49,894 nt of DNA from Planctomycetota bacterium (GTDB lineage Bacteria; Planctomycetota; Phycisphaerae; UBA1845): the NCBI GenBank assembly GCA_024276605.1, contig JAJRWX010000013.1, forward strand, positions 1 through 49,894. The letters run 5' to 3'. Below are positions 1-49,894 of the stretch, in pieces. Each line of letters opens with the position of its first letter. The stretch's first letter is position 1. The notes beneath the pieces are model-generated. The model did not search any database. It was not told where the DNA came from and worked only from the letters and a program-made list of their open reading frames with translations. Made by a program: the position numbers and the translations under genes.

Positions 1-181
1 CTGCTGCGTTGTCATACGAAAACCAATCGGCACGCCATCGGGCAATAGCATCAATCGGGTATGGCGGTTTAGGCCATCGCCAATAGGGATGTCTTTTCCA
101 CTTGCTCACAGTCATCCGCGAAACGCCAAGCGCCCGCGCTAGTGCCGCTTGGGTGGGGCAACACCTACCTGTTTCAACCAT
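1..181 (-). CDS. partial helix-turn-helix protein, small-terminase-subunit-like
   Basis: The gene starts at an ATG at 181 behind a GGAGG ribosome site 8 bases upstream and runs off the left edge after 60 codons. The visible N-terminus contains a helix-turn-helix with the motif QAALARALGVSRMTVSKWKR, followed by a tryptophan-rich stretch and IDAIARWRADW. That pattern is typical of Nu1/terS-type small terminase subunits and of related phage DNA-binding proteins. In phage satellites a terS homologue often redirects packaging of helper phage capsids, so the location at the far side of the primase fits. With only 60 residues visible, a plain DNA-binding regulator is also possible. Confidence 0.55.
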   Translation of the reverse strand, partial: MVETGRCCPTQAALARALGVSRMTVSKWKRHPYWRWPKPPYPIDAIARWRADWFSYDNAA

Positions 182-366
182 AGTCAAGCCTCCCATGTAA
201 ACCTCGAAAATAATTATTTAATTTTCCGTCCGGGCGCGATGCCCCGACCCGCGCGCTCTATTCTCCTAGGAAGTACCTTGAAAAAAACACCGAATATAGC
301 TCCTGTGTGGGGCAGGTATAGTCTATGAACATCGTTTAGAGCCTCTCAGTGAGGGTAGTCATCCAA

Positions 367-405
367 AATAACGCACCAATAGCGTACGTCCACTGGTGCG
401 CTATT
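367..405 (-). terminator. terminator downstream of the TubC_N-like gene
   Basis: Arms of about 12 bases (around 367-378 and 394-405) pair with a single G-T mismatch. Read on the minus strand, the hairpin is followed by TTATTTT. It begins 6 bases after the stop of the gene at 411-743, so it probably ends that transcript. Confidence 0.55.
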
Positions 406-410
406 CCCCT

Positions 411-743
411 TTACGGGGGTTCCTCCTCGCGGTCCTGGGGGCAAGGCACGCCGACCAGCATCCTTACCGTGGCCTCATATCTTGGATCGTAAGCCCCACG
501 GCCATCGGGATAGGGCCTACACACTCGCAGGAATCGTCGAGCCTCACGTAGTCCGTGTGTTCCCGTCTGCTTAGATCCATCAGTCAGTATGGCCAGCAGG
601 GCCACCTTGTTGTGCTTCAACCTACCAGCTAGGTCATCCGTCATGGATGCCCGTGGGCTACACCGCAGCTTATCGCCGTGGGATTCCAGCGTGATCCCCA
701 GACGGACACACTCCATGAGTAGGTCTTCTACGACCGTGGTCAT
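411..743 (-). CDS. small TubC_N docking-domain-like protein of the island
   Basis: 110 residues. The first 52 follow the pattern of the TubC N-terminal docking domain family: an N-terminal helix (EDLLMECVRLGITLE), a short hairpin (SHGDKLRCSP), then a helix (DDLAGRLKHNKVALLAIL). In NRPS/PKS enzymes this fold docks one protein on another, and stand-alone versions occur in phage and integrated-element proteins. The C-terminal half is arginine- and proline-rich and is not recognised. GAGGTG sits 8 bases before the ATG. It lies alone between the structured gap after the primase gene and the terS-like gene. The role is unknown; a protein-protein adaptor is the simplest guess. The domain call was made from pattern only. 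Confidence 0.55.
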   Translation of the reverse strand: MTTVVEDLLMECVRLGITLESHGDKLRCSPRASMTDDLAGRLKHNKVALLAILTDGSKQTGTHGLREARRFLRVCRPYPDGRGAYDPRYEATVRMLVGVPCPQDREEEPP

Positions 744-1101
744 AGGTCCAGCACCTCATTGTCGGTGTTGGTGGTGTTTTCGGGGGCGTCTAGGGTGTAG
801 CCGTAACCTAAACCCTCGCTTTTCTGCGGGTTTAAGGGGGTATCGGTTACGGTTACACCTGTAGCGAGTCTAAAAACATGCGCGTCGTGCGATCATGTTG
901 ACTGCCCACTATCTGATTTTTACTTCTTTCCCTCTTTCACCTTTCACCGGGGGGCCTCTAACGCACACGTAGTAAATACGGTAAAAAATGAATGAGTAAG
1001 GAAGTAGTGGTGAAAAGAGAAAGAAGAGTATATAATATGTTATAATCATTATTATTTCCTATAAAAACCCCTATTTGCCCTCACGCTTCTTGCACCTTTT
1101 T
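744..1101. other. structured, partly AT-rich gap; candidate replication origin of the island
   Basis: No gene is seen in this 358-base gap. It contains an inverted repeat with 15-base arms (794-808 and 845-859, one G-T mismatch). Nested inside it is a second hairpin, TAAACCC (809-815) with GGGTTTA (828-834). From about 1000 to 1075 the sequence becomes strongly AT-rich, with runs such as TATAATATGTTATAATC. A structured region with an AT-rich flank next to a primase-helicase gene is what a self-replicating island's origin often looks like. The hairpin could instead be a terminator for the primase gene, which ends at 1102. Confidence 0.35.
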
Positions 1102-3168
1102 TCACTCACGTAGCCGGTATGCTCTCGATTTTCTTCCCAGCGTCGAATTCACATCCGTGGCAATAGTGCCTTGTTCTTGCAAAGTATTAACAAGAGCCGT
1201 GAAGTCTGCACTTTTTATTTTCATCCTCTTTAGAAGCACACTATGCGAGATTGTTTTGGCGGGTGCAGACCGCAATTTCTCTACGACCTTTAAGCACATC
1301 GCTTGGAATGGTGTGTCTGCAACGTGCGACTGCACCATGAATAGCATTCTTGCTATTTGATATTCGTAAAAATCAATTGCCCAAGTTACTGCCTCCTCGC
1401 CTATCTCCGGATCGTCGTGCCGCTCAGATATGGCGTAGATCAGCGCCAGCTTGCGAACTTGCTCACCGAATCTGCTCAACACCGCAGCCGCCACGTTGTC
1501 GTCGTCCTTGTGGGCCTTAACGATCTTTTTTGTATTGGCGGTCCCAGATTTGACTAGGATCGCGTGAGCGGCTTCCGTGGTAGGCACAATGATAGGCTCA
1601 GGTGCTATATCGCTCAGGTTGCCCTCGGAGATTTGTAGGCCTGCCCACCATCCGACGATATCCATAATATCCTGGGGCGGATCAATTATCCGTGCTCGCT
1701 GGTCTATTCGCTCGCCGAACGATTCCAGGATGATTGACCGGCCAAGAAACCCATTGGTTAACAGGTGCTCAGATAGTGCTCCGTAGTAGTTTTTGGGAAT
1801 AGCTGATCCTAGCAGGCTTAGTGACGGCTGATGCACGGGGCATGGTGGTTCTTTGCCTGCTCGTTTGCGGGTATAAAATATAGAAGCCGACGATGTGTAC
1901 AGCGTCAACAAGGTTGACATAACCGTTTTCCAGCGAGACTCGCGTGAGTTGGCCACGCACTGCAACATCGAATCAATCTCGTCCGTTTGGAAAAGTATGT
2001 TGGGCTGGCACTGCACGGCATCTTGAATACCCTCGCCACTTGCAAATCCGTTGCCTAGGCACAATCCCAGATTAGCGTTTGTCATAATTTTAACATTGAG
2101 TTTTCGGGGCCAGTCCTTGCCCGATCCTGATAACCCTAGTCCGAGCACCATGATGTTTGTGCGATTGTCCTCCGCATCGCGCACTTTTCGACCGCCTAGA
2201 AATGCTTGCAGGGTAAGCGCGCCGCAGAATGCCATGACGGGGTTAGGGCAAGGCGCGGTTTCTAAACAATAGTCCTGCACCATATTTATCAGTCCAGGTA
2301 CGCGGATTAAATGTGCTGGCATAGGTCCGGGGTCAGGAGTCAATTTAGACGGCACCGGCGAAGTTATATCAGTAGCTCGCCACTCGCTTTCGAAGTCGTT
2401 GTAAATGAAATCCTGCACAAGCGGCTCGCAACCTTTGCTGATTATGCTCTTGCCAATACGGTCAACTTCCGCACGGGGAATAGGCGGCCTGCAGTGGTTT
2501 TCATTTTCGCTGTGTAGTGCAACGTATATGGTGTCATCATTCAGCCCTAAGCGGACGAGCTTACCGGCCATTTTTGTTAGCGTACTGTTACGTTGCCCTT
2601 CGGGAATTGTTCTTGTATTGCCGTCGTTGGTGTGCTTGCGTGTTTTTGGCTGGTCTGCCTGCTCAATGTCCTGCATTAACCATGCAGGCGGCGAGGGTAA
2701 TTGATCGGGCGGAACAAGCGGATAAACCGGCGCCCATTGATACGACCTACCATCGACTATGGACGGCCCGACAACGATATATCCACCATTGCCGCGCGTA
2801 TCGACCTTGGTAGCTAACTTGCCCGCTGTGTTCCCGTACCGCGTACCGTTGGTTCCGAACATATAGTGCCTGCCGCCATTCGGCGTCAGTGCCATTGGCG
2901 CGACGCTCAAATCATTCGCTCGCTCATTACCCGGCCATTCGTTGTCATCGCCGTCAACGTCAACAACCAACAACCCATTTGTGCTTAAGCCGATATTGGC
3001 ATCGGGATTGGCTTCCCACATTGCCTCGATGATTTCGGGATCAGTGGTGGCGTCTTTGCATCCATGACTACCTATTAACGGATGCTTAGCCCCCGGCGTG
3101 ATTGCAAAAACTTTGTACCCTAAATCGGCGTATTTTAATGCTGCTTGAAGATTCTGTTCATTTTTCAT
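1102..3168 (-). CDS. bifunctional DNA primase/polymerase with DUF3987 helicase-like domain
   Basis: About 688 residues. The N-terminal 190 or so form a Prim-Pol (archaeo-eukaryotic primase) domain: ALKYADLGYKVFAITPGAKHP is the typical opening, followed by GLSTNGLLVVDVDGDD with metal-binding acidic residues and GGRHYMF. Residues around 195-255 (EGQRNSTLTKMAGKLVRLGL to RIGKSII) match a primase C-terminal helical domain. The remainder matches DUF3987-type ATPases: GLGLSGSGKD is a P-loop and FQTDEIDSML the acidic Walker B-like stretch. Such proteins prime and unwind DNA for replication of phages, plasmids and satellites. The ATG at 3168 is 12 bases from AAGGA; an in-frame GTG at 3177 is only 3 bases from it, so the start is uncertain. 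It is the largest gene of the island. Confidence 0.85.
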   Translation of the reverse strand: MKNEQNLQAALKYADLGYKVFAITPGAKHPLIGSHGCKDATTDPEIIEAMWEANPDANIGLSTNGLLVVDVDGDDNEWPGNERANDLSVAPMALTPNGGRHYMFGTNGTRYGNTAGKLATKVDTRGNGGYIVVGPSIVDGRSYQWAPVYPLVPPDQLPSPPAWLMQDIEQADQPKTRKHTNDGNTRTIPEGQRNSTLTKMAGKLVRLGLNDDTIYVALHSENENHCRPPIPRAEVDRIGKSIISKGCEPLVQDFIYNDFESEWRATDITSPVPSKLTPDPGPMPAHLIRVPGLINMVQDYCLETAPCPNPVMAFCGALTLQAFLGGRKVRDAEDNRTNIMVLGLGLSGSGKDWPRKLNVKIMTNANLGLCLGNGFASGEGIQDAVQCQPNILFQTDEIDSMLQCVANSRESRWKTVMSTLLTLYTSSASIFYTRKRAGKEPPCPVHQPSLSLLGSAIPKNYYGALSEHLLTNGFLGRSIILESFGERIDQRARIIDPPQDIMDIVGWWAGLQISEGNLSDIAPEPIIVPTTEAAHAILVKSGTANTKKIVKAHKDDDNVAAAVLSRFGEQVRKLALIYAISERHDDPEIGEEAVTWAIDFYEYQIARMLFMVQSHVADTPFQAMCLKVVEKLRSAPAKTISHSVLLKRMKIKSADFTALVNTLQEQGTIATDVNSTLGRKSRAYRLRE

Positions 3169-3193
3169 AGAATACACGTGTCCTTATTCTTGT

Positions 3194-3229
3194 AAGACCG
3201 CCGCTAGTTTCCCCGGCTTTGGCGGTCTT
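3194..3229 (+). terminator. strong hairpin with a T-run facing the plus strand
   Basis: Arms AAGACCGCC (3194-3202) and GGCGGTCTT (3221-3229) are perfect and are followed on the plus strand by a run of T. No plus-strand gene lies to its left, so it would stop antisense transcription entering the regulator genes. On the minus strand it forms a hairpin without a T-run in the leader of the primase gene. Confidence 0.5.
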
Positions 3230-3234
3230 TTTTT

Positions 3235-3345
3235 TCACATACTTGCCTCGTGGTGGTCAATGGCGCTGCCCAACGATGCCAGAAGCTTGTCAATGGCATC
3301 ACCGATGCGCACTTCGCGCCCATGCTTGTCCGACTTCTCAGCCAT
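3235..3345 (-). CDS. small hypothetical protein (36 aa), coupled to the DUF1580 gene
   Basis: A 36-codon reading frame whose ATG overlaps the stop codon of the DUF1580 gene as TAATG, the same junction used by another gene pair in this island (5057). The peptide starts MAEKSDKHGREVRIG and continues with a short amphipathic helix (DAIDKLLASLGSAID). It is too short to assign. The stop-start overlap suggests translational coupling and argues that it is a real gene. Confidence 0.5.
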   Translation of the reverse strand: MAEKSDKHGREVRIGDAIDKLLASLGSAIDHHEASM

Positions 3346-3656
3346 TAAATGCCTACAGCTTCCAGGTTTTTCTTCGCGCGTTCGATGGACTTCAATCGCT
3401 GCCGATTGGTCGGTAGTTTCGGTGGGGGGGCAGGTCGGTCGGGTAACTCTACCTCGCCCAGCTCTTTTGAGAATCGCTCGAGCGCCTCCATCGACGTGAC
3501 GAATCGACCACCCAGACGACGGACCTCAAGCTTCACACCACGACAGCCTTTTCGCGCCCATCGCCACAATGTGCTAGGGTGGGGGCGCTTGCCATTTAGT
3601 TTTGGCAGCGCCTTAGCGGCCTCGGAAAACGTTACGATTTGTTCTGATAGCAACAC
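3345..3656 (-). CDS. DUF1580-family regulator/excisionase-like protein
   Basis: The GTG start at 3656 is chosen because GGGAGG lies 8 bases upstream; the longer frame to 3740 would begin with a TTG inside the dyad repeats and lacks a ribosome site. The 103 residues read LLSEQIVTFSEAAKALPKL, then HPSTLWRWARKGCRGVKLE, then GGRFVTSMEALERF. This is the DUF1580 pattern, a planctomycete-enriched family with a winged-helix/MerR-like DNA-binding look similar to AlpA/Xis proteins. The C-terminus is proline- and lysine-rich. In an island next to an integrase it is a good candidate for the excisionase or the switch that controls the primase module. The family is recognised by pattern; the function is inferred. 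Confidence 0.75.
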   Translation of the reverse strand: MLLSEQIVTFSEAAKALPKLNGKRPHPSTLWRWARKGCRGVKLEVRRLGGRFVTSMEALERFSKELGEVELPDRPAPPPKLPTNRQRLKSIERAKKNLEAVGI

Positions 3657-3717
3657 GATAACAACCTCCCGCAAAAGAGTTTTTCGTTCCTTCGCGGATA
3701 GTATTAAGGTGTTGCAC

Positions 3718-3772
3718 TGACCATCGGGAGCGCTGGCCAAAGTATTTTGTTGACCATCGGGAGCGCTGGTCA
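3718..3772. repeat. two 22-bp dyad direct repeats; candidate operator
   Basis: A 22-base unit occurs at 3718-3739 and 3751-3772 with one mismatch. The start-to-start distance is 33 bases, about three helical turns. Each unit is itself an imperfect dyad, TGACCA ... TGGTCA, around AGCGCT. They lie just upstream of the DUF1580 gene's true start and 2 bases beyond the stop of the preceding gene. Binding sites for a repressor, possibly the DUF1580 protein itself, are the likely meaning. Confidence 0.6.
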
Positions 3773-3774
3773 GA

Positions 3775-4521
3775 CTATTTGTGATTTGATTCTAATCGTG
3801 CGCGACGGACCATTCTTGCTTCGATTTTCAATTGGGTTGCTACATCGCTATCAATAACACCAATCATACCTTTTGCGTTGTTGGGATACTTCGATGCCTC
3901 TTTTGCCCATAGCTTACGGATTTCTATATTTCTTTTCTTGATTTCGCCAGGGGTAGGGTTGGATTTTAGCGCACCTTTATATCCACCTTGTTTTTGCTTT
4001 TTTCCAGCCCATGCGTCCCGTTCATGCGAGCGAATGTTTGCACGCTCTATTAGTTGACCTAATACCATCAACCACCCAGGCAGGTGGTCATCAAAATCAC
4101 CATCCTCTATTGTAGCTGTGTACCCATCACATGATACAACTTTATCGCGTTGATATGGTGTCAGTAGGTCATCGATGATTTTAATAACATAACTAGCTGA
4201 TTCTACGTCACAGATAAACGCTGCACGGCGTTCGGGGTCTGGTATATGCGAGCCAGGTGAATTGGAAGTTAAAATTTGTTCACACGCTTCCCGTGCCCTA
4301 TCTAAGAGTTCGTATGGATTATGTTCAACATTCGCACGAAACCTTTTTTCTCGGGTTCGTTCTAATTCTTCACGACCTTCGGGCGTATTGTCCACCGTCA
4401 CAAATTCATAAACGGTAGTTGAATTATATATTCCGGTTTTCGCTGGTAACAGGTTAACAATTTTACGGCCACCATCTTCCATTTTTTCCATGACTTGTGC
4501 TACTGTTTGATTTGTGGCCAT
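3775..4521 (-). CDS. hypothetical protein, unrecognised, AT-rich gene of the island
   Basis: 249 residues from the ATG at 4521, which has GGAAGG about 8 bases upstream; the longer frame to 4575 lacks one. No known domain is recognised. The N-terminus is charged and predicted helical (QVMEKMEDGGRKIV), the middle holds ELLDRAREACEQIL and IKIIDDLLTPYQRD, and the C-terminus is very basic (ERDAWAGKKQKQGGYKG, then KKRNIEIRKLWAKEASKYP), which could bind nucleic acid. It has no signal peptide or membrane segment. The gene looks visibly richer in A and T than the neighbouring genes, hinting at a separate origin within the island. It lies between a strong terminator and the dyad repeats, so it probably has its own promoter. 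Confidence 0.6.
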   Translation of the reverse strand: MATNQTVAQVMEKMEDGGRKIVNLLPAKTGIYNSTTVYEFVTVDNTPEGREELERTREKRFRANVEHNPYELLDRAREACEQILTSNSPGSHIPDPERRAAFICDVESASYVIKIIDDLLTPYQRDKVVSCDGYTATIEDGDFDDHLPGWLMVLGQLIERANIRSHERDAWAGKKQKQGGYKGALKSNPTPGEIKKRNIEIRKLWAKEASKYPNNAKGMIGVIDSDVATQLKIEARMVRRARLESNHK

Positions 4522-4581
4522 GTTCTGCACCTTCCAATCTCTCATCCAATAGCGACAAGATGATGCCACCATCAAATAAAA

Positions 4582-4637
4582 AACCCCGCGTGTGCTGCTA
4601 ACACCAACCAGCTAAGGAATGGTACACACGCGGGGTT
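4582..4637. terminator. bidirectional intrinsic terminator
   Basis: Perfect 13-base arms AACCCCGCGTGTG (4582-4594) and its complement (4625-4637). Minus-strand reading continues into six T; plus-strand reading continues into TATATTTTTT. It ends the two-gene unit that starts at 5317 and separates it from the gene at 3775-4521. Confidence 0.85.
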
Positions 4638-4721
4638 ATATTTTTTCGTACACGCTGATCGTGTTAGCTGCTCGTATTATGCCACCTCATTGTGGTCGTG
4701 CAAGCTCAACGTCATCTATGC

Positions 4722-5057
4722 CTATTCATCACATACACCTACCGCTTGGGCGATAACCTCCCTCGCATGTTGTGCAACCGTCCGGACCATATCACGCCAT
4801 ACCGGGCCGGTGATGTTCGGGCCGTTGTCCCGGTCAAGCCTGTAGATAAGATTGGCAACTTCTAATAGTCCCGGCGATGCAGCTATAAGCCGGGCGTTAG
4901 CATCGCGTTCACAGGGCGTAGTCCCATTTCCCGGTTCGCGGTCCATATGGGCAATCGGCACGCCGGTATCTTTGCCTTTGGGATACGCGGTCGGACAATC
5001 GGCGTAAACGCACCCTAAATGATAAACCCACGGGCCGGTTGTGTGTGCCTCTGGCAT
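4722..5057 (-). CDS. small phage-type hypothetical protein
   Basis: 111 residues. The central motif CERDANARLIAASPGLLE is common in small hypothetical proteins of phages and prophages, where it follows a variable cysteine-containing N-terminus (GPWVYHLGCVYADCP here). No catalytic role is known for the family. Its ATG overlaps the TAA of the gene at 5057-5317 as TAATG, so the two are translationally coupled and end at the terminator at 4582-4637. The family resemblance is confident at the motif level; the function is unknown. Confidence 0.7.
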   Translation of the reverse strand: MPEAHTTGPWVYHLGCVYADCPTAYPKGKDTGVPIAHMDREPGNGTTPCERDANARLIAASPGLLEVANLIYRLDRDNGPNITGPVWRDMVRTVAQHAREVIAQAVGVCDE

Positions 5058-5317
5058 TAAATGCCCCCTTTCGTGTTGGTTGTGAATGCTTTACCCACGC
5101 AACATCGGCTTAGTGCCCACGTGTCGGCCATCGTTAACCGTGTTTCGCCCATCAAATAGGCATCAGCCAATGCTTTTTCCAGCTGTTGTGCTCTGCTTGG
5201 ATACTGCCGTAGGTTGCTCACGATGATAGCCAGGTGGGGGCGATGTTCAGTGATTATATCCAGCACGTGGCCGGGGATACTTACGCCGCGTCTACCTTTT
5301 ACATAGTTGGTTGTCAT
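5057..5317 (-). CDS. small hypothetical protein of the island
   Basis: 86 residues starting MTTNYVKGRRG at the ATG at 5317, with AGGA upstream (slightly long spacing); the longer frame to 5365 runs into the integrase terminator hairpin and is not preferred. It is predicted to be mostly helical (VLDIITEHRPHLAIIVSNL, QQLEKALADAYLM) with one cysteine pair near the end (SRCCVG). No family is recognised. It is the first gene of a two-gene unit coupled to the gene at 4722-5057. It is transcribed away from the integrase gene, whose 3' end is 86 bases upstream. Confidence 0.6.
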   Translation of the reverse strand: MTTNYVKGRRGVSIPGHVLDIITEHRPHLAIIVSNLRQYPSRAQQLEKALADAYLMGETRLTMADTWALSRCCVGKAFTTNTKGGI

Positions 5318-5350
5318 GGTCTTTTTTCCTGTGTAAGTGGTATTTAGAAG

Positions 5351-5385
5351 GCGCCTCAAGTACAAATACCCTAGGCTTGAGGCGC
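5351..5385 (-). terminator. hairpin downstream of the integrase
   Basis: Arms GCGCCTCAAG (5351-5360) and CTTGAGGCGC (5376-5385) are perfect. It lies 18 bases beyond the integrase stop. The T-run on the minus strand is weak (TTCTAAAT), so termination may be partial. Confidence 0.5.
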
Positions 5386-5403
5386 GATTATCTCGTTTCG
5401 TCG

Positions 5404-6630
5404 TTAGCCTGTCTTGAGCGCTACTTTCATAGCCAATTGTTGGTCTGTTTCAGCATAGATTTCCGTCGTGTTAGCTTGCGCGTGTCCCAACGTAACCTGT
5501 GTTGCTTCCAATCCGAATTCCTTACGCACTTGCGTACCACGTGCGTGACGTAATTGATTCGGACTCCAACGATGTTCCCGGTTCCACTGCTTCAGCTTCT
5601 CACCCTTCATACCCTTGGGGGCAGGAAACGCCCGTAAGCAAGCGTAGGCAACAGCCTTGCCATAAGATTGCGTTTTATACCGCTCACCCGGTTTCCATTG
5701 TGGACGACGCTTACAATTGCTTCCGGGTACGTTGCCGCACGATAGGGGAGTCTTGCGGGTGGCGTGCATCAATTCTCGACGCTCACGCTCGGCTTGTTCC
5801 GGTGTGAACATGTAGCCCTTGAGATTCCGCAGATAGGGACGGATAGCCTCTTGGGCCTTCGGGCCGATACATATTTCCCGTGATTGTCCTCGATAGGTGT
5901 TTTTGTGATGCTCCGGCACGTACACCCAGACTTCGCCGGACATATCCAGGTCAGCCACCCGCATTCGGCACACCTCGCCCGGTCGCATCCCGGTCAACCG
6001 TTGCACTGTGACCAATGCGCGGATCGTTGGCGTTAGGAATGGCAGCGTTGCATCAACAACGTCATCCTCGACGGGCAGTACACGTTTAGGCTCAGGGGCA
6101 TCCGTCCGGCCATACCGCAAGCTCTCGACCGTTTCCAGCCGGTGAAAGACGGATGCAGGGATTAATTCCTCGGACGCCGCCCACTTGAATACACGCTTGA
6201 GTCGGAACACTTGGCTATTGACGTATGGTCTGCACCAGCCGGTATCGACCATCCGTTGCCGGACGGCTTTCAGGGCAATCGGTCCAAAGTCTTGGGCCGG
6301 TGTCTCAGAATAGAGCGCCTTTAACGGTTTGAATGCTTGCTTGTAGCAGGCAAGCTCCGGCGTCGTGTCACTGTTTGGGTTGGCGTAATAGCCTTCGGCG
6401 AATTTCCAGAACGCATCGATAAGCTCAACGATAGTGATGGAATCGGGGGGCGCATTCGTGCGACCGCCGCCAGCTAGCCACTCAGCCACACACCGCCTGT
6501 ACGCCTCATGCGATGCCTTCGAGTCGTATGGTCCAAGATGAACCCGAACACCATCAAAAACGACGAACGCACGGTCACTACCATTCTTCTCTTTTTGCCT
6601 ACGATATTGGGGGATTTTGTGTGTCGCCAT
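5404..6630 (-). CDS. int: tyrosine recombinase / island integrase
   Basis: 408 residues from the ATG at 6630 (MATHKIPQYRRQKEK), preceded by AAAGG; the longer frame to 6777 would overlap the tRNA and is rejected. The opening is the usual planctomycete integrase start with a short beta DNA-binding domain (FVVFDGVRVHLGPYDSKASH). A core-binding SAM-like helical domain follows, roughly residues 70-190. The catalytic domain shows the arginine box TGMRPGEV, box II LRHARGT, LGH, and the nucleophile tyrosine in TTEIYAETD, so all key residues are present. A cysteine-containing insert (SCGNVPGSNCKRRPQW) sits in the catalytic domain, as in many relatives from this phylum. It catalyses integration and excision at the adjacent tRNA-Arg gene, whose 3' end is 121 bases from its start codon. 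Confidence 0.93.
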   Translation of the reverse strand: MATHKIPQYRRQKEKNGSDRAFVVFDGVRVHLGPYDSKASHEAYRRCVAEWLAGGGRTNAPPDSITIVELIDAFWKFAEGYYANPNSDTTPELACYKQAFKPLKALYSETPAQDFGPIALKAVRQRMVDTGWCRPYVNSQVFRLKRVFKWAASEELIPASVFHRLETVESLRYGRTDAPEPKRVLPVEDDVVDATLPFLTPTIRALVTVQRLTGMRPGEVCRMRVADLDMSGEVWVYVPEHHKNTYRGQSREICIGPKAQEAIRPYLRNLKGYMFTPEQAERERRELMHATRKTPLSCGNVPGSNCKRRPQWKPGERYKTQSYGKAVAYACLRAFPAPKGMKGEKLKQWNREHRWSPNQLRHARGTQVRKEFGLEATQVTLGHAQANTTEIYAETDQQLAMKVALKTG

Positions 6631-6655
6631 AACGGAACAGCCTTTCAAAATAGGC

Positions 6656-6733
6656 AAGGTACCAGTGGTACCTTTTCCACCTTGATTACAGCCGCTCCGC
6701 CGCGTTGGCGGGTATCCATAAGTCGTTATGGAT
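6656..6733. promoter_or_regulatory. two perfect inverted repeats between integrase start and tRNA
   Basis: AAGGTACC-agt-GGTACCTT (6656-6674) and ATCCATAA-gtcg-TTATGGAT (6714-6733) are perfect 8-base dyads with short loops. They lie in the 120 bases between the integrase ATG and the tRNA 3' end, where arm-type integrase sites, excisionase sites and the int promoter are expected. The first dyad is close enough to the start codon to act as an operator. Confidence 0.5.
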
Positions 6734-6750
6734 TCAGCGTTTATGTCAAC

Positions 6751-6790
6751 TACACCGCGCGGGACTCGAACCTGCAACCTTCGGTTCCGT
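6751..6790 (-). other. presumed attachment site (3' half of tRNA-Arg)
   Basis: The island begins at the 3' end of the tRNA, so the crossover core should lie in the 3' half of the gene (anticodon stem to acceptor end). The second copy of the core would be beyond the left window edge, so its exact length cannot be read. The 3' half carries two unusual pairs (G1-U72 and A51-C63), as might follow from a 3' end supplied by the element. Confidence 0.45.
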
Positions 6791-6824
6791 AAACCGATGC
6801 TCTATCCAATTGAGCTAGCGGTGC
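6751..6824 (-). tRNA. tRNA-Arg (anticodon ACG)
   Basis: A complete cloverleaf can be drawn by hand: acceptor GCACCGC with GCGGTGT, D arm GCTC/GAGC, anticodon stem TCGGT/ACCGA with loop TTACGGA (anticodon ACG), variable loop AGGTT, T arm GCAGG with loop TTCGAGT, and discriminator A. CCA is not encoded. The A of the ACG anticodon would be expected to be deaminated to inosine by TadA. Two irregular pairs (G1-U72 and A51-C63) both involve the 3' half. The gene borders the island integrase. Confidence 0.93.
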
Positions 6825-7124
6825 TTATTGATGAGGCCGACATGCCCGGCAAGGCTGACGACCTCCCAACCACAATAACATTCTACCAACTGTACGCCAA
6901 CAGACAACCTAACCTTTGACACCACACAATGGCTGATGACGGCATGTTGTCCGATGCAGCCCGAAATAAAGGAGCATTCAGCCATCACCCAGGAGTACGG
7001 AGACCGCTTCTGACGGACGCGGCTCGGTTGGGTCTAACTCATCCTCGTGGTTATAACGGGAATCACTTTACCCTCTCCCCCACTTATAGATCACAAATTG
7101 TTATACCGTCATACGAATGATGCG
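6825..7124. other. intergenic, nothing recognised
   Basis: About 300 bases between the tRNA-Arg 5' end and the tatD stop. Short open frames exist but none has a ribosome site or recognisable sequence. It should contain the tRNA promoter, but no convincing -35/-10 pair was identified. Confidence 0.4.
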
Positions 7125-7898
7125 TCACAGATCAAAAAAAGCAGTCGTATTCTCCGCGGTCTTCTCGATCAAATCGGGAACATCCACACCGCGCAATTCC
7201 GCCAAAAATCGAGCGGTATGCACAACGTAAGCCGGCTCACATGGTCGTTTACCCCGTACCGGAACAGGTGACAAATACGGTGAATCCGTCTCCACCATGA
7301 GCCGATCAGCCGGATACGCTTTGGCAATCTCCTGCAGCCAAGCAGAATTCTTAAACGTCACCACCCCGGTAAACGAAATCCGCCAACCATGGCTGGTAAT
7401 CAGATCAGCCTCTTCTCGCGTTCCCGTAAAGCAGTGATACACGACCCGTCGCTCACCATATCCATGATCCAACAGTAACTCGACGCTATCCGCAATGGCA
7501 TCCCGACTATGAATCACCAGGGGAAGATTGGTTGTACGAGCTAGTCCAAGCTGTTTGGAAAAAACCGCGCGCTGCACCTGTCTATCCGCAAAATCATAAT
7601 GGTAATCAAGACCCATTTCGCCACAGGCCACCACGCTAGATTGCGACCAAATCTCAATCATTGAAGCCATCGCAGCCTCATCAACCTTCATCGCTTCGTG
7701 GGGATGAAACCCGGCTGCGATGGAAATAGAATCCGGGTAACGCCGCGCCAACTCAATCGCTTGACGCGCATCAGCTACATCCGTACCAATCGAAATAACA
7801 CGATCGACACCGGCTTGACGAAACTGCGCGATGACATCGTCAATGTTGTCGTACAACTCGGGAAACGTTAGATGCGCGTGCGAATCGATCAGACCCAT
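7125..7898 (-). CDS. tatD: TatD family metal-dependent DNase
   Basis: 257 residues, a normal length. It begins MGLIDSHAHLTF with the HxH metal ligands. Further ligands appear in CGEMGLDYHYDF (Glu), LVIHSRDA and VYHCFTGT (His), and VETDSPYLSPVPVRGK (Asp), which is the TatD signature. The family are amidohydrolase-fold 3'-5' exonucleases/DNases acting on DNA damage and single strands. It is the last gene of the rpsP-trmD-rplS-yraN-tatD run, 33 bases after yraN, all on the minus strand. All catalytic ligands are present, so an active enzyme is expected. Confidence 0.93.
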   Translation of the reverse strand: MGLIDSHAHLTFPELYDNIDDVIAQFRQAGVDRVISIGTDVADARQAIELARRYPDSISIAAGFHPHEAMKVDEAAMASMIEIWSQSSVVACGEMGLDYHYDFADRQVQRAVFSKQLGLARTTNLPLVIHSRDAIADSVELLLDHGYGERRVVYHCFTGTREEADLITSHGWRISFTGVVTFKNSAWLQEIAKAYPADRLMVETDSPYLSPVPVRGKRPCEPAYVVHTARFLAELRGVDVPDLIEKTAENTTAFFDL

Positions 7899-7931
7899 AT
7901 CACCATCTCTCTACCACATTCCGTGGCTAAG

Positions 7932-8360
7932 TTAATACGTGCCGACTTGGAAAGCATCCTCGATATGTTCAACGCGCGGTTTGCCTTTGTCCGGCCAAAT
8001 GATCGTCACCACGTCGAATCGACTGGTGTGGTCCGATTGACCCAAGCGCCCTAGATAATGACGTGCCCCACGCTGCAAACGTTTTTGTTTGATTGATCCC
8101 ACAGCCTCAATGGGATCCTGGTAGGTATCGCTCGCACGCGTCTTCACTTCAACAAAGACAAACTGGCCATCGTGATAGGTGACCAAGTCAATCTCGCCGA
8201 CGGGGCAAGTATAGTTTCGCGCTAAGATTCGGTGGTGATGACGACGAAGATACTTAGCCGCAAGGCGCTCACCCGCAGGGCCTAGGCGTAGACGACTGCT
8301 AGGCGCCCGCCGCAGCCAGCGCAGGCTTAGCAGTTTTCTTGTGATGAACCCGTAGTTCAC
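7932..8360 (-). CDS. yraN: YraN/UPF0102 family nuclease-fold protein
   Basis: The conserved body LGPAGERLAAKYLRRH, ILARNYTCPVGEIDLV, FVFVEVKTR is the UPF0102 pattern, a small restriction-endonuclease-like (PD-(D/E)xK) fold; the ID and EVKTR residues form the putative active site. The usual length is about 120 residues. The start is uncertain: no ATG, GTG or TTG lies immediately before the conserved part in this frame. The nearest usable codon is a GTG at 8360, giving 142 residues and a 62-base overlap with the end of rplS; a rare CTG start is an alternative. It often neighbours rplS in bacterial genomes. Its role in DNA metabolism is poorly defined. Confidence 0.8.
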   Translation of the reverse strand: MNYGFITRKLLSLRWLRRAPSSRLRLGPAGERLAAKYLRRHHHRILARNYTCPVGEIDLVTYHDGQFVFVEVKTRASDTYQDPIEAVGSIKQKRLQRGARHYLGRLGQSDHTSRFDVVTIIWPDKGKPRVEHIEDAFQVGTY

Positions 8361-8694
8361 GAAGCTTGCGGGCCTTTCCAATGCGATCACGTAAGAAGAA
8401 CAACTTGGCACGGCGGACTTTCCCGCGGCGCTGTATATCGATACCAATGACATTGGGGGAGTGTAATGGGAATTTACGCTCAACACCTTCATTACCCACA
8501 ATGCGGCGCACGGTAATGGACGCACTAATACCCTTGCCACCCTCAGCAATCACCACACCGGTAAAGGTTTGAACGCGTTCTTTACTACCTTCAACGATTC
8601 GACATCGTACATCCACCGTATCACCAATATGGTACTTAGGTGGATTCGGCTTCATGTAGGCCTTTTCAACAAGATCGATTAGTGGTGAACCCAT
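8299..8694 (-). CDS. rplS: 50S ribosomal protein L19
   Basis: 131 residues. The core is clear: IGDTVDVRCRIVEGSKERVQ, FTGVVIAEGGKG, SASITVRRI, GVERKFPLHSPNV, VRRAKLFFLRD. L19 sits at the 30S-50S interface and is normally encoded with rpsP and trmD, as here. The C-terminal extension HHKKTAKPALAAAGA is alanine-rich, a common tail. GCGGGAG lies upstream of the ATG at 8694. The gene is 78 bases after trmD, and its end overlaps the likely start of yraN. Confidence 0.97.
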   Translation of the reverse strand: MGSPLIDLVEKAYMKPNPPKYHIGDTVDVRCRIVEGSKERVQTFTGVVIAEGGKGISASITVRRIVGNEGVERKFPLHSPNVIGIDIQRRGKVRRAKLFFLRDRIGKARKLRELRVHHKKTAKPALAAAGA

Positions 8695-8772
8695 AATAAC
8701 AAACTCCCGCTCATCTATTCGTGCCCCTGCGTCGGTGACGGTTACCGTTCAAGCACGTCATCATCTTCTTCT

Positions 8773-9489
8773 TTAGTTAGGCGCGCCGCCATCTGACGAC
8801 CTATCCTCGCCCATCATCAAATCCGGACGACGACTAATCGTCCTTTCGCGCATCTGCGCTAATCGCCACGCCGCAATCTCCGCGTGATTACCGGAAAGCA
8901 ATACCTCCGGCACTTTCATGCCGCCAAACTCGCGTGGGCGCGTATATTGCGGATATTCCAATAATCCGCCAGCAAACGATTCATCAACGACGGAACATTC
9001 ATGACCCAGTGCGCCAGGCAATAGCCTAACAACACCGTCGATCAAAACTACCGCGGCAGCTTCACCACCGGACACGACGTAATCACCGATCGAAATCTCT
9101 CTAACACCCGCCCCTTGCCTGATCCGTTCGTCGAAACCCTCGTAATGACCGCATAAGACGACCAACCAAGGATGCGTGGACAACTCCACAAGCAAAGACT
9201 GCGTCAACGGCTCGCCTTGAGGCGTTAACATAATCCGCGTGGGGACCGTGTCGGAAGCTTGTCGTTCGACATGGGCCAAGGCGTCAAACACCGGACCACA
9301 CATCAGCACCATACCAGGTCCACCGCCGAATGGACGATCATCCACACTACGGTGCTTGTCCGTTGCGAAATCGCGAAAATTTACGCACGAAACCGATACA
9401 AGACCAGCCTCAACGGCCCGGCCCACAATGCTCACCGAGAAAAACGGCTCTATCGATTCAGGAAAGAGCGTGAGTACATCGATGCGCAT
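8773..9489 (-). CDS. trmD: tRNA (guanine-37-N1)-methyltransferase TrmD
   Basis: 238 residues. It opens MRIDVLTLFPE and contains RPFGGGPGMVL, the SAM-binding trefoil-knot motifs LCGHYEGFDERI and EISIGDYVVSGGEAA, and the C-terminal ECSVVDESFAGGLLEYPQYTRP stretch. It methylates G37 of tRNAs with a G36 anticodon and prevents +1 frameshifts. Only 18 bases separate it from rpsP; the usual rimM between the two is absent. It is likely co-transcribed from the promoter at 9854-9881. Length and motifs are all normal. Confidence 0.97.
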   Translation of the reverse strand: MRIDVLTLFPESIEPFFSVSIVGRAVEAGLVSVSCVNFRDFATDKHRSVDDRPFGGGPGMVLMCGPVFDALAHVERQASDTVPTRIMLTPQGEPLTQSLLVELSTHPWLVVLCGHYEGFDERIRQGAGVREISIGDYVVSGGEAAAVVLIDGVVRLLPGALGHECSVVDESFAGGLLEYPQYTRPREFGGMKVPEVLLSGNHAEIAAWRLAQMRERTISRRPDLMMGEDRSSDGGAPN

Positions 9490-9507
9490 GGCGCTAACTA
9501 CAAGCGA

Positions 9508-9774
9508 CTACGCAGTAGCTGCCTGCGCTCCTACGCCGTGCTTTTTCAACAACATACGAACCGTATCTGAAGGCTGCGCACCAACACTAAGCCAATACTC
9601 AATACGCTCTTTTTTGAGCGTAACCCGCTTGTCTTCTACCTGATTGATAGGGTCATAAAGACCAAGCTCTTCAATCACTTTACTGTCGCGGGCACGCCGT
9701 GAATCGACCGCCGCCAGTCGGTACACAGGATGATGCCTTCGACCGATTCGCTTCAAACGTATACGTACCACCAC
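9508..9774 (-). CDS. rpsP: 30S ribosomal protein S16
   Basis: 88 residues beginning VVRIRLKRIGRRHHPVYRLA and continuing DSRRARDSKVIEELGLYDP, the S16 signature. It starts with GTG; GGAG lies only 3 to 6 bases upstream of the two possible GTG codons (9774 and 9771), so the first residue is slightly uncertain. S16 is an early 30S assembly protein. It is the first gene of the rpsP-trmD-rplS-yraN-tatD run, about 73 bases downstream of a good promoter. Confidence 0.97.
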   Translation of the reverse strand: MVVRIRLKRIGRRHHPVYRLAAVDSRRARDSKVIEELGLYDPINQVEDKRVTLKKERIEYWLSVGAQPSDTVRMLLKKHGVGAQAATA

Positions 9775-9853
9775 TAACTCCTAATGCCTTACACCTATGG
9801 TGCCAAGCTTGAAAAACGCCACTGAATCATCCGACCATAGCCGGAGCCAAGCA

Positions 9854-9881
9854 AGTATACCTGCATGAAAAACTCTGACAA
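9854..9881 (-). promoter_or_regulatory. sigma-70-like promoter of the rpsP-trmD-rplS unit
   Basis: On the minus strand TTGTCA (9876-9881), a 16-base spacer and TATACT (9854-9859), each hexamer one base from consensus. It lies about 80 bases upstream of rpsP, a sensible leader length for a ribosomal protein operon. Confidence 0.7.
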
Positions 9882-9944
9882 GTGCTTATGAATCGACAGG
9901 ATGATATAGTGATGAAAAAAGGGGCGACTCGGTTAAGCGAGACC

Positions 9945-9988
9945 CAAAAAAAGAAAGCACCGCCCGCCCTAAGGCGAAACGGTGCTTT
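9945..9988 (-). terminator. intrinsic terminator after nrdJ / small RNA
   Basis: Arms AAAGCACCG (9954-9962) and CGGTGCTTT (9980-9988) form a GC-rich hairpin, followed on the minus strand by CTTTTTTTGGG. It insulates rpsP from transcription coming from nrdJ or from the candidate small RNA. Confidence 0.85.
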
Positions 9989-10057
9989 CCGGAGGGGAAA
10001 GAAGCCAGGTACTTCAAGTTATGATGATACAACGATGCTCGTTGCTACCTCCGTCCT
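9945..10057 (-). ncRNA. candidate small RNA between nrdJ and rpsP
   Basis: A perfect TATAAT lies at 10064-10069 on the minus strand. About 7 bases downstream a transcript of roughly 110 bases could begin and end at the terminator at 9945-9988. It would contain a hairpin CAACGA-gca-TCGTTG (10030-10044) and a CU-rich stretch CTTTCCCCTCC that could pair with ribosome-binding sites. No good -35 hexamer is visible 16 to 18 bases upstream of the -10. It does not match the SRP, 6S, tmRNA or RNase P core motifs. It could simply be the 3' untranslated region of nrdJ. Confidence 0.3.
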
Positions 10058-10229
10058 ATATGTATTATACGACTCTAACACGGCTAAGTTCCATCTCAAA
10101 ATCGTCAAAAACCGTCAACAGGCCATATCGGCATTACTAAGCCTTTTCCTTGCGTTATCAATCAAAAATTATTGTAACACTTTTCTTCCTGCCTGTCAGC
10201 CCCCTTTTTTTCGGTCCTACTTAATTTTT

Positions 10230-12827
10230 TTAACATTTTGAGAACCCACAGGAATCACAGGTTTCGCATCCTTCATTAAAGCGCAGCTGACATTGGCACT
10301 CTGGGCAAATTACCTTGTACTGGGTCTGTTGCCACTGGAAACTACCGGCCTCCATGCGGGAAGAAACACGCGGTTCTGAGATCGCCGACGCTTTTTCGAG
10401 TTCCGTAACGCGAGGCAGCGCTGGCACGGTGTTTCCGTTGCCATTCCCGTTTCCATTGCCATTACGAGTAGCTTTATGGTCTGATCCCGGGAGCGTCATC
10501 TCCCCCAGGAGCAGCGATCGAAGCCCGCAATCGGATTTGGCACGCATGTAACGCCGCAAAGCTCGGGCTAAACCGTCCCCAAGACTCATAATCTTGCCAT
10601 CTTTGGTGTGCATCTGTAACGATGAACCAATGCCGTGTAATTGGCGAACAACATTGTTCAAATCACCACCGGAACGAAGCCATAGGCTAATCATCCGGCA
10701 GATCGCTTCCAAGTCACTGTTCGCTAAATCGCCACCCTTGCCTAATTGCGCAAAAACCTCAACTTCACGTTCCGTGTGTGGATCAACCGTAATGTTAATG
10801 TGCATATTTCCAAATGGCGTCAACTGACGAATTCGAATGGCACTAGTGATCTCAGGTAGTGTCGCAGGTTTCAATGGCGTGAACTTAGGCGTCACAGTTT
10901 CGGCACTTACTAACTCATTGCCCGCACCGGCTGATGCCTTGTCGCTACTTTTCAGCGCCATGGGCTGATGCTCGCGACAACCGTTGCGGTACACGGTGAC
11001 ACCTTTACAGTCCAGCTCATAGGCTAACTTGTAAATGGTTTCAACATCCTCACAGGTTGCCTGCTCCGGAAAGTTGATCGTTTTGGATATGGATGAATCG
11101 CAATGCTTTTGGAAAGCCGCCTGCATACGCATGTGCCATTCCGGGGCAATGTCGTGAGCACAAACAAACACCCGGCGGACGTCTTCTGGAATATCCTCAA
11201 TATGGGCGAGGGTGCCGTCCGTGGCGATTCGCTCCATCAATCCCTCGCTCAATATATTCTTCTCTCGAGCCACCGACTCGAAAATTGGATTTGTTTCTAC
11301 CATAGGCGTCTTGCCTTCATCCTGACCACGAAGGACATTTCGGAAAAAAGCAAGGCTATACATAGGCTCAATACCACCGGAACAGCCGGCAATAATGCTA
11401 ATGGTCCCGGTCGGCGCCACTGTGGTACAGGTCGCATTTCGCATAGGCCTGTGATGCTGCGTATCCCAAATACTACCTTCCCAGTTCGGGAAACTTCCGC
11501 GATCGCCAGCCAGTTTTTCGCTATACGCGTGCGATTCGTCGTTCACGAAGCGCATGAAACGCTCTCCCCACTCCACACCTTCGTCGCTGTTGTAGGCAAC
11601 CCCCAGCCTAAAAAGTGCGTCTGCAAAACCCATGATGCCCAGGCCGATCTTGCGATTGCGTTTACATATATGATCGATCTGAGGTAACGGGTATCGATTG
11701 GCATCAATCACATTGTCCAGATACTGCGTTGATTCGTGTATCGTCTCTCGAAGTCCGTCCCAATCAACGGTTGGACAACCGGCTTGATCCTCATGAATAA
11801 ACAGCGACAAATTCACGCTACCCAGATTGCACGCTTCAAAAGGTAGTAACGGCTGTTCACCGCAAGGATTCGTGGCTTCCATACGCCCCACGTTTGGCGT
11901 CGGGTTCGCATCGTTAATGCGATCGATAAAAGCGATGCCCGGTTCACCGGTACGGTGCGCGTTGGTAACAATCGTATCCCAAATATCTTTTCTAAGATGA
12001 TAATCCCCCTCCGGTGGCGAACCGCCTTGGGGCACCTCAATGAGATCGCGCAGTTGGTAATTGGCTATATCTACATCTTTGGGTATGACGTAATTTTTTT
12101 CAGTGCGCGGATTACGAACAACATGCGGTGAATCAGGATCAGCCAGAAAATCGTCCATCCATTCGTCTGTAATTTTGACTGAGATGTTATAATTCGTAAA
12201 TTGACTCAGGTCTTCCTTGGCATGGAGAAACTTGAGAATATCAGGGTGATGAATGTTCATCATGCCCATGTTAGCGCCGCGACGAAACGCGCCCTGTTGT
12301 ATAGCGTTCGTCGCCTCGCTGAATGCCCGCCAAAACGAAATAGGACCACTCGTCGTACCGCCGGAGCTACTGATGTAATCGCCTGTGGGGCGCAATTCAT
12401 CGAAAGCAAACCCTGTCCCACCTCCGGCTTTTTGAATTAAAGCAGTATACTTAATCGAATCGAATATCTCATTAATGCTGTCGCCCACTGGCAATACAAA
12501 ACACGCACTGAGCATACCCATTTCCCGTCCCGCATTCATCAACGTCGGGCTGTTGGGCATAAAGCGACGGCTGGCCATCAGCTCGTAGAATCGCTCCTCC
12601 CATTCGCTACGATTTTCCGGGTTGTCGGTATAAAGTAGTTCAACGTCAGCAATGGCCTTCGCCACACGGCGGAGAAGATCCCGAGGCGATTCAATTACCT
12701 CTCCCTGTTCGTTTTTCTTTAGGTACCGCGCCCGTAGAACTCGCTCACCATTCGCTGAGAATGAAGCTGATAAACGTCGGCTCCGCTTGGAAGCTTGACT
12801 CGTCTCTTTGACCAAAACATCCGACAT
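10230..12827 (-). CDS. nrdJ: adenosylcobalamin-dependent ribonucleotide reductase (class II)
   Basis: 865 residues from the ATG at 12827 (MSDVLVKETSQ), with GGAAAGG upstream. Class II features: SPTLMNAGREMGMLSACFVLPVGDS with the first active cysteine, QKAGGGTGFAFDELRP, FRRGANMGMMNIHHPDI, NPCGEQPLLPFEACNLGSVN with the radical cysteine, and PTGTISIIAGCSGGIEP. The C-terminus has a zinc-ribbon-like CPEC ... CETCDSCGFSKC, typical of NrdJ proteins. Near the end a run of alternating Asn-Gly residues (about ten, encoded at 10435-10466) links the core to the ribbon. The enzyme makes deoxynucleotides without oxygen dependence using B12. It is transcribed from its own promoter near 13012-13040 with a leader of about 170 bases. 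Confidence 0.96.
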   Translation of the reverse strand: MSDVLVKETSQASKRSRRLSASFSANGERVLRARYLKKNEQGEVIESPRDLLRRVAKAIADVELLYTDNPENRSEWEERFYELMASRRFMPNSPTLMNAGREMGMLSACFVLPVGDSINEIFDSIKYTALIQKAGGGTGFAFDELRPTGDYISSSGGTTSGPISFWRAFSEATNAIQQGAFRRGANMGMMNIHHPDILKFLHAKEDLSQFTNYNISVKITDEWMDDFLADPDSPHVVRNPRTEKNYVIPKDVDIANYQLRDLIEVPQGGSPPEGDYHLRKDIWDTIVTNAHRTGEPGIAFIDRINDANPTPNVGRMEATNPCGEQPLLPFEACNLGSVNLSLFIHEDQAGCPTVDWDGLRETIHESTQYLDNVIDANRYPLPQIDHICKRNRKIGLGIMGFADALFRLGVAYNSDEGVEWGERFMRFVNDESHAYSEKLAGDRGSFPNWEGSIWDTQHHRPMRNATCTTVAPTGTISIIAGCSGGIEPMYSLAFFRNVLRGQDEGKTPMVETNPIFESVAREKNILSEGLMERIATDGTLAHIEDIPEDVRRVFVCAHDIAPEWHMRMQAAFQKHCDSSISKTINFPEQATCEDVETIYKLAYELDCKGVTVYRNGCREHQPMALKSSDKASAGAGNELVSAETVTPKFTPLKPATLPEITSAIRIRQLTPFGNMHINITVDPHTEREVEVFAQLGKGGDLANSDLEAICRMISLWLRSGGDLNNVVRQLHGIGSSLQMHTKDGKIMSLGDGLARALRRYMRAKSDCGLRSLLLGEMTLPGSDHKATRNGNGNGNGNGNTVPALPRVTELEKASAISEPRVSSRMEAGSFQWQQTQYKVICPECQCQLRFNEGCETCDSCGFSKC

Positions 12828-13011
12828 TGACTTGCCTTTCCTCTTGGTGGTCTTGCACCGCCAACTCATTACCCTAAACCTGCCGAAACCAAAGACCTGA
12901 CAAGCGTAAGGTCTTGCACTAACGAAGCGACAATCAGAATGCCAAAATGTGTGGGATGCCAAAGGTGCTATACTGTTACGGCGTCCGCTGCCGCCAATTG
13001 CGACAAAAAAT

Positions 13012-13040
13012 ATACTACCCTACCCCTAGGGTGTCGTCAA
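13012..13040 (-). promoter_or_regulatory. likely nrdJ promoter
   Basis: On the minus strand TTGACG (13035-13040), a 17-base spacer and TAGTAT (13012-13017). It would give a leader of about 175 bases that contains two copies of TTTGGCAT and two of GCAAGACC, the latter once within a hairpin AAGACC ... GGTCTT. These may be regulatory. No cobalamin-riboswitch box or NrdR box pair was recognised. Confidence 0.5.
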
Positions 13041-13188
13041 CGATAAACCTCAATATATTGTATGTCCGACAACCTCAGTTCAACCAAGGTCACGTAACTT
13101 CAAAGCATATCGGACTTTACGAAAATTCATCAGCGACATAAACATGCCTGTATGTATCAACGCACGGACTACACAGGCATAGATCGCT

Positions 13189-13512
13189 ATGGGGGTATTC
13201 CTCATGATATGGATGGGGCCGTACACATTCCTGCCACGCCCGACAATCGAAAGCCCTACTTTCCAAAAATACAGACGTGCGTTAGTAGAACAACTGCGTA
13301 CCCTGGGCGTTGTCCCCCGAAACGACACCACAGCGTTGCACCAACATCTTTGTCTGACCACCACTTTGCAGTCCGCATGTACACCGGACGAAGTGCCAAT
13401 TTTCCGTCACTTTACCTATCGTTCAGAATTCAACACTCACTATTTGACCGCACTCTTCAGTAACGATAGCTTCCCGCGTAATGACCATAGATTATCCTCA
13501 TCATGTGCATGA
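13189..13512 (+). CDS. possible small hypothetical protein
   Basis: 107 residues starting MGVFLMIWMGPYTFL, with a stop codon three codons upstream. The middle (KYRRALVEQLRTLGVVPRND, then TALHQHLCLTTTLQS) looks like plausible protein and its codon use is not odd. It overlaps the start of the transporter gene by 32 bases, as a coupled upstream gene would. No clear ribosome site precedes it, no family is recognised, and other frames are open here too. If it is not a gene, the stretch 13041-13480 holds nothing else recognised. Confidence 0.3.
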   Translation: MGVFLMIWMGPYTFLPRPTIESPTFQKYRRALVEQLRTLGVVPRNDTTALHQHLCLTTTLQSACTPDEVPIFRHFTYRSEFNTHYLTALFSNDSFPRNDHRLSSSCA

Positions 13513-14290
13513 AACGACTTGGCTACATGAACGCCGCGAACGTGTGTTTCTGGTTCTAGCGGGTGTTTTTCTCGGTGCTATGACCATGCTCAACATTTTG
13601 GGTATCACGCGTTTCATTCACATTGGTCCACTCGCGCTGGCTGTTGGCGTGCTTCCTTATCCACTCACTTTTCTCTGCACCGACTTCATCAGCGAATTTT
13701 ATGGACGGCGCCGGGCTAACTTTGTCGTTGGATTAGGATTGTTTCTCAACATTTTCGTTCTGGTATTCTTGTGGCTGGGACAAGCGCTCCCTGGGATTGC
13801 GGAATCAGCGCGACCGGGTTGGTTACCCGAAGGCTCCTGGGGACCGCCCGCTTGGCAAACGCTTCACTTATCCGCCCCGTTGATATTGCCCTTCGGCGGT
13901 GAGGCGATCGACATTGATCTGTTCGACATTATCTATCGTTGTAGTCGCGGGGCCGTGATTGCCTCAATGGTGGCATACACCGCCGCTCAATTTTGCGACG
14001 TCTCGTTGTATCACTTCTGGAAACGCGTTACCAAGGGCAAACACCTTTGGCTACGAAATAACGGTTCTACAATGATCTCGCAATTGGTCGACGCCACAGC
14101 CGTCATTTTCATCACCTTCTGGGCCGACTTTTCCAACGGTAGCAGGACACTCACGGCCATGGCGATATTGATAGCTAGCAACTATCTATTCAAACTGTTG
14201 GTGGCAGCGCTGGATACGATCCCCTTTTATGCGGGCGTACATTTTTTGAAGAAATACCTGCAAATCGATCCAATGCACGCGCCTGCATGA
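13481..14290 (+). CDS. yhhQ: queuosine precursor transporter (YhhQ/DUF165 family)
   Basis: 269 residues with about six hydrophobic segments, beginning after a charged N-terminus at VFLVLAGVFLGAMTMLNIL. Family signatures are present: GVLPYPLTFLCTDFISEFYG, the helix with AQFCDVSLYHFWKRVTKG, and LWLRNNGSTMISQLVDA. The family takes up preQ0/preQ1-type queuosine precursors across the inner membrane. A hydrophilic insert (about residues 110-145, PGWLPEGSWGPPAW) lengthens one loop relative to the E. coli protein. queG, the last step of queuosine synthesis, lies 3 kb downstream on the same strand, supporting the assignment. Confidence 0.9.
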   Translation: MTIDYPHHVHETTWLHERRERVFLVLAGVFLGAMTMLNILGITRFIHIGPLALAVGVLPYPLTFLCTDFISEFYGRRRANFVVGLGLFLNIFVLVFLWLGQALPGIAESARPGWLPEGSWGPPAWQTLHLSAPLILPFGGEAIDIDLFDIIYRCSRGAVIASMVAYTAAQFCDVSLYHFWKRVTKGKHLWLRNNGSTMISQLVDATAVIFITFWADFSNGSRTLTAMAILIASNYLFKLLVAALDTIPFYAGVHFLKKYLQIDPMHAPA

Positions 14291-14380
14291 CAACATATCT
14301 CAACATGCTTATGACAGATTAACACAAGCCGGTGCTCGTCTCGCAAACATATTTAGAGTAAGTTACGCTGGCCTATTGCC

Positions 14381-14546
14381 GTGTCACAGCTTATTTTTCT
14401 GGGTCATAGATGGTGGCATGGGCAAGGCTTTTTTGCCCGTGTCGGCCTCCGAAACTACACGGGTAAGTCCCAATGTATCCCGACGTAAAGTCGGGATACA
14501 TTGGGACTTACCCATGCCACCCGAATTCTTAGCTGTAACACAGCAC
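14381..14546. repeat. Y-shaped palindromic repeat element, copy 1
   Basis: The outer arms, near GTGTCACAGCT and AGCTGTAACAC, enclose core arms GGTGGCATGGG (14412-14422) and CCCATGCCACC. Inside are two hairpins: CCCGTGT with ACACGGG, and a ~20-base stem reading AAGTCCCAATGTATCCCGAC with its complement around loop GTAAA. It is noncoding and about 166 bases long. It fills most of the gap between the transporter gene and the MutS-family gene. A closely related copy lies at 23481-23654. Confidence 0.85.
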
Positions 14547-14595
14547 TAGGTGTTCGTAAAATAGCGTCCGCCATTTACATCGGTAATATGAGATC

Positions 14596-16575
14596 ATGCA
14601 CGACCATAACGATTCATCCAACCCATCTTCATTTGACCACCTCGCATGGTTACATGCTTTTCTGACGCAGGTCCAAACGGATCGCGCTGGGCTACTACGC
14701 CGTGAATATATTTGGGGCTGGGCCAGACTCATTACATTTTTCGCAGCGATCAGTGCGTGGTATCCCTTTCGTGAAAGCACCATCGTAGGACTCAGCCTTA
14801 GCGCTGCTTTGTTTGTTGTCTTTCGGTATTGTGTGTTAGTCCATCGTCAAGCCAAGGCTGATCGGGAACTATCCGACCAACTGGTCATTCAAACGCAGGA
14901 ATCGCAACGGCGGTGCAGTGGCGAGATTGAACTGATCCGCGACTGGCGGCGTCCTGCGGATGATGCGACGGGTTACGAATTGTCACCCGTACTCCAGGAT
15001 GGTCACACCTGGCACTTAACACCGCAAGAATTGGATGATCTTGATACCTATACCCAGCCGGTCGGTTTATTTGGCATTTTGAATCGAGCGTCCACGTGTT
15101 TTGGTGCGCGGCGCTTGCGCGACTTGCTGGAGCATCCCTGCCTGGATGCGGATCGTATTAAAGATAGACAACGGGCTGTTTCATGGTTGGAAGAAAACTC
15201 CGCCAAGCGTTTACGCATCATGGCTGCCTGTGCGCTGTTACGCGATCACGATCGCAGTTTGACTGTTTTAGTACGCGCTATTACAGAGGCTAAGGCGCTG
15301 CCGCACAGTGGTGCTATGGCCTCGATGAGGGTCTGGTCGCTTGTTTCATTGGCTATAGCTGTCCTGTCGCTGATCCAGTTAAGCCTGGGACATATGGGTT
15401 GGTTCTATGGCATGATCGCATTAGCGGTGGTCAACGGTTCACTTTATTTGCCGATCAGATCGATGCTCTGCAAACGGCTCGACAACTTCAAGGAGGTCGC
15501 CCTAGCAGCCAACGGCTTGCTGCGCGTAGTTGGTCAGGGATGTGCAGACCTGCCGGATGAAACTATTTTACAGGACATCAAACACGCACTGCATGAGGTG
15601 CATGATAAATCCGCCCTGCCATCATTTTGTTACCGGGTACGTTGGTCGGAAAGTGGTGGTATATTTCATGAGATATGCAATTTTGTGTTCTTCTACGATC
15701 TGCACGTAGCCTCGGCTATTCTAAACTGCGTAGTGCCGAAGCAACGCCAACTACTATCCGCTATCTCGGCTATTGCGGACCTGGAGGCGATGGCCTCACT
15801 GGCGAGCTTCGCATACGAATCGCGGGCTACCGGCGAGACTTGCTACCCGTCCATAGTCGATGAACCTACCTTGTCGATTCATGAGGGAAGGCATCCGCTG
15901 ATTCCGACAGCGCAGGGTGTGGCTAATTCGATTCAATTGGACAGCGCTCTGCGCATGTGGGTTATCACCGGATCGAACATGGCCGGTAAAAGTACGCTGC
16001 TTCGTATGTGCGGTATGCACACGCTCTTGGCCCAGCTTGGTACGGTAGCACCGGCGCATCGTATGACTCTGTCGCCGGTTTGTTTAATTACCGATATGCG
16101 GGTGCGCGATAATCTTGCAGAACATGAGAGCTATTTCCTAGCTGAGGTGCGGCAGATTCGGCGCATGGTCAAACCGGAAGTCGATGGCTGTTTACTGCTG
16201 GGACTCATCGATGAACCATATCGCGGTACGAATTCTTCCGAGCAAATTGCGGCATCGATGGCCGTGATGGAACACTTTCTTATGTCTCACCATTTTTTCC
16301 TGGTCGCAACGCATGAACAGCAGTTGACCGACTTAGCTGATACGCACGAGTCGGCGAGTAACTACCATTTCCAGGAAAATCTCGGTGCCCATGGCATGGT
16401 GTTCGACTATCGCTTACATACCGGACCGGCGACCACACGTAACGCGTTGCTCGTATTGGAACGCGAGGGGTATCCGCAAACGCTGCTGGATCGCGCTAGA
16501 GCATGGATCACTGAGCACGAAAACGAAGCCAACGACCCGGCTAACGAAATGAAACCACATTCACCGGCACCATAA
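14596..16575 (+). CDS. membrane-anchored MutS-family ATPase
   Basis: 659 residues. The C-terminal 200 carry a MutS ATPase: Walker A TGSNMAGKST (about residue 461), the MutS-type DMRVRDNLAEHESYFLAE stretch, and a Walker B with GLIDEPYRGTNSSEQ followed by HHFFLVATHEQQL. The core/lever helices precede it, with the family's LNRASTCFGARRLRDLLEHP motif at about residue 160. The N-terminus lacks the mismatch-recognition domain and has instead a hydrophobic pair (about residues 44-80), and another pair lies near 240-285, so it is probably a membrane protein. This matches the MutS-related family of unknown function rather than MutS1 or MutS2. The Walker B acidic residue is followed by proline rather than the usual leucine or isoleucine. 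Confidence 0.88.
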   Translation: MHDHNDSSNPSSFDHLAWLHAFLTQVQTDRAGLLRREYIWGWARLITFFAAISAWYPFRESTIVGLSLSAALFVVFRYCVLVHRQAKADRELSDQLVIQTQESQRRCSGEIELIRDWRRPADDATGYELSPVLQDGHTWHLTPQELDDLDTYTQPVGLFGILNRASTCFGARRLRDLLEHPCLDADRIKDRQRAVSWLEENSAKRLRIMAACALLRDHDRSLTVLVRAITEAKALPHSGAMASMRVWSLVSLAIAVLSLIQLSLGHMGWFYGMIALAVVNGSLYLPIRSMLCKRLDNFKEVALAANGLLRVVGQGCADLPDETILQDIKHALHEVHDKSALPSFCYRVRWSESGGIFHEICNFVFFYDLHVASAILNCVVPKQRQLLSAISAIADLEAMASLASFAYESRATGETCYPSIVDEPTLSIHEGRHPLIPTAQGVANSIQLDSALRMWVITGSNMAGKSTLLRMCGMHTLLAQLGTVAPAHRMTLSPVCLITDMRVRDNLAEHESYFLAEVRQIRRMVKPEVDGCLLLGLIDEPYRGTNSSEQIAASMAVMEHFLMSHHFFLVATHEQQLTDLADTHESASNYHFQENLGAHGMVFDYRLHTGPATTRNALLVLEREGYPQTLLDRARAWITEHENEANDPANEMKPHSPAP

Positions 16576-16582
16576 CCGGCGT

Positions 16583-17137
16583 TTAAGATTCCGAGGGTTG
16601 GGCCGGCATTCGTGAGGATGACTCAGCCGAATCTGTGTTATGTCTAAAGCCGGTAATCTGCGGCCAATCGCCGGGTTTTTCGTTGGCGTGAACAGCGAAG
16701 ACTTCGACGCGTACAATCTCCTCAAACGGAAGCGTCACCACAAAGGCACCGACTTTATAATGTTCCTCGACAGGCTCGCATTCGAACACCAGATGAGATT
16801 TATTCGTCAGGTCGATAAATTCCTTCACTTCGTAACTATACCCGTCGCGAAGGTAGAGCAGCGTGCGTAGTACCAAGTCATCGCGGAACTGACATACTTC
16901 CTCGCTGTTGTCCCATTGATCTCGCTCAACTTCGGGGAAACGCTTAGCGATACACCGCTCGCTAGCATGATCACGTTGCTGTTTATAGGGAGCACCGTAA
17001 AACCAATCGTAATTGAACATGAATAACTCACTCATTGAGGGTACGCCGAACATACGGGTATCAAGGTCAGTTTCGGCATTTACCCGGCTGACCGACACGA
17101 AACGGTGAAAGCTAGCCGTAGCTAACGGCGACGTCAA
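16583..17137 (-). CDS. hypothetical protein, unrecognised
   Basis: 184 residues, ending 8 bases from the stop of the MutS-family gene and convergent with it. It is acidic and soluble with no signal peptide or membrane segment. The middle is rich in aromatic and charged residues (LFMFNYDWFYGAPYKQQRDH, CIAKRFPEVERDQWD) and the second half looks like a small alpha/beta domain (YEVKEFIDLTNKSHLVFECE, GAFVVTLPFEEIVRVEVF). The tail is serine- and proline-rich. The start is uncertain because several in-frame methionines follow the first. No family was recognised. Confidence 0.7.
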   Translation of the reverse strand: MTSPLATASFHRFVSVSRVNAETDLDTRMFGVPSMSELFMFNYDWFYGAPYKQQRDHASERCIAKRFPEVERDQWDNSEEVCQFRDDLVLRTLLYLRDGYSYEVKEFIDLTNKSHLVFECEPVEEHYKVGAFVVTLPFEEIVRVEVFAVHANEKPGDWPQITGFRHNTDSAESSSRMPAQPSES

Positions 17138-17275
17138 ATCCCATGTTTGTTGTGTAGTGAATAGGCGAAGTTAGAGCAAGCTCTATTTTTCTGTTGTGGT
17201 CACGGCACTATTTTTCCAGGAGATTTGCCCAGTTTGGCGATACACAATAAATGATAACACTCTACCATAGTTGAT

Positions 17276-18244
17276 ATGGATGCACACGAACGATCACAGT
17301 TGATTAAACGCCTCGTTAGCCAGGTCGGTTTCGAACGATGCGGGATCGCCCGGGCCATGCCCATTGCGCGAGCGGATTATGTGAAGGCTTGGCTAACCAA
17401 CGATCGAGCCGGCACGATGGATTACATGTCGCGTTATGCTGACATGCGCATCAACCCAACCAAGATGCTCGAAGGTGCACGGAGCGTAATTGTCGCCTCG
17501 CTTTCTTATAACCAAACTGCGCCGGGGCAGACGGTTGTTGAATCAGCTACGTCGCCGCATGGACGCATAGCCAAGTACGCCTGGGGCGACGATTATCATG
17601 ATGTGCTCAAGCATAAGCTCTTCGCGGTCGCGGATGAACTTCGCGCAACGCTGGACGAAACATTTGCAACAAAGGTATGCGTAGATACGGCCCCGCTGTT
17701 AGAACGTGAATTTGCTGCGGCTGCGGGGATCGGATGGATCGGCAAGAACACCATGGTACTCAACCAAGCGCAGGGAAGTTTTTTCTTTCTTGGTGCCATC
17801 GTCACGACGCTGGAACTCGAATATGATGATTCAGTCAGCGACCATTGCGGCTCATGCACAGCCTGCCTGGATGCCTGCCCTACCGATGCGTTTCCTGTCG
17901 CTTATGAAATGGACGCTTCACGATGTATCAGCTATTTAACCATCGAACATCGTAGCGACATACCTGAAAAGTTAGGCCGCCGGATGGGCGATTGGCTGTT
18001 TGGATGTGATGTATGCCAGGATGTCTGCCCATTCAACCGCCAAGCATCTGTCACCAATGAACCTCGCTTCGCGCCAAGACCACCCGGCCCGAGTATTCCC
18101 GTCGGGGAAGTGCTAGACTGGACCCTGGAAGACTATCGAAAACACCTACGCGGCTCAGCGATCAAACGGGCTAAACTTGAGATGCTGCAACGTAACGCAA
18201 GGATTGTTGACGAAAATGCGAGGGAAAAGAAGCATGAACAATAG
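17276..18244 (+). CDS. queG: epoxyqueuosine reductase QueG
   Basis: 322 residues. It reads FERCGIARAMPI, AKYAWGDDYHDVLK, VCVDTAPLLEREFAAAAGIG and WIGKNTMVLN, all QueG signatures; the Asp in VDTAPLLERE is the expected catalytic acid. Two 4Fe-4S motifs follow: CGSCTACLDACP (about residue 190) and CDVCQDVCPFN (about residue 243). QueG uses cobalamin to reduce epoxyqueuosine in tRNA to queuosine. The B12-dependent nrdJ nearby shows that this organism uses B12. The family usually runs to 350 residues or more; the C-terminus here is short but within range. A palindromic repeat starts 12 bases after the stop. Confidence 0.95.
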   Translation: MDAHERSQLIKRLVSQVGFERCGIARAMPIARADYVKAWLTNDRAGTMDYMSRYADMRINPTKMLEGARSVIVASLSYNQTAPGQTVVESATSPHGRIAKYAWGDDYHDVLKHKLFAVADELRATLDETFATKVCVDTAPLLEREFAAAAGIGWIGKNTMVLNQAQGSFFFLGAIVTTLELEYDDSVSDHCGSCTACLDACPTDAFPVAYEMDASRCISYLTIEHRSDIPEKLGRRMGDWLFGCDVCQDVCPFNRQASVTNEPRFAPRPPGPSIPVGEVLDWTLEDYRKHLRGSAIKRAKLEMLQRNARIVDENAREKKHEQ

Positions 18245-18490
18245 GCGCCGTAGCCCCGTCGTTCCCGGGCAGACGGGAACCCAGATTCTTGCGGTCCATA
18301 CACCGCGGCTAGATTCCCGCCTGCGCGGGAATGACGTACACTTACGCTATCATCAACTCCCCCAGGCCCAAAAAGAAGGACCTGGGCCACCCAGCCCCCC
18401 ATGTCCAAACGGAAGAACATGGGCCAGTTAAACTCAACGAAATTCCGCGTGGGGCTGAAGCCCGCGGTTCGGTGAAGAAAAAATAATGTG
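18245..18490. repeat. hairpin-rich gap: 80-bp inverted-repeat element plus two hairpins
   Basis: An 80-base element (18257-18336) has 28-base imperfect terminal inverted repeats ending CGTC/GACG; each arm contains a smaller palindrome TTCCCG ... CGGGAA. The GTCATTCCCGCG-type sequence recurs between genes in many unrelated bacterial genomes and behaves as a miniature repeat. Two more hairpins follow: CCCAGG/CCTGGG (18361-18386) and CCCATGT/ACATGGG (18398-18423). The gap separates two convergent genes, so these structures probably also stop transcription. Confidence 0.75.
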
Positions 18491-19582
18491 CTAATCGTTG
18501 CCTATTTTTCGGAGTTTCTCGAAGGCTTTGGCCAGGTCATGCTGACGGCGTTGTTGTAAATCCTGGGGGAGTTCGTCGAAGGTTATTAGCCATTCGATGG
18601 TTGTTCCATCTTTGAGGGGAACAATAATTTTTCCAGCGTATCCTCCGGACATGGTATTTGCCTGCGGGGAAGCTTGGGTTCTAGCTGCGGATTCTTTGGG
18701 ATTGAAGAAAACCACCCCTTGCGGCGTGAGCAGATAACCCAGGCCGGTGTAGGCTGCGATTCTATCCAGCACGCGCTCGGCGGTTTCGTCGACTACGTTG
18801 ACGGAGAATCGCTGCTGCATGTGGGGGGGCAGACTAGTGAGCGCAGCGGGTTCCGCTTGAATGGCTAAACCGACAGCCTGCCCAAGCCCTTGCAGTATGT
18901 CGATAAACGGTCGGCCATTATATTTTAGCGTGATGCGCGTTTGCAGTTGACGGCGAATCTGCTGATCGAATGTTCCCACGACCACGACGCGATCCTCCAA
19001 CCACCATGCCCAGCCAAGCTGATCGCACGCTATCTGCAACACTTGATCACCGCTGCCGGGACCAATACCCCGCAACACGGACGCCAAAACTTCCCAAGCA
19101 TCCGGTCGGGCTACCCGTAATTGAACCATGGCCTTGAGTGAATCAAGGGAGGCATCATCGACGCCGGGCGTGAGCGATGTCAGTCGCTGCAATAAATCCA
19201 ATTCCGACCACATCGGGGTTCGCCCCAGATTATAAATCGCCTGCTGTGGGATAATGTCGATGTCCCGCTCGCGTACTACAAAGGTCATACCCAGCGGTCC
19301 GAAAAGTCTTTTCAACCCTTCACGAAGTGGTAGGTTTGATATGTCCACCCGTTCAATCACCGTCTCCCCACCGTGCGGAACCAGGGTCATGACATCAGAA
19401 GACATGCGGATGGTAATGCCGGTTTGTTGCGTTAGCTGATCGATAGCGTCTGCTAAACGCACGTTCTCCAGCGTGATGTGTACCGGCTCATCCAGCGCTT
19501 GTTCGATCAGCGTTCGCATCGGTTGCATAGCTGAAACCAAGCTCGTGAGGGTACACAGGAAAAGTAGAACGTTGACTTTCAT
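18491..19582 (-). CDS. exported protein with two STN-like (secretin/TonB short N-terminal) regions
   Basis: 363 residues from the methionine near 19582 (MKVNVLLFLCTLTSLVSA), which gives a clean signal peptide; longer frames add a poor N-terminus. Residues about 35-115 read PVHITLENVRLADAIDQLTQ ... GITIRMSSDV ... LREGLKRLFGPLGMTF, the STN pattern found at the start of secretins and of FecA-type receptors. A second similar unit lies at about 215-310 (ITLKYNGRPFIDILQGLGQA ... AYTGLGYLLTPQGVVFF). There is no secretin channel or TonB barrel. It is third in a run with an ECF sigma factor and its anti-sigma factor, so an envelope signal input is the natural guess. The function is inferred, the domain call is by pattern. 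Confidence 0.75.
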   Translation of the reverse strand: MKVNVLLFLCTLTSLVSAMQPMRTLIEQALDEPVHITLENVRLADAIDQLTQQTGITIRMSSDVMTLVPHGGETVIERVDISNLPLREGLKRLFGPLGMTFVVRERDIDIIPQQAIYNLGRTPMWSELDLLQRLTSLTPGVDDASLDSLKAMVQLRVARPDAWEVLASVLRGIGPGSGDQVLQIACDQLGWAWWLEDRVVVVGTFDQQIRRQLQTRITLKYNGRPFIDILQGLGQAVGLAIQAEPAALTSLPPHMQQRFSVNVVDETAERVLDRIAAYTGLGYLLTPQGVVFFNPKESAARTQASPQANTMSGGYAGKIIVPLKDGTTIEWLITFDELPQDLQQRRQHDLAKAFEKLRKIGND

Positions 19583-19675
19583 AATTCTCATTCCATATCT
19601 AGAGCAAGCGCTAACTGTGTCGCATACCATTTCGACGATGTCAGACTGACAGTACCTTTTTTCATACTATCCCCC

Positions 19676-20341
19676 TTACAGTGGTGGCGCGGCTCGTAGA
19701 CGACGACTGACCGGCTCAGCACCCACAGATACAAAGGAGACGCGCGATCGACTATTCGCAAGGTTATCCGCTACGATCGGTTCTCGACGAAACGATACAA
19801 GGGCTACCGCGTTATCCAACGATAGGACGTTTGCAGGTACAGTACCCGAACGAATAGAGGGGCCGATGGCCACAATCGATATTGGCTTAGCAGGCCGATT
19901 CTGCCAAGGTGCTATGGTGACCATGAGCGCAATAGCTGCTGCGGCTGCTAGAGGCATAGCCACTTTCATCCAACGAAGCGAGGAAGGTCGAAGTTGGGTG
20001 TTCGATTCGATCAGTTGAAGCACGTCCTGGGTGAATCTTTTTTCATCCCATGTGGCGGGCACCTCGGTTGCACATTCAACTATCTCATCAACGCGCTCGA
20101 GTTCTGCATCGTCATAGGCACACGTGATACGATCTTGAATGGTCTGTTGAAACGCCGCCCAGTCGATGTCTACCTTCTCATCACGTAACGATTGAACCAA
20201 GGCGTCAATACGTCGAAGTTCGTCCAACTCGCCGAGATGGTCGCTCAGAAGTTGGCGTTGCTGATCCGTCAACGATTCATCCAACGCACGAGACGCTAGA
20301 AATTCCGGATCGTTAGGGTTGTCGTTATCTTCCGACGGCAT
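19676..20341 (-). CDS. anti-sigma factor-like single-pass membrane protein
   Basis: 221 residues. The first ~130 are acidic, helical and cytoplasmic (ASRALDESLTDQQRQLLSDH is the usual planctomycete anti-sigma opening). They are followed by one membrane helix (MKVAMPLAAAAAIALMVTIAPW, about residues 143-165) and a ~55-residue outer tail rich in Arg and Ser. No zinc-binding HxxxCxxC motif is present, so it is not a ZAS-type factor. It begins 20 bases after the ECF sigma gene, the classical arrangement for a sigma/anti-sigma pair. Confidence 0.8.
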   Translation of the reverse strand: MPSEDNDNPNDPEFLASRALDESLTDQQRQLLSDHLGELDELRRIDALVQSLRDEKVDIDWAAFQQTIQDRITCAYDDAELERVDEIVECATEVPATWDEKRFTQDVLQLIESNTQLRPSSLRWMKVAMPLAAAAAIALMVTIAPWQNRPAKPISIVAIGPSIRSGTVPANVLSLDNAVALVSFRREPIVADNLANSRSRVSFVSVGAEPVSRRLRAAPPL

Positions 20342-20361
20342 TACCTATCTCACTACTTTTT

Positions 20362-20946
20362 TCAAAGACGATCTGCCAACAGTGTGCGCAGTTTTTTTCT
20401 CGCTTGAAACACGTTCCATTTCACCAGTTCGACTGAACATTCGACTATCTCGGCTACCTGCTTTTGCGGTAGGCCTTCCACACTGAACAATATCAATGAC
20501 AGCGCTTGTTTTTCAGGCAACGTCGCTATCGCTTCTTGCACAAGACGCTGCATCTGACGCCCTTGTTCGGCGTCTTCATCGTTTCGCGCAACGAGTCGAA
20601 ACTTTGTCGCAGCGTCCGGCGCATCTGAATCCTCAAAGAAATCGCCATCCAGCGACACGGCTGATCGCAGGCTTCTTGCCCGGCGAAAATTGAGCGACAG
20701 GTTCCCAACGATACGCAATAGCCAAGCGCCGAATTTGTCAGCGTCTTCTAACTGCCCCAGATTACGAAACGCCTTTACAAACGCATCCTGCGCGACGTCG
20801 GCGGCGTCTTCCATGTTGTTGAGGAGTCTGTAGGCGACCGATACCGCCCGACGTTGATACGCACGAACGAGCACGGCGAAGGCCTCCGCATCACCCTCCT
20901 GTGCCTTGTTGACCGCGACTCGCTCTGACGCCTGTAACTCATCCAA
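20362..20946 (-). CDS. ECF-type RNA polymerase sigma factor
   Basis: 194 residues. Region 2 is seen in LVRAYQRRAVSVAYRLLNNM, EDAADVAQDAFVKAFRNLGQ and FGAWLLRIVGNLSLNFRR. An acidic linker follows, then region 4 in LPEKQALSLILFSVEGLPQK and QVAEIVECSVELVKWNVFQA. The length and the lack of region 3 fit the ECF group. It is the first gene of a three-gene run with an anti-sigma factor and an STN-domain protein and probably autoregulates it; no promoter repeat could be identified. GGAG is 13 bases upstream of the ATG, longer than ideal. Confidence 0.93.
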   Translation of the reverse strand: MDELQASERVAVNKAQEGDAEAFAVLVRAYQRRAVSVAYRLLNNMEDAADVAQDAFVKAFRNLGQLEDADKFGAWLLRIVGNLSLNFRRARSLRSAVSLDGDFFEDSDAPDAATKFRLVARNDEDAEQGRQMQRLVQEAIATLPEKQALSLILFSVEGLPQKQVAEIVECSVELVKWNVFQARKKLRTLLADRL

Positions 20947-21250
20947 TTCGTCGCGACTCCATCATCTTCTTAGGTGTTAGACACGTGAGTGCCATGGCCG
21001 TTAGACGTTTTATTTAAACCAAATCAACCCAACCTATCGCTACCTGCAAACTGGGGTCGGCGTCCGAAAACCATCTCAAAGTGGCTGTTAGCCTATATTT
21101 TTGGCCATGCCACACGTCGCTTGGCTATGATACCCATCGAATGAGCAGTATCAGTGTGTACGGTACGGGTGATTTTGCATAATTTTAGCTCAGTCGTACA
21201 GTATCCGCGAGCATTGGGCAGTGTCTTTGTATTGAATGACGGAAGTATCG
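20947..21250. other. divergent promoter region between ECF operon and panC
   Basis: About 300 bases separate two divergent units and must contain both promoters. No hexamer pair stood out clearly and no inverted repeat longer than 6 bases was noticed. Confidence 0.4.
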
Positions 21251-22105
21251 ATGGAAGTATTACATACAATTGATCCGTGTCGCATGGCTATTCATCACAT
21301 GCAGCGAGAAGGCAAACGGGTGGGATTGGTCCCTACCATGGGCGCCCTCCACGAGGGTCACCTATCGCTGATCCGCGCAGCCCGGGAGACGTGCGACACC
21401 GTGGCGGTCTCCATATTCGTCAATCCTACGCAATTTAGCCCCGGCGAGGATTATGCATCTTACCCGAAAACCATGGAATCCGATCTGGAGGCCTGTCGCT
21501 CAGCGCTGGTAGACCTGGTTTTTACGCCGACTGTCGATGTGATGTATCCCAGCAAAGATGACAAGACGCGCGTCCACGTAGCCGGGCTGACAGAAGGCTT
21601 ATGCGGGGCGAACCGACCGGGGCATTTTGACGGTGTGACGACCGTCGTCGCTAAGCTATTCAACATCATGCCTGCGGATGTCGCTTTTTTTGGAGAGAAA
21701 GACTATCAACAATTGATGGTGATCAATAAAATGGTGGATGATTTGAATATACCTATCAAGATCGTAGGGTGCCCGATCGTTCGAGAAAAGGATGGGTTGG
21801 CATTATCCTCGCGCAATGCCTATTTGAGCCAGGATGAAAGACGGCAGGCGCGCTGCTTGAGTCGAGCGCTCTTTGACGCACAAAAACAGATTGAAGCCGG
21901 TGTTAGCGACACGGCTACGCTTTGTGAGGGTATGCGCAAGGTCATTGATGACGCCGGCCCTGCGGAGATCGATTATATCACCATCGTCGACGCGGCGTCG
22001 CTGGTGCCTTTGTCACGCATGGATAGGCCGGCGCGGATATGTATGGCTGTGCGTATTGGTCCTTGCCGGTTGATTGATAACGTCGGCGTGGACGTACCTG
22101 CGTGA
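21251..22105 (+). CDS. panC: pantothenate synthetase
   Basis: 284 residues from the ATG at 21251, chosen because CGGAAG lies 5 bases upstream; an in-frame ATG at 21236 would add five residues. Signatures: GLVPTMGALHEGHLSLIRAA (the HxGH-like nucleotide-binding motif), VSIFVNPTQFSPGEDYASYP, GLCGANRPGHFDGVTTVVAK, FFGEKDYQQL and ALSSRNAYLS. It joins pantoate and beta-alanine using ATP, the last step of vitamin B5 synthesis. It is followed by lgt 58 bases later on the same strand. panB and panD are not in the window. Confidence 0.97.
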   Translation: MEVLHTIDPCRMAIHHMQREGKRVGLVPTMGALHEGHLSLIRAARETCDTVAVSIFVNPTQFSPGEDYASYPKTMESDLEACRSALVDLVFTPTVDVMYPSKDDKTRVHVAGLTEGLCGANRPGHFDGVTTVVAKLFNIMPADVAFFGEKDYQQLMVINKMVDDLNIPIKIVGCPIVREKDGLALSSRNAYLSQDERRQARCLSRALFDAQKQIEAGVSDTATLCEGMRKVIDDAGPAEIDYITIVDAASLVPLSRMDRPARICMAVRIGPCRLIDNVGVDVPA

Positions 22106-22163
22106 TCCGCATAGCATTACCCCCCGGTTTGCGATATTACTGTTACATGAAGAAGTTCAATAT

Positions 22164-23411
22164 ATGCACCCTGAACTATTTACCGTCCCTATCCTGGATA
22201 TCTCGGTCAAGACGTACGGTTTCTTTTTGACGGTCGGGTTTCTCTCGGCGGTCTGGTTTGCCATGCGTCGCGCTCAGCGTGTTGGTGCCAACCCGGATCG
22301 TGTGTTGGATGCCTCATTCCTCTCACTGGTGTTTGGGGTGGGTGGCGCCCGATTGTTTTATGTCATGCACTACTGGCAGACCGATTTTGCTTTTCGCCAG
22401 AACAAATTGTTAGCTGCTATCGACATCCGTGAAGGCGGGCTGGAATTTCTCGGTGGTGTTATCGGGGCGGTTGTCGCGGTATGTGGTTATCTTTGGATGA
22501 AGAAACTATCCATCCGTTTGTACCTGGATATTCTTGCGCCGGCGACGATGTGGGGACTGGGGTTTGGTCGTCTGGGTTGCTTTTTTAATGGTTGTTGTTT
22601 CGGCGGACTATGCCTGATCCCGGGACAAGACGTACCCCAATATCAATGGGCAGTGCAGTTTCCCTATGGTAGTCCTGCACATGTGCGTCAATGGGAAGAT
22701 CGCCGCTTGAGCGTACCGGCTGAACTTATATCCTCTTCCATCGCGGGTAGTAGTCTGCTCCCGGCATCTATCCTTAACTTGCCCATTGAGAAGCGTGAAG
22801 AACCCAGGCTGGAGGTGCGTAGGCTTGAGGACGCTTTAGCCAAGGCCAAGCTACGTGATCCCGACGGAGAAGATACGCGCAAGCTGGCTGATCAACTCAA
22901 ACAGGCTCACGCGAAGCTTCGTATGGTCAGGCAGGCCTTACAACTAGCCCAACTGGATTTAGCGCAACGGTTTCCATCCCGCTTGCATCCGGAGCGTGGA
23001 TCCTCGGTGACTGAACTTCAACAGATCGCTCAGATGAGCCATTCTCTGCCCGTGCATCCTACGCAGCTCTATTCATCCATTCACGCCTTCATTCTCTCCG
23101 GTTTGTTGGCGTCGATTTTTTACATACGTAAGCGTCACGGACTTGTCATTTTACTCATGTTCATCATGTATCCGGTCGCCCGAATTCCGCTGGAACTTAT
23201 CCGTGTGGATAACCCCCCGGACATCTTAGGCTTCTTGACTATCTCGCAGTTTGTCAGCTTAATGATGTCCACCATCGGATTGTTATTGGTGCTATATTTG
23301 TACAAAGCACTGCCTGAACAATCCCCCCTGGTCGCCAGAGAAATCAAAGAAATGGCCATTGCCGCCGCCGAACAAGAGGCGCTGGAAAAGAGCGAACAAC
23401 AAGACGGGTAA
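22164..23411 (+). CDS. lgt: prolipoprotein diacylglyceryl transferase with a long insertion
   Basis: 415 residues from MHPELFTVPILDISVKTYGF; the open frame continues upstream to 22074, overlapping panC, but this methionine fits the family. Typical motifs are FGVGGARLFYVMHYW, EGGLEFLGGVIGA, GFGRLGCFFNGCCFG, HPTQLYSSIH and RIPLELIRVDNPP. Lgt is usually 260 to 300 residues. Here about 120 extra residues lie between the NGCCFG motif and HPTQLY, including a charged coiled-coil stretch (EVRRLEDALAKAKL, then TRKLADQLKQAHAKLRMVRQ). The enzyme attaches diacylglycerol to lipoprotein cysteines at the inner membrane. The insertion probably faces the periplasm, but the topology was not computed. The C-terminal tail is acidic and alanine-rich. 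Confidence 0.93.
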   Translation: MHPELFTVPILDISVKTYGFFLTVGFLSAVWFAMRRAQRVGANPDRVLDASFLSLVFGVGGARLFYVMHYWQTDFAFRQNKLLAAIDIREGGLEFLGGVIGAVVAVCGYLWMKKLSIRLYLDILAPATMWGLGFGRLGCFFNGCCFGGLCLIPGQDVPQYQWAVQFPYGSPAHVRQWEDRRLSVPAELISSSIAGSSLLPASILNLPIEKREEPRLEVRRLEDALAKAKLRDPDGEDTRKLADQLKQAHAKLRMVRQALQLAQLDLAQRFPSRLHPERGSSVTELQQIAQMSHSLPVHPTQLYSSIHAFILSGLLASIFYIRKRHGLVILLMFIMYPVARIPLELIRVDNPPDILGFLTISQFVSLMMSTIGLLLVLYLYKALPEQSPLVAREIKEMAIAAAEQEALEKSEQQDG

Positions 23412-23480
23412 TACCGGGATTGCGTGGTTGAATCATACGATGCCAAAAAGGGCGACGAGACGCCGCGCTGGCTCCCGACT

Positions 23481-23654
23481 AGTGCTTTGTCACAGCTTAA
23501 TGTTAGGGTTCATCCAGGGTGGCATGGGCAACGTTTTTTTTGCCCGTGTCGACCTCCAGAACTACACGGGTAAGTCCCGATGTATCCCGACGTAAAGTCG
23601 GGATACATCGGGACTTACCCATGCCACCCTAATTCTTAGCTGTGACAAAGCACT
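23481..23654. repeat. Y-shaped palindromic repeat element, copy 2 (complete)
   Basis: Terminal inverted repeats AGTGCTTTGTCACAGCTTA and its complement close a 174-base element. Inside are core arms GGGTGGCATGGG/CCCATGCCACCC, a hairpin CCCGTGT/ACACGGG, and a long stem AAGTCCCGATGTATCCCGAC with loop GTAAA. It is noncoding. Relative to copy 1 at 14381-14546, an A-T pair in the long stem has become G-C with both arms changed. It interrupts the palindrome CCCGACT/CGTCGGG, which is found uninterrupted at about 26270. Confidence 0.9.
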
Positions 23655-23712
23655 CGTCGGGATTTAATTTTGCCCGCGACTCATTATTTGAATACTGATT
23701 CCGCTTGATAAA

Positions 23713-24897
23713 TTACGGGGATGGTGGTGCGGGTTCTTTTTGATCTTCCGGTGTTCGTTCTTCTACGGGTACCGATGGATCGAATGGTTCCTCAGCTTCG
23801 GGTAGCATACCCAGTGCCTCGGCTGATGCTAGCGCCACGTCAATATCAATCGCACTACCGTCACGAAATAATCGTACCTGCAACGTCTCACCAGCCGGGA
23901 TCATATAAATTTGTTTGGCCAAGTCGGCGTAATTGCGTAAATGAAAACCGTTGATGGCCTTGACCACATCGCCTGGGACAGCGCCGGCATCTCTCATGGG
24001 TGATGGATCAGCTATGGATTGAACCACCACGCCGACGCCAGGCACGCTACGCACCTGTATGCCAAGCCAGCCACGCTGAAATGATTTACCCGTCATGAGT
24101 TGTGGGGCGATGACGCTTATGCGTGACTGGGGCACAATAAAGCCTACGCCACAGTCATACATCTCGACCCCGGCTAATTCACCGGCGCGCTGAGCCATAG
24201 GCACGGCGATACCAATGACTCGACCGAATATGTCGCATACCGGACCACCATAATTAGCCGGCGATAGCTTGGCGTCCGTTTGGATGGCATTGCCTTGCAT
24301 GCGATTCAATGCGCTGACCACCCCGACGGTTACGGAAGGCTCGCGTCCGCCGAACCCCAACCCCAGCGCAATCGCCCACTCACCAACTTGAACATCTTGC
24401 GTATCACGCCAGGTGGGTAGCGATAAATCATGGGCATCCACCTTGAGCAATGCTAGCTTTCGCACATGATCGCGTGCTACGAGATCAGCAGCTAGACGCC
24501 TACCATCCGGCAGCGTCACCGAAATGAGTACGGGTCTTCTCGCAAAGTTGAAGCTACTGGTAAGAATATACCCATCCCGTGAATAAACGATGCCCGTAGC
24601 CGGGCCGTCTGCAATGACAAAACCCGACCCTAGTGTGTCACGAAACGGATTTTGCGAACGTTTTCGGCCTTCTTTATTGTCACTATCCAGGTTCAACTGT
24701 TCGCCCGGCTGCGTGCCGCCTACGGTATCGATGCGTACCAGATAGGATTTCATCGAAGCGGCAATTTCGCGAAAAACTTGCTGGGTAGCGATCATCAGTG
24801 CCGCATCGTCATTCACTTTTGCCGGTAACTGAGCCATGACGACAGGTGTTTGACAATAAATAAGTAACGGCAATATGAGTATGGACCGGGGTTTCAT
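23713..24897 (-). CDS. HtrA-like (S1C) pseudoprotease with PDZ domain, paralogue 1
   Basis: 394 residues with a signal peptide (ILILPLLIYCQTPVVMAQ). The trypsin-like body follows HtrA closely: GSGFVIADG, GYILTSSFNF, RKLALLKVDA, GEWAIALGLGFG, SVTVGVVSALNR, DAKLSPANYGGPVCDIFGRV. At the catalytic positions the His is Phe116, the Asp is Lys147 and the Ser is Tyr216, so no protease activity is expected. A PDZ domain follows (GWLGIQVRSVPGVGVVVQSI ... AGAVPGDVVKAINGF) and then a proline- and glutamate-rich tail. It overlaps the upstream paralogue by 4 bases (ATGA). A ligand-binding, adaptor or chaperone role is inferred. Confidence 0.9.
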   Translation of the reverse strand: MKPRSILILPLLIYCQTPVVMAQLPAKVNDDAALMIATQQVFREIAASMKSYLVRIDTVGGTQPGEQLNLDSDNKEGRKRSQNPFRDTLGSGFVIADGPATGIVYSRDGYILTSSFNFARRPVLISVTLPDGRRLAADLVARDHVRKLALLKVDAHDLSLPTWRDTQDVQVGEWAIALGLGFGGREPSVTVGVVSALNRMQGNAIQTDAKLSPANYGGPVCDIFGRVIGIAVPMAQRAGELAGVEMYDCGVGFIVPQSRISVIAPQLMTGKSFQRGWLGIQVRSVPGVGVVVQSIADPSPMRDAGAVPGDVVKAINGFHLRNYADLAKQIYMIPAGETLQVRLFRDGSAIDIDVALASAEALGMLPEAEEPFDPSVPVEERTPEDQKEPAPPSP

Positions 24898-25943
24898 GGC
24901 GCCTTCTTTGCCTCCGGTGCTTCAATATGAATCGTGACGATGGATCGCCCGCGCAGTACGATTAATTCGACCGTTTCCGCCGGGCCTCTTACATTCATAC
25001 GTTTATCGAATTGAGACACATCAGAAACCTCGTGATCGTTTACTGACAATATCAAGTCATCTTTACGAAGCCCGGCACGTTGGGCTGGGGAATTTCTGAC
25101 CACGCGATCGACAAAAGGTAGAATCGTACGATAACCGGTGCGACTGATACGTATGCCCGTGTCGAACGCCTCGACCTCGGTCGGGATTGTAGTTTTCGCC
25201 ATATCTGCATTGGATGCTTGCGTTGCCTGTTTGAAAAAGTCTGCCAAGACATCATAAGGAATCGCGTAGTTTAGATGCGTGTGCGTGCGGTTGGAGATCA
25301 CAAGACGGCCAATCATGCCCACCAACTCACCCTGTAAATTGACCATCGCACTACCGGGGCTACCGGGGTTACTCGTGATGGCGTCAATGACTAACACGTC
25401 GCCGGTGTAGGGAAAATCCTTGGTGCGCCGCCGTGCATCCAGCCGGGTTCTCACCGAAAAAACACCGTGGGCAAGCGACATTTGCTCCGAACCGTTGGCG
25501 ATCTTAAACGGGTTACCCGCCGCCAAGATCCAATCGCCGGGAAGCAGCGGTTCATGACACGCAGCTTGCGGCGCAGGGTCGCAGGTGAAATCGAAAAAAG
25601 GTAATGGGCCGATAGGTTTATCCTGCAACGGTTGATGTACATCTTCCGGCCATTTCAATTTCAGCAAGGCCAACTGTCGGTCTGCATCACGTTTGATAAG
25701 ATCGGCTTCGTAGCGCGATCCATTGGCCGTGACTGCACGAATGCGATTCCCGGATACTAGGAGTGACAGCACTGTGACAATATAACCATCTTCCGATGCG
25801 ATCATTCCCGTGCCGTACCCGACCTGTTGACCTGCGCCCATGCCGTAAAGCTTCACGACACGCTGCTGGGCTATATGAAAGGCATAATCGAATCCGCCGG
25901 CTGAGGCTTGGGGCGTGATGATGCTTAATAATATGCCGCACAT
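24894..25943 (-). CDS. HtrA-like (S1C) pseudoprotease with PDZ domain, paralogue 2
   Basis: 349 residues from the ATG at 25943 (MCGILLSIITPQASA), which gives a short signal peptide. The open frame continues upstream to 26366, but only by reading through a palindromic repeat, so that extension is not believed. The protease body is recognisable (GYGTGMIASEDGYIV, RQLALLKLKWP, GDWILAAGNPFKI, NPGSPGSAMVNLQGELVGMI). The catalytic His is Ser60, the Asp is Gln90 and the Ser is Pro196. A PDZ domain follows (FVDRVVRNSPAQRAGLRKDD). The AGGA directly before the start is too close to be a good ribosome site; the repeat insertion may have altered the true 5' end. Confidence 0.85.
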   Translation of the reverse strand: MCGILLSIITPQASAGGFDYAFHIAQQRVVKLYGMGAGQQVGYGTGMIASEDGYIVTVLSLLVSGNRIRAVTANGSRYEADLIKRDADRQLALLKLKWPEDVHQPLQDKPIGPLPFFDFTCDPAPQAACHEPLLPGDWILAAGNPFKIANGSEQMSLAHGVFSVRTRLDARRRTKDFPYTGDVLVIDAITSNPGSPGSAMVNLQGELVGMIGRLVISNRTHTHLNYAIPYDVLADFFKQATQASNADMAKTTIPTEVEAFDTGIRISRTGYRTILPFVDRVVRNSPAQRAGLRKDDLILSVNDHEVSDVSQFDKRMNVRGPAETVELIVLRGRSIVTIHIEAPEAKKAP

Positions 25944-26034
25944 TCCTAGAATACACGGGATGACGTTGTATTGTCCATATCCATGTGTGTCATGGACTAG
26001 CTGGGGTGCAGGATCGATTAGGCGGGCCTGCGTG

Positions 26035-26201
26035 GGGTGGCATGGACAAGCGTCGCGTTGAAGGGATCGCGGATGAAAAGAGGCGTATGGAGCGACGCTT
26101 GCCCGTGCCTTTTCTCGGTTGCGCCTGCACGGGCAAACACCACGAGCAGCATCCATTGGACATTCGATAGCCCGATTCCGCGGCGTTTGTCCATGCCACC
26201 C
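26035..26201. repeat. palindromic repeat element related to copies 1 and 2, different core
   Basis: Perfect 15-base ends GGGTGGCATGGACAA and TTGTCCATGCCACCC enclose two inner hairpins: AAGCGTCGC with GCGACGCTT, and TTGCCCGTGC with GCACGGGCAA. The ends share GGGTGGCATGG with copies 1 and 2, but the core and the outer CACAGCT arms differ. It lies just upstream of the likely start of paralogue 2. Confidence 0.75.
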
Positions 26202-26262
26202 AAGCGTCAATTTTGTCTTGCACCTGACTGGCTGGGAAACCGCATACGCTTTCGTGAAACCG

Positions 26263-26320
26263 CGCGTGCTCCCGACTCGTCGGGATTTCATTTCGCCCTC
26301 GGCTCGTAATACTTGAGCGG
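26263..26320. repeat. short repeat, uninterrupted version of the target of copy 2
   Basis: CCGCGC..GCTCCCGACT then CGTCGGGATTT.ATTT.GCCC reads continuously here. The same two halves flank the 174-base element at 23463-23690. CCCGAC-tc-GTCGGG is itself a hairpin. Both copies lie at a similar distance (53 to 70 bases) beyond the stop codons of HtrA-like genes. Confidence 0.65.
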
Positions 26321-26347
26321 AATGATTTGTGTTATATGCGTTCATCG

Positions 26348-28141
26348 TCACGGTAGTACTTCCCAATCACTCAGTGCATCCTCATAGCGATAACCTTGGC
26401 CACGAACGTAAATAGTTTGTGGTAAAAGCACACCCGCCACCGGTTGATAATTCGAAAAATGAATCGTTCCCAGAGTACCGGCTTGCTGATGCCAAATCAC
26501 TGCCCGGCTAAGTTTGTGAGTTTGTGTATCAAACGCCAGTCGAACGACTGCACCTTGGCCTATGGGTGAAATAAGTTCTTCAACCTCCCGTGACATAATC
26601 TCCACGTTGGCCATCTCATCGGTAAAAAAAAGATCGACCGGCGAACCATCATCACCAAGACGATAGTCCACATTCGCACCGTCATGATCGAATACGATCA
26701 TATTCAACGGGTCCACGGGTTGAAATAATCGTTGATATACAAGGTGCAGCACGGTAAGCACGCGACGCTCGAAGGATCGTATATCCGGGCCTCGTCGATC
26801 GGCGTGACCGAGAAGCGTCACCTGTTGAGTATTTATTTCCAACAATCTGGCAGGCTGAGCTTCTTCGTCATATTCCTGCCATAAGAGTGATCCATCCTCA
26901 GTAGCCCACGCCGTGTAAGATTCAAGCGTCTTCCGAGTTGAAGTCATGGTATCGTCATACGTTCGACAGGCGTGCCATTGGTATCGTACAGATTCAGATG
27001 TATCAGTTTTAATACCGACTGCGTTTCTAAAAGCACCTATGACACGATCAACTTGTTGACCATTGGCTATCCCATCCGGCGCATACGCACGCGTCAACTT
27101 GGGTGCCACCGGACGCAAAGGTACGACCGTTCGTCCGGGTCTGCCCGCTCGTTCGAAATCAACAAGAAGGTTCCAAAAGCCCGGATAGGTACCGAGTAAA
27201 CTGACAAAATGGTTTGACGATTCGATGAGCACGGCATCTATCGCTATGATGCGATCACGGCGCCTCAGACCGGCTTGATACGCAGGTCCGGAACTACGGA
27301 TTCGATCGATGAGCACATCATGACGATCATCATCTTCTACGGTAGCTTCAAAAGAACCATGTGTCGCCAGACCACCGGCACGCAGCAGGGGCATGAATCG
27401 TTTGATTTGATTGGTGGTAATCGCATAGCCGAATCCCACGTTAAATCGACCACGCGTGTTGATGGAAATACGGCCATTAATCCCAATAACCCGCCCGTCT
27501 TCGTTAAACAGAGGTCCACCCGAATTCCCAGGATTGATCGGGGCATCGACTTGAATACAGTCGGAGTAAGTCAGGTTGCCCTTAACCCCCCATTGATACC
27601 GATGAATGCCCGTCACCAATCCCAGCGTCAGCGTTGGTTTTTCATCCTCGGTGAGACTGAACGGGTTACCCAAGGCCAGCGCTGTGTCGCCTACGCGGAC
27701 TAGATCCGAATTGCCAAGCGTAGAAAAGGGAAAATCCTTGCGTCCCAATAGCCTGAACATAGCCACGTCACCAATGGGATCAATACCCAACACGTGCAGA
27801 TCGTAACGGCGACCGTCGCTAAGCCCACCATACCCGCGACGCGAGGTTAACATGCCGGCTACAACATGGTAATTGGTCAAGCCATAACCTTGTTGATCGA
27901 TAAGAACACCTGAACCGCCTGCTCGTTGCTCATCGTTATAAATAGCTACGACGCTTGGCGTGACTCGATCAACCATTTGGATTCTTTGCCGCTGAGATTT
28001 CAGCACGACGTCCGGCACATGGACCGGTTGGGCTGTTTGTGTACTGGATGAATCCGCTAACAGGACGGTTACCGGGCCGAGAAAAACCCCTACCAGCGTT
28101 ACATATATGGGAAACATAAATATGGAGGGACGACCAATCAT
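26348..28141 (-). CDS. HtrA-like serine protease (intact triad) with PDZ and C-terminal beta-rich domain
   Basis: 597 residues with an N-terminal signal/anchor (FPIYVTLVGVFLGPVTVLLA). The triad is complete: His92 in GLTNYHVV, Asp125 in DPIGDVAMFRL, Ser207 in NPGNSGGPLF. A PDZ-like domain follows at about 255-345 (RIRSSGPAYQAGLRRRDRII). Residues about 355-597 form an extra domain not recognised, mostly beta-strand by eye (SYTAWATEDGSLLWQEYDEE, GAVVRLAFDTQTHKLSRAVI), resembling outer-membrane lipoprotein-carrier-like folds only in general character. It precedes two inactive paralogues. It is likely the only catalytic member and acts outside the cytoplasmic membrane. Confidence 0.92.
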   Translation of the reverse strand: MIGRPSIFMFPIYVTLVGVFLGPVTVLLADSSSTQTAQPVHVPDVVLKSQRQRIQMVDRVTPSVVAIYNDEQRAGGSGVLIDQQGYGLTNYHVVAGMLTSRRGYGGLSDGRRYDLHVLGIDPIGDVAMFRLLGRKDFPFSTLGNSDLVRVGDTALALGNPFSLTEDEKPTLTLGLVTGIHRYQWGVKGNLTYSDCIQVDAPINPGNSGGPLFNEDGRVIGINGRISINTRGRFNVGFGYAITTNQIKRFMPLLRAGGLATHGSFEATVEDDDRHDVLIDRIRSSGPAYQAGLRRRDRIIAIDAVLIESSNHFVSLLGTYPGFWNLLVDFERAGRPGRTVVPLRPVAPKLTRAYAPDGIANGQQVDRVIGAFRNAVGIKTDTSESVRYQWHACRTYDDTMTSTRKTLESYTAWATEDGSLLWQEYDEEAQPARLLEINTQQVTLLGHADRRGPDIRSFERRVLTVLHLVYQRLFQPVDPLNMIVFDHDGANVDYRLGDDGSPVDLFFTDEMANVEIMSREVEELISPIGQGAVVRLAFDTQTHKLSRAVIWHQQAGTLGTIHFSNYQPVAGVLLPQTIYVRGQGYRYEDALSDWEVLP

Positions 28142-28158
28142 AAATCTACTGTCGCCAT

Positions 28159-29418
28159 CTATTGGGTATTGATTCCAGACTCTAATCGATCAGGTTTTTT
28201 GATGAGCCGCGCTCCCGCCCAATCAGCATGGTCGGCTAAATCCAATTCATCACCGTAATCGACAAGAAGGGTCAATATGGCAACATTGGATATATCTACA
28301 TTGACCAGCTTGGGTTGATCGGTTCCGCGCATCAGCCCACTATCAAAAAGTACCATCTCGTCGCCAAGCACTTGAAATACAACGATACCACGAGGCGTTA
28401 CGCTATCATCAAGGCCAATCGTGGAGACGAATCGGTCGTAAGATCGATTCACATCAAAGCTTATGCGCGAACGACTGTGAACCCCTAACCCTTTTTCGAA
28501 GTCGGCGCCGCCAAGTCGTAATGGCCCCATCGCCACGTTGCGATCACGCCGAATAGGCCAGGGGCGGTGAATACGCCCTTCGTTTTTTTCGTCTAAAGGA
28601 GCCAGATCACTGAGATAAGTGATGCGGCGACTGGAAAATTTGATTAAACGCACGCGGTCAATCGGTACTGATAGTTGCCCGGCTACGTGGGTATCCAGCC
28701 ATAATTGATGTTCGTCTGCTCGCATAATGTGGCCAAACACATACGAACCATCAACAAGATGAACGCGCACCCCTGTGCTCTTGTCGCGTTGGTTTGATCC
28801 TGCAAACACAATGCCGAACATTTTTTCATTCTTAAATGCCCGCTGACGATCGCCAAACACAAACTGACCATCCATCTTACGCAACGAAGCCAATCGCCCC
28901 CTCATCACGCGCGGCTTGTCTTTGCTTCGGGTAATGAGCACATCATGTCCAGGTAGCGGCTTGTCCAAGGCATCGGAAAAAAGTTTGGCTGCTTCAGTGA
29001 ATTTATCAGATGCGGCGAATTGTACCCCGGCCAGTGAATCAAAAGATAGCTTAATCGACTCTCCCCATAGCGATCGAACGACGATGGCATCTTCCGCGCT
29101 ATCCACTAACTCGGCATAGATGCGACCACCATCAGCCAAGTAAACAGTCACGTTTCCAATCGGTTGACCGGGCGTTGTCACCATCGTCATGGACAGCACA
29201 TCTTCAACATCGAGCATTTGTCGGCCAACATCCGTAGCCAGTTGGACCTGGCTATGGGTTAACGCCATGAGACGTCCGACGACGATATGACCATCAATGT
29301 GCGTCACGGTTGTCGCCATAGACTCCGCGCGAACCTGGGTAACTGCGACCAGCGCAGCGCATATCGTAAACCCAGCTATGCTCCAAGGGGAATTAAGGTT
29401 TCTTGGCCAATTCTTCAT
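28159..29418 (-). CDS. exported NPCBM-domain protein
   Basis: 419 residues with a signal peptide (WSIAGFTICAALVAVTQVRA). The first ~260 residues contain repeated beta motifs of the type IDGHIVVGRLMALTHSQVQL, YLADGGRIYAELVDSAEDAI and HLVDGSYVFGHIMRADEHQL, which look like repeats of one small fold. The C-terminus (about 265-405: VAMGPLRLGGADFEKGLGVH, SYDRFVSTIGLDDSVTPRGI) is an NPCBM carbohydrate-binding domain, common in planctomycete exported proteins. Its start overlaps the end of the upstream gene by 26 bases. A cell-surface ligand-binding role within the envelope cluster is inferred. Confidence 0.88.
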   Translation of the reverse strand: MKNWPRNLNSPWSIAGFTICAALVAVTQVRAESMATTVTHIDGHIVVGRLMALTHSQVQLATDVGRQMLDVEDVLSMTMVTTPGQPIGNVTVYLADGGRIYAELVDSAEDAIVVRSLWGESIKLSFDSLAGVQFAASDKFTEAAKLFSDALDKPLPGHDVLITRSKDKPRVMRGRLASLRKMDGQFVFGDRQRAFKNEKMFGIVFAGSNQRDKSTGVRVHLVDGSYVFGHIMRADEHQLWLDTHVAGQLSVPIDRVRLIKFSSRRITYLSDLAPLDEKNEGRIHRPWPIRRDRNVAMGPLRLGGADFEKGLGVHSRSRISFDVNRSYDRFVSTIGLDDSVTPRGIVVFQVLGDEMVLFDSGLMRGTDQPKLVNVDISNVAILTLLVDYGDELDLADHADWAGARLIKKPDRLESGINTQ

Positions 29419-30490
29419 AGTATTGTTCCACTAGCTGGCGATAGCGACTTGGGAAACTATCGCGCAGCGCTTGAAGAATCTGTTCACGCTGTGCCGGCGG
29501 CATCGAACCCCATCGATCCGCAGGATTTGCTCGGCGCTGCGCGCCAAGCTCACCTTCCTGCGCGTCTCCCCCCGGTAGTCGCCCACGTTCCATCGGCTTT
29601 TGCTGGGACTGCTGACTTCCGGAACCATCTTTTTGCTGCTGTTGTTGTTTCTGTTGCTCAGATTGACTACCGCCGCTACTGCTACTGCTACTACTTTGTT
29701 CATCTTGCTCAGCTTCTTCAATCATTTTATCAAGCAGCTCGATAATGCGTGTCTGTCGTTGCTGTACAGGTTCATCGGCCTCACCAAACACGAGACGGCG
29801 ACGTGAGTAACCCATCAAATCCACCACGTCACCCATACTTTCGGGTCTTCGACCGGCTAACTCAGCCAGTATTTGCTGCGCTGAGATGACCAGACGTTGC
29901 GAAGCGCCGGTATATGATTTCAAGAACTCATCCAAAGCTTTGTAAGCCTTTTCATATTGCATATCGGATAGTAGGCAGATGCCCCGAAGAAACGCCACTT
30001 CACCCTTAAGATAAGTATAAGTAGACAAATCCCAAACAGTACTATCGTATACTTGCTCAATGAGTTCCCCGGCTTCGCGCATGCGCTCCAGCGCTACCAG
30101 AGATTTAATTTCATATACCACCGCGTTTGTAGCGATAAACGGATTCTCAGATGATTGTAATTTTCGCAACAAACGCGCAGCCTGTGTGTAGTCATCCGCA
30201 TCGTATGCGTCCATCCCCTCACGAAAAGCAGGCACCAACACAGTAAGTCCTTGGATGAGAAATTCTTCGTTATCACAATCGTCGCACGCTTGCCAGGTTG
30301 TTTGTATTAATTCCCGTACATCGACTGGTAACGAACTATCTGCCGAGATGGATTCAACAAATCGATCGGCTGGGTTTGCCCGGACCGTTGCCCCAAAACT
30401 TAGTATCGGGATGCCTATCGCGCAACAGGCCGTCCATAAAAAACGCCGGCAACCAGCGGGACATGGATCTTGCGATGTTGGTACGATCAT
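29393..30490 (-). CDS. exported helical-repeat (TPR-like) protein with Ser/Gln-rich linker
   Basis: 365 residues. A hydrophobic N-terminal segment (FLWTACCAIGIPILSFGATV) suggests export. Residues about 70-215 are TPR-like helices (AFREGMDAYDADDYTQAARL, YEIKSLVALERMREAGELIE, YLKGEVAFLRGICLLSDMQY). A low-complexity linker (QSSSSSSSGG, SEQQKQQQQQKDG) follows, then a C-terminal motif PPAQREQILQALRDSFPSRY that recurs in planctomycete proteins beside Bat-type clusters. Its ATG overlaps the stop of the coiled-coil gene by 4 bases (ATGA). A scaffold for the neighbouring envelope proteins is the likely role. Confidence 0.85.
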   Translation of the reverse strand: MIVPTSQDPCPAGCRRFLWTACCAIGIPILSFGATVRANPADRFVESISADSSLPVDVRELIQTTWQACDDCDNEEFLIQGLTVLVPAFREGMDAYDADDYTQAARLLRKLQSSENPFIATNAVVYEIKSLVALERMREAGELIEQVYDSTVWDLSTYTYLKGEVAFLRGICLLSDMQYEKAYKALDEFLKSYTGASQRLVISAQQILAELAGRRPESMGDVVDLMGYSRRRLVFGEADEPVQQRQTRIIELLDKMIEEAEQDEQSSSSSSSGGSQSEQQKQQQQQKDGSGSQQSQQKPMERGRLPGGDAQEGELGAQRRANPADRWGSMPPAQREQILQALRDSFPSRYRQLVEQYYEELAKKP

Positions 30491-32514
30491 GGCGTGTCCA
30501 CCCTTTCACGCATTTTCCTGGCTACGCCCTCGGTTTCCGACTGCCTTGATGAGGTGGCTTTGAGTTGTAATAGAAGCGATTCCGGTGATTCATCTCCCGC
30601 TTGCTGCGCTTGGTGGATGGCGGAAGTTCTCGTATTGACGCGCCACTGCATCGATTTCAACAGCTTGAGTTCACCGGAGAGCGGGAGTAGTGAATCGTCC
30701 TTCTTCCCTTGGTTTCCCTGTTGCCCGCCTTGCGCTTCGTTTTCCTGCTGCATCTTTTTGACGGATTCGAGTAACTGTTGCAAGGCGTCTACGATCTCCT
30801 GCTCAATTTGTTGCGTCAACATGCCGGTGCGTAATAAACTAAGACGCTGCGATACGGTCTGCATATCTTTCGTGATTTGTTCTACCACATAGGGGAATAC
30901 GATCGTCGTACCATCTTCGTCCAAAATATGCGCACAACTAGCCGCTTGCTCAGCCAAGGCGCCCTGTTTGGCAGAGAGTTCGGCAATTTGCAATTTTTCC
31001 GGCCTTTTGAACGCATCACGTCCAATGTGATCCAACACGAGCGTCTGGGCATTGATCGCCTTCTGTTTGGAAAGCAATACGCGAAATCTCGCCTCTAAAT
31101 GGCGCAAGGTTTCGGCTCGGTCTTCCTGGCGCAACTGACTCAACGCTTCTTCCAACTCCAACTCCGCTTGCTCCAACTCCTCAATGGCACGGTCTTGTTG
31201 CGGTAAGGCTTCTTCGGTCTTCTTCTGCTTCAACGATTCCGCAGCATCTTTCATTTCTTGTTCGGCGTTTTCGACATTTTCTTGACCGGGCTGCTGCTGA
31301 TCGGAAGATGCGTCCTGCTGGTCGGATGGCTGTTGTTGATCTTGTTGGTCCGATTGATCCTGCTGACTTTGTTGACCCTGCTGCCCTTGCTGACCCTGTT
31401 GCCCTTGTTGGCTTTGCTGCCCCTGCTGACTTTGTTGGCCGCTCTTTTGGCTTTTTTGCGAATTGTTTTGTTGAGACTCACTTCCAGGCTGTTGCCCACT
31501 TTTCATCTGCTCAGCCAGTTTTTTCGTCTCTTGGGATAGTTCCTGTTGACGCTCGGCGGCGTCTTCGGACTTCTTGGCTTGCTCTAGTTTTTTCTTGGCG
31601 TTTTCCAACTGCTCTTTGGCGCGATCCAGCGCTTGCTGGGCTTGCTGCTGTTGAGACTGTGCGGACTTAGCATCGCCACTTTGCATGCTCTGCTTGGCAC
31701 CTGACATTTTCTTGGCGGCTTGTGATAAGGATTTCGAAGCTTGGTCGGCACTTTTTTGGGATGATTTATCGCCATCGTCTGATGAAGGATCATCCGGAAT
31801 TTGTTCTGCCAGCTTTTTTACCTGCTCACTAAGCGCCTCGGCTTGCTTAGCCAGGGACTCTTGCTGCTGGGAGGATGAATCAGAGTTGGCATCATCGGCA
31901 TTGGCCTTGGCCGCCGTAGCTTTCGATAATTTATCTTGTTGTTTCCGGATGTTTTCCAGTTGCTGTAGTGCCTGATCAATTTGCTTCCCGATCTCGCCCT
32001 CTGCGCCTTGTTGATCCACTTCATCACGTAGTTGTCGCTGCTCCTGCAATAAGCGTTGCACACGCTCTTGATACGCTTTAAGTCGATCGATTTCGCTGCG
32101 ACGTTCATCGTTTTCACTATCGCGCTGCATGAGTATGTTCAGTAGCGCATCCGCATCCTCCACCCATTTGGTTTGGGCATCCAAAGCCGTACCCGAAGAC
32201 CCTACCTCATCGAGTAGCTGAATGATTTCTTCAAGACGATCTTTCAAGCCGAGTTCACCGGAACGTTCGAGGACTTTGGCCAGGCGCTGCGCATTATCCG
32301 GTTCCGTTTCGGATAGTTCTTCTCGTAGTCGAAATATACGATCCTGAAATCGCACGTAGCGATCGTGAATCATGCGCTGTTTCCGCGCCAGAGGTGTTTC
32401 CTCGATGATGTCAGCCGATCCACCCGATCTCGGCAGTGACTGCGCAACGACCACCGACGACCCCCAAGCGAGCAGTATGAGCACAAACGGTTTTGTCAGA
32501 TACTTTGGATTCAT
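30487..32514 (-). CDS. exported Gln-rich coiled-coil protein
   Basis: 675 residues with a signal peptide (FVLILLAWGSSVVVAQ). Almost the whole protein is predicted coiled coil, with heptads rich in Gln, Glu, Lys and Ala (AYQERVQRLLQEQRQLRDEV, IDQALQQLENIRKQQDKLSK, LDRAKEQLENAKKKLEQAKK). Around residues 345-400 lies a near-repetitive QQGQQSQQGQQ tract. The C-terminal 200 residues (EALSQLRQEDRAETLRHLEA, LQQLLESVKKMQQENE) are also helical. Proteins of this type are typical of planctomycete MoxR/BatA clusters, downstream of a DUF4175-like membrane protein. The role is probably structural and periplasmic. Confidence 0.85.
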   Translation of the reverse strand: MNPKYLTKPFVLILLAWGSSVVVAQSLPRSGGSADIIEETPLARKQRMIHDRYVRFQDRIFRLREELSETEPDNAQRLAKVLERSGELGLKDRLEEIIQLLDEVGSSGTALDAQTKWVEDADALLNILMQRDSENDERRSEIDRLKAYQERVQRLLQEQRQLRDEVDQQGAEGEIGKQIDQALQQLENIRKQQDKLSKATAAKANADDANSDSSSQQQESLAKQAEALSEQVKKLAEQIPDDPSSDDGDKSSQKSADQASKSLSQAAKKMSGAKQSMQSGDAKSAQSQQQQAQQALDRAKEQLENAKKKLEQAKKSEDAAERQQELSQETKKLAEQMKSGQQPGSESQQNNSQKSQKSGQQSQQGQQSQQGQQGQQGQQGQQSQQDQSDQQDQQQPSDQQDASSDQQQPGQENVENAEQEMKDAAESLKQKKTEEALPQQDRAIEELEQAELELEEALSQLRQEDRAETLRHLEARFRVLLSKQKAINAQTLVLDHIGRDAFKRPEKLQIAELSAKQGALAEQAASCAHILDEDGTTIVFPYVVEQITKDMQTVSQRLSLLRTGMLTQQIEQEIVDALQQLLESVKKMQQENEAQGGQQGNQGKKDDSLLPLSGELKLLKSMQWRVNTRTSAIHQAQQAGDESPESLLLQLKATSSRQSETEGVARKMRERVDTP
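31340..31460 (-). repeat. imperfect tandem repeat encoding QQGQQ/SQQ
   Basis: Within the coiled-coil gene, units of about 9 to 15 bases built from CAG/CAA and GGN codons repeat about a dozen times (reading as CTG, TTG and CCN on the plus strand). The tract could vary in length by slippage. Confidence 0.7.
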
Positions 32515-32589
32515 GTTTACTATCTTAGCCCGATAGATTCAGCCGTTAACCATCGTCATATCATAGTACACGCCACATCAATTGGCTGC

Positions 32590-34710
32590 TTAATCTTCAA
32601 AAACGTCGTCTCCCTGCGTATTGAGTGCCTCCTTGGTCTCAGAATGCAATTCATTTTGCAATCGCATAATATCACGTAGCATGTTCACCAGTTCGTGATA
32701 CCCCTCCCATTGTATCATGCCATCCAGAATCGATTGCATTTTTCTCAAAATCTCTTCCTGCTTAACGTCAATCGAGCGGCGAATCTGCTTGGTGGCCTGT
32801 CTGGACCATCGTCGGATCCCATCAGCGGCGTCGATTAAATCGCGCGTGGCCAGCGCGTTAAGCGGACCAATAATTTCTTCGCTTAGACGCTCAGACTCAT
32901 CCTTCGTATCTAGTTGATTGATGCGAAGTTCATCCAGAATCTGCTGAAACTGTTGACGGACGATATTGACCGAGCGGGCGAGATTTCGCTGGCGCCTTTC
33001 GAGGGGAGATAGCAATTGCGCCAATTGCTGCTCACCCTTCGCAGCCTCTGCTTGCCTGGCTGCGGTCAGTAAATCTCCTCGGAGCCGCTGCTGGGCATGG
33101 ACGATGCGCTGGAAGTCCATACGATATTCCTGCTCGCGCCGGGCAAGCTCTGCCAACAATTCATCGCTAGTGACAATACGCAGTGTAACCGTGATCGAAT
33201 CAGCTGTGCCGGGTCCGGTGACATCATTGAAGTCCGAAGCCCGCGCACCCAATAACAAGCGCATACCTTCATTCGCCTCTGAAGCGAGTATGGGCCAATG
33301 CAGCGAAGTTGAGAATTGCTTTCGCCCCGGTACAAACTCCGGAAGTGATACCTGTACTTCGTCAGCCGATTCGTCACCCACCCGGTAAAACAAATCGAGC
33401 GTGGCTAACCCATAGGTATCATTACTTTCCACGGTAATGGGCAAAATCGCTTCCTTGGTAACCATATCACCCACACCAGGAATCCGCACACGAACGAATG
33501 GTGGTTCATCTTCGATCACACGAATCGAAAAACGCACCGGACGTTTATTATGCAACCCCACCTGATCGAGCATCTGAAAATGATAAGTGTCGGTTTGCTC
33601 GGGTGAAAAAGTTACGCGATATCGTGCATCATCCGTAGCTTTCGTTTGCGATACGGAACCGTCACCGTTAACCAGCGTAATATCAGCCAATGCCTTATTG
33701 GTGGTCACCGTTAAGCTCACACGACTACCCTGCAGCACTTCGATATGTCTTTGACCATCACCCATCGTCACAGCAGCCAGCTGACTATAAGCTGGCGGTT
33801 GAACCTCAATGTCCGATGTGGCTACGCGCGGTCTTTCCTCCAACTTCGCTTGATACCACGGCGTACGATCATCTCCACCGCGGAGTGAAAACTGAAAATT
33901 CTCACGTGCATCCTTAAAGGTAAAGCGATACCGGTAAGACCCCGCACTACCCACCGTCACCATCATTTCTCGACCGCGCTTCCCCGAGGAGGTTTCGTAG
34001 TGAAATTCCACCTCACGTGGCTGATCGCCTAGCGCATGGGCTTGAATGATCAGATCGTCACCAATGGCACCAAACAGTACGTCTGAGTCCAGTTCAACCA
34101 CCAGATGCGTGCGCTGAGGCCAGGGAGTTTCCTGCAAAAGTACGTTTCGCTCAAACCACATCCCTACAACCTCCGGTGCCCACACAACCGTAGAGACCGA
34201 GAGAGTTAGCAAAGCGATAAAATAAGCGCCGGCGCGACGGGCATGTTGACGGTTGACCACCACATCAAAATCCAAGCCCGATACCGCCCCCGCAGCCCGC
34301 TCAATAACACTGCGCATCAGCGCGGGAGAATTCGACGGGCTAGGCGTCATGTCGGTGCTGGAAAATCGCACAGCCGAAATCAAAATGGAAGATAACTGAG
34401 GAAAAGATCGCTCGACCAAATGCGCCACCTCTACCAGCCCCATAGTCAAATGCAAAGGTTTCCATAGCCTGCGCCACGCCAATAAAAGGATGATGGACAT
34501 GGCCAGCACCCCGTAGGCCAAGCGCATACTCCATCGCAACCCATGTGTGCCGTAATCCATTGCAAAACTAACCACGGAAAGAACAAGCACCGTAGCCGTG
34601 ATGCGCATGGCAGCGTCCAATGTCACCACCATGCGAAGTCGTCGCACGACACGCATCAGGCGAGCCTGAACATGCTTGTCGAGATCGGGTTGGGTGGTTA
34701 ACGAATTCAT
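32590..34710 (-). CDS. DUF4175-like membrane protein with C-terminal coiled coil
   Basis: 706 residues from the ATG at 34710. Two hydrophobic segments near the start (ITATVLVLSVVSFAMDYGTH, LAYGVLAMSIILLLAWRRLW) and one at about 158-178 (AGAYFIALLTLSVSTVVWAP) are followed by a large periplasmic beta region of immunoglobulin-like strands (residues about 200-500: EVEFHYETSSGKRG, ATDIEV-type and VRFSIRVIEDEPPFVRVRIP). A long coiled coil closes the protein (RREQEYRMDFQRIVHAQQRL to the end). This matches the planctomycete DUF4175-type proteins found next to MoxR/BatA genes. It would connect the membrane to the coiled-coil proteins encoded downstream. Confidence 0.83.
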   Translation of the reverse strand: MNSLTTQPDLDKHVQARLMRVVRRLRMVVTLDAAMRITATVLVLSVVSFAMDYGTHGLRWSMRLAYGVLAMSIILLLAWRRLWKPLHLTMGLVEVAHLVERSFPQLSSILISAVRFSSTDMTPSPSNSPALMRSVIERAAGAVSGLDFDVVVNRQHARRAGAYFIALLTLSVSTVVWAPEVVGMWFERNVLLQETPWPQRTHLVVELDSDVLFGAIGDDLIIQAHALGDQPREVEFHYETSSGKRGREMMVTVGSAGSYRYRFTFKDARENFQFSLRGGDDRTPWYQAKLEERPRVATSDIEVQPPAYSQLAAVTMGDGQRHIEVLQGSRVSLTVTTNKALADITLVNGDGSVSQTKATDDARYRVTFSPEQTDTYHFQMLDQVGLHNKRPVRFSIRVIEDEPPFVRVRIPGVGDMVTKEAILPITVESNDTYGLATLDLFYRVGDESADEVQVSLPEFVPGRKQFSTSLHWPILASEANEGMRLLLGARASDFNDVTGPGTADSITVTLRIVTSDELLAELARREQEYRMDFQRIVHAQQRLRGDLLTAARQAEAAKGEQQLAQLLSPLERRQRNLARSVNIVRQQFQQILDELRINQLDTKDESERLSEEIIGPLNALATRDLIDAADGIRRWSRQATKQIRRSIDVKQEEILRKMQSILDGMIQWEGYHELVNMLRDIMRLQNELHSETKEALNTQGDDVFED

Positions 34711-34750
34711 GATCACCGTTTGCGCATCAGTCGGGACATTTCATGATGAC

Positions 34751-35110
34751 CTACAATAGATGCATCCATTTCCTACAGAACCATTCAATAGAGAGTAAAC
34801 CAATCAGCAGCGTAAGCATCCAACCATTATCCCAAAGCGAAGTAGGCCGTGAGCGCACCGATACTTCTTCATGACGATCGGGAATAAGCCCAGGAATTTC
34901 ACCTATTTCATCAACATCAACATATCGCCCACCCCCGGATTGCAGCGCGAGCATTTTCAAATCTTCTCGGGCCATCTGCGGTTTGAGCACCTCGATATTG
35001 GGACGAGACACACGCACTTCACGTGAAATCGTAGTCAACTCGGCTGAATCTCGTCCGGGCACCTGCACTTCTATTCGATAGGCACCGTTACGCGTGGGTA
35101 CGAAGCGCCC
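34751..35110 (-). pseudogene. C-terminal remnant of the von Willebrand membrane protein, past an in-frame TAA
   Basis: The frame of the gene at 35111-37249 continues without shift after its TAA (35111-35113): the codons read GRFVPTRNGAYRIEVQVPGR and end in a membrane helix (DNGWMLTLLIGLLSIEWFCR), the usual C-terminal anchor of this family. So one nonsense codon, not a frameshift, separates the two parts. A GTG at 35068 could restart the last 105 residues, but no ribosome site is obvious. Alternatives are a sequencing error or readthrough. Confidence 0.8.
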
Positions 35111-37249
35111 TTAATACCAACCAGCTCGATCACGCTGTGGTGTGAGCATAAAATCACGCTTTTCCCCATCAATGTCGAATGTGGCCCGGACTTCACGCTT
35201 ACGCAGGGGTTCAAATTGCTGATCGAGCAAACGGGCTGTCACCGTGACGCTCTCGCCGATGGCATACCGATCGCGCTCCGTCAACAACAGCCCACGCTTC
35301 GTACCACCTAACAATTTTCCCTCAGCTAAATAGCGCACCAGTTGAACCCAAAACCTATCAAAAACGTCGGCACTGCTACGCCGCCATCGCCATGTGCCAT
35401 CAAACGCCAAGAAGCCGCTGCGCCCCGCTCCGACAAATTGCACAGCCGCAAGCACATGCCCACCCCACGCGCGCCGCATCCGTGGATCGCCGTGCCGCAT
35501 TAACACCGTGGCTGCCGGCTTGGCGCGCAATACCGGATAATGCCAATACACATAACTCAACCCGCGCCAGGCCAGTTTGGTGGCTACCTCATCATCAGCC
35601 AATCGCATCACGCTGTGATGAAACGAGGCTTCCGGAATATCGATAGGTGCAGGTTTGGTTTGATAGTGACCGATACGATTCAACACCAGATCCGCCTCCG
35701 GATCCAAGACAACAGGAAGCAGATCATGAATGGCTGACATCGACGATTCTCGTAAAAAAACCGGCGTACGAGCACGGGCTGCTGCATATAACAACCCACC
35801 GCCATGCTCAGCCACAAACCGATCAGCCAATTGCGCCCAGGCCTGATCAAACTCTGCCACGTCGGGATCCATCAACACAATCACGTCGTATTCAAACAGT
35901 TCCTCCGCTAATCGAGGAAGATGATCGATCTCGGTGTTACCATCGCGCACCGCGCTCAGGTCAGCCGATTGCAACCAACAACTGACGTCTACCGTGTCGT
36001 CCCTTTCCAACAGTCGTGTGAGGAATCGATAATCCCAACTTGGTCCGCCCGATACGACCAGCACCCGCGTCCGCGAATCAACCACATTGACCGTCACTTG
36101 TTGACTGTTGTCATCCACCACGGATTCCGCTTCCACTTCGGGCACGCGCACCGTGTAGATATAACGACCTACGCGATCCTGTTTCCGCTCAAAGCTGACG
36201 GACTGAGTTTCTCCGGCCATAGGCGTCAACAGGCGTGTATCCACTGTGCGTTCACTGTCCGTAGCTACGTGTTTTTCCAGCAGTTCGACCATGAGCGGCT
36301 CGCCGTCCACACCCTCGGCTATCACCTTGGCTGTCACAGCAAAAGGATCACGTTGCAGGGCATTTTCCGGGGCCAGGGTCTCGGTAACTCGGACATTTCT
36401 TGGTGGTGACGGATCACCGACACCCACCGTATACACGGCGATGTCGTGTGCCTTGGCATATCGCGCAATGTCAGCGGCGCTGCCTCCCTCATTGAACCCA
36501 CCGTCGGAAAGCACCACCACCCCGGCCAACGGGGCGCTGCCCAGGGATTCCACGGAGAGTCGAAGTGCACGATCCAAATTCGTCACCGGACCGGCGGCTG
36601 TCATCTCAAGTGAAATATCATCCGCTACCCCAGTACGCCATTCTTCCTCAACTTCGTCGGTGGCCAGCGATGCCCGCTCCCCGGCAGCGCGAATCGTACC
36701 GCGCAATTGAGGTTCATCACTAAACGAATAAACTTTCACCCGGTTATTCGCCGCTAATGCAGTCAACCACGAACGATTGTCACCGGACAACATGGTATGG
36801 ACGATCTCGCGCCGCCGCACACCTCCGGATGTATCCGCCGGGTTAAACGATGACACCCGCTTGGCTGCTTCCGGTGTGCGATAGGTGTCCGCTAAATCCA
36901 TACTCGACGAATCATCGACCAGGACAATCGTGTACGAATCCACCAATCGCCGCACAATACGCACACTGACAGGCTCTAAAAGAATGATCGCAAGAATCAA
37001 CAGAACGCTACAGCGCACCAAGCCGAGTACAATTCTCGATGTGAGCGATGCGCCGCGGCGACCTTCATGTCGATACATGGTGATAACCAGCCAGCACAGG
37101 GCTATCACCAGTGCCACAAAACCAACCGCCCACCATCCTTCGGGCATGCGCCGAAGCTCAGTGACAAACGATTCCTGGTCGCGCACAACAGGCGCAATCG
37201 TTGCTGAAAGCCAATGAAACGACATCATGTCCAATGGTAAACTATACAT
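35111..37249 (-). CDS. membrane von Willebrand/glutamine-amidotransferase-like protein, truncated by a nonsense codon
   Basis: About 712 residues before the TAA, from a methionine near 37249 or 37228. Two N-terminal membrane helices (AVGFVALVIALCWLVITMYR, SVLLILAIILLEPVSV) precede a von Willebrand A domain with its MIDAS start VLVDDSSSMD (about residue 110). Then a GATase1-like fold follows (RVLVVSGGPSWDYRFLTRLL, YDVIVLMDPDVAEFDQ), as in planctomycete BatA-cluster proteins. The domain layout expects a C-terminal membrane helix, which lies past the stop in the same frame at 34751-35110. It begins 13 to 58 bases after the BatA-like gene. The truncated protein may still fold but would lose its C-terminal anchor. 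Confidence 0.85.
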   Translation of the reverse strand: MYSLPLDMMSFHWLSATIAPVVRDQESFVTELRRMPEGWWAVGFVALVIALCWLVITMYRHEGRRGASLTSRIVLGLVRCSVLLILAIILLEPVSVRIVRRLVDSYTIVLVDDSSSMDLADTYRTPEAAKRVSSFNPADTSGGVRRREIVHTMLSGDNRSWLTALAANNRVKVYSFSDEPQLRGTIRAAGERASLATDEVEEEWRTGVADDISLEMTAAGPVTNLDRALRLSVESLGSAPLAGVVVLSDGGFNEGGSAADIARYAKAHDIAVYTVGVGDPSPPRNVRVTETLAPENALQRDPFAVTAKVIAEGVDGEPLMVELLEKHVATDSERTVDTRLLTPMAGETQSVSFERKQDRVGRYIYTVRVPEVEAESVVDDNSQQVTVNVVDSRTRVLVVSGGPSWDYRFLTRLLERDDTVDVSCWLQSADLSAVRDGNTEIDHLPRLAEELFEYDVIVLMDPDVAEFDQAWAQLADRFVAEHGGGLLYAAARARTPVFLRESSMSAIHDLLPVVLDPEADLVLNRIGHYQTKPAPIDIPEASFHHSVMRLADDEVATKLAWRGLSYVYWHYPVLRAKPAATVLMRHGDPRMRRAWGGHVLAAVQFVGAGRSGFLAFDGTWRWRRSSADVFDRFWVQLVRYLAEGKLLGGTKRGLLLTERDRYAIGESVTVTARLLDQQFEPLRKREVRATFDIDGEKRDFMLTPQRDRAGWY

Positions 37250-37285
37250 CAATCGTTTATTGCACCACCACAAACAAGAGGCGAT

Positions 37286-39589
37286 TTATCGTCGCCTTCC
37301 CCACGACCACGCCAGAAACTGTTCAAACAACAGCGTCGCAACCACAGCCAATAACGCCAGGCGCCACAACTCGGTTTTTGGCTGACCTACATCACCGGAC
37401 AACGCCTCCACACCATCGACGTATTCGATAGGTACACCCTCATTCGCTCGTCTTAATTCGGATTCATTAGCCGAGGCGACGTCACTCTCACGCATATCCG
37501 GATTCACAGCAACCAGGCGAGTCGTTTGCCCCTGATCGCGCCGCCTCAAAACGAACTGATACACACCGCTGCGCTGCGTGTGTGCCCAGTGCACAACCAG
37601 GCCAGTACCGGCTTCGGACGGTTTCGCCGTTACCACGACCTCACGCTCCGTGGGAAAGGCCGGCGTGCGCACCAACACATCCGATGCGAACTTCGCAGGA
37701 TCAATCGCCATCTCAATAGGTGTCCCCACGGTGTAATCTCCACCGGCAGCATGGCGCCGGGCCACGTGAAAAGCTAGCTCCATCATCACCGGCAGATAGG
37801 TAGGGTGATTAGGCCAAAGATGCCACTCCTTATCCACAGCCGTGGTGACCAACAGGACATGCCCATGCCCAAACCTTCGCTCGATCAGCGCCGGATAATC
37901 TTGATCTTGCGTAAACACGGCCAGTACGCGCGCCGGAGATGTCAACGATATGTCACCATCTTCAACCGGGTCGGATACCGCCGCCGCGTCCGCAGACTCA
38001 TCATCCTCGCGATAGGGCTTACAGGCGAAAAACTCGAAAAAGGGAATATCCGAAAGACCTAGCGGGTCTCCCTCCAAACTCAAAGGTCGCATGACCGGAT
38101 GCAAACGATCCGTAATGTTCAGATGATAAGGTCGCCCGCCGCGCACACGTTCTTCCAACATCGCCGGCAGCAAACCACGGCCATCACGATAAAGCGTCGC
38201 ATTATACAACCCCGGATCAACTTGATCGCCAAGAAAAAATATCACCCCACCGCCTCTACGCGTGAATTGTTCGAGCCGCTGAGCGGCCGGCTCACTCACG
38301 CGATATACGTTGGCGATAACTACCGCGTGATAGGTTGACAAATCCGCCGTTTCAAGCTCCGACTCATCGACCACCACCACATCATTACCGCTAAACACCT
38401 CTCCCTTGGGACGCAGCGCAGTGGACAAATACGTCACCTCATCTTCAAACAAATCCGTTGATGGTTCACCGTTAACCACGAGAATGCGAATGGCATTAGC
38501 CACATCCGCTACAAAATAACGCACATTATCAATTTCGAGCGGATCCGGAGGAATCGAAACGCGCACCGTCTCATAGCCCGCGGTGACAAACGAAGCATCT
38601 AAATCAACCGAAGAAGTCAACCCACCCACAAGTTCCGGAATCGTCTTAGTCGGCTGGGCGAGATGGCCGACGGATAGGGACACGTCCACATTCGTGGCTG
38701 AACGGTCAGAAAAATTAGCCACCTTCGTGCGTAATGTTGCCTCAGCCCCCGTAACCAACTGACCACCTGACACGCGAATATCCGTAACCGCGATATTGCT
38801 TGCCTCGTCCACCCCCACATCAATGAGTATCACCTGCAAGTGGTGATCATCACCGGACCATCGCACCAATGGCTGTAGCACGGACTCACCATTTTTATCA
38901 TGGTTGTGCTCTTCCATGAGCCAGTCCTTCTTTTGAAAATCGCTGACCACATACACCGCGGCGTTGATGATATCTTCACTACGCGACAAAAACCCGGCGA
39001 CTTGTTCAACCACCTCCGCGGGGTCCATGGCCAATTGTGTGGTAGACAATGATTCCAGCCGGGCTAACAACTCCGGCGTTTGACGATCATCGAGGTAAGT
39101 GCTTCGTTCCAAGGGCGAGTCAGGCTGGGTCATGCGAAAAATCGTGACCGTATCGTCGGGCGACTCTTCTCGAATTAACGCGATCAAACGACGCACGCTA
39201 TTCTTAGCATGCGCAAACAACGCTGTACCTTCGGACACATACGCCATACTATAAGAATCGTCGATAAGAATGATTCGTTCCGTTTGTGCCCTGCCACTCA
39301 GTGAAGCGACAATACCACTAGGTGATAGGAATGGGCGGGCCATCAGCAAAGCAATCAACAAGACCGCCAAACATCGCAGGGCGAGAAGTAGCCACTCTTC
39401 CAATTTGACTCTACGACGATTTTTTTTCTCCGCCGCCAGAAGAAAGGCTACCGCAGCCCAGCGCACGCGCTTAAAGCGTCGCCGAGCCAACAAATGAATA
39501 ATAATAGGCACGGACATAGCCGCAGCGCCGGCAAAAAACAGACCCGGCGTCACAAATGCTGCAGCCAATATGGAAAATGAAACAGTCAA
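37286..39589 (-). CDS. batA: BatA-like membrane protein with von Willebrand-type domain
   Basis: 767 residues from a TTG start with GAAGG 7 bases upstream. The N-terminus is the aerotolerance-regulator (BatA) pattern: PGLFFAGAAAMSVPIIIHLL, RRRFKRVRWAAVAFLL, RVKLEEWLLLALRCLAVLLI. A von Willebrand-like domain follows with IILIDDSYSMAYVS as its metal site. The long middle contains extracytoplasmic beta strands and a GATase-like stretch (AVVIANVYRVSEPAAQRLEQ, GGGVIFFLGDQVD). A C-terminal membrane helix (LWRLALLAVVATLLFEQFLA) ends it. It is part of the MoxR-DUF58-BatA module that often assembles or supervises envelope complexes. A hairpin-containing gap separates it from the DUF58 gene. Confidence 0.87.
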   Translation of the reverse strand: MTVSFSILAAAFVTPGLFFAGAAAMSVPIIIHLLARRRFKRVRWAAVAFLLAAEKKNRRRVKLEEWLLLALRCLAVLLIALLMARPFLSPSGIVASLSGRAQTERIILIDDSYSMAYVSEGTALFAHAKNSVRRLIALIREESPDDTVTIFRMTQPDSPLERSTYLDDRQTPELLARLESLSTTQLAMDPAEVVEQVAGFLSRSEDIINAAVYVVSDFQKKDWLMEEHNHDKNGESVLQPLVRWSGDDHHLQVILIDVGVDEASNIAVTDIRVSGGQLVTGAEATLRTKVANFSDRSATNVDVSLSVGHLAQPTKTIPELVGGLTSSVDLDASFVTAGYETVRVSIPPDPLEIDNVRYFVADVANAIRILVVNGEPSTDLFEDEVTYLSTALRPKGEVFSGNDVVVVDESELETADLSTYHAVVIANVYRVSEPAAQRLEQFTRRGGGVIFFLGDQVDPGLYNATLYRDGRGLLPAMLEERVRGGRPYHLNITDRLHPVMRPLSLEGDPLGLSDIPFFEFFACKPYREDDESADAAAVSDPVEDGDISLTSPARVLAVFTQDQDYPALIERRFGHGHVLLVTTAVDKEWHLWPNHPTYLPVMMELAFHVARRHAAGGDYTVGTPIEMAIDPAKFASDVLVRTPAFPTEREVVVTAKPSEAGTGLVVHWAHTQRSGVYQFVLRRRDQGQTTRLVAVNPDMRESDVASANESELRRANEGVPIEYVDGVEALSGDVGQPKTELWRLALLAVVATLLFEQFLAWSWGRRR

Positions 39590-39765
39590 ACCCTAGCCTT
39601 CAATCCCCTCTTGTGTTTCGTCACAAAGGATGTGACGAATTGGTCCTTAGTCAGCCGCGCCTGTCAAGAAGCGGTCTTTTTCTCCGCGTAACCTCTACCG
39701 GCCCACTCCCTCACGGTCGGGGTTCGGATCGCACATCACACCATGCGCGACGGAGCACAACGACA
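39590..39765 (-). promoter_or_regulatory. stem-loop in the gap between DUF58 and BatA-like genes
   Basis: TTCGTCACA (39617-39625) pairs perfectly with TGTGACGAA (39631-39639) across a 5-base loop. The 176-base gap is the largest between consecutive genes from moxR to the last HtrA-like gene. On the minus strand the stem is followed by ACACAAG rather than a T-run, so an RNA processing or stability element is more likely than a strong terminator. Confidence 0.4.
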
Positions 39766-40692
39766 TTATGCGCGCGACCGTCGTCTTCGCATGCGTGAAG
39801 ATAGACACGCCGTGAGCGCCACATCCAAAGCGTCAGCCGTACTAAGCATCGCATACCCAATACCACGATCTAAGCAGGCACTGCGGACCTGACTCACGAA
39901 CGATTGAAACGCCGCCAGATAGCTGGCACGTAGCGATTGGGGATCGGTCAAAATTTCTACGTCCAATTCCTCCATACCTTCAAACAACGTTCGATCGGTA
40001 AAGGGGAAATCTATTTCATCCTGATCCAAAATATGCAAAACGAGAATATCGTGCTCATGATGGCGAAAACGTTGTAGACTCTGCGTAAAAGCTTCTATAT
40101 CCGTCAACAGATCGGACAAAATCACGACCAACCCCCGTCTAGGAATACTGCTGAGGAGCTGCTGAAAAGGAATAGTCAACTCGGTTGACCCGCGCGGTGC
40201 GTGATCTTCAATACATTGCACCAACCGATGCAGTGATCCCGGATTCGACGAGACGGGAAGTTTCGTGCGAACCGTATCATCAAAAAGCGTTAATCCCACC
40301 CCATCTTGCTGATGCACCAGCAAATGCGCCAGCGAAGCCGCCACGGTCGCCGCGTAATCCCATTTGGTCATGCGCGATGGTAACGGCTGCTCCGGATAAG
40401 CCATCGACCCCGAACAATCCAACAACACATGCACGCGCATATTCGTCTCTTCTTCATATTCCTTAATGAAGAAACGATCCGCCTTGGCGTAGACCCGCCA
40501 GTCGATATGCCGAATATCGTCGCCTGGCACATAAGGCCGATGACTGGCAAACTCCACACTGAACCCCTTGTACGGACTCTTGTGCATCCCGCTGACGAAA
40601 CCGTCAACCACACGGCACGCGCGGAGTTCCAGCTTGGATAACCTGCTTAATACATCAGGCTGAAAGTACTTTGCGTGTGCATTCGTCGTCAT
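39766..40692 (-). CDS. DUF58 protein (von Willebrand-like)
   Basis: 308 residues from the ATG at 40692 (MTTNAHAKYFQPDVLSRLSK), overlapping the 3' end of moxR by 38 bases. The family signatures SVEFASHRPYVPGDDIRHID, WRVYAKADRFFIKEYEEETN and a von Willebrand-type VLLDCSGSMAYP are present, followed by DYAATVAASLAHLLVHQQDG. DUF58 proteins accompany MoxR ATPases and BatA-type proteins and appear to present substrates or metal-dependent assemblies to MoxR. The arginine-rich C-terminus (SSRMRRRRSRA) is unusual. The assignment is confident; the biochemical role is not established. Confidence 0.93.
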   Translation of the reverse strand: MTTNAHAKYFQPDVLSRLSKLELRACRVVDGFVSGMHKSPYKGFSVEFASHRPYVPGDDIRHIDWRVYAKADRFFIKEYEEETNMRVHVLLDCSGSMAYPEQPLPSRMTKWDYAATVAASLAHLLVHQQDGVGLTLFDDTVRTKLPVSSNPGSLHRLVQCIEDHAPRGSTELTIPFQQLLSSIPRRGLVVILSDLLTDIEAFTQSLQRFRHHEHDILVLHILDQDEIDFPFTDRTLFEGMEELDVEILTDPQSLRASYLAAFQSFVSQVRSACLDRGIGYAMLSTADALDVALTACLSSRMRRRRSRA

Positions 40693-41740
40693 CAAATGGC
40701 GTCCGGTTTGGGTCAATACAATGTAACAATTCTTCGACAATACGTTCCGTCGTATACCCCTCCGCCTCCGCGGAATAATTAGTGACCACACGATGTCTCA
40801 ACACCGGCGCTGCCAGCGCACGAATATCTTCGATGGCGACGTGATAGCGACGCTGAAGCACGGCCCGAGCTTTGGCACCCAATAACAGTGATTGAACCGC
40901 CCGCGGTCCGGCCCCCCAGCTCACGACCTTGTTGATAAAATCGAGACTGCCCGGTTCGTTTGGTCTGGTGGCCCTTACCAGGTCTAGAGCATAACGAACC
41001 ATCTCCGGTGCAGCCGGGATGCGCCGAATCAGCGCCTGATACGCAATCACCTGCGACTGGGAAATACACGCCGATAGCTCGGGGCTAACATCACCTGTCG
41101 TGGTATCCGCAATCGTGTATTCTTCCTGATACGAAGGGTAATTGATGAGCACCTTGAACATGAACCGATCTTGCTGGGCTTCCGGTAGCGGATAAGTACC
41201 CTCCTGCTCGATGGGATTTTGTGTAGCCAGTACAAAAAACGGTGGGGATAAATCATGCTGTGTACCGCCCACTGTGATGTGACGTTCCTGCATGGCTTCG
41301 AGCAGCGCTGCCTGCGTCTTTGGCGGCGTACGGTTGATCTCATCCGCTAAGATTACGTTGGCAAAAATGGGTCCGGGTAAAAACTTAAACGATCGATCAC
41401 CTGAAGTCCGATCTTCTTGGATCACCTCGGTACCGGTAATGTCAGAAGGCATTAAGTCCGGCGTGAATTGAATACGACGAAACGATAGCGCTAAACATTT
41501 TGCCAACGAAGAAATCATCAGCGTCTTCGCCAAGCCAGGCACGCCTTCGAGCATACAATGACCGTTGGCAAAAAGCGCGATCAACATCTGATCCACCACT
41601 TCTTCTTGACCAATGATAATCTTACTTAACTCATCGCGTAGACGCTGATAAGCTACGGTCACTTCGTCCACTAACTGTGGATCAACCTGACTGTCCTCCG
41701 GTTGACCGGCGCCAGTATCCGCCTCATTCATTTCGTGCAT
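40655..41740 (-). CDS. moxR: MoxR-type AAA+ ATPase
   Basis: 361 residues from the ATG at 41740, with GGGAGA five bases upstream. Motifs: Walker A HCMLEGVPGLAKT, DLMPSDITGTEV, Walker B FANVILADEINRTPPKTQAA, sensor FFVLATQNPIEQEGTYPLPE, AQQDRFMFK, and the lid with WGAGPRAVQSLLLGAKARAV and LRHRVVTNYSAEAEG. MoxR ATPases act as chaperones that insert cofactors or assemble complexes, usually with the neighbouring DUF58 and BatA proteins. It heads the compact part of the cluster; a 138-base gap separates it from the upstream terpene-cyclase-fold gene. Confidence 0.96.
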   Translation of the reverse strand: MHEMNEADTGAGQPEDSQVDPQLVDEVTVAYQRLRDELSKIIIGQEEVVDQMLIALFANGHCMLEGVPGLAKTLMISSLAKCLALSFRRIQFTPDLMPSDITGTEVIQEDRTSGDRSFKFLPGPIFANVILADEINRTPPKTQAALLEAMQERHITVGGTQHDLSPPFFVLATQNPIEQEGTYPLPEAQQDRFMFKVLINYPSYQEEYTIADTTTGDVSPELSACISQSQVIAYQALIRRIPAAPEMVRYALDLVRATRPNEPGSLDFINKVVSWGAGPRAVQSLLLGAKARAVLQRRYHVAIEDIRALAAPVLRHRVVTNYSAEAEGYTTERIVEELLHCIDPNRTPFDDDECTRKVLSA

Positions 41741-41878
41741 GTTTATCTCCCAAAAGCCTTATCCCCGGCAATCGACTCTGTTCTCTGATGGCCCGCTTCG
41801 ATCCCTTACCGCTATGCTACAGCATGGTGCATTTTGCGCCCTATATTTGTTCCACTAGCCTATATGTCCAAGATTCCC

Positions 41879-42937
41879 TCATTGCTGCATAATCGGCAAC
41901 TGGTTGTAAGGCAGTTGCAAAATGATCAATGCAATCGCAGTATCATACACATCGCCAATGTTACTCACCTGCCAGGAACCATCCGTTTGTTGTTGCTTCA
42001 ATAACAGGTCGCGTCGTTTGGCATAATATTCCTGCCAATACGGATCACGACTTACAAATAGCGCCTGGGCATAATACAGGTGCGCATAATAATCGTGCCC
42101 GGCAATGCTCTGATCCGGCTTAAGATTGCGTTTGCAATAAGCCAGGGCACGCTTGGCCCGTGGATTATCATATTGCCCCGCATTAAACCAACAACATACG
42201 GCCGCCGCAGCCAATGGTACACGGGACGGACCTCGACCCGAAGCCGTATATCGAATACCGCCATCACTATTCTGTGAAACAGCCAGATAATTCATGGCAT
42301 CATCGACGACCTTCTTAGGCACGGCCACACCCACATTGCGGGCGGCGCGTAGTGCCTGCACCTGAGTAATCGTCACCGACCCTTCGTCACCTCCGGAATC
42401 CGGCGTATAAATCCATCCGCCTCGTTTACTCTGCGCTCCGGCAGTCAATTGCACGGCGCGGCGCAGGATGTCATGCATTTTTTTGGCGCGCATCTGATCT
42501 TCTTCCATGCCATACGCTTGACTCAAAAAAAGCATCGAAAATCCATGGCCATACATCGGACGAGATTCACGGGCACCACGTCCGATCATGCCGGAAGTTG
42601 AAGCCGCGTCCATAATGAACCTCACCGCCCGATCGACATGCGGCGCATACCGTCCCTGCGTCGTCGTATTACCATCCATCAACATGGCCAAACCCGCCAG
42701 CGCGGTCATCGCTACCGGGTATTCACCGTACCCGCCACGGTTGGTCCAAACGCCCTGACGACTCTGCGCTCGCGCCAAATAGGACAACCCTCGATCAATC
42801 GCCGCACGTGTCACAGGTGTGAGACCGTCAGGCGCAACATCCGGTCGTAGCGTTTGTGCATATAACACGGGCGACGCCCAGTGACACAATATCGACATAG
42901 ACAACAACGTGGTTTTGAATCGTACACCGTGGATCAT
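41879..42937 (-). CDS. exported prenyltransferase/squalene-cyclase-fold protein
   Basis: 352 residues with a probable signal peptide (TTLLSMSILCHWASPVLYAQ). Repeats of the type GLSYLARAQSRQGVWTN, AVQLTAGAQSKRGGWIYTPD, AMNYLAVSQNSDGGIRYTAS and LLLKQQQTDGSWQVS are the QW-like units of the alpha-alpha barrel found in squalene cyclases and protein prenyltransferases. In planctomycetes many exported copies lack an active site and probably bind proteins or polysaccharides; no DxDD catalytic motif is visible here. Its start overlaps the stop of the PQQ-propeller gene by 4 bases (ATGA). Confidence 0.88.
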   Translation of the reverse strand: MIHGVRFKTTLLSMSILCHWASPVLYAQTLRPDVAPDGLTPVTRAAIDRGLSYLARAQSRQGVWTNRGGYGEYPVAMTALAGLAMLMDGNTTTQGRYAPHVDRAVRFIMDAASTSGMIGRGARESRPMYGHGFSMLFLSQAYGMEEDQMRAKKMHDILRRAVQLTAGAQSKRGGWIYTPDSGGDEGSVTITQVQALRAARNVGVAVPKKVVDDAMNYLAVSQNSDGGIRYTASGRGPSRVPLAAAAVCCWFNAGQYDNPRAKRALAYCKRNLKPDQSIAGHDYYAHLYYAQALFVSRDPYWQEYYAKRRDLLLKQQQTDGSWQVSNIGDVYDTAIALIILQLPYNQLPIMQQ

Positions 42938-45900
42938 TGTTCAACCTCTATCTCGTTCGCACGAAGGTCGTTTTCTGTCAGCGTAAAACCGTAAATTGTC
43001 GAAGTTGTTCCTACCAGGACAATGCCCGGTCGAACATCCAAATCGCCGTCAAAACGATAACTTGACTGTGGACCCATCTTTGGCAACTCCTCCCGCCAAC
43101 CATCATCGGCCCCCGTCGCGGCATCGATAGCCGCTACGGTATACCGGGTATCATGCGCACGCGGACTGGTGACTGTCTCAAGCACGGTAAAGATATTATT
43201 ACCCATCACCTGTATGGATGCTGTGTTTCCCTTAACCACAGCCAAATCCTGTCGCGACCAACGTGGCTTACCCGTAGCCACATCCAGTGCCTTCATACCC
43301 ATGATGGGGCGACGATTCATGCGCTCAGCATAGATAGCGATGAGCGAGTCGTCGACCAAATGCAAACCCTTCACCCGTGGAACATTTTCAAAGAAAAACG
43401 AAGTTGACTCATATCCCATCGCGGCATCTATAACATACCCACCACCGCCAAGCAGCGCAACACCGAGCATATGCTCATTCAATGCAAACAATTGAACCAA
43501 AGGCCGATCAAGATCACGCCGCCATACGTCTTCCCCGGAAACAAGGTCCACACCCAACAATCCATCCACGCGCGTAGAATGGGTAGGTCCGTAAAGGCTA
43601 CCGCCTACGATAACCAGTGACACAAGATCGCTATCAGCATCAGGTTGCCCAAACAAAACCTGTCGAATAAGTTTGCCATCCGCTCGATCGATAATATGTA
43701 CGCGCTGCATTTGACGATCAGCCGTGATCACACGCGTATCGGTAAGCCAGATATGCTGAACCGTCTCACCGTACATATCCCGCTCCCAAACTATTGATCC
43801 ATCCGCCGTGCGCATCAGCGTGAGTCGCCCACCCGTATGCATGGATGCCATCATACCACCCTGTGCTGCAATGGTGCTATCACGTTTCGCCGGATGCGTC
43901 ACAAGCGGTAGCAGATCAAAAGGCCTCACCCAAAGCCGCTTTCCGGTGATTAGCCCTATACCACTCAATCCTTCGCGACTGACGACGACAACCACTTGGC
44001 CATCCACCACAAACGATCGTCTAGGCCCTTGATCATTAGCACGCGACCGTTGACTGTTGCGACGAAGAAACGATGAATTGGGAAATACTTCCGGGAAACG
44101 TATATCCGCCTGCCACAACACTCGACCTGTCGAAGGGTGTAACGCTGCCAAACGATCCTCGCGCATAAAAACCAGGGCAGGCACGAATCCGATCTCGTCG
44201 GTATGTCCACGTCGAAAACCAAGTCGCCCGGCGTTTTCATTGGATGACTGAGCCATAAAGGACCATGAGTTTCCTACTTGGTTCGCCGACCGCTGAGGTG
44301 GTGACACCTTTCCATCCGCAAGAGACTCACCACCCACAGCCCTGTTTTGCGTCAACCACGCACCCAGCGTAGTCGCCCTGGCCGGCCTGGAGCCAAACAT
44401 ATCAAACCACTCATAGGCTGATGGAACCTCTTCATGGGGCGAGAACCTCTTCAATGCGGTAACCCAAGGATCGATGACACGCGATGGACTATGCAAAACA
44501 TGCGTGTGCATGTTGATCAAATACATGAGCGCTACACGGGATAGGCTAGGTGATGCCTCCATGCCGGCACAATCGACGAAATCACGCTCGGCCAATTCAT
44601 ATCGGCCTCGCAAAAGATTTCGCTTCGCATAGGCCAACATCGCGCGTTGCGCAGTCGCGGGCGGCACACCTAGCTCCGCAATAGCCCGCAATGATCGGGC
44701 TAACAGCCTCGACAACCTCTCGTCTGCCATATTCCCTTCTAGTATCGCACGTAGTTCTTTGTCGGTGTACTGTGCCAACTGATCCCTCGAGGCCGCATCC
44801 ATGTCCTGATTAATGTCGAGCAACGCACGTCTTAGCACCACCTGCGCAGCCCCCTTGGCCAGTCCGCCAAGCTCAACATTTTTATCATCCGGTAGTGAAG
44901 CAGCCGCTTGCCAGATCGTTCGTGCTGCACCAATGATGTCGTGATCCGTTCGCTGCCAACGCGACTTCGCGAGTGCCACGCGTATTTTCTGTGCGTTAGT
45001 CGTGGCTTGTTTTTCAGCTTGACGTAACGCCCGCGCCATTTGCCCACGCTCACCCTTACCCTCACCGGCCATGGACAACCATGCATCCACCAGCGTGCGC
45101 GCCCGCATTTGTCGATTCGTCCCCTCGTATCGTTGATCCTTTGATTCCAATAAAGAAATAGCTGCCTCCGGTTGACCTCGTAAAATCTCTAACCGGGCTA
45201 GTCGCAATCTCGTTCTAACATCTTCGGGGTGATCCGAAAGACGAGCCTTGGACGCAGGATACATCTGAGAAAGATCTGGAAATCGCCGAACAAACGTGGG
45301 ATCAACGCTATATAAAGAGCTGCGAAACGAGACAATATCCCCAAGGGGGTGTTGCTTTTCAGATAACGTATAGTCTTTGATCAACTCACCGCTATAGGCA
45401 TCCAGCGCGAGAACGGAGTGAACGGTTGGAATCATCATGCTATCGCCGACAACCGTTGCCCGTCCCGTCTGTGTAAAGGGCAATTCCCTCGTCCATACTT
45501 CATCACCGGTCCCGGACGTAAGGCATGTCATGGTCCGCCCTGCCAGCCATACGTATTTCGCATCCGCCGCAGTAATAAAAGCCGCCTGATCTACAGCTTT
45601 CGACCACACCATAGACCCGTCCAGCATATCCAAAGCGTAGAGCTTGCCATCCAAAAGCGAAGGAAAAAACACCAATCCGCGGGCCACGGCAGGAGAACCT
45701 GTCTCCCACGATAGGCTTCCACTGTTCGCAAGTGAAAGGTAAGTATTCAATCGATGCGCCCAGATCACATCGCGACCGGCCACGTCTATAGCAAAAAATG
45801 CACCATGTTCAGATGCCAAATATATGACACCACTTTGATGAACGGGCGTCAGCGGTGTAGTTACACGTCTTTTTGACGATTGATTTGAGCAAAGGAAGAT

Positions 45901-47421
45901 ACGTGAGATATCCGTTCCATCCACCGGGTTGAGCACACCGAGAAAAAGCTCACGCTGTCGCTCATAGGGCACCCACAGTAGACCGTCCACGATAATCGGC
46001 ACAGCCCGAAACCGCACCTCACCCAGCGGATCAAGCGGATCCCCATCCCCGCCGCGCACCCAAGCCATGTCTCCAGTATCTACATGGCGAGCCACGAGGC
46101 TCGACGTTTCCCCGCCATCCTTACGATCACGTGGTGACGGTGGGGCTACGCGCGGTGGTGCCAAAATATCGTCACTTTTCATCCATCCAGGAAGTGCCCG
46201 CTGCACGGTATAGACATATTGACCCTCAACCACAATCTCCCCAGCCACAGGCTCATAACTCCCCTTACGCTGACCGTCGGTCGACGCGCTTGACTCAAGG
46301 GACGCCGATAATCGACGTTTCGGCGACGGCGATTGCCACAACATAGACAGATCATCAGCATCCAACGCCACGCATCCGCGTCGTGTGCGTAAAATCATAC
46401 GATGATCCGCTATAGCGAATCGATAAAAAGGGAAAGCCAATCGCTCGTGTCCCAGATCGCTGCCCTGCCCGAGCGGCAAACGAAAATTTCGCACGTCCAA
46501 TTCGTAGCGCCACGGCGCTGTTGACGTTATTTCCGGCGACACAGCAGGTAACCGACCGTTTCCGACAAGACTTCCATTCGACATAGGCCAGGATTGATAT
46601 GATGGTTCCTCCACCGCATAACGATCCGTCGCTTGGGTGCTCGCAGTGTGTACGACAAGTTGATGCCAAGACTGATCCGAAGGACTTGGGGTTAGCACGG
46701 GTATATGAGGCGTCATCGTTTTATGGGCACTATCCACGGCACCAATCATCACCTGCGCGACAGCTTCCATCATGGCTATGCGCGAGCGGTCCTGATCTTG
46801 ATCCTGCACCAATGTCCGTAAGTCATGTAAAAGTCTCAGGGCTTGCTCGGGACGATTCGCATCTAACGCCCAGGAGGCTAGCGTCTCCAGTGCGTCATCA
46901 CCGTAACTCGTACCCGTATAACGACGCGCAATCGTCCATAGCCCATCGGCGTTGTGACTCGCTATAGACTCGTCGTATAATCGCTTCGCCTTGCCGTCAT
47001 ACAAAAGGCGATAAGCAGCTATGCCCTCCTTCGAAAAAGAGGCAATGCGACCAGCGGCGTAACGAGAGGCTGACTGATAGATGGTCGAGGATGCTCGTTC
47101 GTCCTTGTTGGGAGAAATCAACGATCCATCGGGGGCATCAATCACCCGCTGCAATGAATCAATCGCCAACTTCCAATCTTCGCGCAAGATCGCATCTTCA
47201 GCACGCTGCAAAAGATTGGCTATCGGCGCGGAGGTTTCAATTAACACATGCGACACTGGAGGTGCGACGGCTATTGGGGGTTTGCGGCGCTCAGGAGGAC
47301 GACGGATACCCACGCCTCTTCGGGGGCGTACTTTTTGCACTTGCGCCTGCGCCTCAAAACCCAAAACGAAACACAGCGTGACATAACAAATGATCCGTGA
47401 TATATAGTGTTGAGTCGCCAT
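42934..47421 (-). CDS. very large exported PQQ-like beta-propeller protein
   Basis: 1495 residues from the ATG at 47421 (MATQHYISRIICYVTLCFVL, a signal peptide); a TTG eight codons earlier is the alternative. After a helical region (about 60-260, TPR-like) come PQQ-type propeller blades (GDMAWVRGGDGDPLDPLGEV, GRDVIWAHRLNTYLSLANSG, LLDGKLYALDMLDGSMVWSK, SGTGDEVWTRELPFTQTGRA). A second helical middle follows (RLRLARLEILRGQPEAAISL, AMLAYAKRNLLRGRYELAER), then a second set of blades (STGRVLWQADIRFPEVFPNS, ITGKRLWVRPFDLLPL, DVATGKPRWSRQDLAVV). Propellers of this type are usually assembly scaffolds. It is the first gene of the block; length and duplication are unusual. Confidence 0.88.
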   Translation of the reverse strand: MATQHYISRIICYVTLCFVLGFEAQAQVQKVRPRRGVGIRRPPERRKPPIAVAPPVSHVLIETSAPIANLLQRAEDAILREDWKLAIDSLQRVIDAPDGSLISPNKDERASSTIYQSASRYAAGRIASFSKEGIAAYRLLYDGKAKRLYDESIASHNADGLWTIARRYTGTSYGDDALETLASWALDANRPEQALRLLHDLRTLVQDQDQDRSRIAMMEAVAQVMIGAVDSAHKTMTPHIPVLTPSPSDQSWHQLVVHTASTQATDRYAVEEPSYQSWPMSNGSLVGNGRLPAVSPEITSTAPWRYELDVRNFRLPLGQGSDLGHERLAFPFYRFAIADHRMILRTRRGCVALDADDLSMLWQSPSPKRRLSASLESSASTDGQRKGSYEPVAGEIVVEGQYVYTVQRALPGWMKSDDILAPPRVAPPSPRDRKDGGETSSLVARHVDTGDMAWVRGGDGDPLDPLGEVRFRAVPIIVDGLLWVPYERQRELFLGVLNPVDGTDISRIFLCSNQSSKRRVTTPLTPVHQSGVIYLASEHGAFFAIDVAGRDVIWAHRLNTYLSLANSGSLSWETGSPAVARGLVFFPSLLDGKLYALDMLDGSMVWSKAVDQAAFITAADAKYVWLAGRTMTCLTSGTGDEVWTRELPFTQTGRATVVGDSMMIPTVHSVLALDAYSGELIKDYTLSEKQHPLGDIVSFRSSLYSVDPTFVRRFPDLSQMYPASKARLSDHPEDVRTRLRLARLEILRGQPEAAISLLESKDQRYEGTNRQMRARTLVDAWLSMAGEGKGERGQMARALRQAEKQATTNAQKIRVALAKSRWQRTDHDIIGAARTIWQAAASLPDDKNVELGGLAKGAAQVVLRRALLDINQDMDAASRDQLAQYTDKELRAILEGNMADERLSRLLARSLRAIAELGVPPATAQRAMLAYAKRNLLRGRYELAERDFVDCAGMEASPSLSRVALMYLINMHTHVLHSPSRVIDPWVTALKRFSPHEEVPSAYEWFDMFGSRPARATTLGAWLTQNRAVGGESLADGKVSPPQRSANQVGNSWSFMAQSSNENAGRLGFRRGHTDEIGFVPALVFMREDRLAALHPSTGRVLWQADIRFPEVFPNSSFLRRNSQRSRANDQGPRRSFVVDGQVVVVVSREGLSGIGLITGKRLWVRPFDLLPLVTHPAKRDSTIAAQGGMMASMHTGGRLTLMRTADGSIVWERDMYGETVQHIWLTDTRVITADRQMQRVHIIDRADGKLIRQVLFGQPDADSDLVSLVIVGGSLYGPTHSTRVDGLLGVDLVSGEDVWRRDLDRPLVQLFALNEHMLGVALLGGGGYVIDAAMGYESTSFFFENVPRVKGLHLVDDSLIAIYAERMNRRPIMGMKALDVATGKPRWSRQDLAVVKGNTASIQVMGNNIFTVLETVTSPRAHDTRYTVAAIDAATGADDGWREELPKMGPQSSYRFDGDLDVRPGIVLVGTTSTIYGFTLTENDLRANEIEVEQ

Positions 47422-47445
47422 ACATACTACCAAATACCTTCGCAA

Positions 47446-47902
47446 TCCAAACTAATGTTTTAGTCGCTAATCACTTGATGGGTGGTGTCTTTCGAAATCC
47501 CGATATACATCGGGTCGGCTCAGCACATTTGAGCAAGCTCTAAGGTTAATAGAGCCGTTAACAAACGAAACATACAAAACTCAGTCACAGCTTTATCACG
47601 TCCGATAAGCCACCTCTACCATGCAGACCCAACGCTATATCATCATCGGACACCCGCAGATTATACCCGAGACTTTGCTCATCGCGCACATCTGCGCCAG
47701 CCCGTAACCGCATCGTAGCAATTGCGCAGACACTATTCCAGCAGGCTATGCTTGAATGACAAAAGTTAACAGCGTAGTTACAGGCGGGAAACGATACAAC
47801 GAGTATAGCGTGCTCGTTTTTTCAAGGCAGCGTATGTGTTTACGTAGCGAATACCCGAATTCTCACTACCCATCAGATTCACGCCGGTATGAGTTGATGT
47901 GA
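47446..47902. other. intergenic region upstream of the envelope cluster
   Basis: About 450 bases between ffh and the large propeller gene, no gene seen. A TATAAT on the minus strand (47660-47665) has no good -35 partner but could be the start of a leader of about 230 bases. In that leader CCCGAT-atac-ATCGGG (47499-47514) forms a hairpin and GAGC/GCTC pairs occur near 47530-47560. Confidence 0.35.
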
Positions 47903-49330
47903 TTATCGCTTACGGCCCTTACGTCGATCTTTCTTGTTGGGTCGTCGTTTTTGTGCTTTCGACGATCCCTTCATTTTCGGCAACCCACCACTAGCGGCCA
48001 TTTGAGACATTTGAGACCCCATACGCATCCGTTGCATTAACGATTGACCACTCATCGCCTTCATCATATTACGCATAGGCTCAAATTGCTTGACGATAGC
48101 ACTGACGTCGGAAGGGTCCGCACCAGCCCCACGCGCAATTCGTCGACGGCGCGACGTGTCTATCATTTTGGGATTGGCCCGCTCTTTGGGCGTCATGGAT
48201 TCGACCACCGCCTCCATGCGCACCAGCTCACGCTCGTCAATTTCCTGGTCACCCATCATGTCACCCATACCGGGCATCTTCTTGAGCAACTCGCCGATAG
48301 GCCCCATCTTTCTGACTTTACGAAGCTGCGCGACAAAATCATCCAGCGTCATATCGCCGCTGGCCATCTTGGATTCCAGCTTCTTAGCTTCGTCTTCATC
48401 GAAATGCCGCTGCGCTTGTTCCACCAGCGAAAGGATGTCACCCATCCCCAAGATACGACTAGCCATGCGATCGGGATGGAACTCCTCAATCGCATCCAAG
48501 CGCTCGCCCACACCAATAAACTTGATGGGCTTACCCGTAACCTGTTTTACGGAAAGCGCAGCCCCGCCGCGCGTATCGCTATCAAACTTCGTTAATATGC
48601 AGCCATCAAGTTCTAAACGCTCATTAAAAGCCTTAGCGGTGTTGACCGCGTCCTGCCCGGTCATGGCATCGAGAACCAGATAAATCTGATGGGGCGTTGT
48701 AGCTGACGCCACCTTGGCAATCTCATCCATCAACTCTTCATCGATGGCCAAGCGCCCGGCTGTATCGAGTATGACAACATCTCGATCCGTCTTTCTAGCT
48801 TGCTTAATACCGTTGCGACACACCTTGACCGGATTTTGTTGATCCCGCTCGACATAGACAGGACAACTAATCTGCTCACCAAGCACCTCAAGCTGATCGA
48901 TAGCCGCCGGACGCTTCAAGTCAGCCGCCACCAACAAAGGTCGCTTGGCCCGTTCCATCAACATCTTGGCCATTTTGCCGCAGGTGGTCGTCTTACCGCT
49001 GCCCTGCAACCCCGCCATCAACAACACGGTAGGTCCGGGTGTAACGAAGGGGATTTTCGGATCGACAGGCCCCATCAACTCAATCAGCTCGTCATGCACA
49101 ATCTTGACGATCACTTCCGCCGGCTTGAGTGTTTTGAGAACTTCAGCGCCAATCGCCTTCTTATGCACCTGCTCGCAAAATGTTCGCGCAACTTCCAGAT
49201 GAACATCCGCTTCGAGCAAAGACGTTCGGATTTCACGCATGGCCTCTGCGATATTTTCCTCAGTAATACGTCCACGCCCACGAAGTCCGCGTAGTACACC
49301 CGAGAGTCGATCTGTTAGCGCATCAAACAT
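47903..49330 (-). CDS. ffh: signal recognition particle protein Ffh
   Basis: 475 residues. The NG GTPase domain shows GLQGSGKTTTCGKMAK (G1), DTAGRLAIDEELMDE (G3), ILTKFDSDTRGGAALS (G4) and KPIKFIGVGERLDAIEEFHP (G5). The M domain begins near FDEDEAKKLESKMASGDMTL and contains the Met-rich segment MMKAMSGQSLMQRMRMGSQM that binds signal peptides and SRP RNA, and the SRRRRIARGAG RNA-contact motif. The lysine/arginine-rich tail (KAQKRRPNKKDRRKGRKR) is normal. It delivers nascent membrane proteins to the Sec/YidC route. In many planctomycetes it lies directly next to rpsP; here 38 kb separate them although both are on the minus strand. Confidence 0.97.
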   Translation of the reverse strand: MFDALTDRLSGVLRGLRGRGRITEENIAEAMREIRTSLLEADVHLEVARTFCEQVHKKAIGAEVLKTLKPAEVIVKIVHDELIELMGPVDPKIPFVTPGPTVLLMAGLQGSGKTTTCGKMAKMLMERAKRPLLVAADLKRPAAIDQLEVLGEQISCPVYVERDQQNPVKVCRNGIKQARKTDRDVVILDTAGRLAIDEELMDEIAKVASATTPHQIYLVLDAMTGQDAVNTAKAFNERLELDGCILTKFDSDTRGGAALSVKQVTGKPIKFIGVGERLDAIEEFHPDRMASRILGMGDILSLVEQAQRHFDEDEAKKLESKMASGDMTLDDFVAQLRKVRKMGPIGELLKKMPGMGDMMGDQEIDERELVRMEAVVESMTPKERANPKMIDTSRRRRIARGAGADPSDVSAIVKQFEPMRNMMKAMSGQSLMQRMRMGSQMSQMAASGGLPKMKGSSKAQKRRPNKKDRRKGRKR

Positions 49331-49894
49331 CAGTCAAACTCATCACTTTGATTAAAATTTTTCTATAAACCTATCGCAAGATCAAGTAATCCAAACGAAC
49401 CATGCAGCGGCACAGCCACACACCAACCTGCACAACCCCGTATTTCTAGTAGCACGCCCGCATATGGTCAAGCTACACTTGTGATTATGCCCTACGCGCC
49501 CATATCCGAGCGGCGAGCGCCAGCGACCCGTGTCTTCAAAACGTATGGGTTGGCGTGTGGCATGCCCAAGCTGAAAGCGCGGGCATGGATGGGGCGGGTG
49601 CCCCATCCTTCGGGGTACTCCCCGAAGGGTGGGGGACGGATCTTGCGTCACAAAACATCACAAGTGTCATAGTCATTGCACACAACATCCATCCCCCACC
49701 CTTTGCCGGTAGGCAAAGGATGGGGCACCCCGGTAGGGCAGGTCGTTCTTTCGCCAAAGCCCATAGGCTTTGGCGAAAGGTTGACCTGCCTGAAGTCATT
49801 TGGCATGCGCTACCACCAGTCATCTGGCACCCCCTACCACCAGGATAATCGATCAGAGCCGCACGGCGCCAGCCTGCGGACTGGCGCACGTCAA
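49331..49894. repeat. repeat-rich gap: compound palindrome, long hairpin and tandem repeat
   Basis: There is no gene; open frames here are shadows of palindromes. A compound element (49596-49730) has outer arms GGGTGCCCCATCC/GGATGGGGCACCC, an inner stem GGGTGGGGG/CCCCCACCC, and two hairpins TTCGGGG/CCCCGAA and TTTGCC/GGCAAA. Next is a long interrupted hairpin (49738-49789): GCAGGTC, then CTTTCGCCAAAGCC around CATA, then GACCTGC. A ~24-base imperfect tandem repeat (AGTCAT.TGGCA....CTACCACC) follows at 49794-49841. A CATGCCC/GGGCATG hairpin precedes them (49561-49587). Confidence 0.8.

Follow-up and report, generated by a model that had tools for sequence, protein, structure and literature searches.

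Probable phage satellites with candidate cos packaging signals

In Escherichia coli islands of the EcCICFT073 type, which belong to the Gram-negative phage-inducible chromosomal islands (PICIs), the cos site is followed by rpp; these islands keep the cosN of the phage but have a different cosB (PMC6739421, PMC9026076, PMC6092414). The Rpp protein pairs with the TerS of the helper, blocks the packaging of the helper and redirects TerL to the island (PMC6739421, PMC9026076, PMC6092414). In lambda itself, the cuts in cosN are staggered by 12 nt (PMC9026076). Another group of satellites, the phage-inducible chromosomal minimalist islands (PICMIs), are found next to fis in Vibrionaceae and encode AlpA; neither a cos nor a terS can be identified in them, and they are apparently packaged by a headful mechanism (PMC10803314). 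Among 5.39 million open papers, no paper naming both phage satellites and planctomycetes was found.

The element described here was found in a planctomycete of the class Phycisphaerae, whose 4.5-Mb draft genome (G000) is made of 110 contigs. The window, i.e. the whole stretch of DNA that was analysed (49,894 bp), is contig C81. The element probably is a complete integrative phage satellite of the cos type, about 7.1 kb in size, that is packaged by a helper from a borrowed cos. The original prediction of a satellite-like island with its own primase is supported, as a second att is present, no virion or conjugation gene is recognised, sister islands exist and a block of the element is found upstream of terS in relatives.

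Boundaries of the island

The features that delimit the island are as follows (positions are those of the window; other loci are given as contig or locus followed by positions).

6751..6824, minus strand: tRNA-Arg(ACG) gene (ARAGORN), the site of integration; the island provides its 3' part, and the gene is restored on joining the flanks
6697..6792, unstranded: att repeat at the integrase end; exact 96-bp copy at G000:C2:359-454
1..181, minus strand: mini-TerS, N-terminal 60 of 68 aa; the remainder lies in contig C2 and ends near C2:169

The repeat extends from the anticodon loop of the tRNA-Arg gene to its 3' end and over 54 further bp. Positions 3-146 of the window overlap with the opposite strand of C2:1-144 (142 of 144 bases identical), and the island continues into contig C2 over about 305 bp past window base 1, up to the second att, beyond which the genes of C2 look chromosomal. 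The left attachment core, which had been predicted to lie outside the window, is thus the exact copy found in C2, and neither capsid, portal or tail genes nor conjugation genes are recognised up to it. The HTH reading frame of the mini-TerS crosses the C81/C2 junction and stops in C2. On the basis of this overlap, of the frame that crosses the junction and of the second att copy, the C81 island is taken to be complete and closed, with a size of about 7.1 kb; the junction is deduced from the overlap of the sequences and not from reads. When the two outer flanks are joined in silico, they give one intact tRNA-Arg(ACG) gene. In two relatives of the same genus (G001 and G002), a TatD gene lies beside tRNA-Arg, but the DNA that matches the C2 side is found elsewhere than next to it; the empty site is therefore shown only by the joining of the flanks.

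The far att of the island has as its neighbour a gene for a 376-aa lipoprotein-like protein consisting mostly of Asp-rich repeats (L006:771-1901, in G000:C2). Palindromic repeats of ~100-140 bp were observed both at the ends and in the interior of other contigs (L117:1-104 and 9864-9967; L118:1-141 and 4070-4211); such dispersed repeats may be the cause of the assembly breaks in these contigs.

Gene content of the island

Going inwards from the integrase-end att, the following features are found (other islands of the same genome are named after their contigs C3, C57 and C68).

5404..6630, minus strand: tyrosine integrase, 408 aa from its ATG (PF00589, 5e-14; PHROG 1 integrase, 6e-25)
5057..5317, minus strand: small ORF, about 86 aa from its first ATG or 102 aa with an upstream TTG start at 5365
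4722..5057, minus strand: gene encoding 111 aa, member of the phage family PHROG 1273 (2e-8), function unassigned
4570..4640, unstranded: GC-rich, terminator-like hairpin; an inverted repeat, of which 69 bp recur in the C68 island with 85% conservation
3775..4521, minus strand: 249-aa gene, no family assignment
3718..3780, unstranded: two 30-bp direct repeats, operator-like, with the core TGACCATCGGGAGCGCTGGYCA and dyad ends, at the 5' end of the DUF1580 gene
3345..3740, minus strand: DUF1580 protein, putative regulator or excisionase (PF07618, 3e-14), start uncertain
1102..3177, minus strand: replication protein with Prim-Pol (2e-32), PriCT_1 and DUF3987 helicase-like domains
935..1105, unstranded: conserved AT-rich stretch of non-coding DNA next to the primase gene, candidate replication origin
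411..743, minus strand: TubC_N-like protein, 110 aa (PF18563, 5e-8)

All the features that had been predicted from the letters of the DNA are present; those recovered by these matches are an integrase at a tRNA-Arg gene, two adjacent small genes, a DUF1580 gene behind dyad repeats and a replication protein of the Prim-Pol/DUF3987 type. The integrase and the DUF1580 protein are 72% and 85% identical to those of the C68 island, which is integrated in tRNA-Asn, and the DUF1580 protein weakly resembles the excisionase/regulator family PHROG 66 (E 0.08). No AlpA or Stl regulator is found in the island, AlpA giving no match in Pfam, PHROGs or NCBIfam. The small ORF at 5057..5317 has no significant match in Pfam, PHROGs, NCBIfam or PADLOC. 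The same is true of the 249-aa gene, which has no relative among viral contigs and for which the single-sequence structure model is unusable (pLDDT 43); its proposed role as cargo gains no support from these four libraries.

Between the att copies, no virion gene (capsid, portal, tail) is recognised when the eight main ORFs are compared with Pfam and PHROGs, the 249-aa gene being without assignment. Likewise, no relaxase or conjugation gene is recognised with Pfam, PHROGs and NCBIfam, nor is any capsid-remodelling gene, and the island proteins that were tested give no defence match with PADLOC. No broken gene is seen in the element.

The primase is 76% identical to that of the C3 island. It belongs to a family that is common in the class (match in 66 of 200 relatives), and its C-terminal half shares 47–51% identity with proteins of two viral contigs, both of which carry a terminase and one a portal. 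The predicted AT-rich gap is confirmed (39% GC at 1001-1250), and the region 935-1105 shows 74% identity over 174 bp with the C3 island. Since this region is kept in C3 and undetected in C57, whose primase differs, it is a candidate origin that is separate from the non-coding block described below.

Sister islands and remnants in the same genome

Three other islands were found in the same genome.

C3 island: tRNA-Ala, 25-bp att, about 6.0 kb; primase 76% identical to that of C81
C57 island: tRNA-Gly, 46-bp att, about 7.3 kb; different primase set
C68 island: tRNA-Asn, cut by the contig start; C57-like primase

As the C68 island combines a C81-like integrase and DUF1580 protein with a C57-like primase, their sequences indicate that modules are swapped among islands. 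Neither C3 nor C57 encodes a mini-TerS.

Traces of further integration events are scattered in the genome. An integrase fragment that is 49% identical to the integrase of the window lies just outside the C57 island (L009:9729-9857), as if a second island had formerly been present at the same tRNA-Gly. In contig C60, a tRNA-Pro gene is followed by the start of an integrase gene with an in-frame stop, the remnant of a further island (L118:838-1327). DNA similar to the att flank of the C81 island also occurs at a tRNA-Pro gene. DNA similar to the att flank of the window (6636-6784) but with no integrase detected is found at a tRNA-Lys gene (L117:3443-3522) and at a tRNA-Met gene (L116:10460-10606); these could be natural targets or scars left by earlier integrations.

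A non-coding block shared with terS loci

The feature that relates the C81 island to packaging is a short block that also occurs ahead of the terS gene of two relatives.

206..298, minus strand: candidate cos packaging site, ~90 bp, with the core GCGCGCGGGTCGGGGCATCGCGC and GCGCG/CGCGC ends

In C81, C3 and C57, this block is located about 0.2–0.4 kb inside the att that is distal to the integrase. It is the only DNA that blastn finds in common between C81 and C57 (73 bp, window 216-288), and the only DNA common to C3 and C57 is a 197-bp region that includes it. Between C81 and C3, the block is 90% identical, the primase as well as parts near the primase and near att being also shared. In G001, the block is found upstream of a short ORF, a gene encoding a 250-aa TerS and a gene encoding a GpA TerL (GpA ATPase domain, 8e-61; nuclease domain, 9e-50), and 6.7 copies of an 18-bp repeat directly follow it; this array has the appearance expected of TerS binding sites.

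A profile made from the four copies (C81, C3, C57 and G001) was searched in 249 related genomes. Beyond its inputs, it matches only G011 (E 1e-4) and, weakly, G013 (E 8e-4), where the match precedes a head-protease-like gene. In G011, which belongs to another genus, the match lies 46 bp upstream of a gene encoding a full-length 178-aa TerS and near a capsid gene (PHROG 4523, 1e-116). As no G011 sequence entered the profile, this match is an independent test.

We read the block as a candidate cosN together with its surroundings. It could also be a late promoter or operator of phage origin that responds to the helper. The block does lie on the same strand as the following gene in all five cases (C81, C3, C57, G001 and G011), this gene being terS in G001 and G011, as a promoter might. 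However, a cosN would be expected to have a GC-rich core with complementary ends, and this is what is seen here, the ends flanking a centre of 13 nt; C3 and C57 conserve 125 further non-coding bp downstream of the core, where the DNA of C81 differs and encodes the mini-TerS; and the repeat array of G001 occupies the place where TerS would bind. These features make a promoter or operator unlikely. When folded as a single strand, the block does no better than shuffled sequences (z -0.5).

Less probable still is a cryptic integrative plasmid-like element that would move without any phage and for which the block would be a shared replication origin. In favour of it, the island encodes a replication protein, and virion genes are not recognised in it. 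Against it, the block is common to islands with unrelated primases (C57 versus C81 and C3) and to terS loci, whereas only the two islands with the same primase have the adjacent candidate origin in common.

A TerS-like protein with the DNA-binding domain only

The candidate cos of C81 is followed by the mini-TerS gene. Over 56 aa, the protein is 48% identical to the N-terminus of the G001 TerS (E 1e-18), and over 45 aa it is 36% identical to the G011 TerS (E 1e-7). The start codon lies about 50–60 bp after the core in both C81 and G011. The protein ends at about the end of the DNA-binding domain, and the DNA past its stop codon does not resemble terS. The original prediction of a terS-like gene is therefore right as to its presence, as a gene of 68 codons spanning the contig junction, but what is encoded is a DNA-binding domain only, devoid of the TerL-binding part.

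The structural comparisons are in line with this assignment. Foldseek finds nothing below E 0.9 with the mini-TerS model, whose quality is middling. With VIA, two entries whose titles refer to viral DNA packaging motors (7lw0, Z 5.3; 7lwr, Z 5.0) are in the top three and the TerS-Rpp entry 6hn7 has a Z of 4.7. As MerR-type HTH regulators score about equally, the fold is compatible with a packaging protein without being a proof of it.

Phage relatives and the search for a helper

No helper phage was found in the host genome or in phage and viral collections. The host encodes no GpA TerL, the TerL of G001 has no relative in viral contigs, and the capsid family PHROG 4523 is absent from G000, G001 and G002, this being the only capsid family searched, so that an unrelated resident prophage is possible. 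The pattern of the cos core has no match in viral contigs, and a similarity search of phages gave none. Among genome contigs, the pattern is found in the G001 contig and at two other places (L139 and L140), which lie inside ordinary coding DNA and were rejected as cos sites, being taken as chance matches. The helper may be a non-resident phage, as with PICMIs, or may be missing from the assembly.

Two TerS-TerL pairs were noticed in the relatives of the same genus (L027:1539-4520 in G001:C85 and L119:10028-12638 in G002:C76). No capsid or portal gene was noticed downstream of them within the stretch read. These loci would be either defective prophages or islands with their own terminase.

In the complete genome G057, a capsid-bearing element much larger than the C81 island begins with tRNA-Arg(CCT), an integrase, DUF1580 and a Prim-Pol primase (L101:1899-11135, L141:10033-12138) and includes a capsid-protease gene (PHROG 4523). 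The gene order that had been predicted to be a signature of PICIs is thus also the one with which a capsid-bearing element begins. Gene order alone therefore proves nothing, and a common descent of the island with phages is likely; the satellites may be related to the G057 element or descend from it.

This likeness could also mean that the C81 element is a prophage in decay, from which the virion genes have disappeared while the integrase, the regulator, the primase and the cos/terS edge are left. The mini-TerS could then be a truncated terS, and integrase remnants are indeed present in the genome (C60 and C57). However, the att repeats are intact, no gene appears broken, and the sister islands C3 and C57 are of similar size but differ in the genes that accompany the block, which makes repeated independent decay less likely. 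We regard a decaying prophage as improbable and retain a helper-packaged satellite as the preferred reading.

A model for the lifecycle

Taken as a whole, the lifecycle of the satellite could be as follows. The integrase would move the island in and out of the tRNA-Arg gene by recombination between the att sites; what is observed are the repeated att and a tRNA gene that is restored on joining the flanks, and from these we infer excision. Induction would be controlled by the DUF1580 protein and the operator-like repeats. The Prim-Pol/DUF3987 protein would then copy the excised circle, perhaps from the adjacent AT-rich region, leading to concatemers. The TerL of the helper would cut them at the shared cosN-like core, and the 68-aa mini-TerS would pair with the TerS of the helper and bring its TerL to the cos of C81, as Rpp does. 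The C3 and C57 islands would instead be recognised directly by the TerS of the helper, which fits with the lack of a mini-TerS and with the 125 additional bp that they conserve downstream of the core. As no capsid-remodelling gene is recognised, packaging would be expected to occur in full-size heads.

A broader proposal, which we put forward tentatively and hold to be somewhat less probable than its opposite, is that one genome harbours a family of tRNA-targeting satellites with two ways of hijacking one and the same terminase of a phage. The TerS-binding DNA of the helper would be copied by C3 and C57, while in C81 a bare TerS DNA-binding domain of 68 aa would redirect the terminase to a private cos; no smaller packaging redirector would then be known to us.

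If the satellite reading is true, a further phylum is added to those with satellites of the cos type, and a single genome has three islands with the block in common. The shared block offers a direct handle for finding the helper phages of bacteria that are hard to culture. The islands with and without a mini-TerS form a natural contrast that makes the minimal needs of a packaging redirector testable.

Comparison with known systems

In its gene order, the C81 island resembles the G057 element (L101/L141), which has the same succession of tRNA-Arg, related integrase, DUF1580 and Prim-Pol primase but differs from the C81 island by its capsid-protease gene (PHROG 4523) and its much larger size.

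Like PICMIs (PMC10803314), the C81 island is very small, encodes an integrase and a primase and has no recognised capsid-remodelling genes, so that concatemers in normal heads would be expected; unlike them, it has a tRNA site, DUF1580 and a cos-like block. Its integration in tRNA-Arg, and not next to fis, and the lack of an AlpA match led us to reject its identification as a PICMI.

The end of the island with the candidate cos recalls the cos-terS region of lambda and N15 (PMC9026076), with a cosN-like dyad, a TerS-binding region and terS, followed in G001 by a TerL of the GpA type. In contrast to lambda-like phages, C81 encodes only the DNA-binding domain of TerS and no TerL.

A further comparison is with the EcCICFT073-type PICIs (PMC6092414, PMC6739421, PMC9026076). 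In both cases, the element encodes an integrase and its own replication gene but no virion genes, and no capsid-remodelling gene is recognised; the cosN, in C81 a candidate one, is common with phages whereas the DNA downstream is different, and a TerS-like DNA-binding gene lies just after cos. C81 differs by its tRNA-Arg site, its Prim-Pol/DUF3987 primase, its size of about 7 kb, its phylum and the fact that it encodes DUF1580 and no recognised regulator of the PICI kind. Its mini-TerS has 68 aa and comprises the DNA-binding domain only, compared with 135–154 aa for Rpp. Judged from its sequence, the C81 island would seem to function in the manner of an EcCICFT073-type PICI, but it is not filed as a PICI, a name that depends on phage induction and interference. 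The layout is similar in that the candidate cosN of C81 is followed by the gene of a putative TerS-like redirector, with a protein half the size of Rpp.
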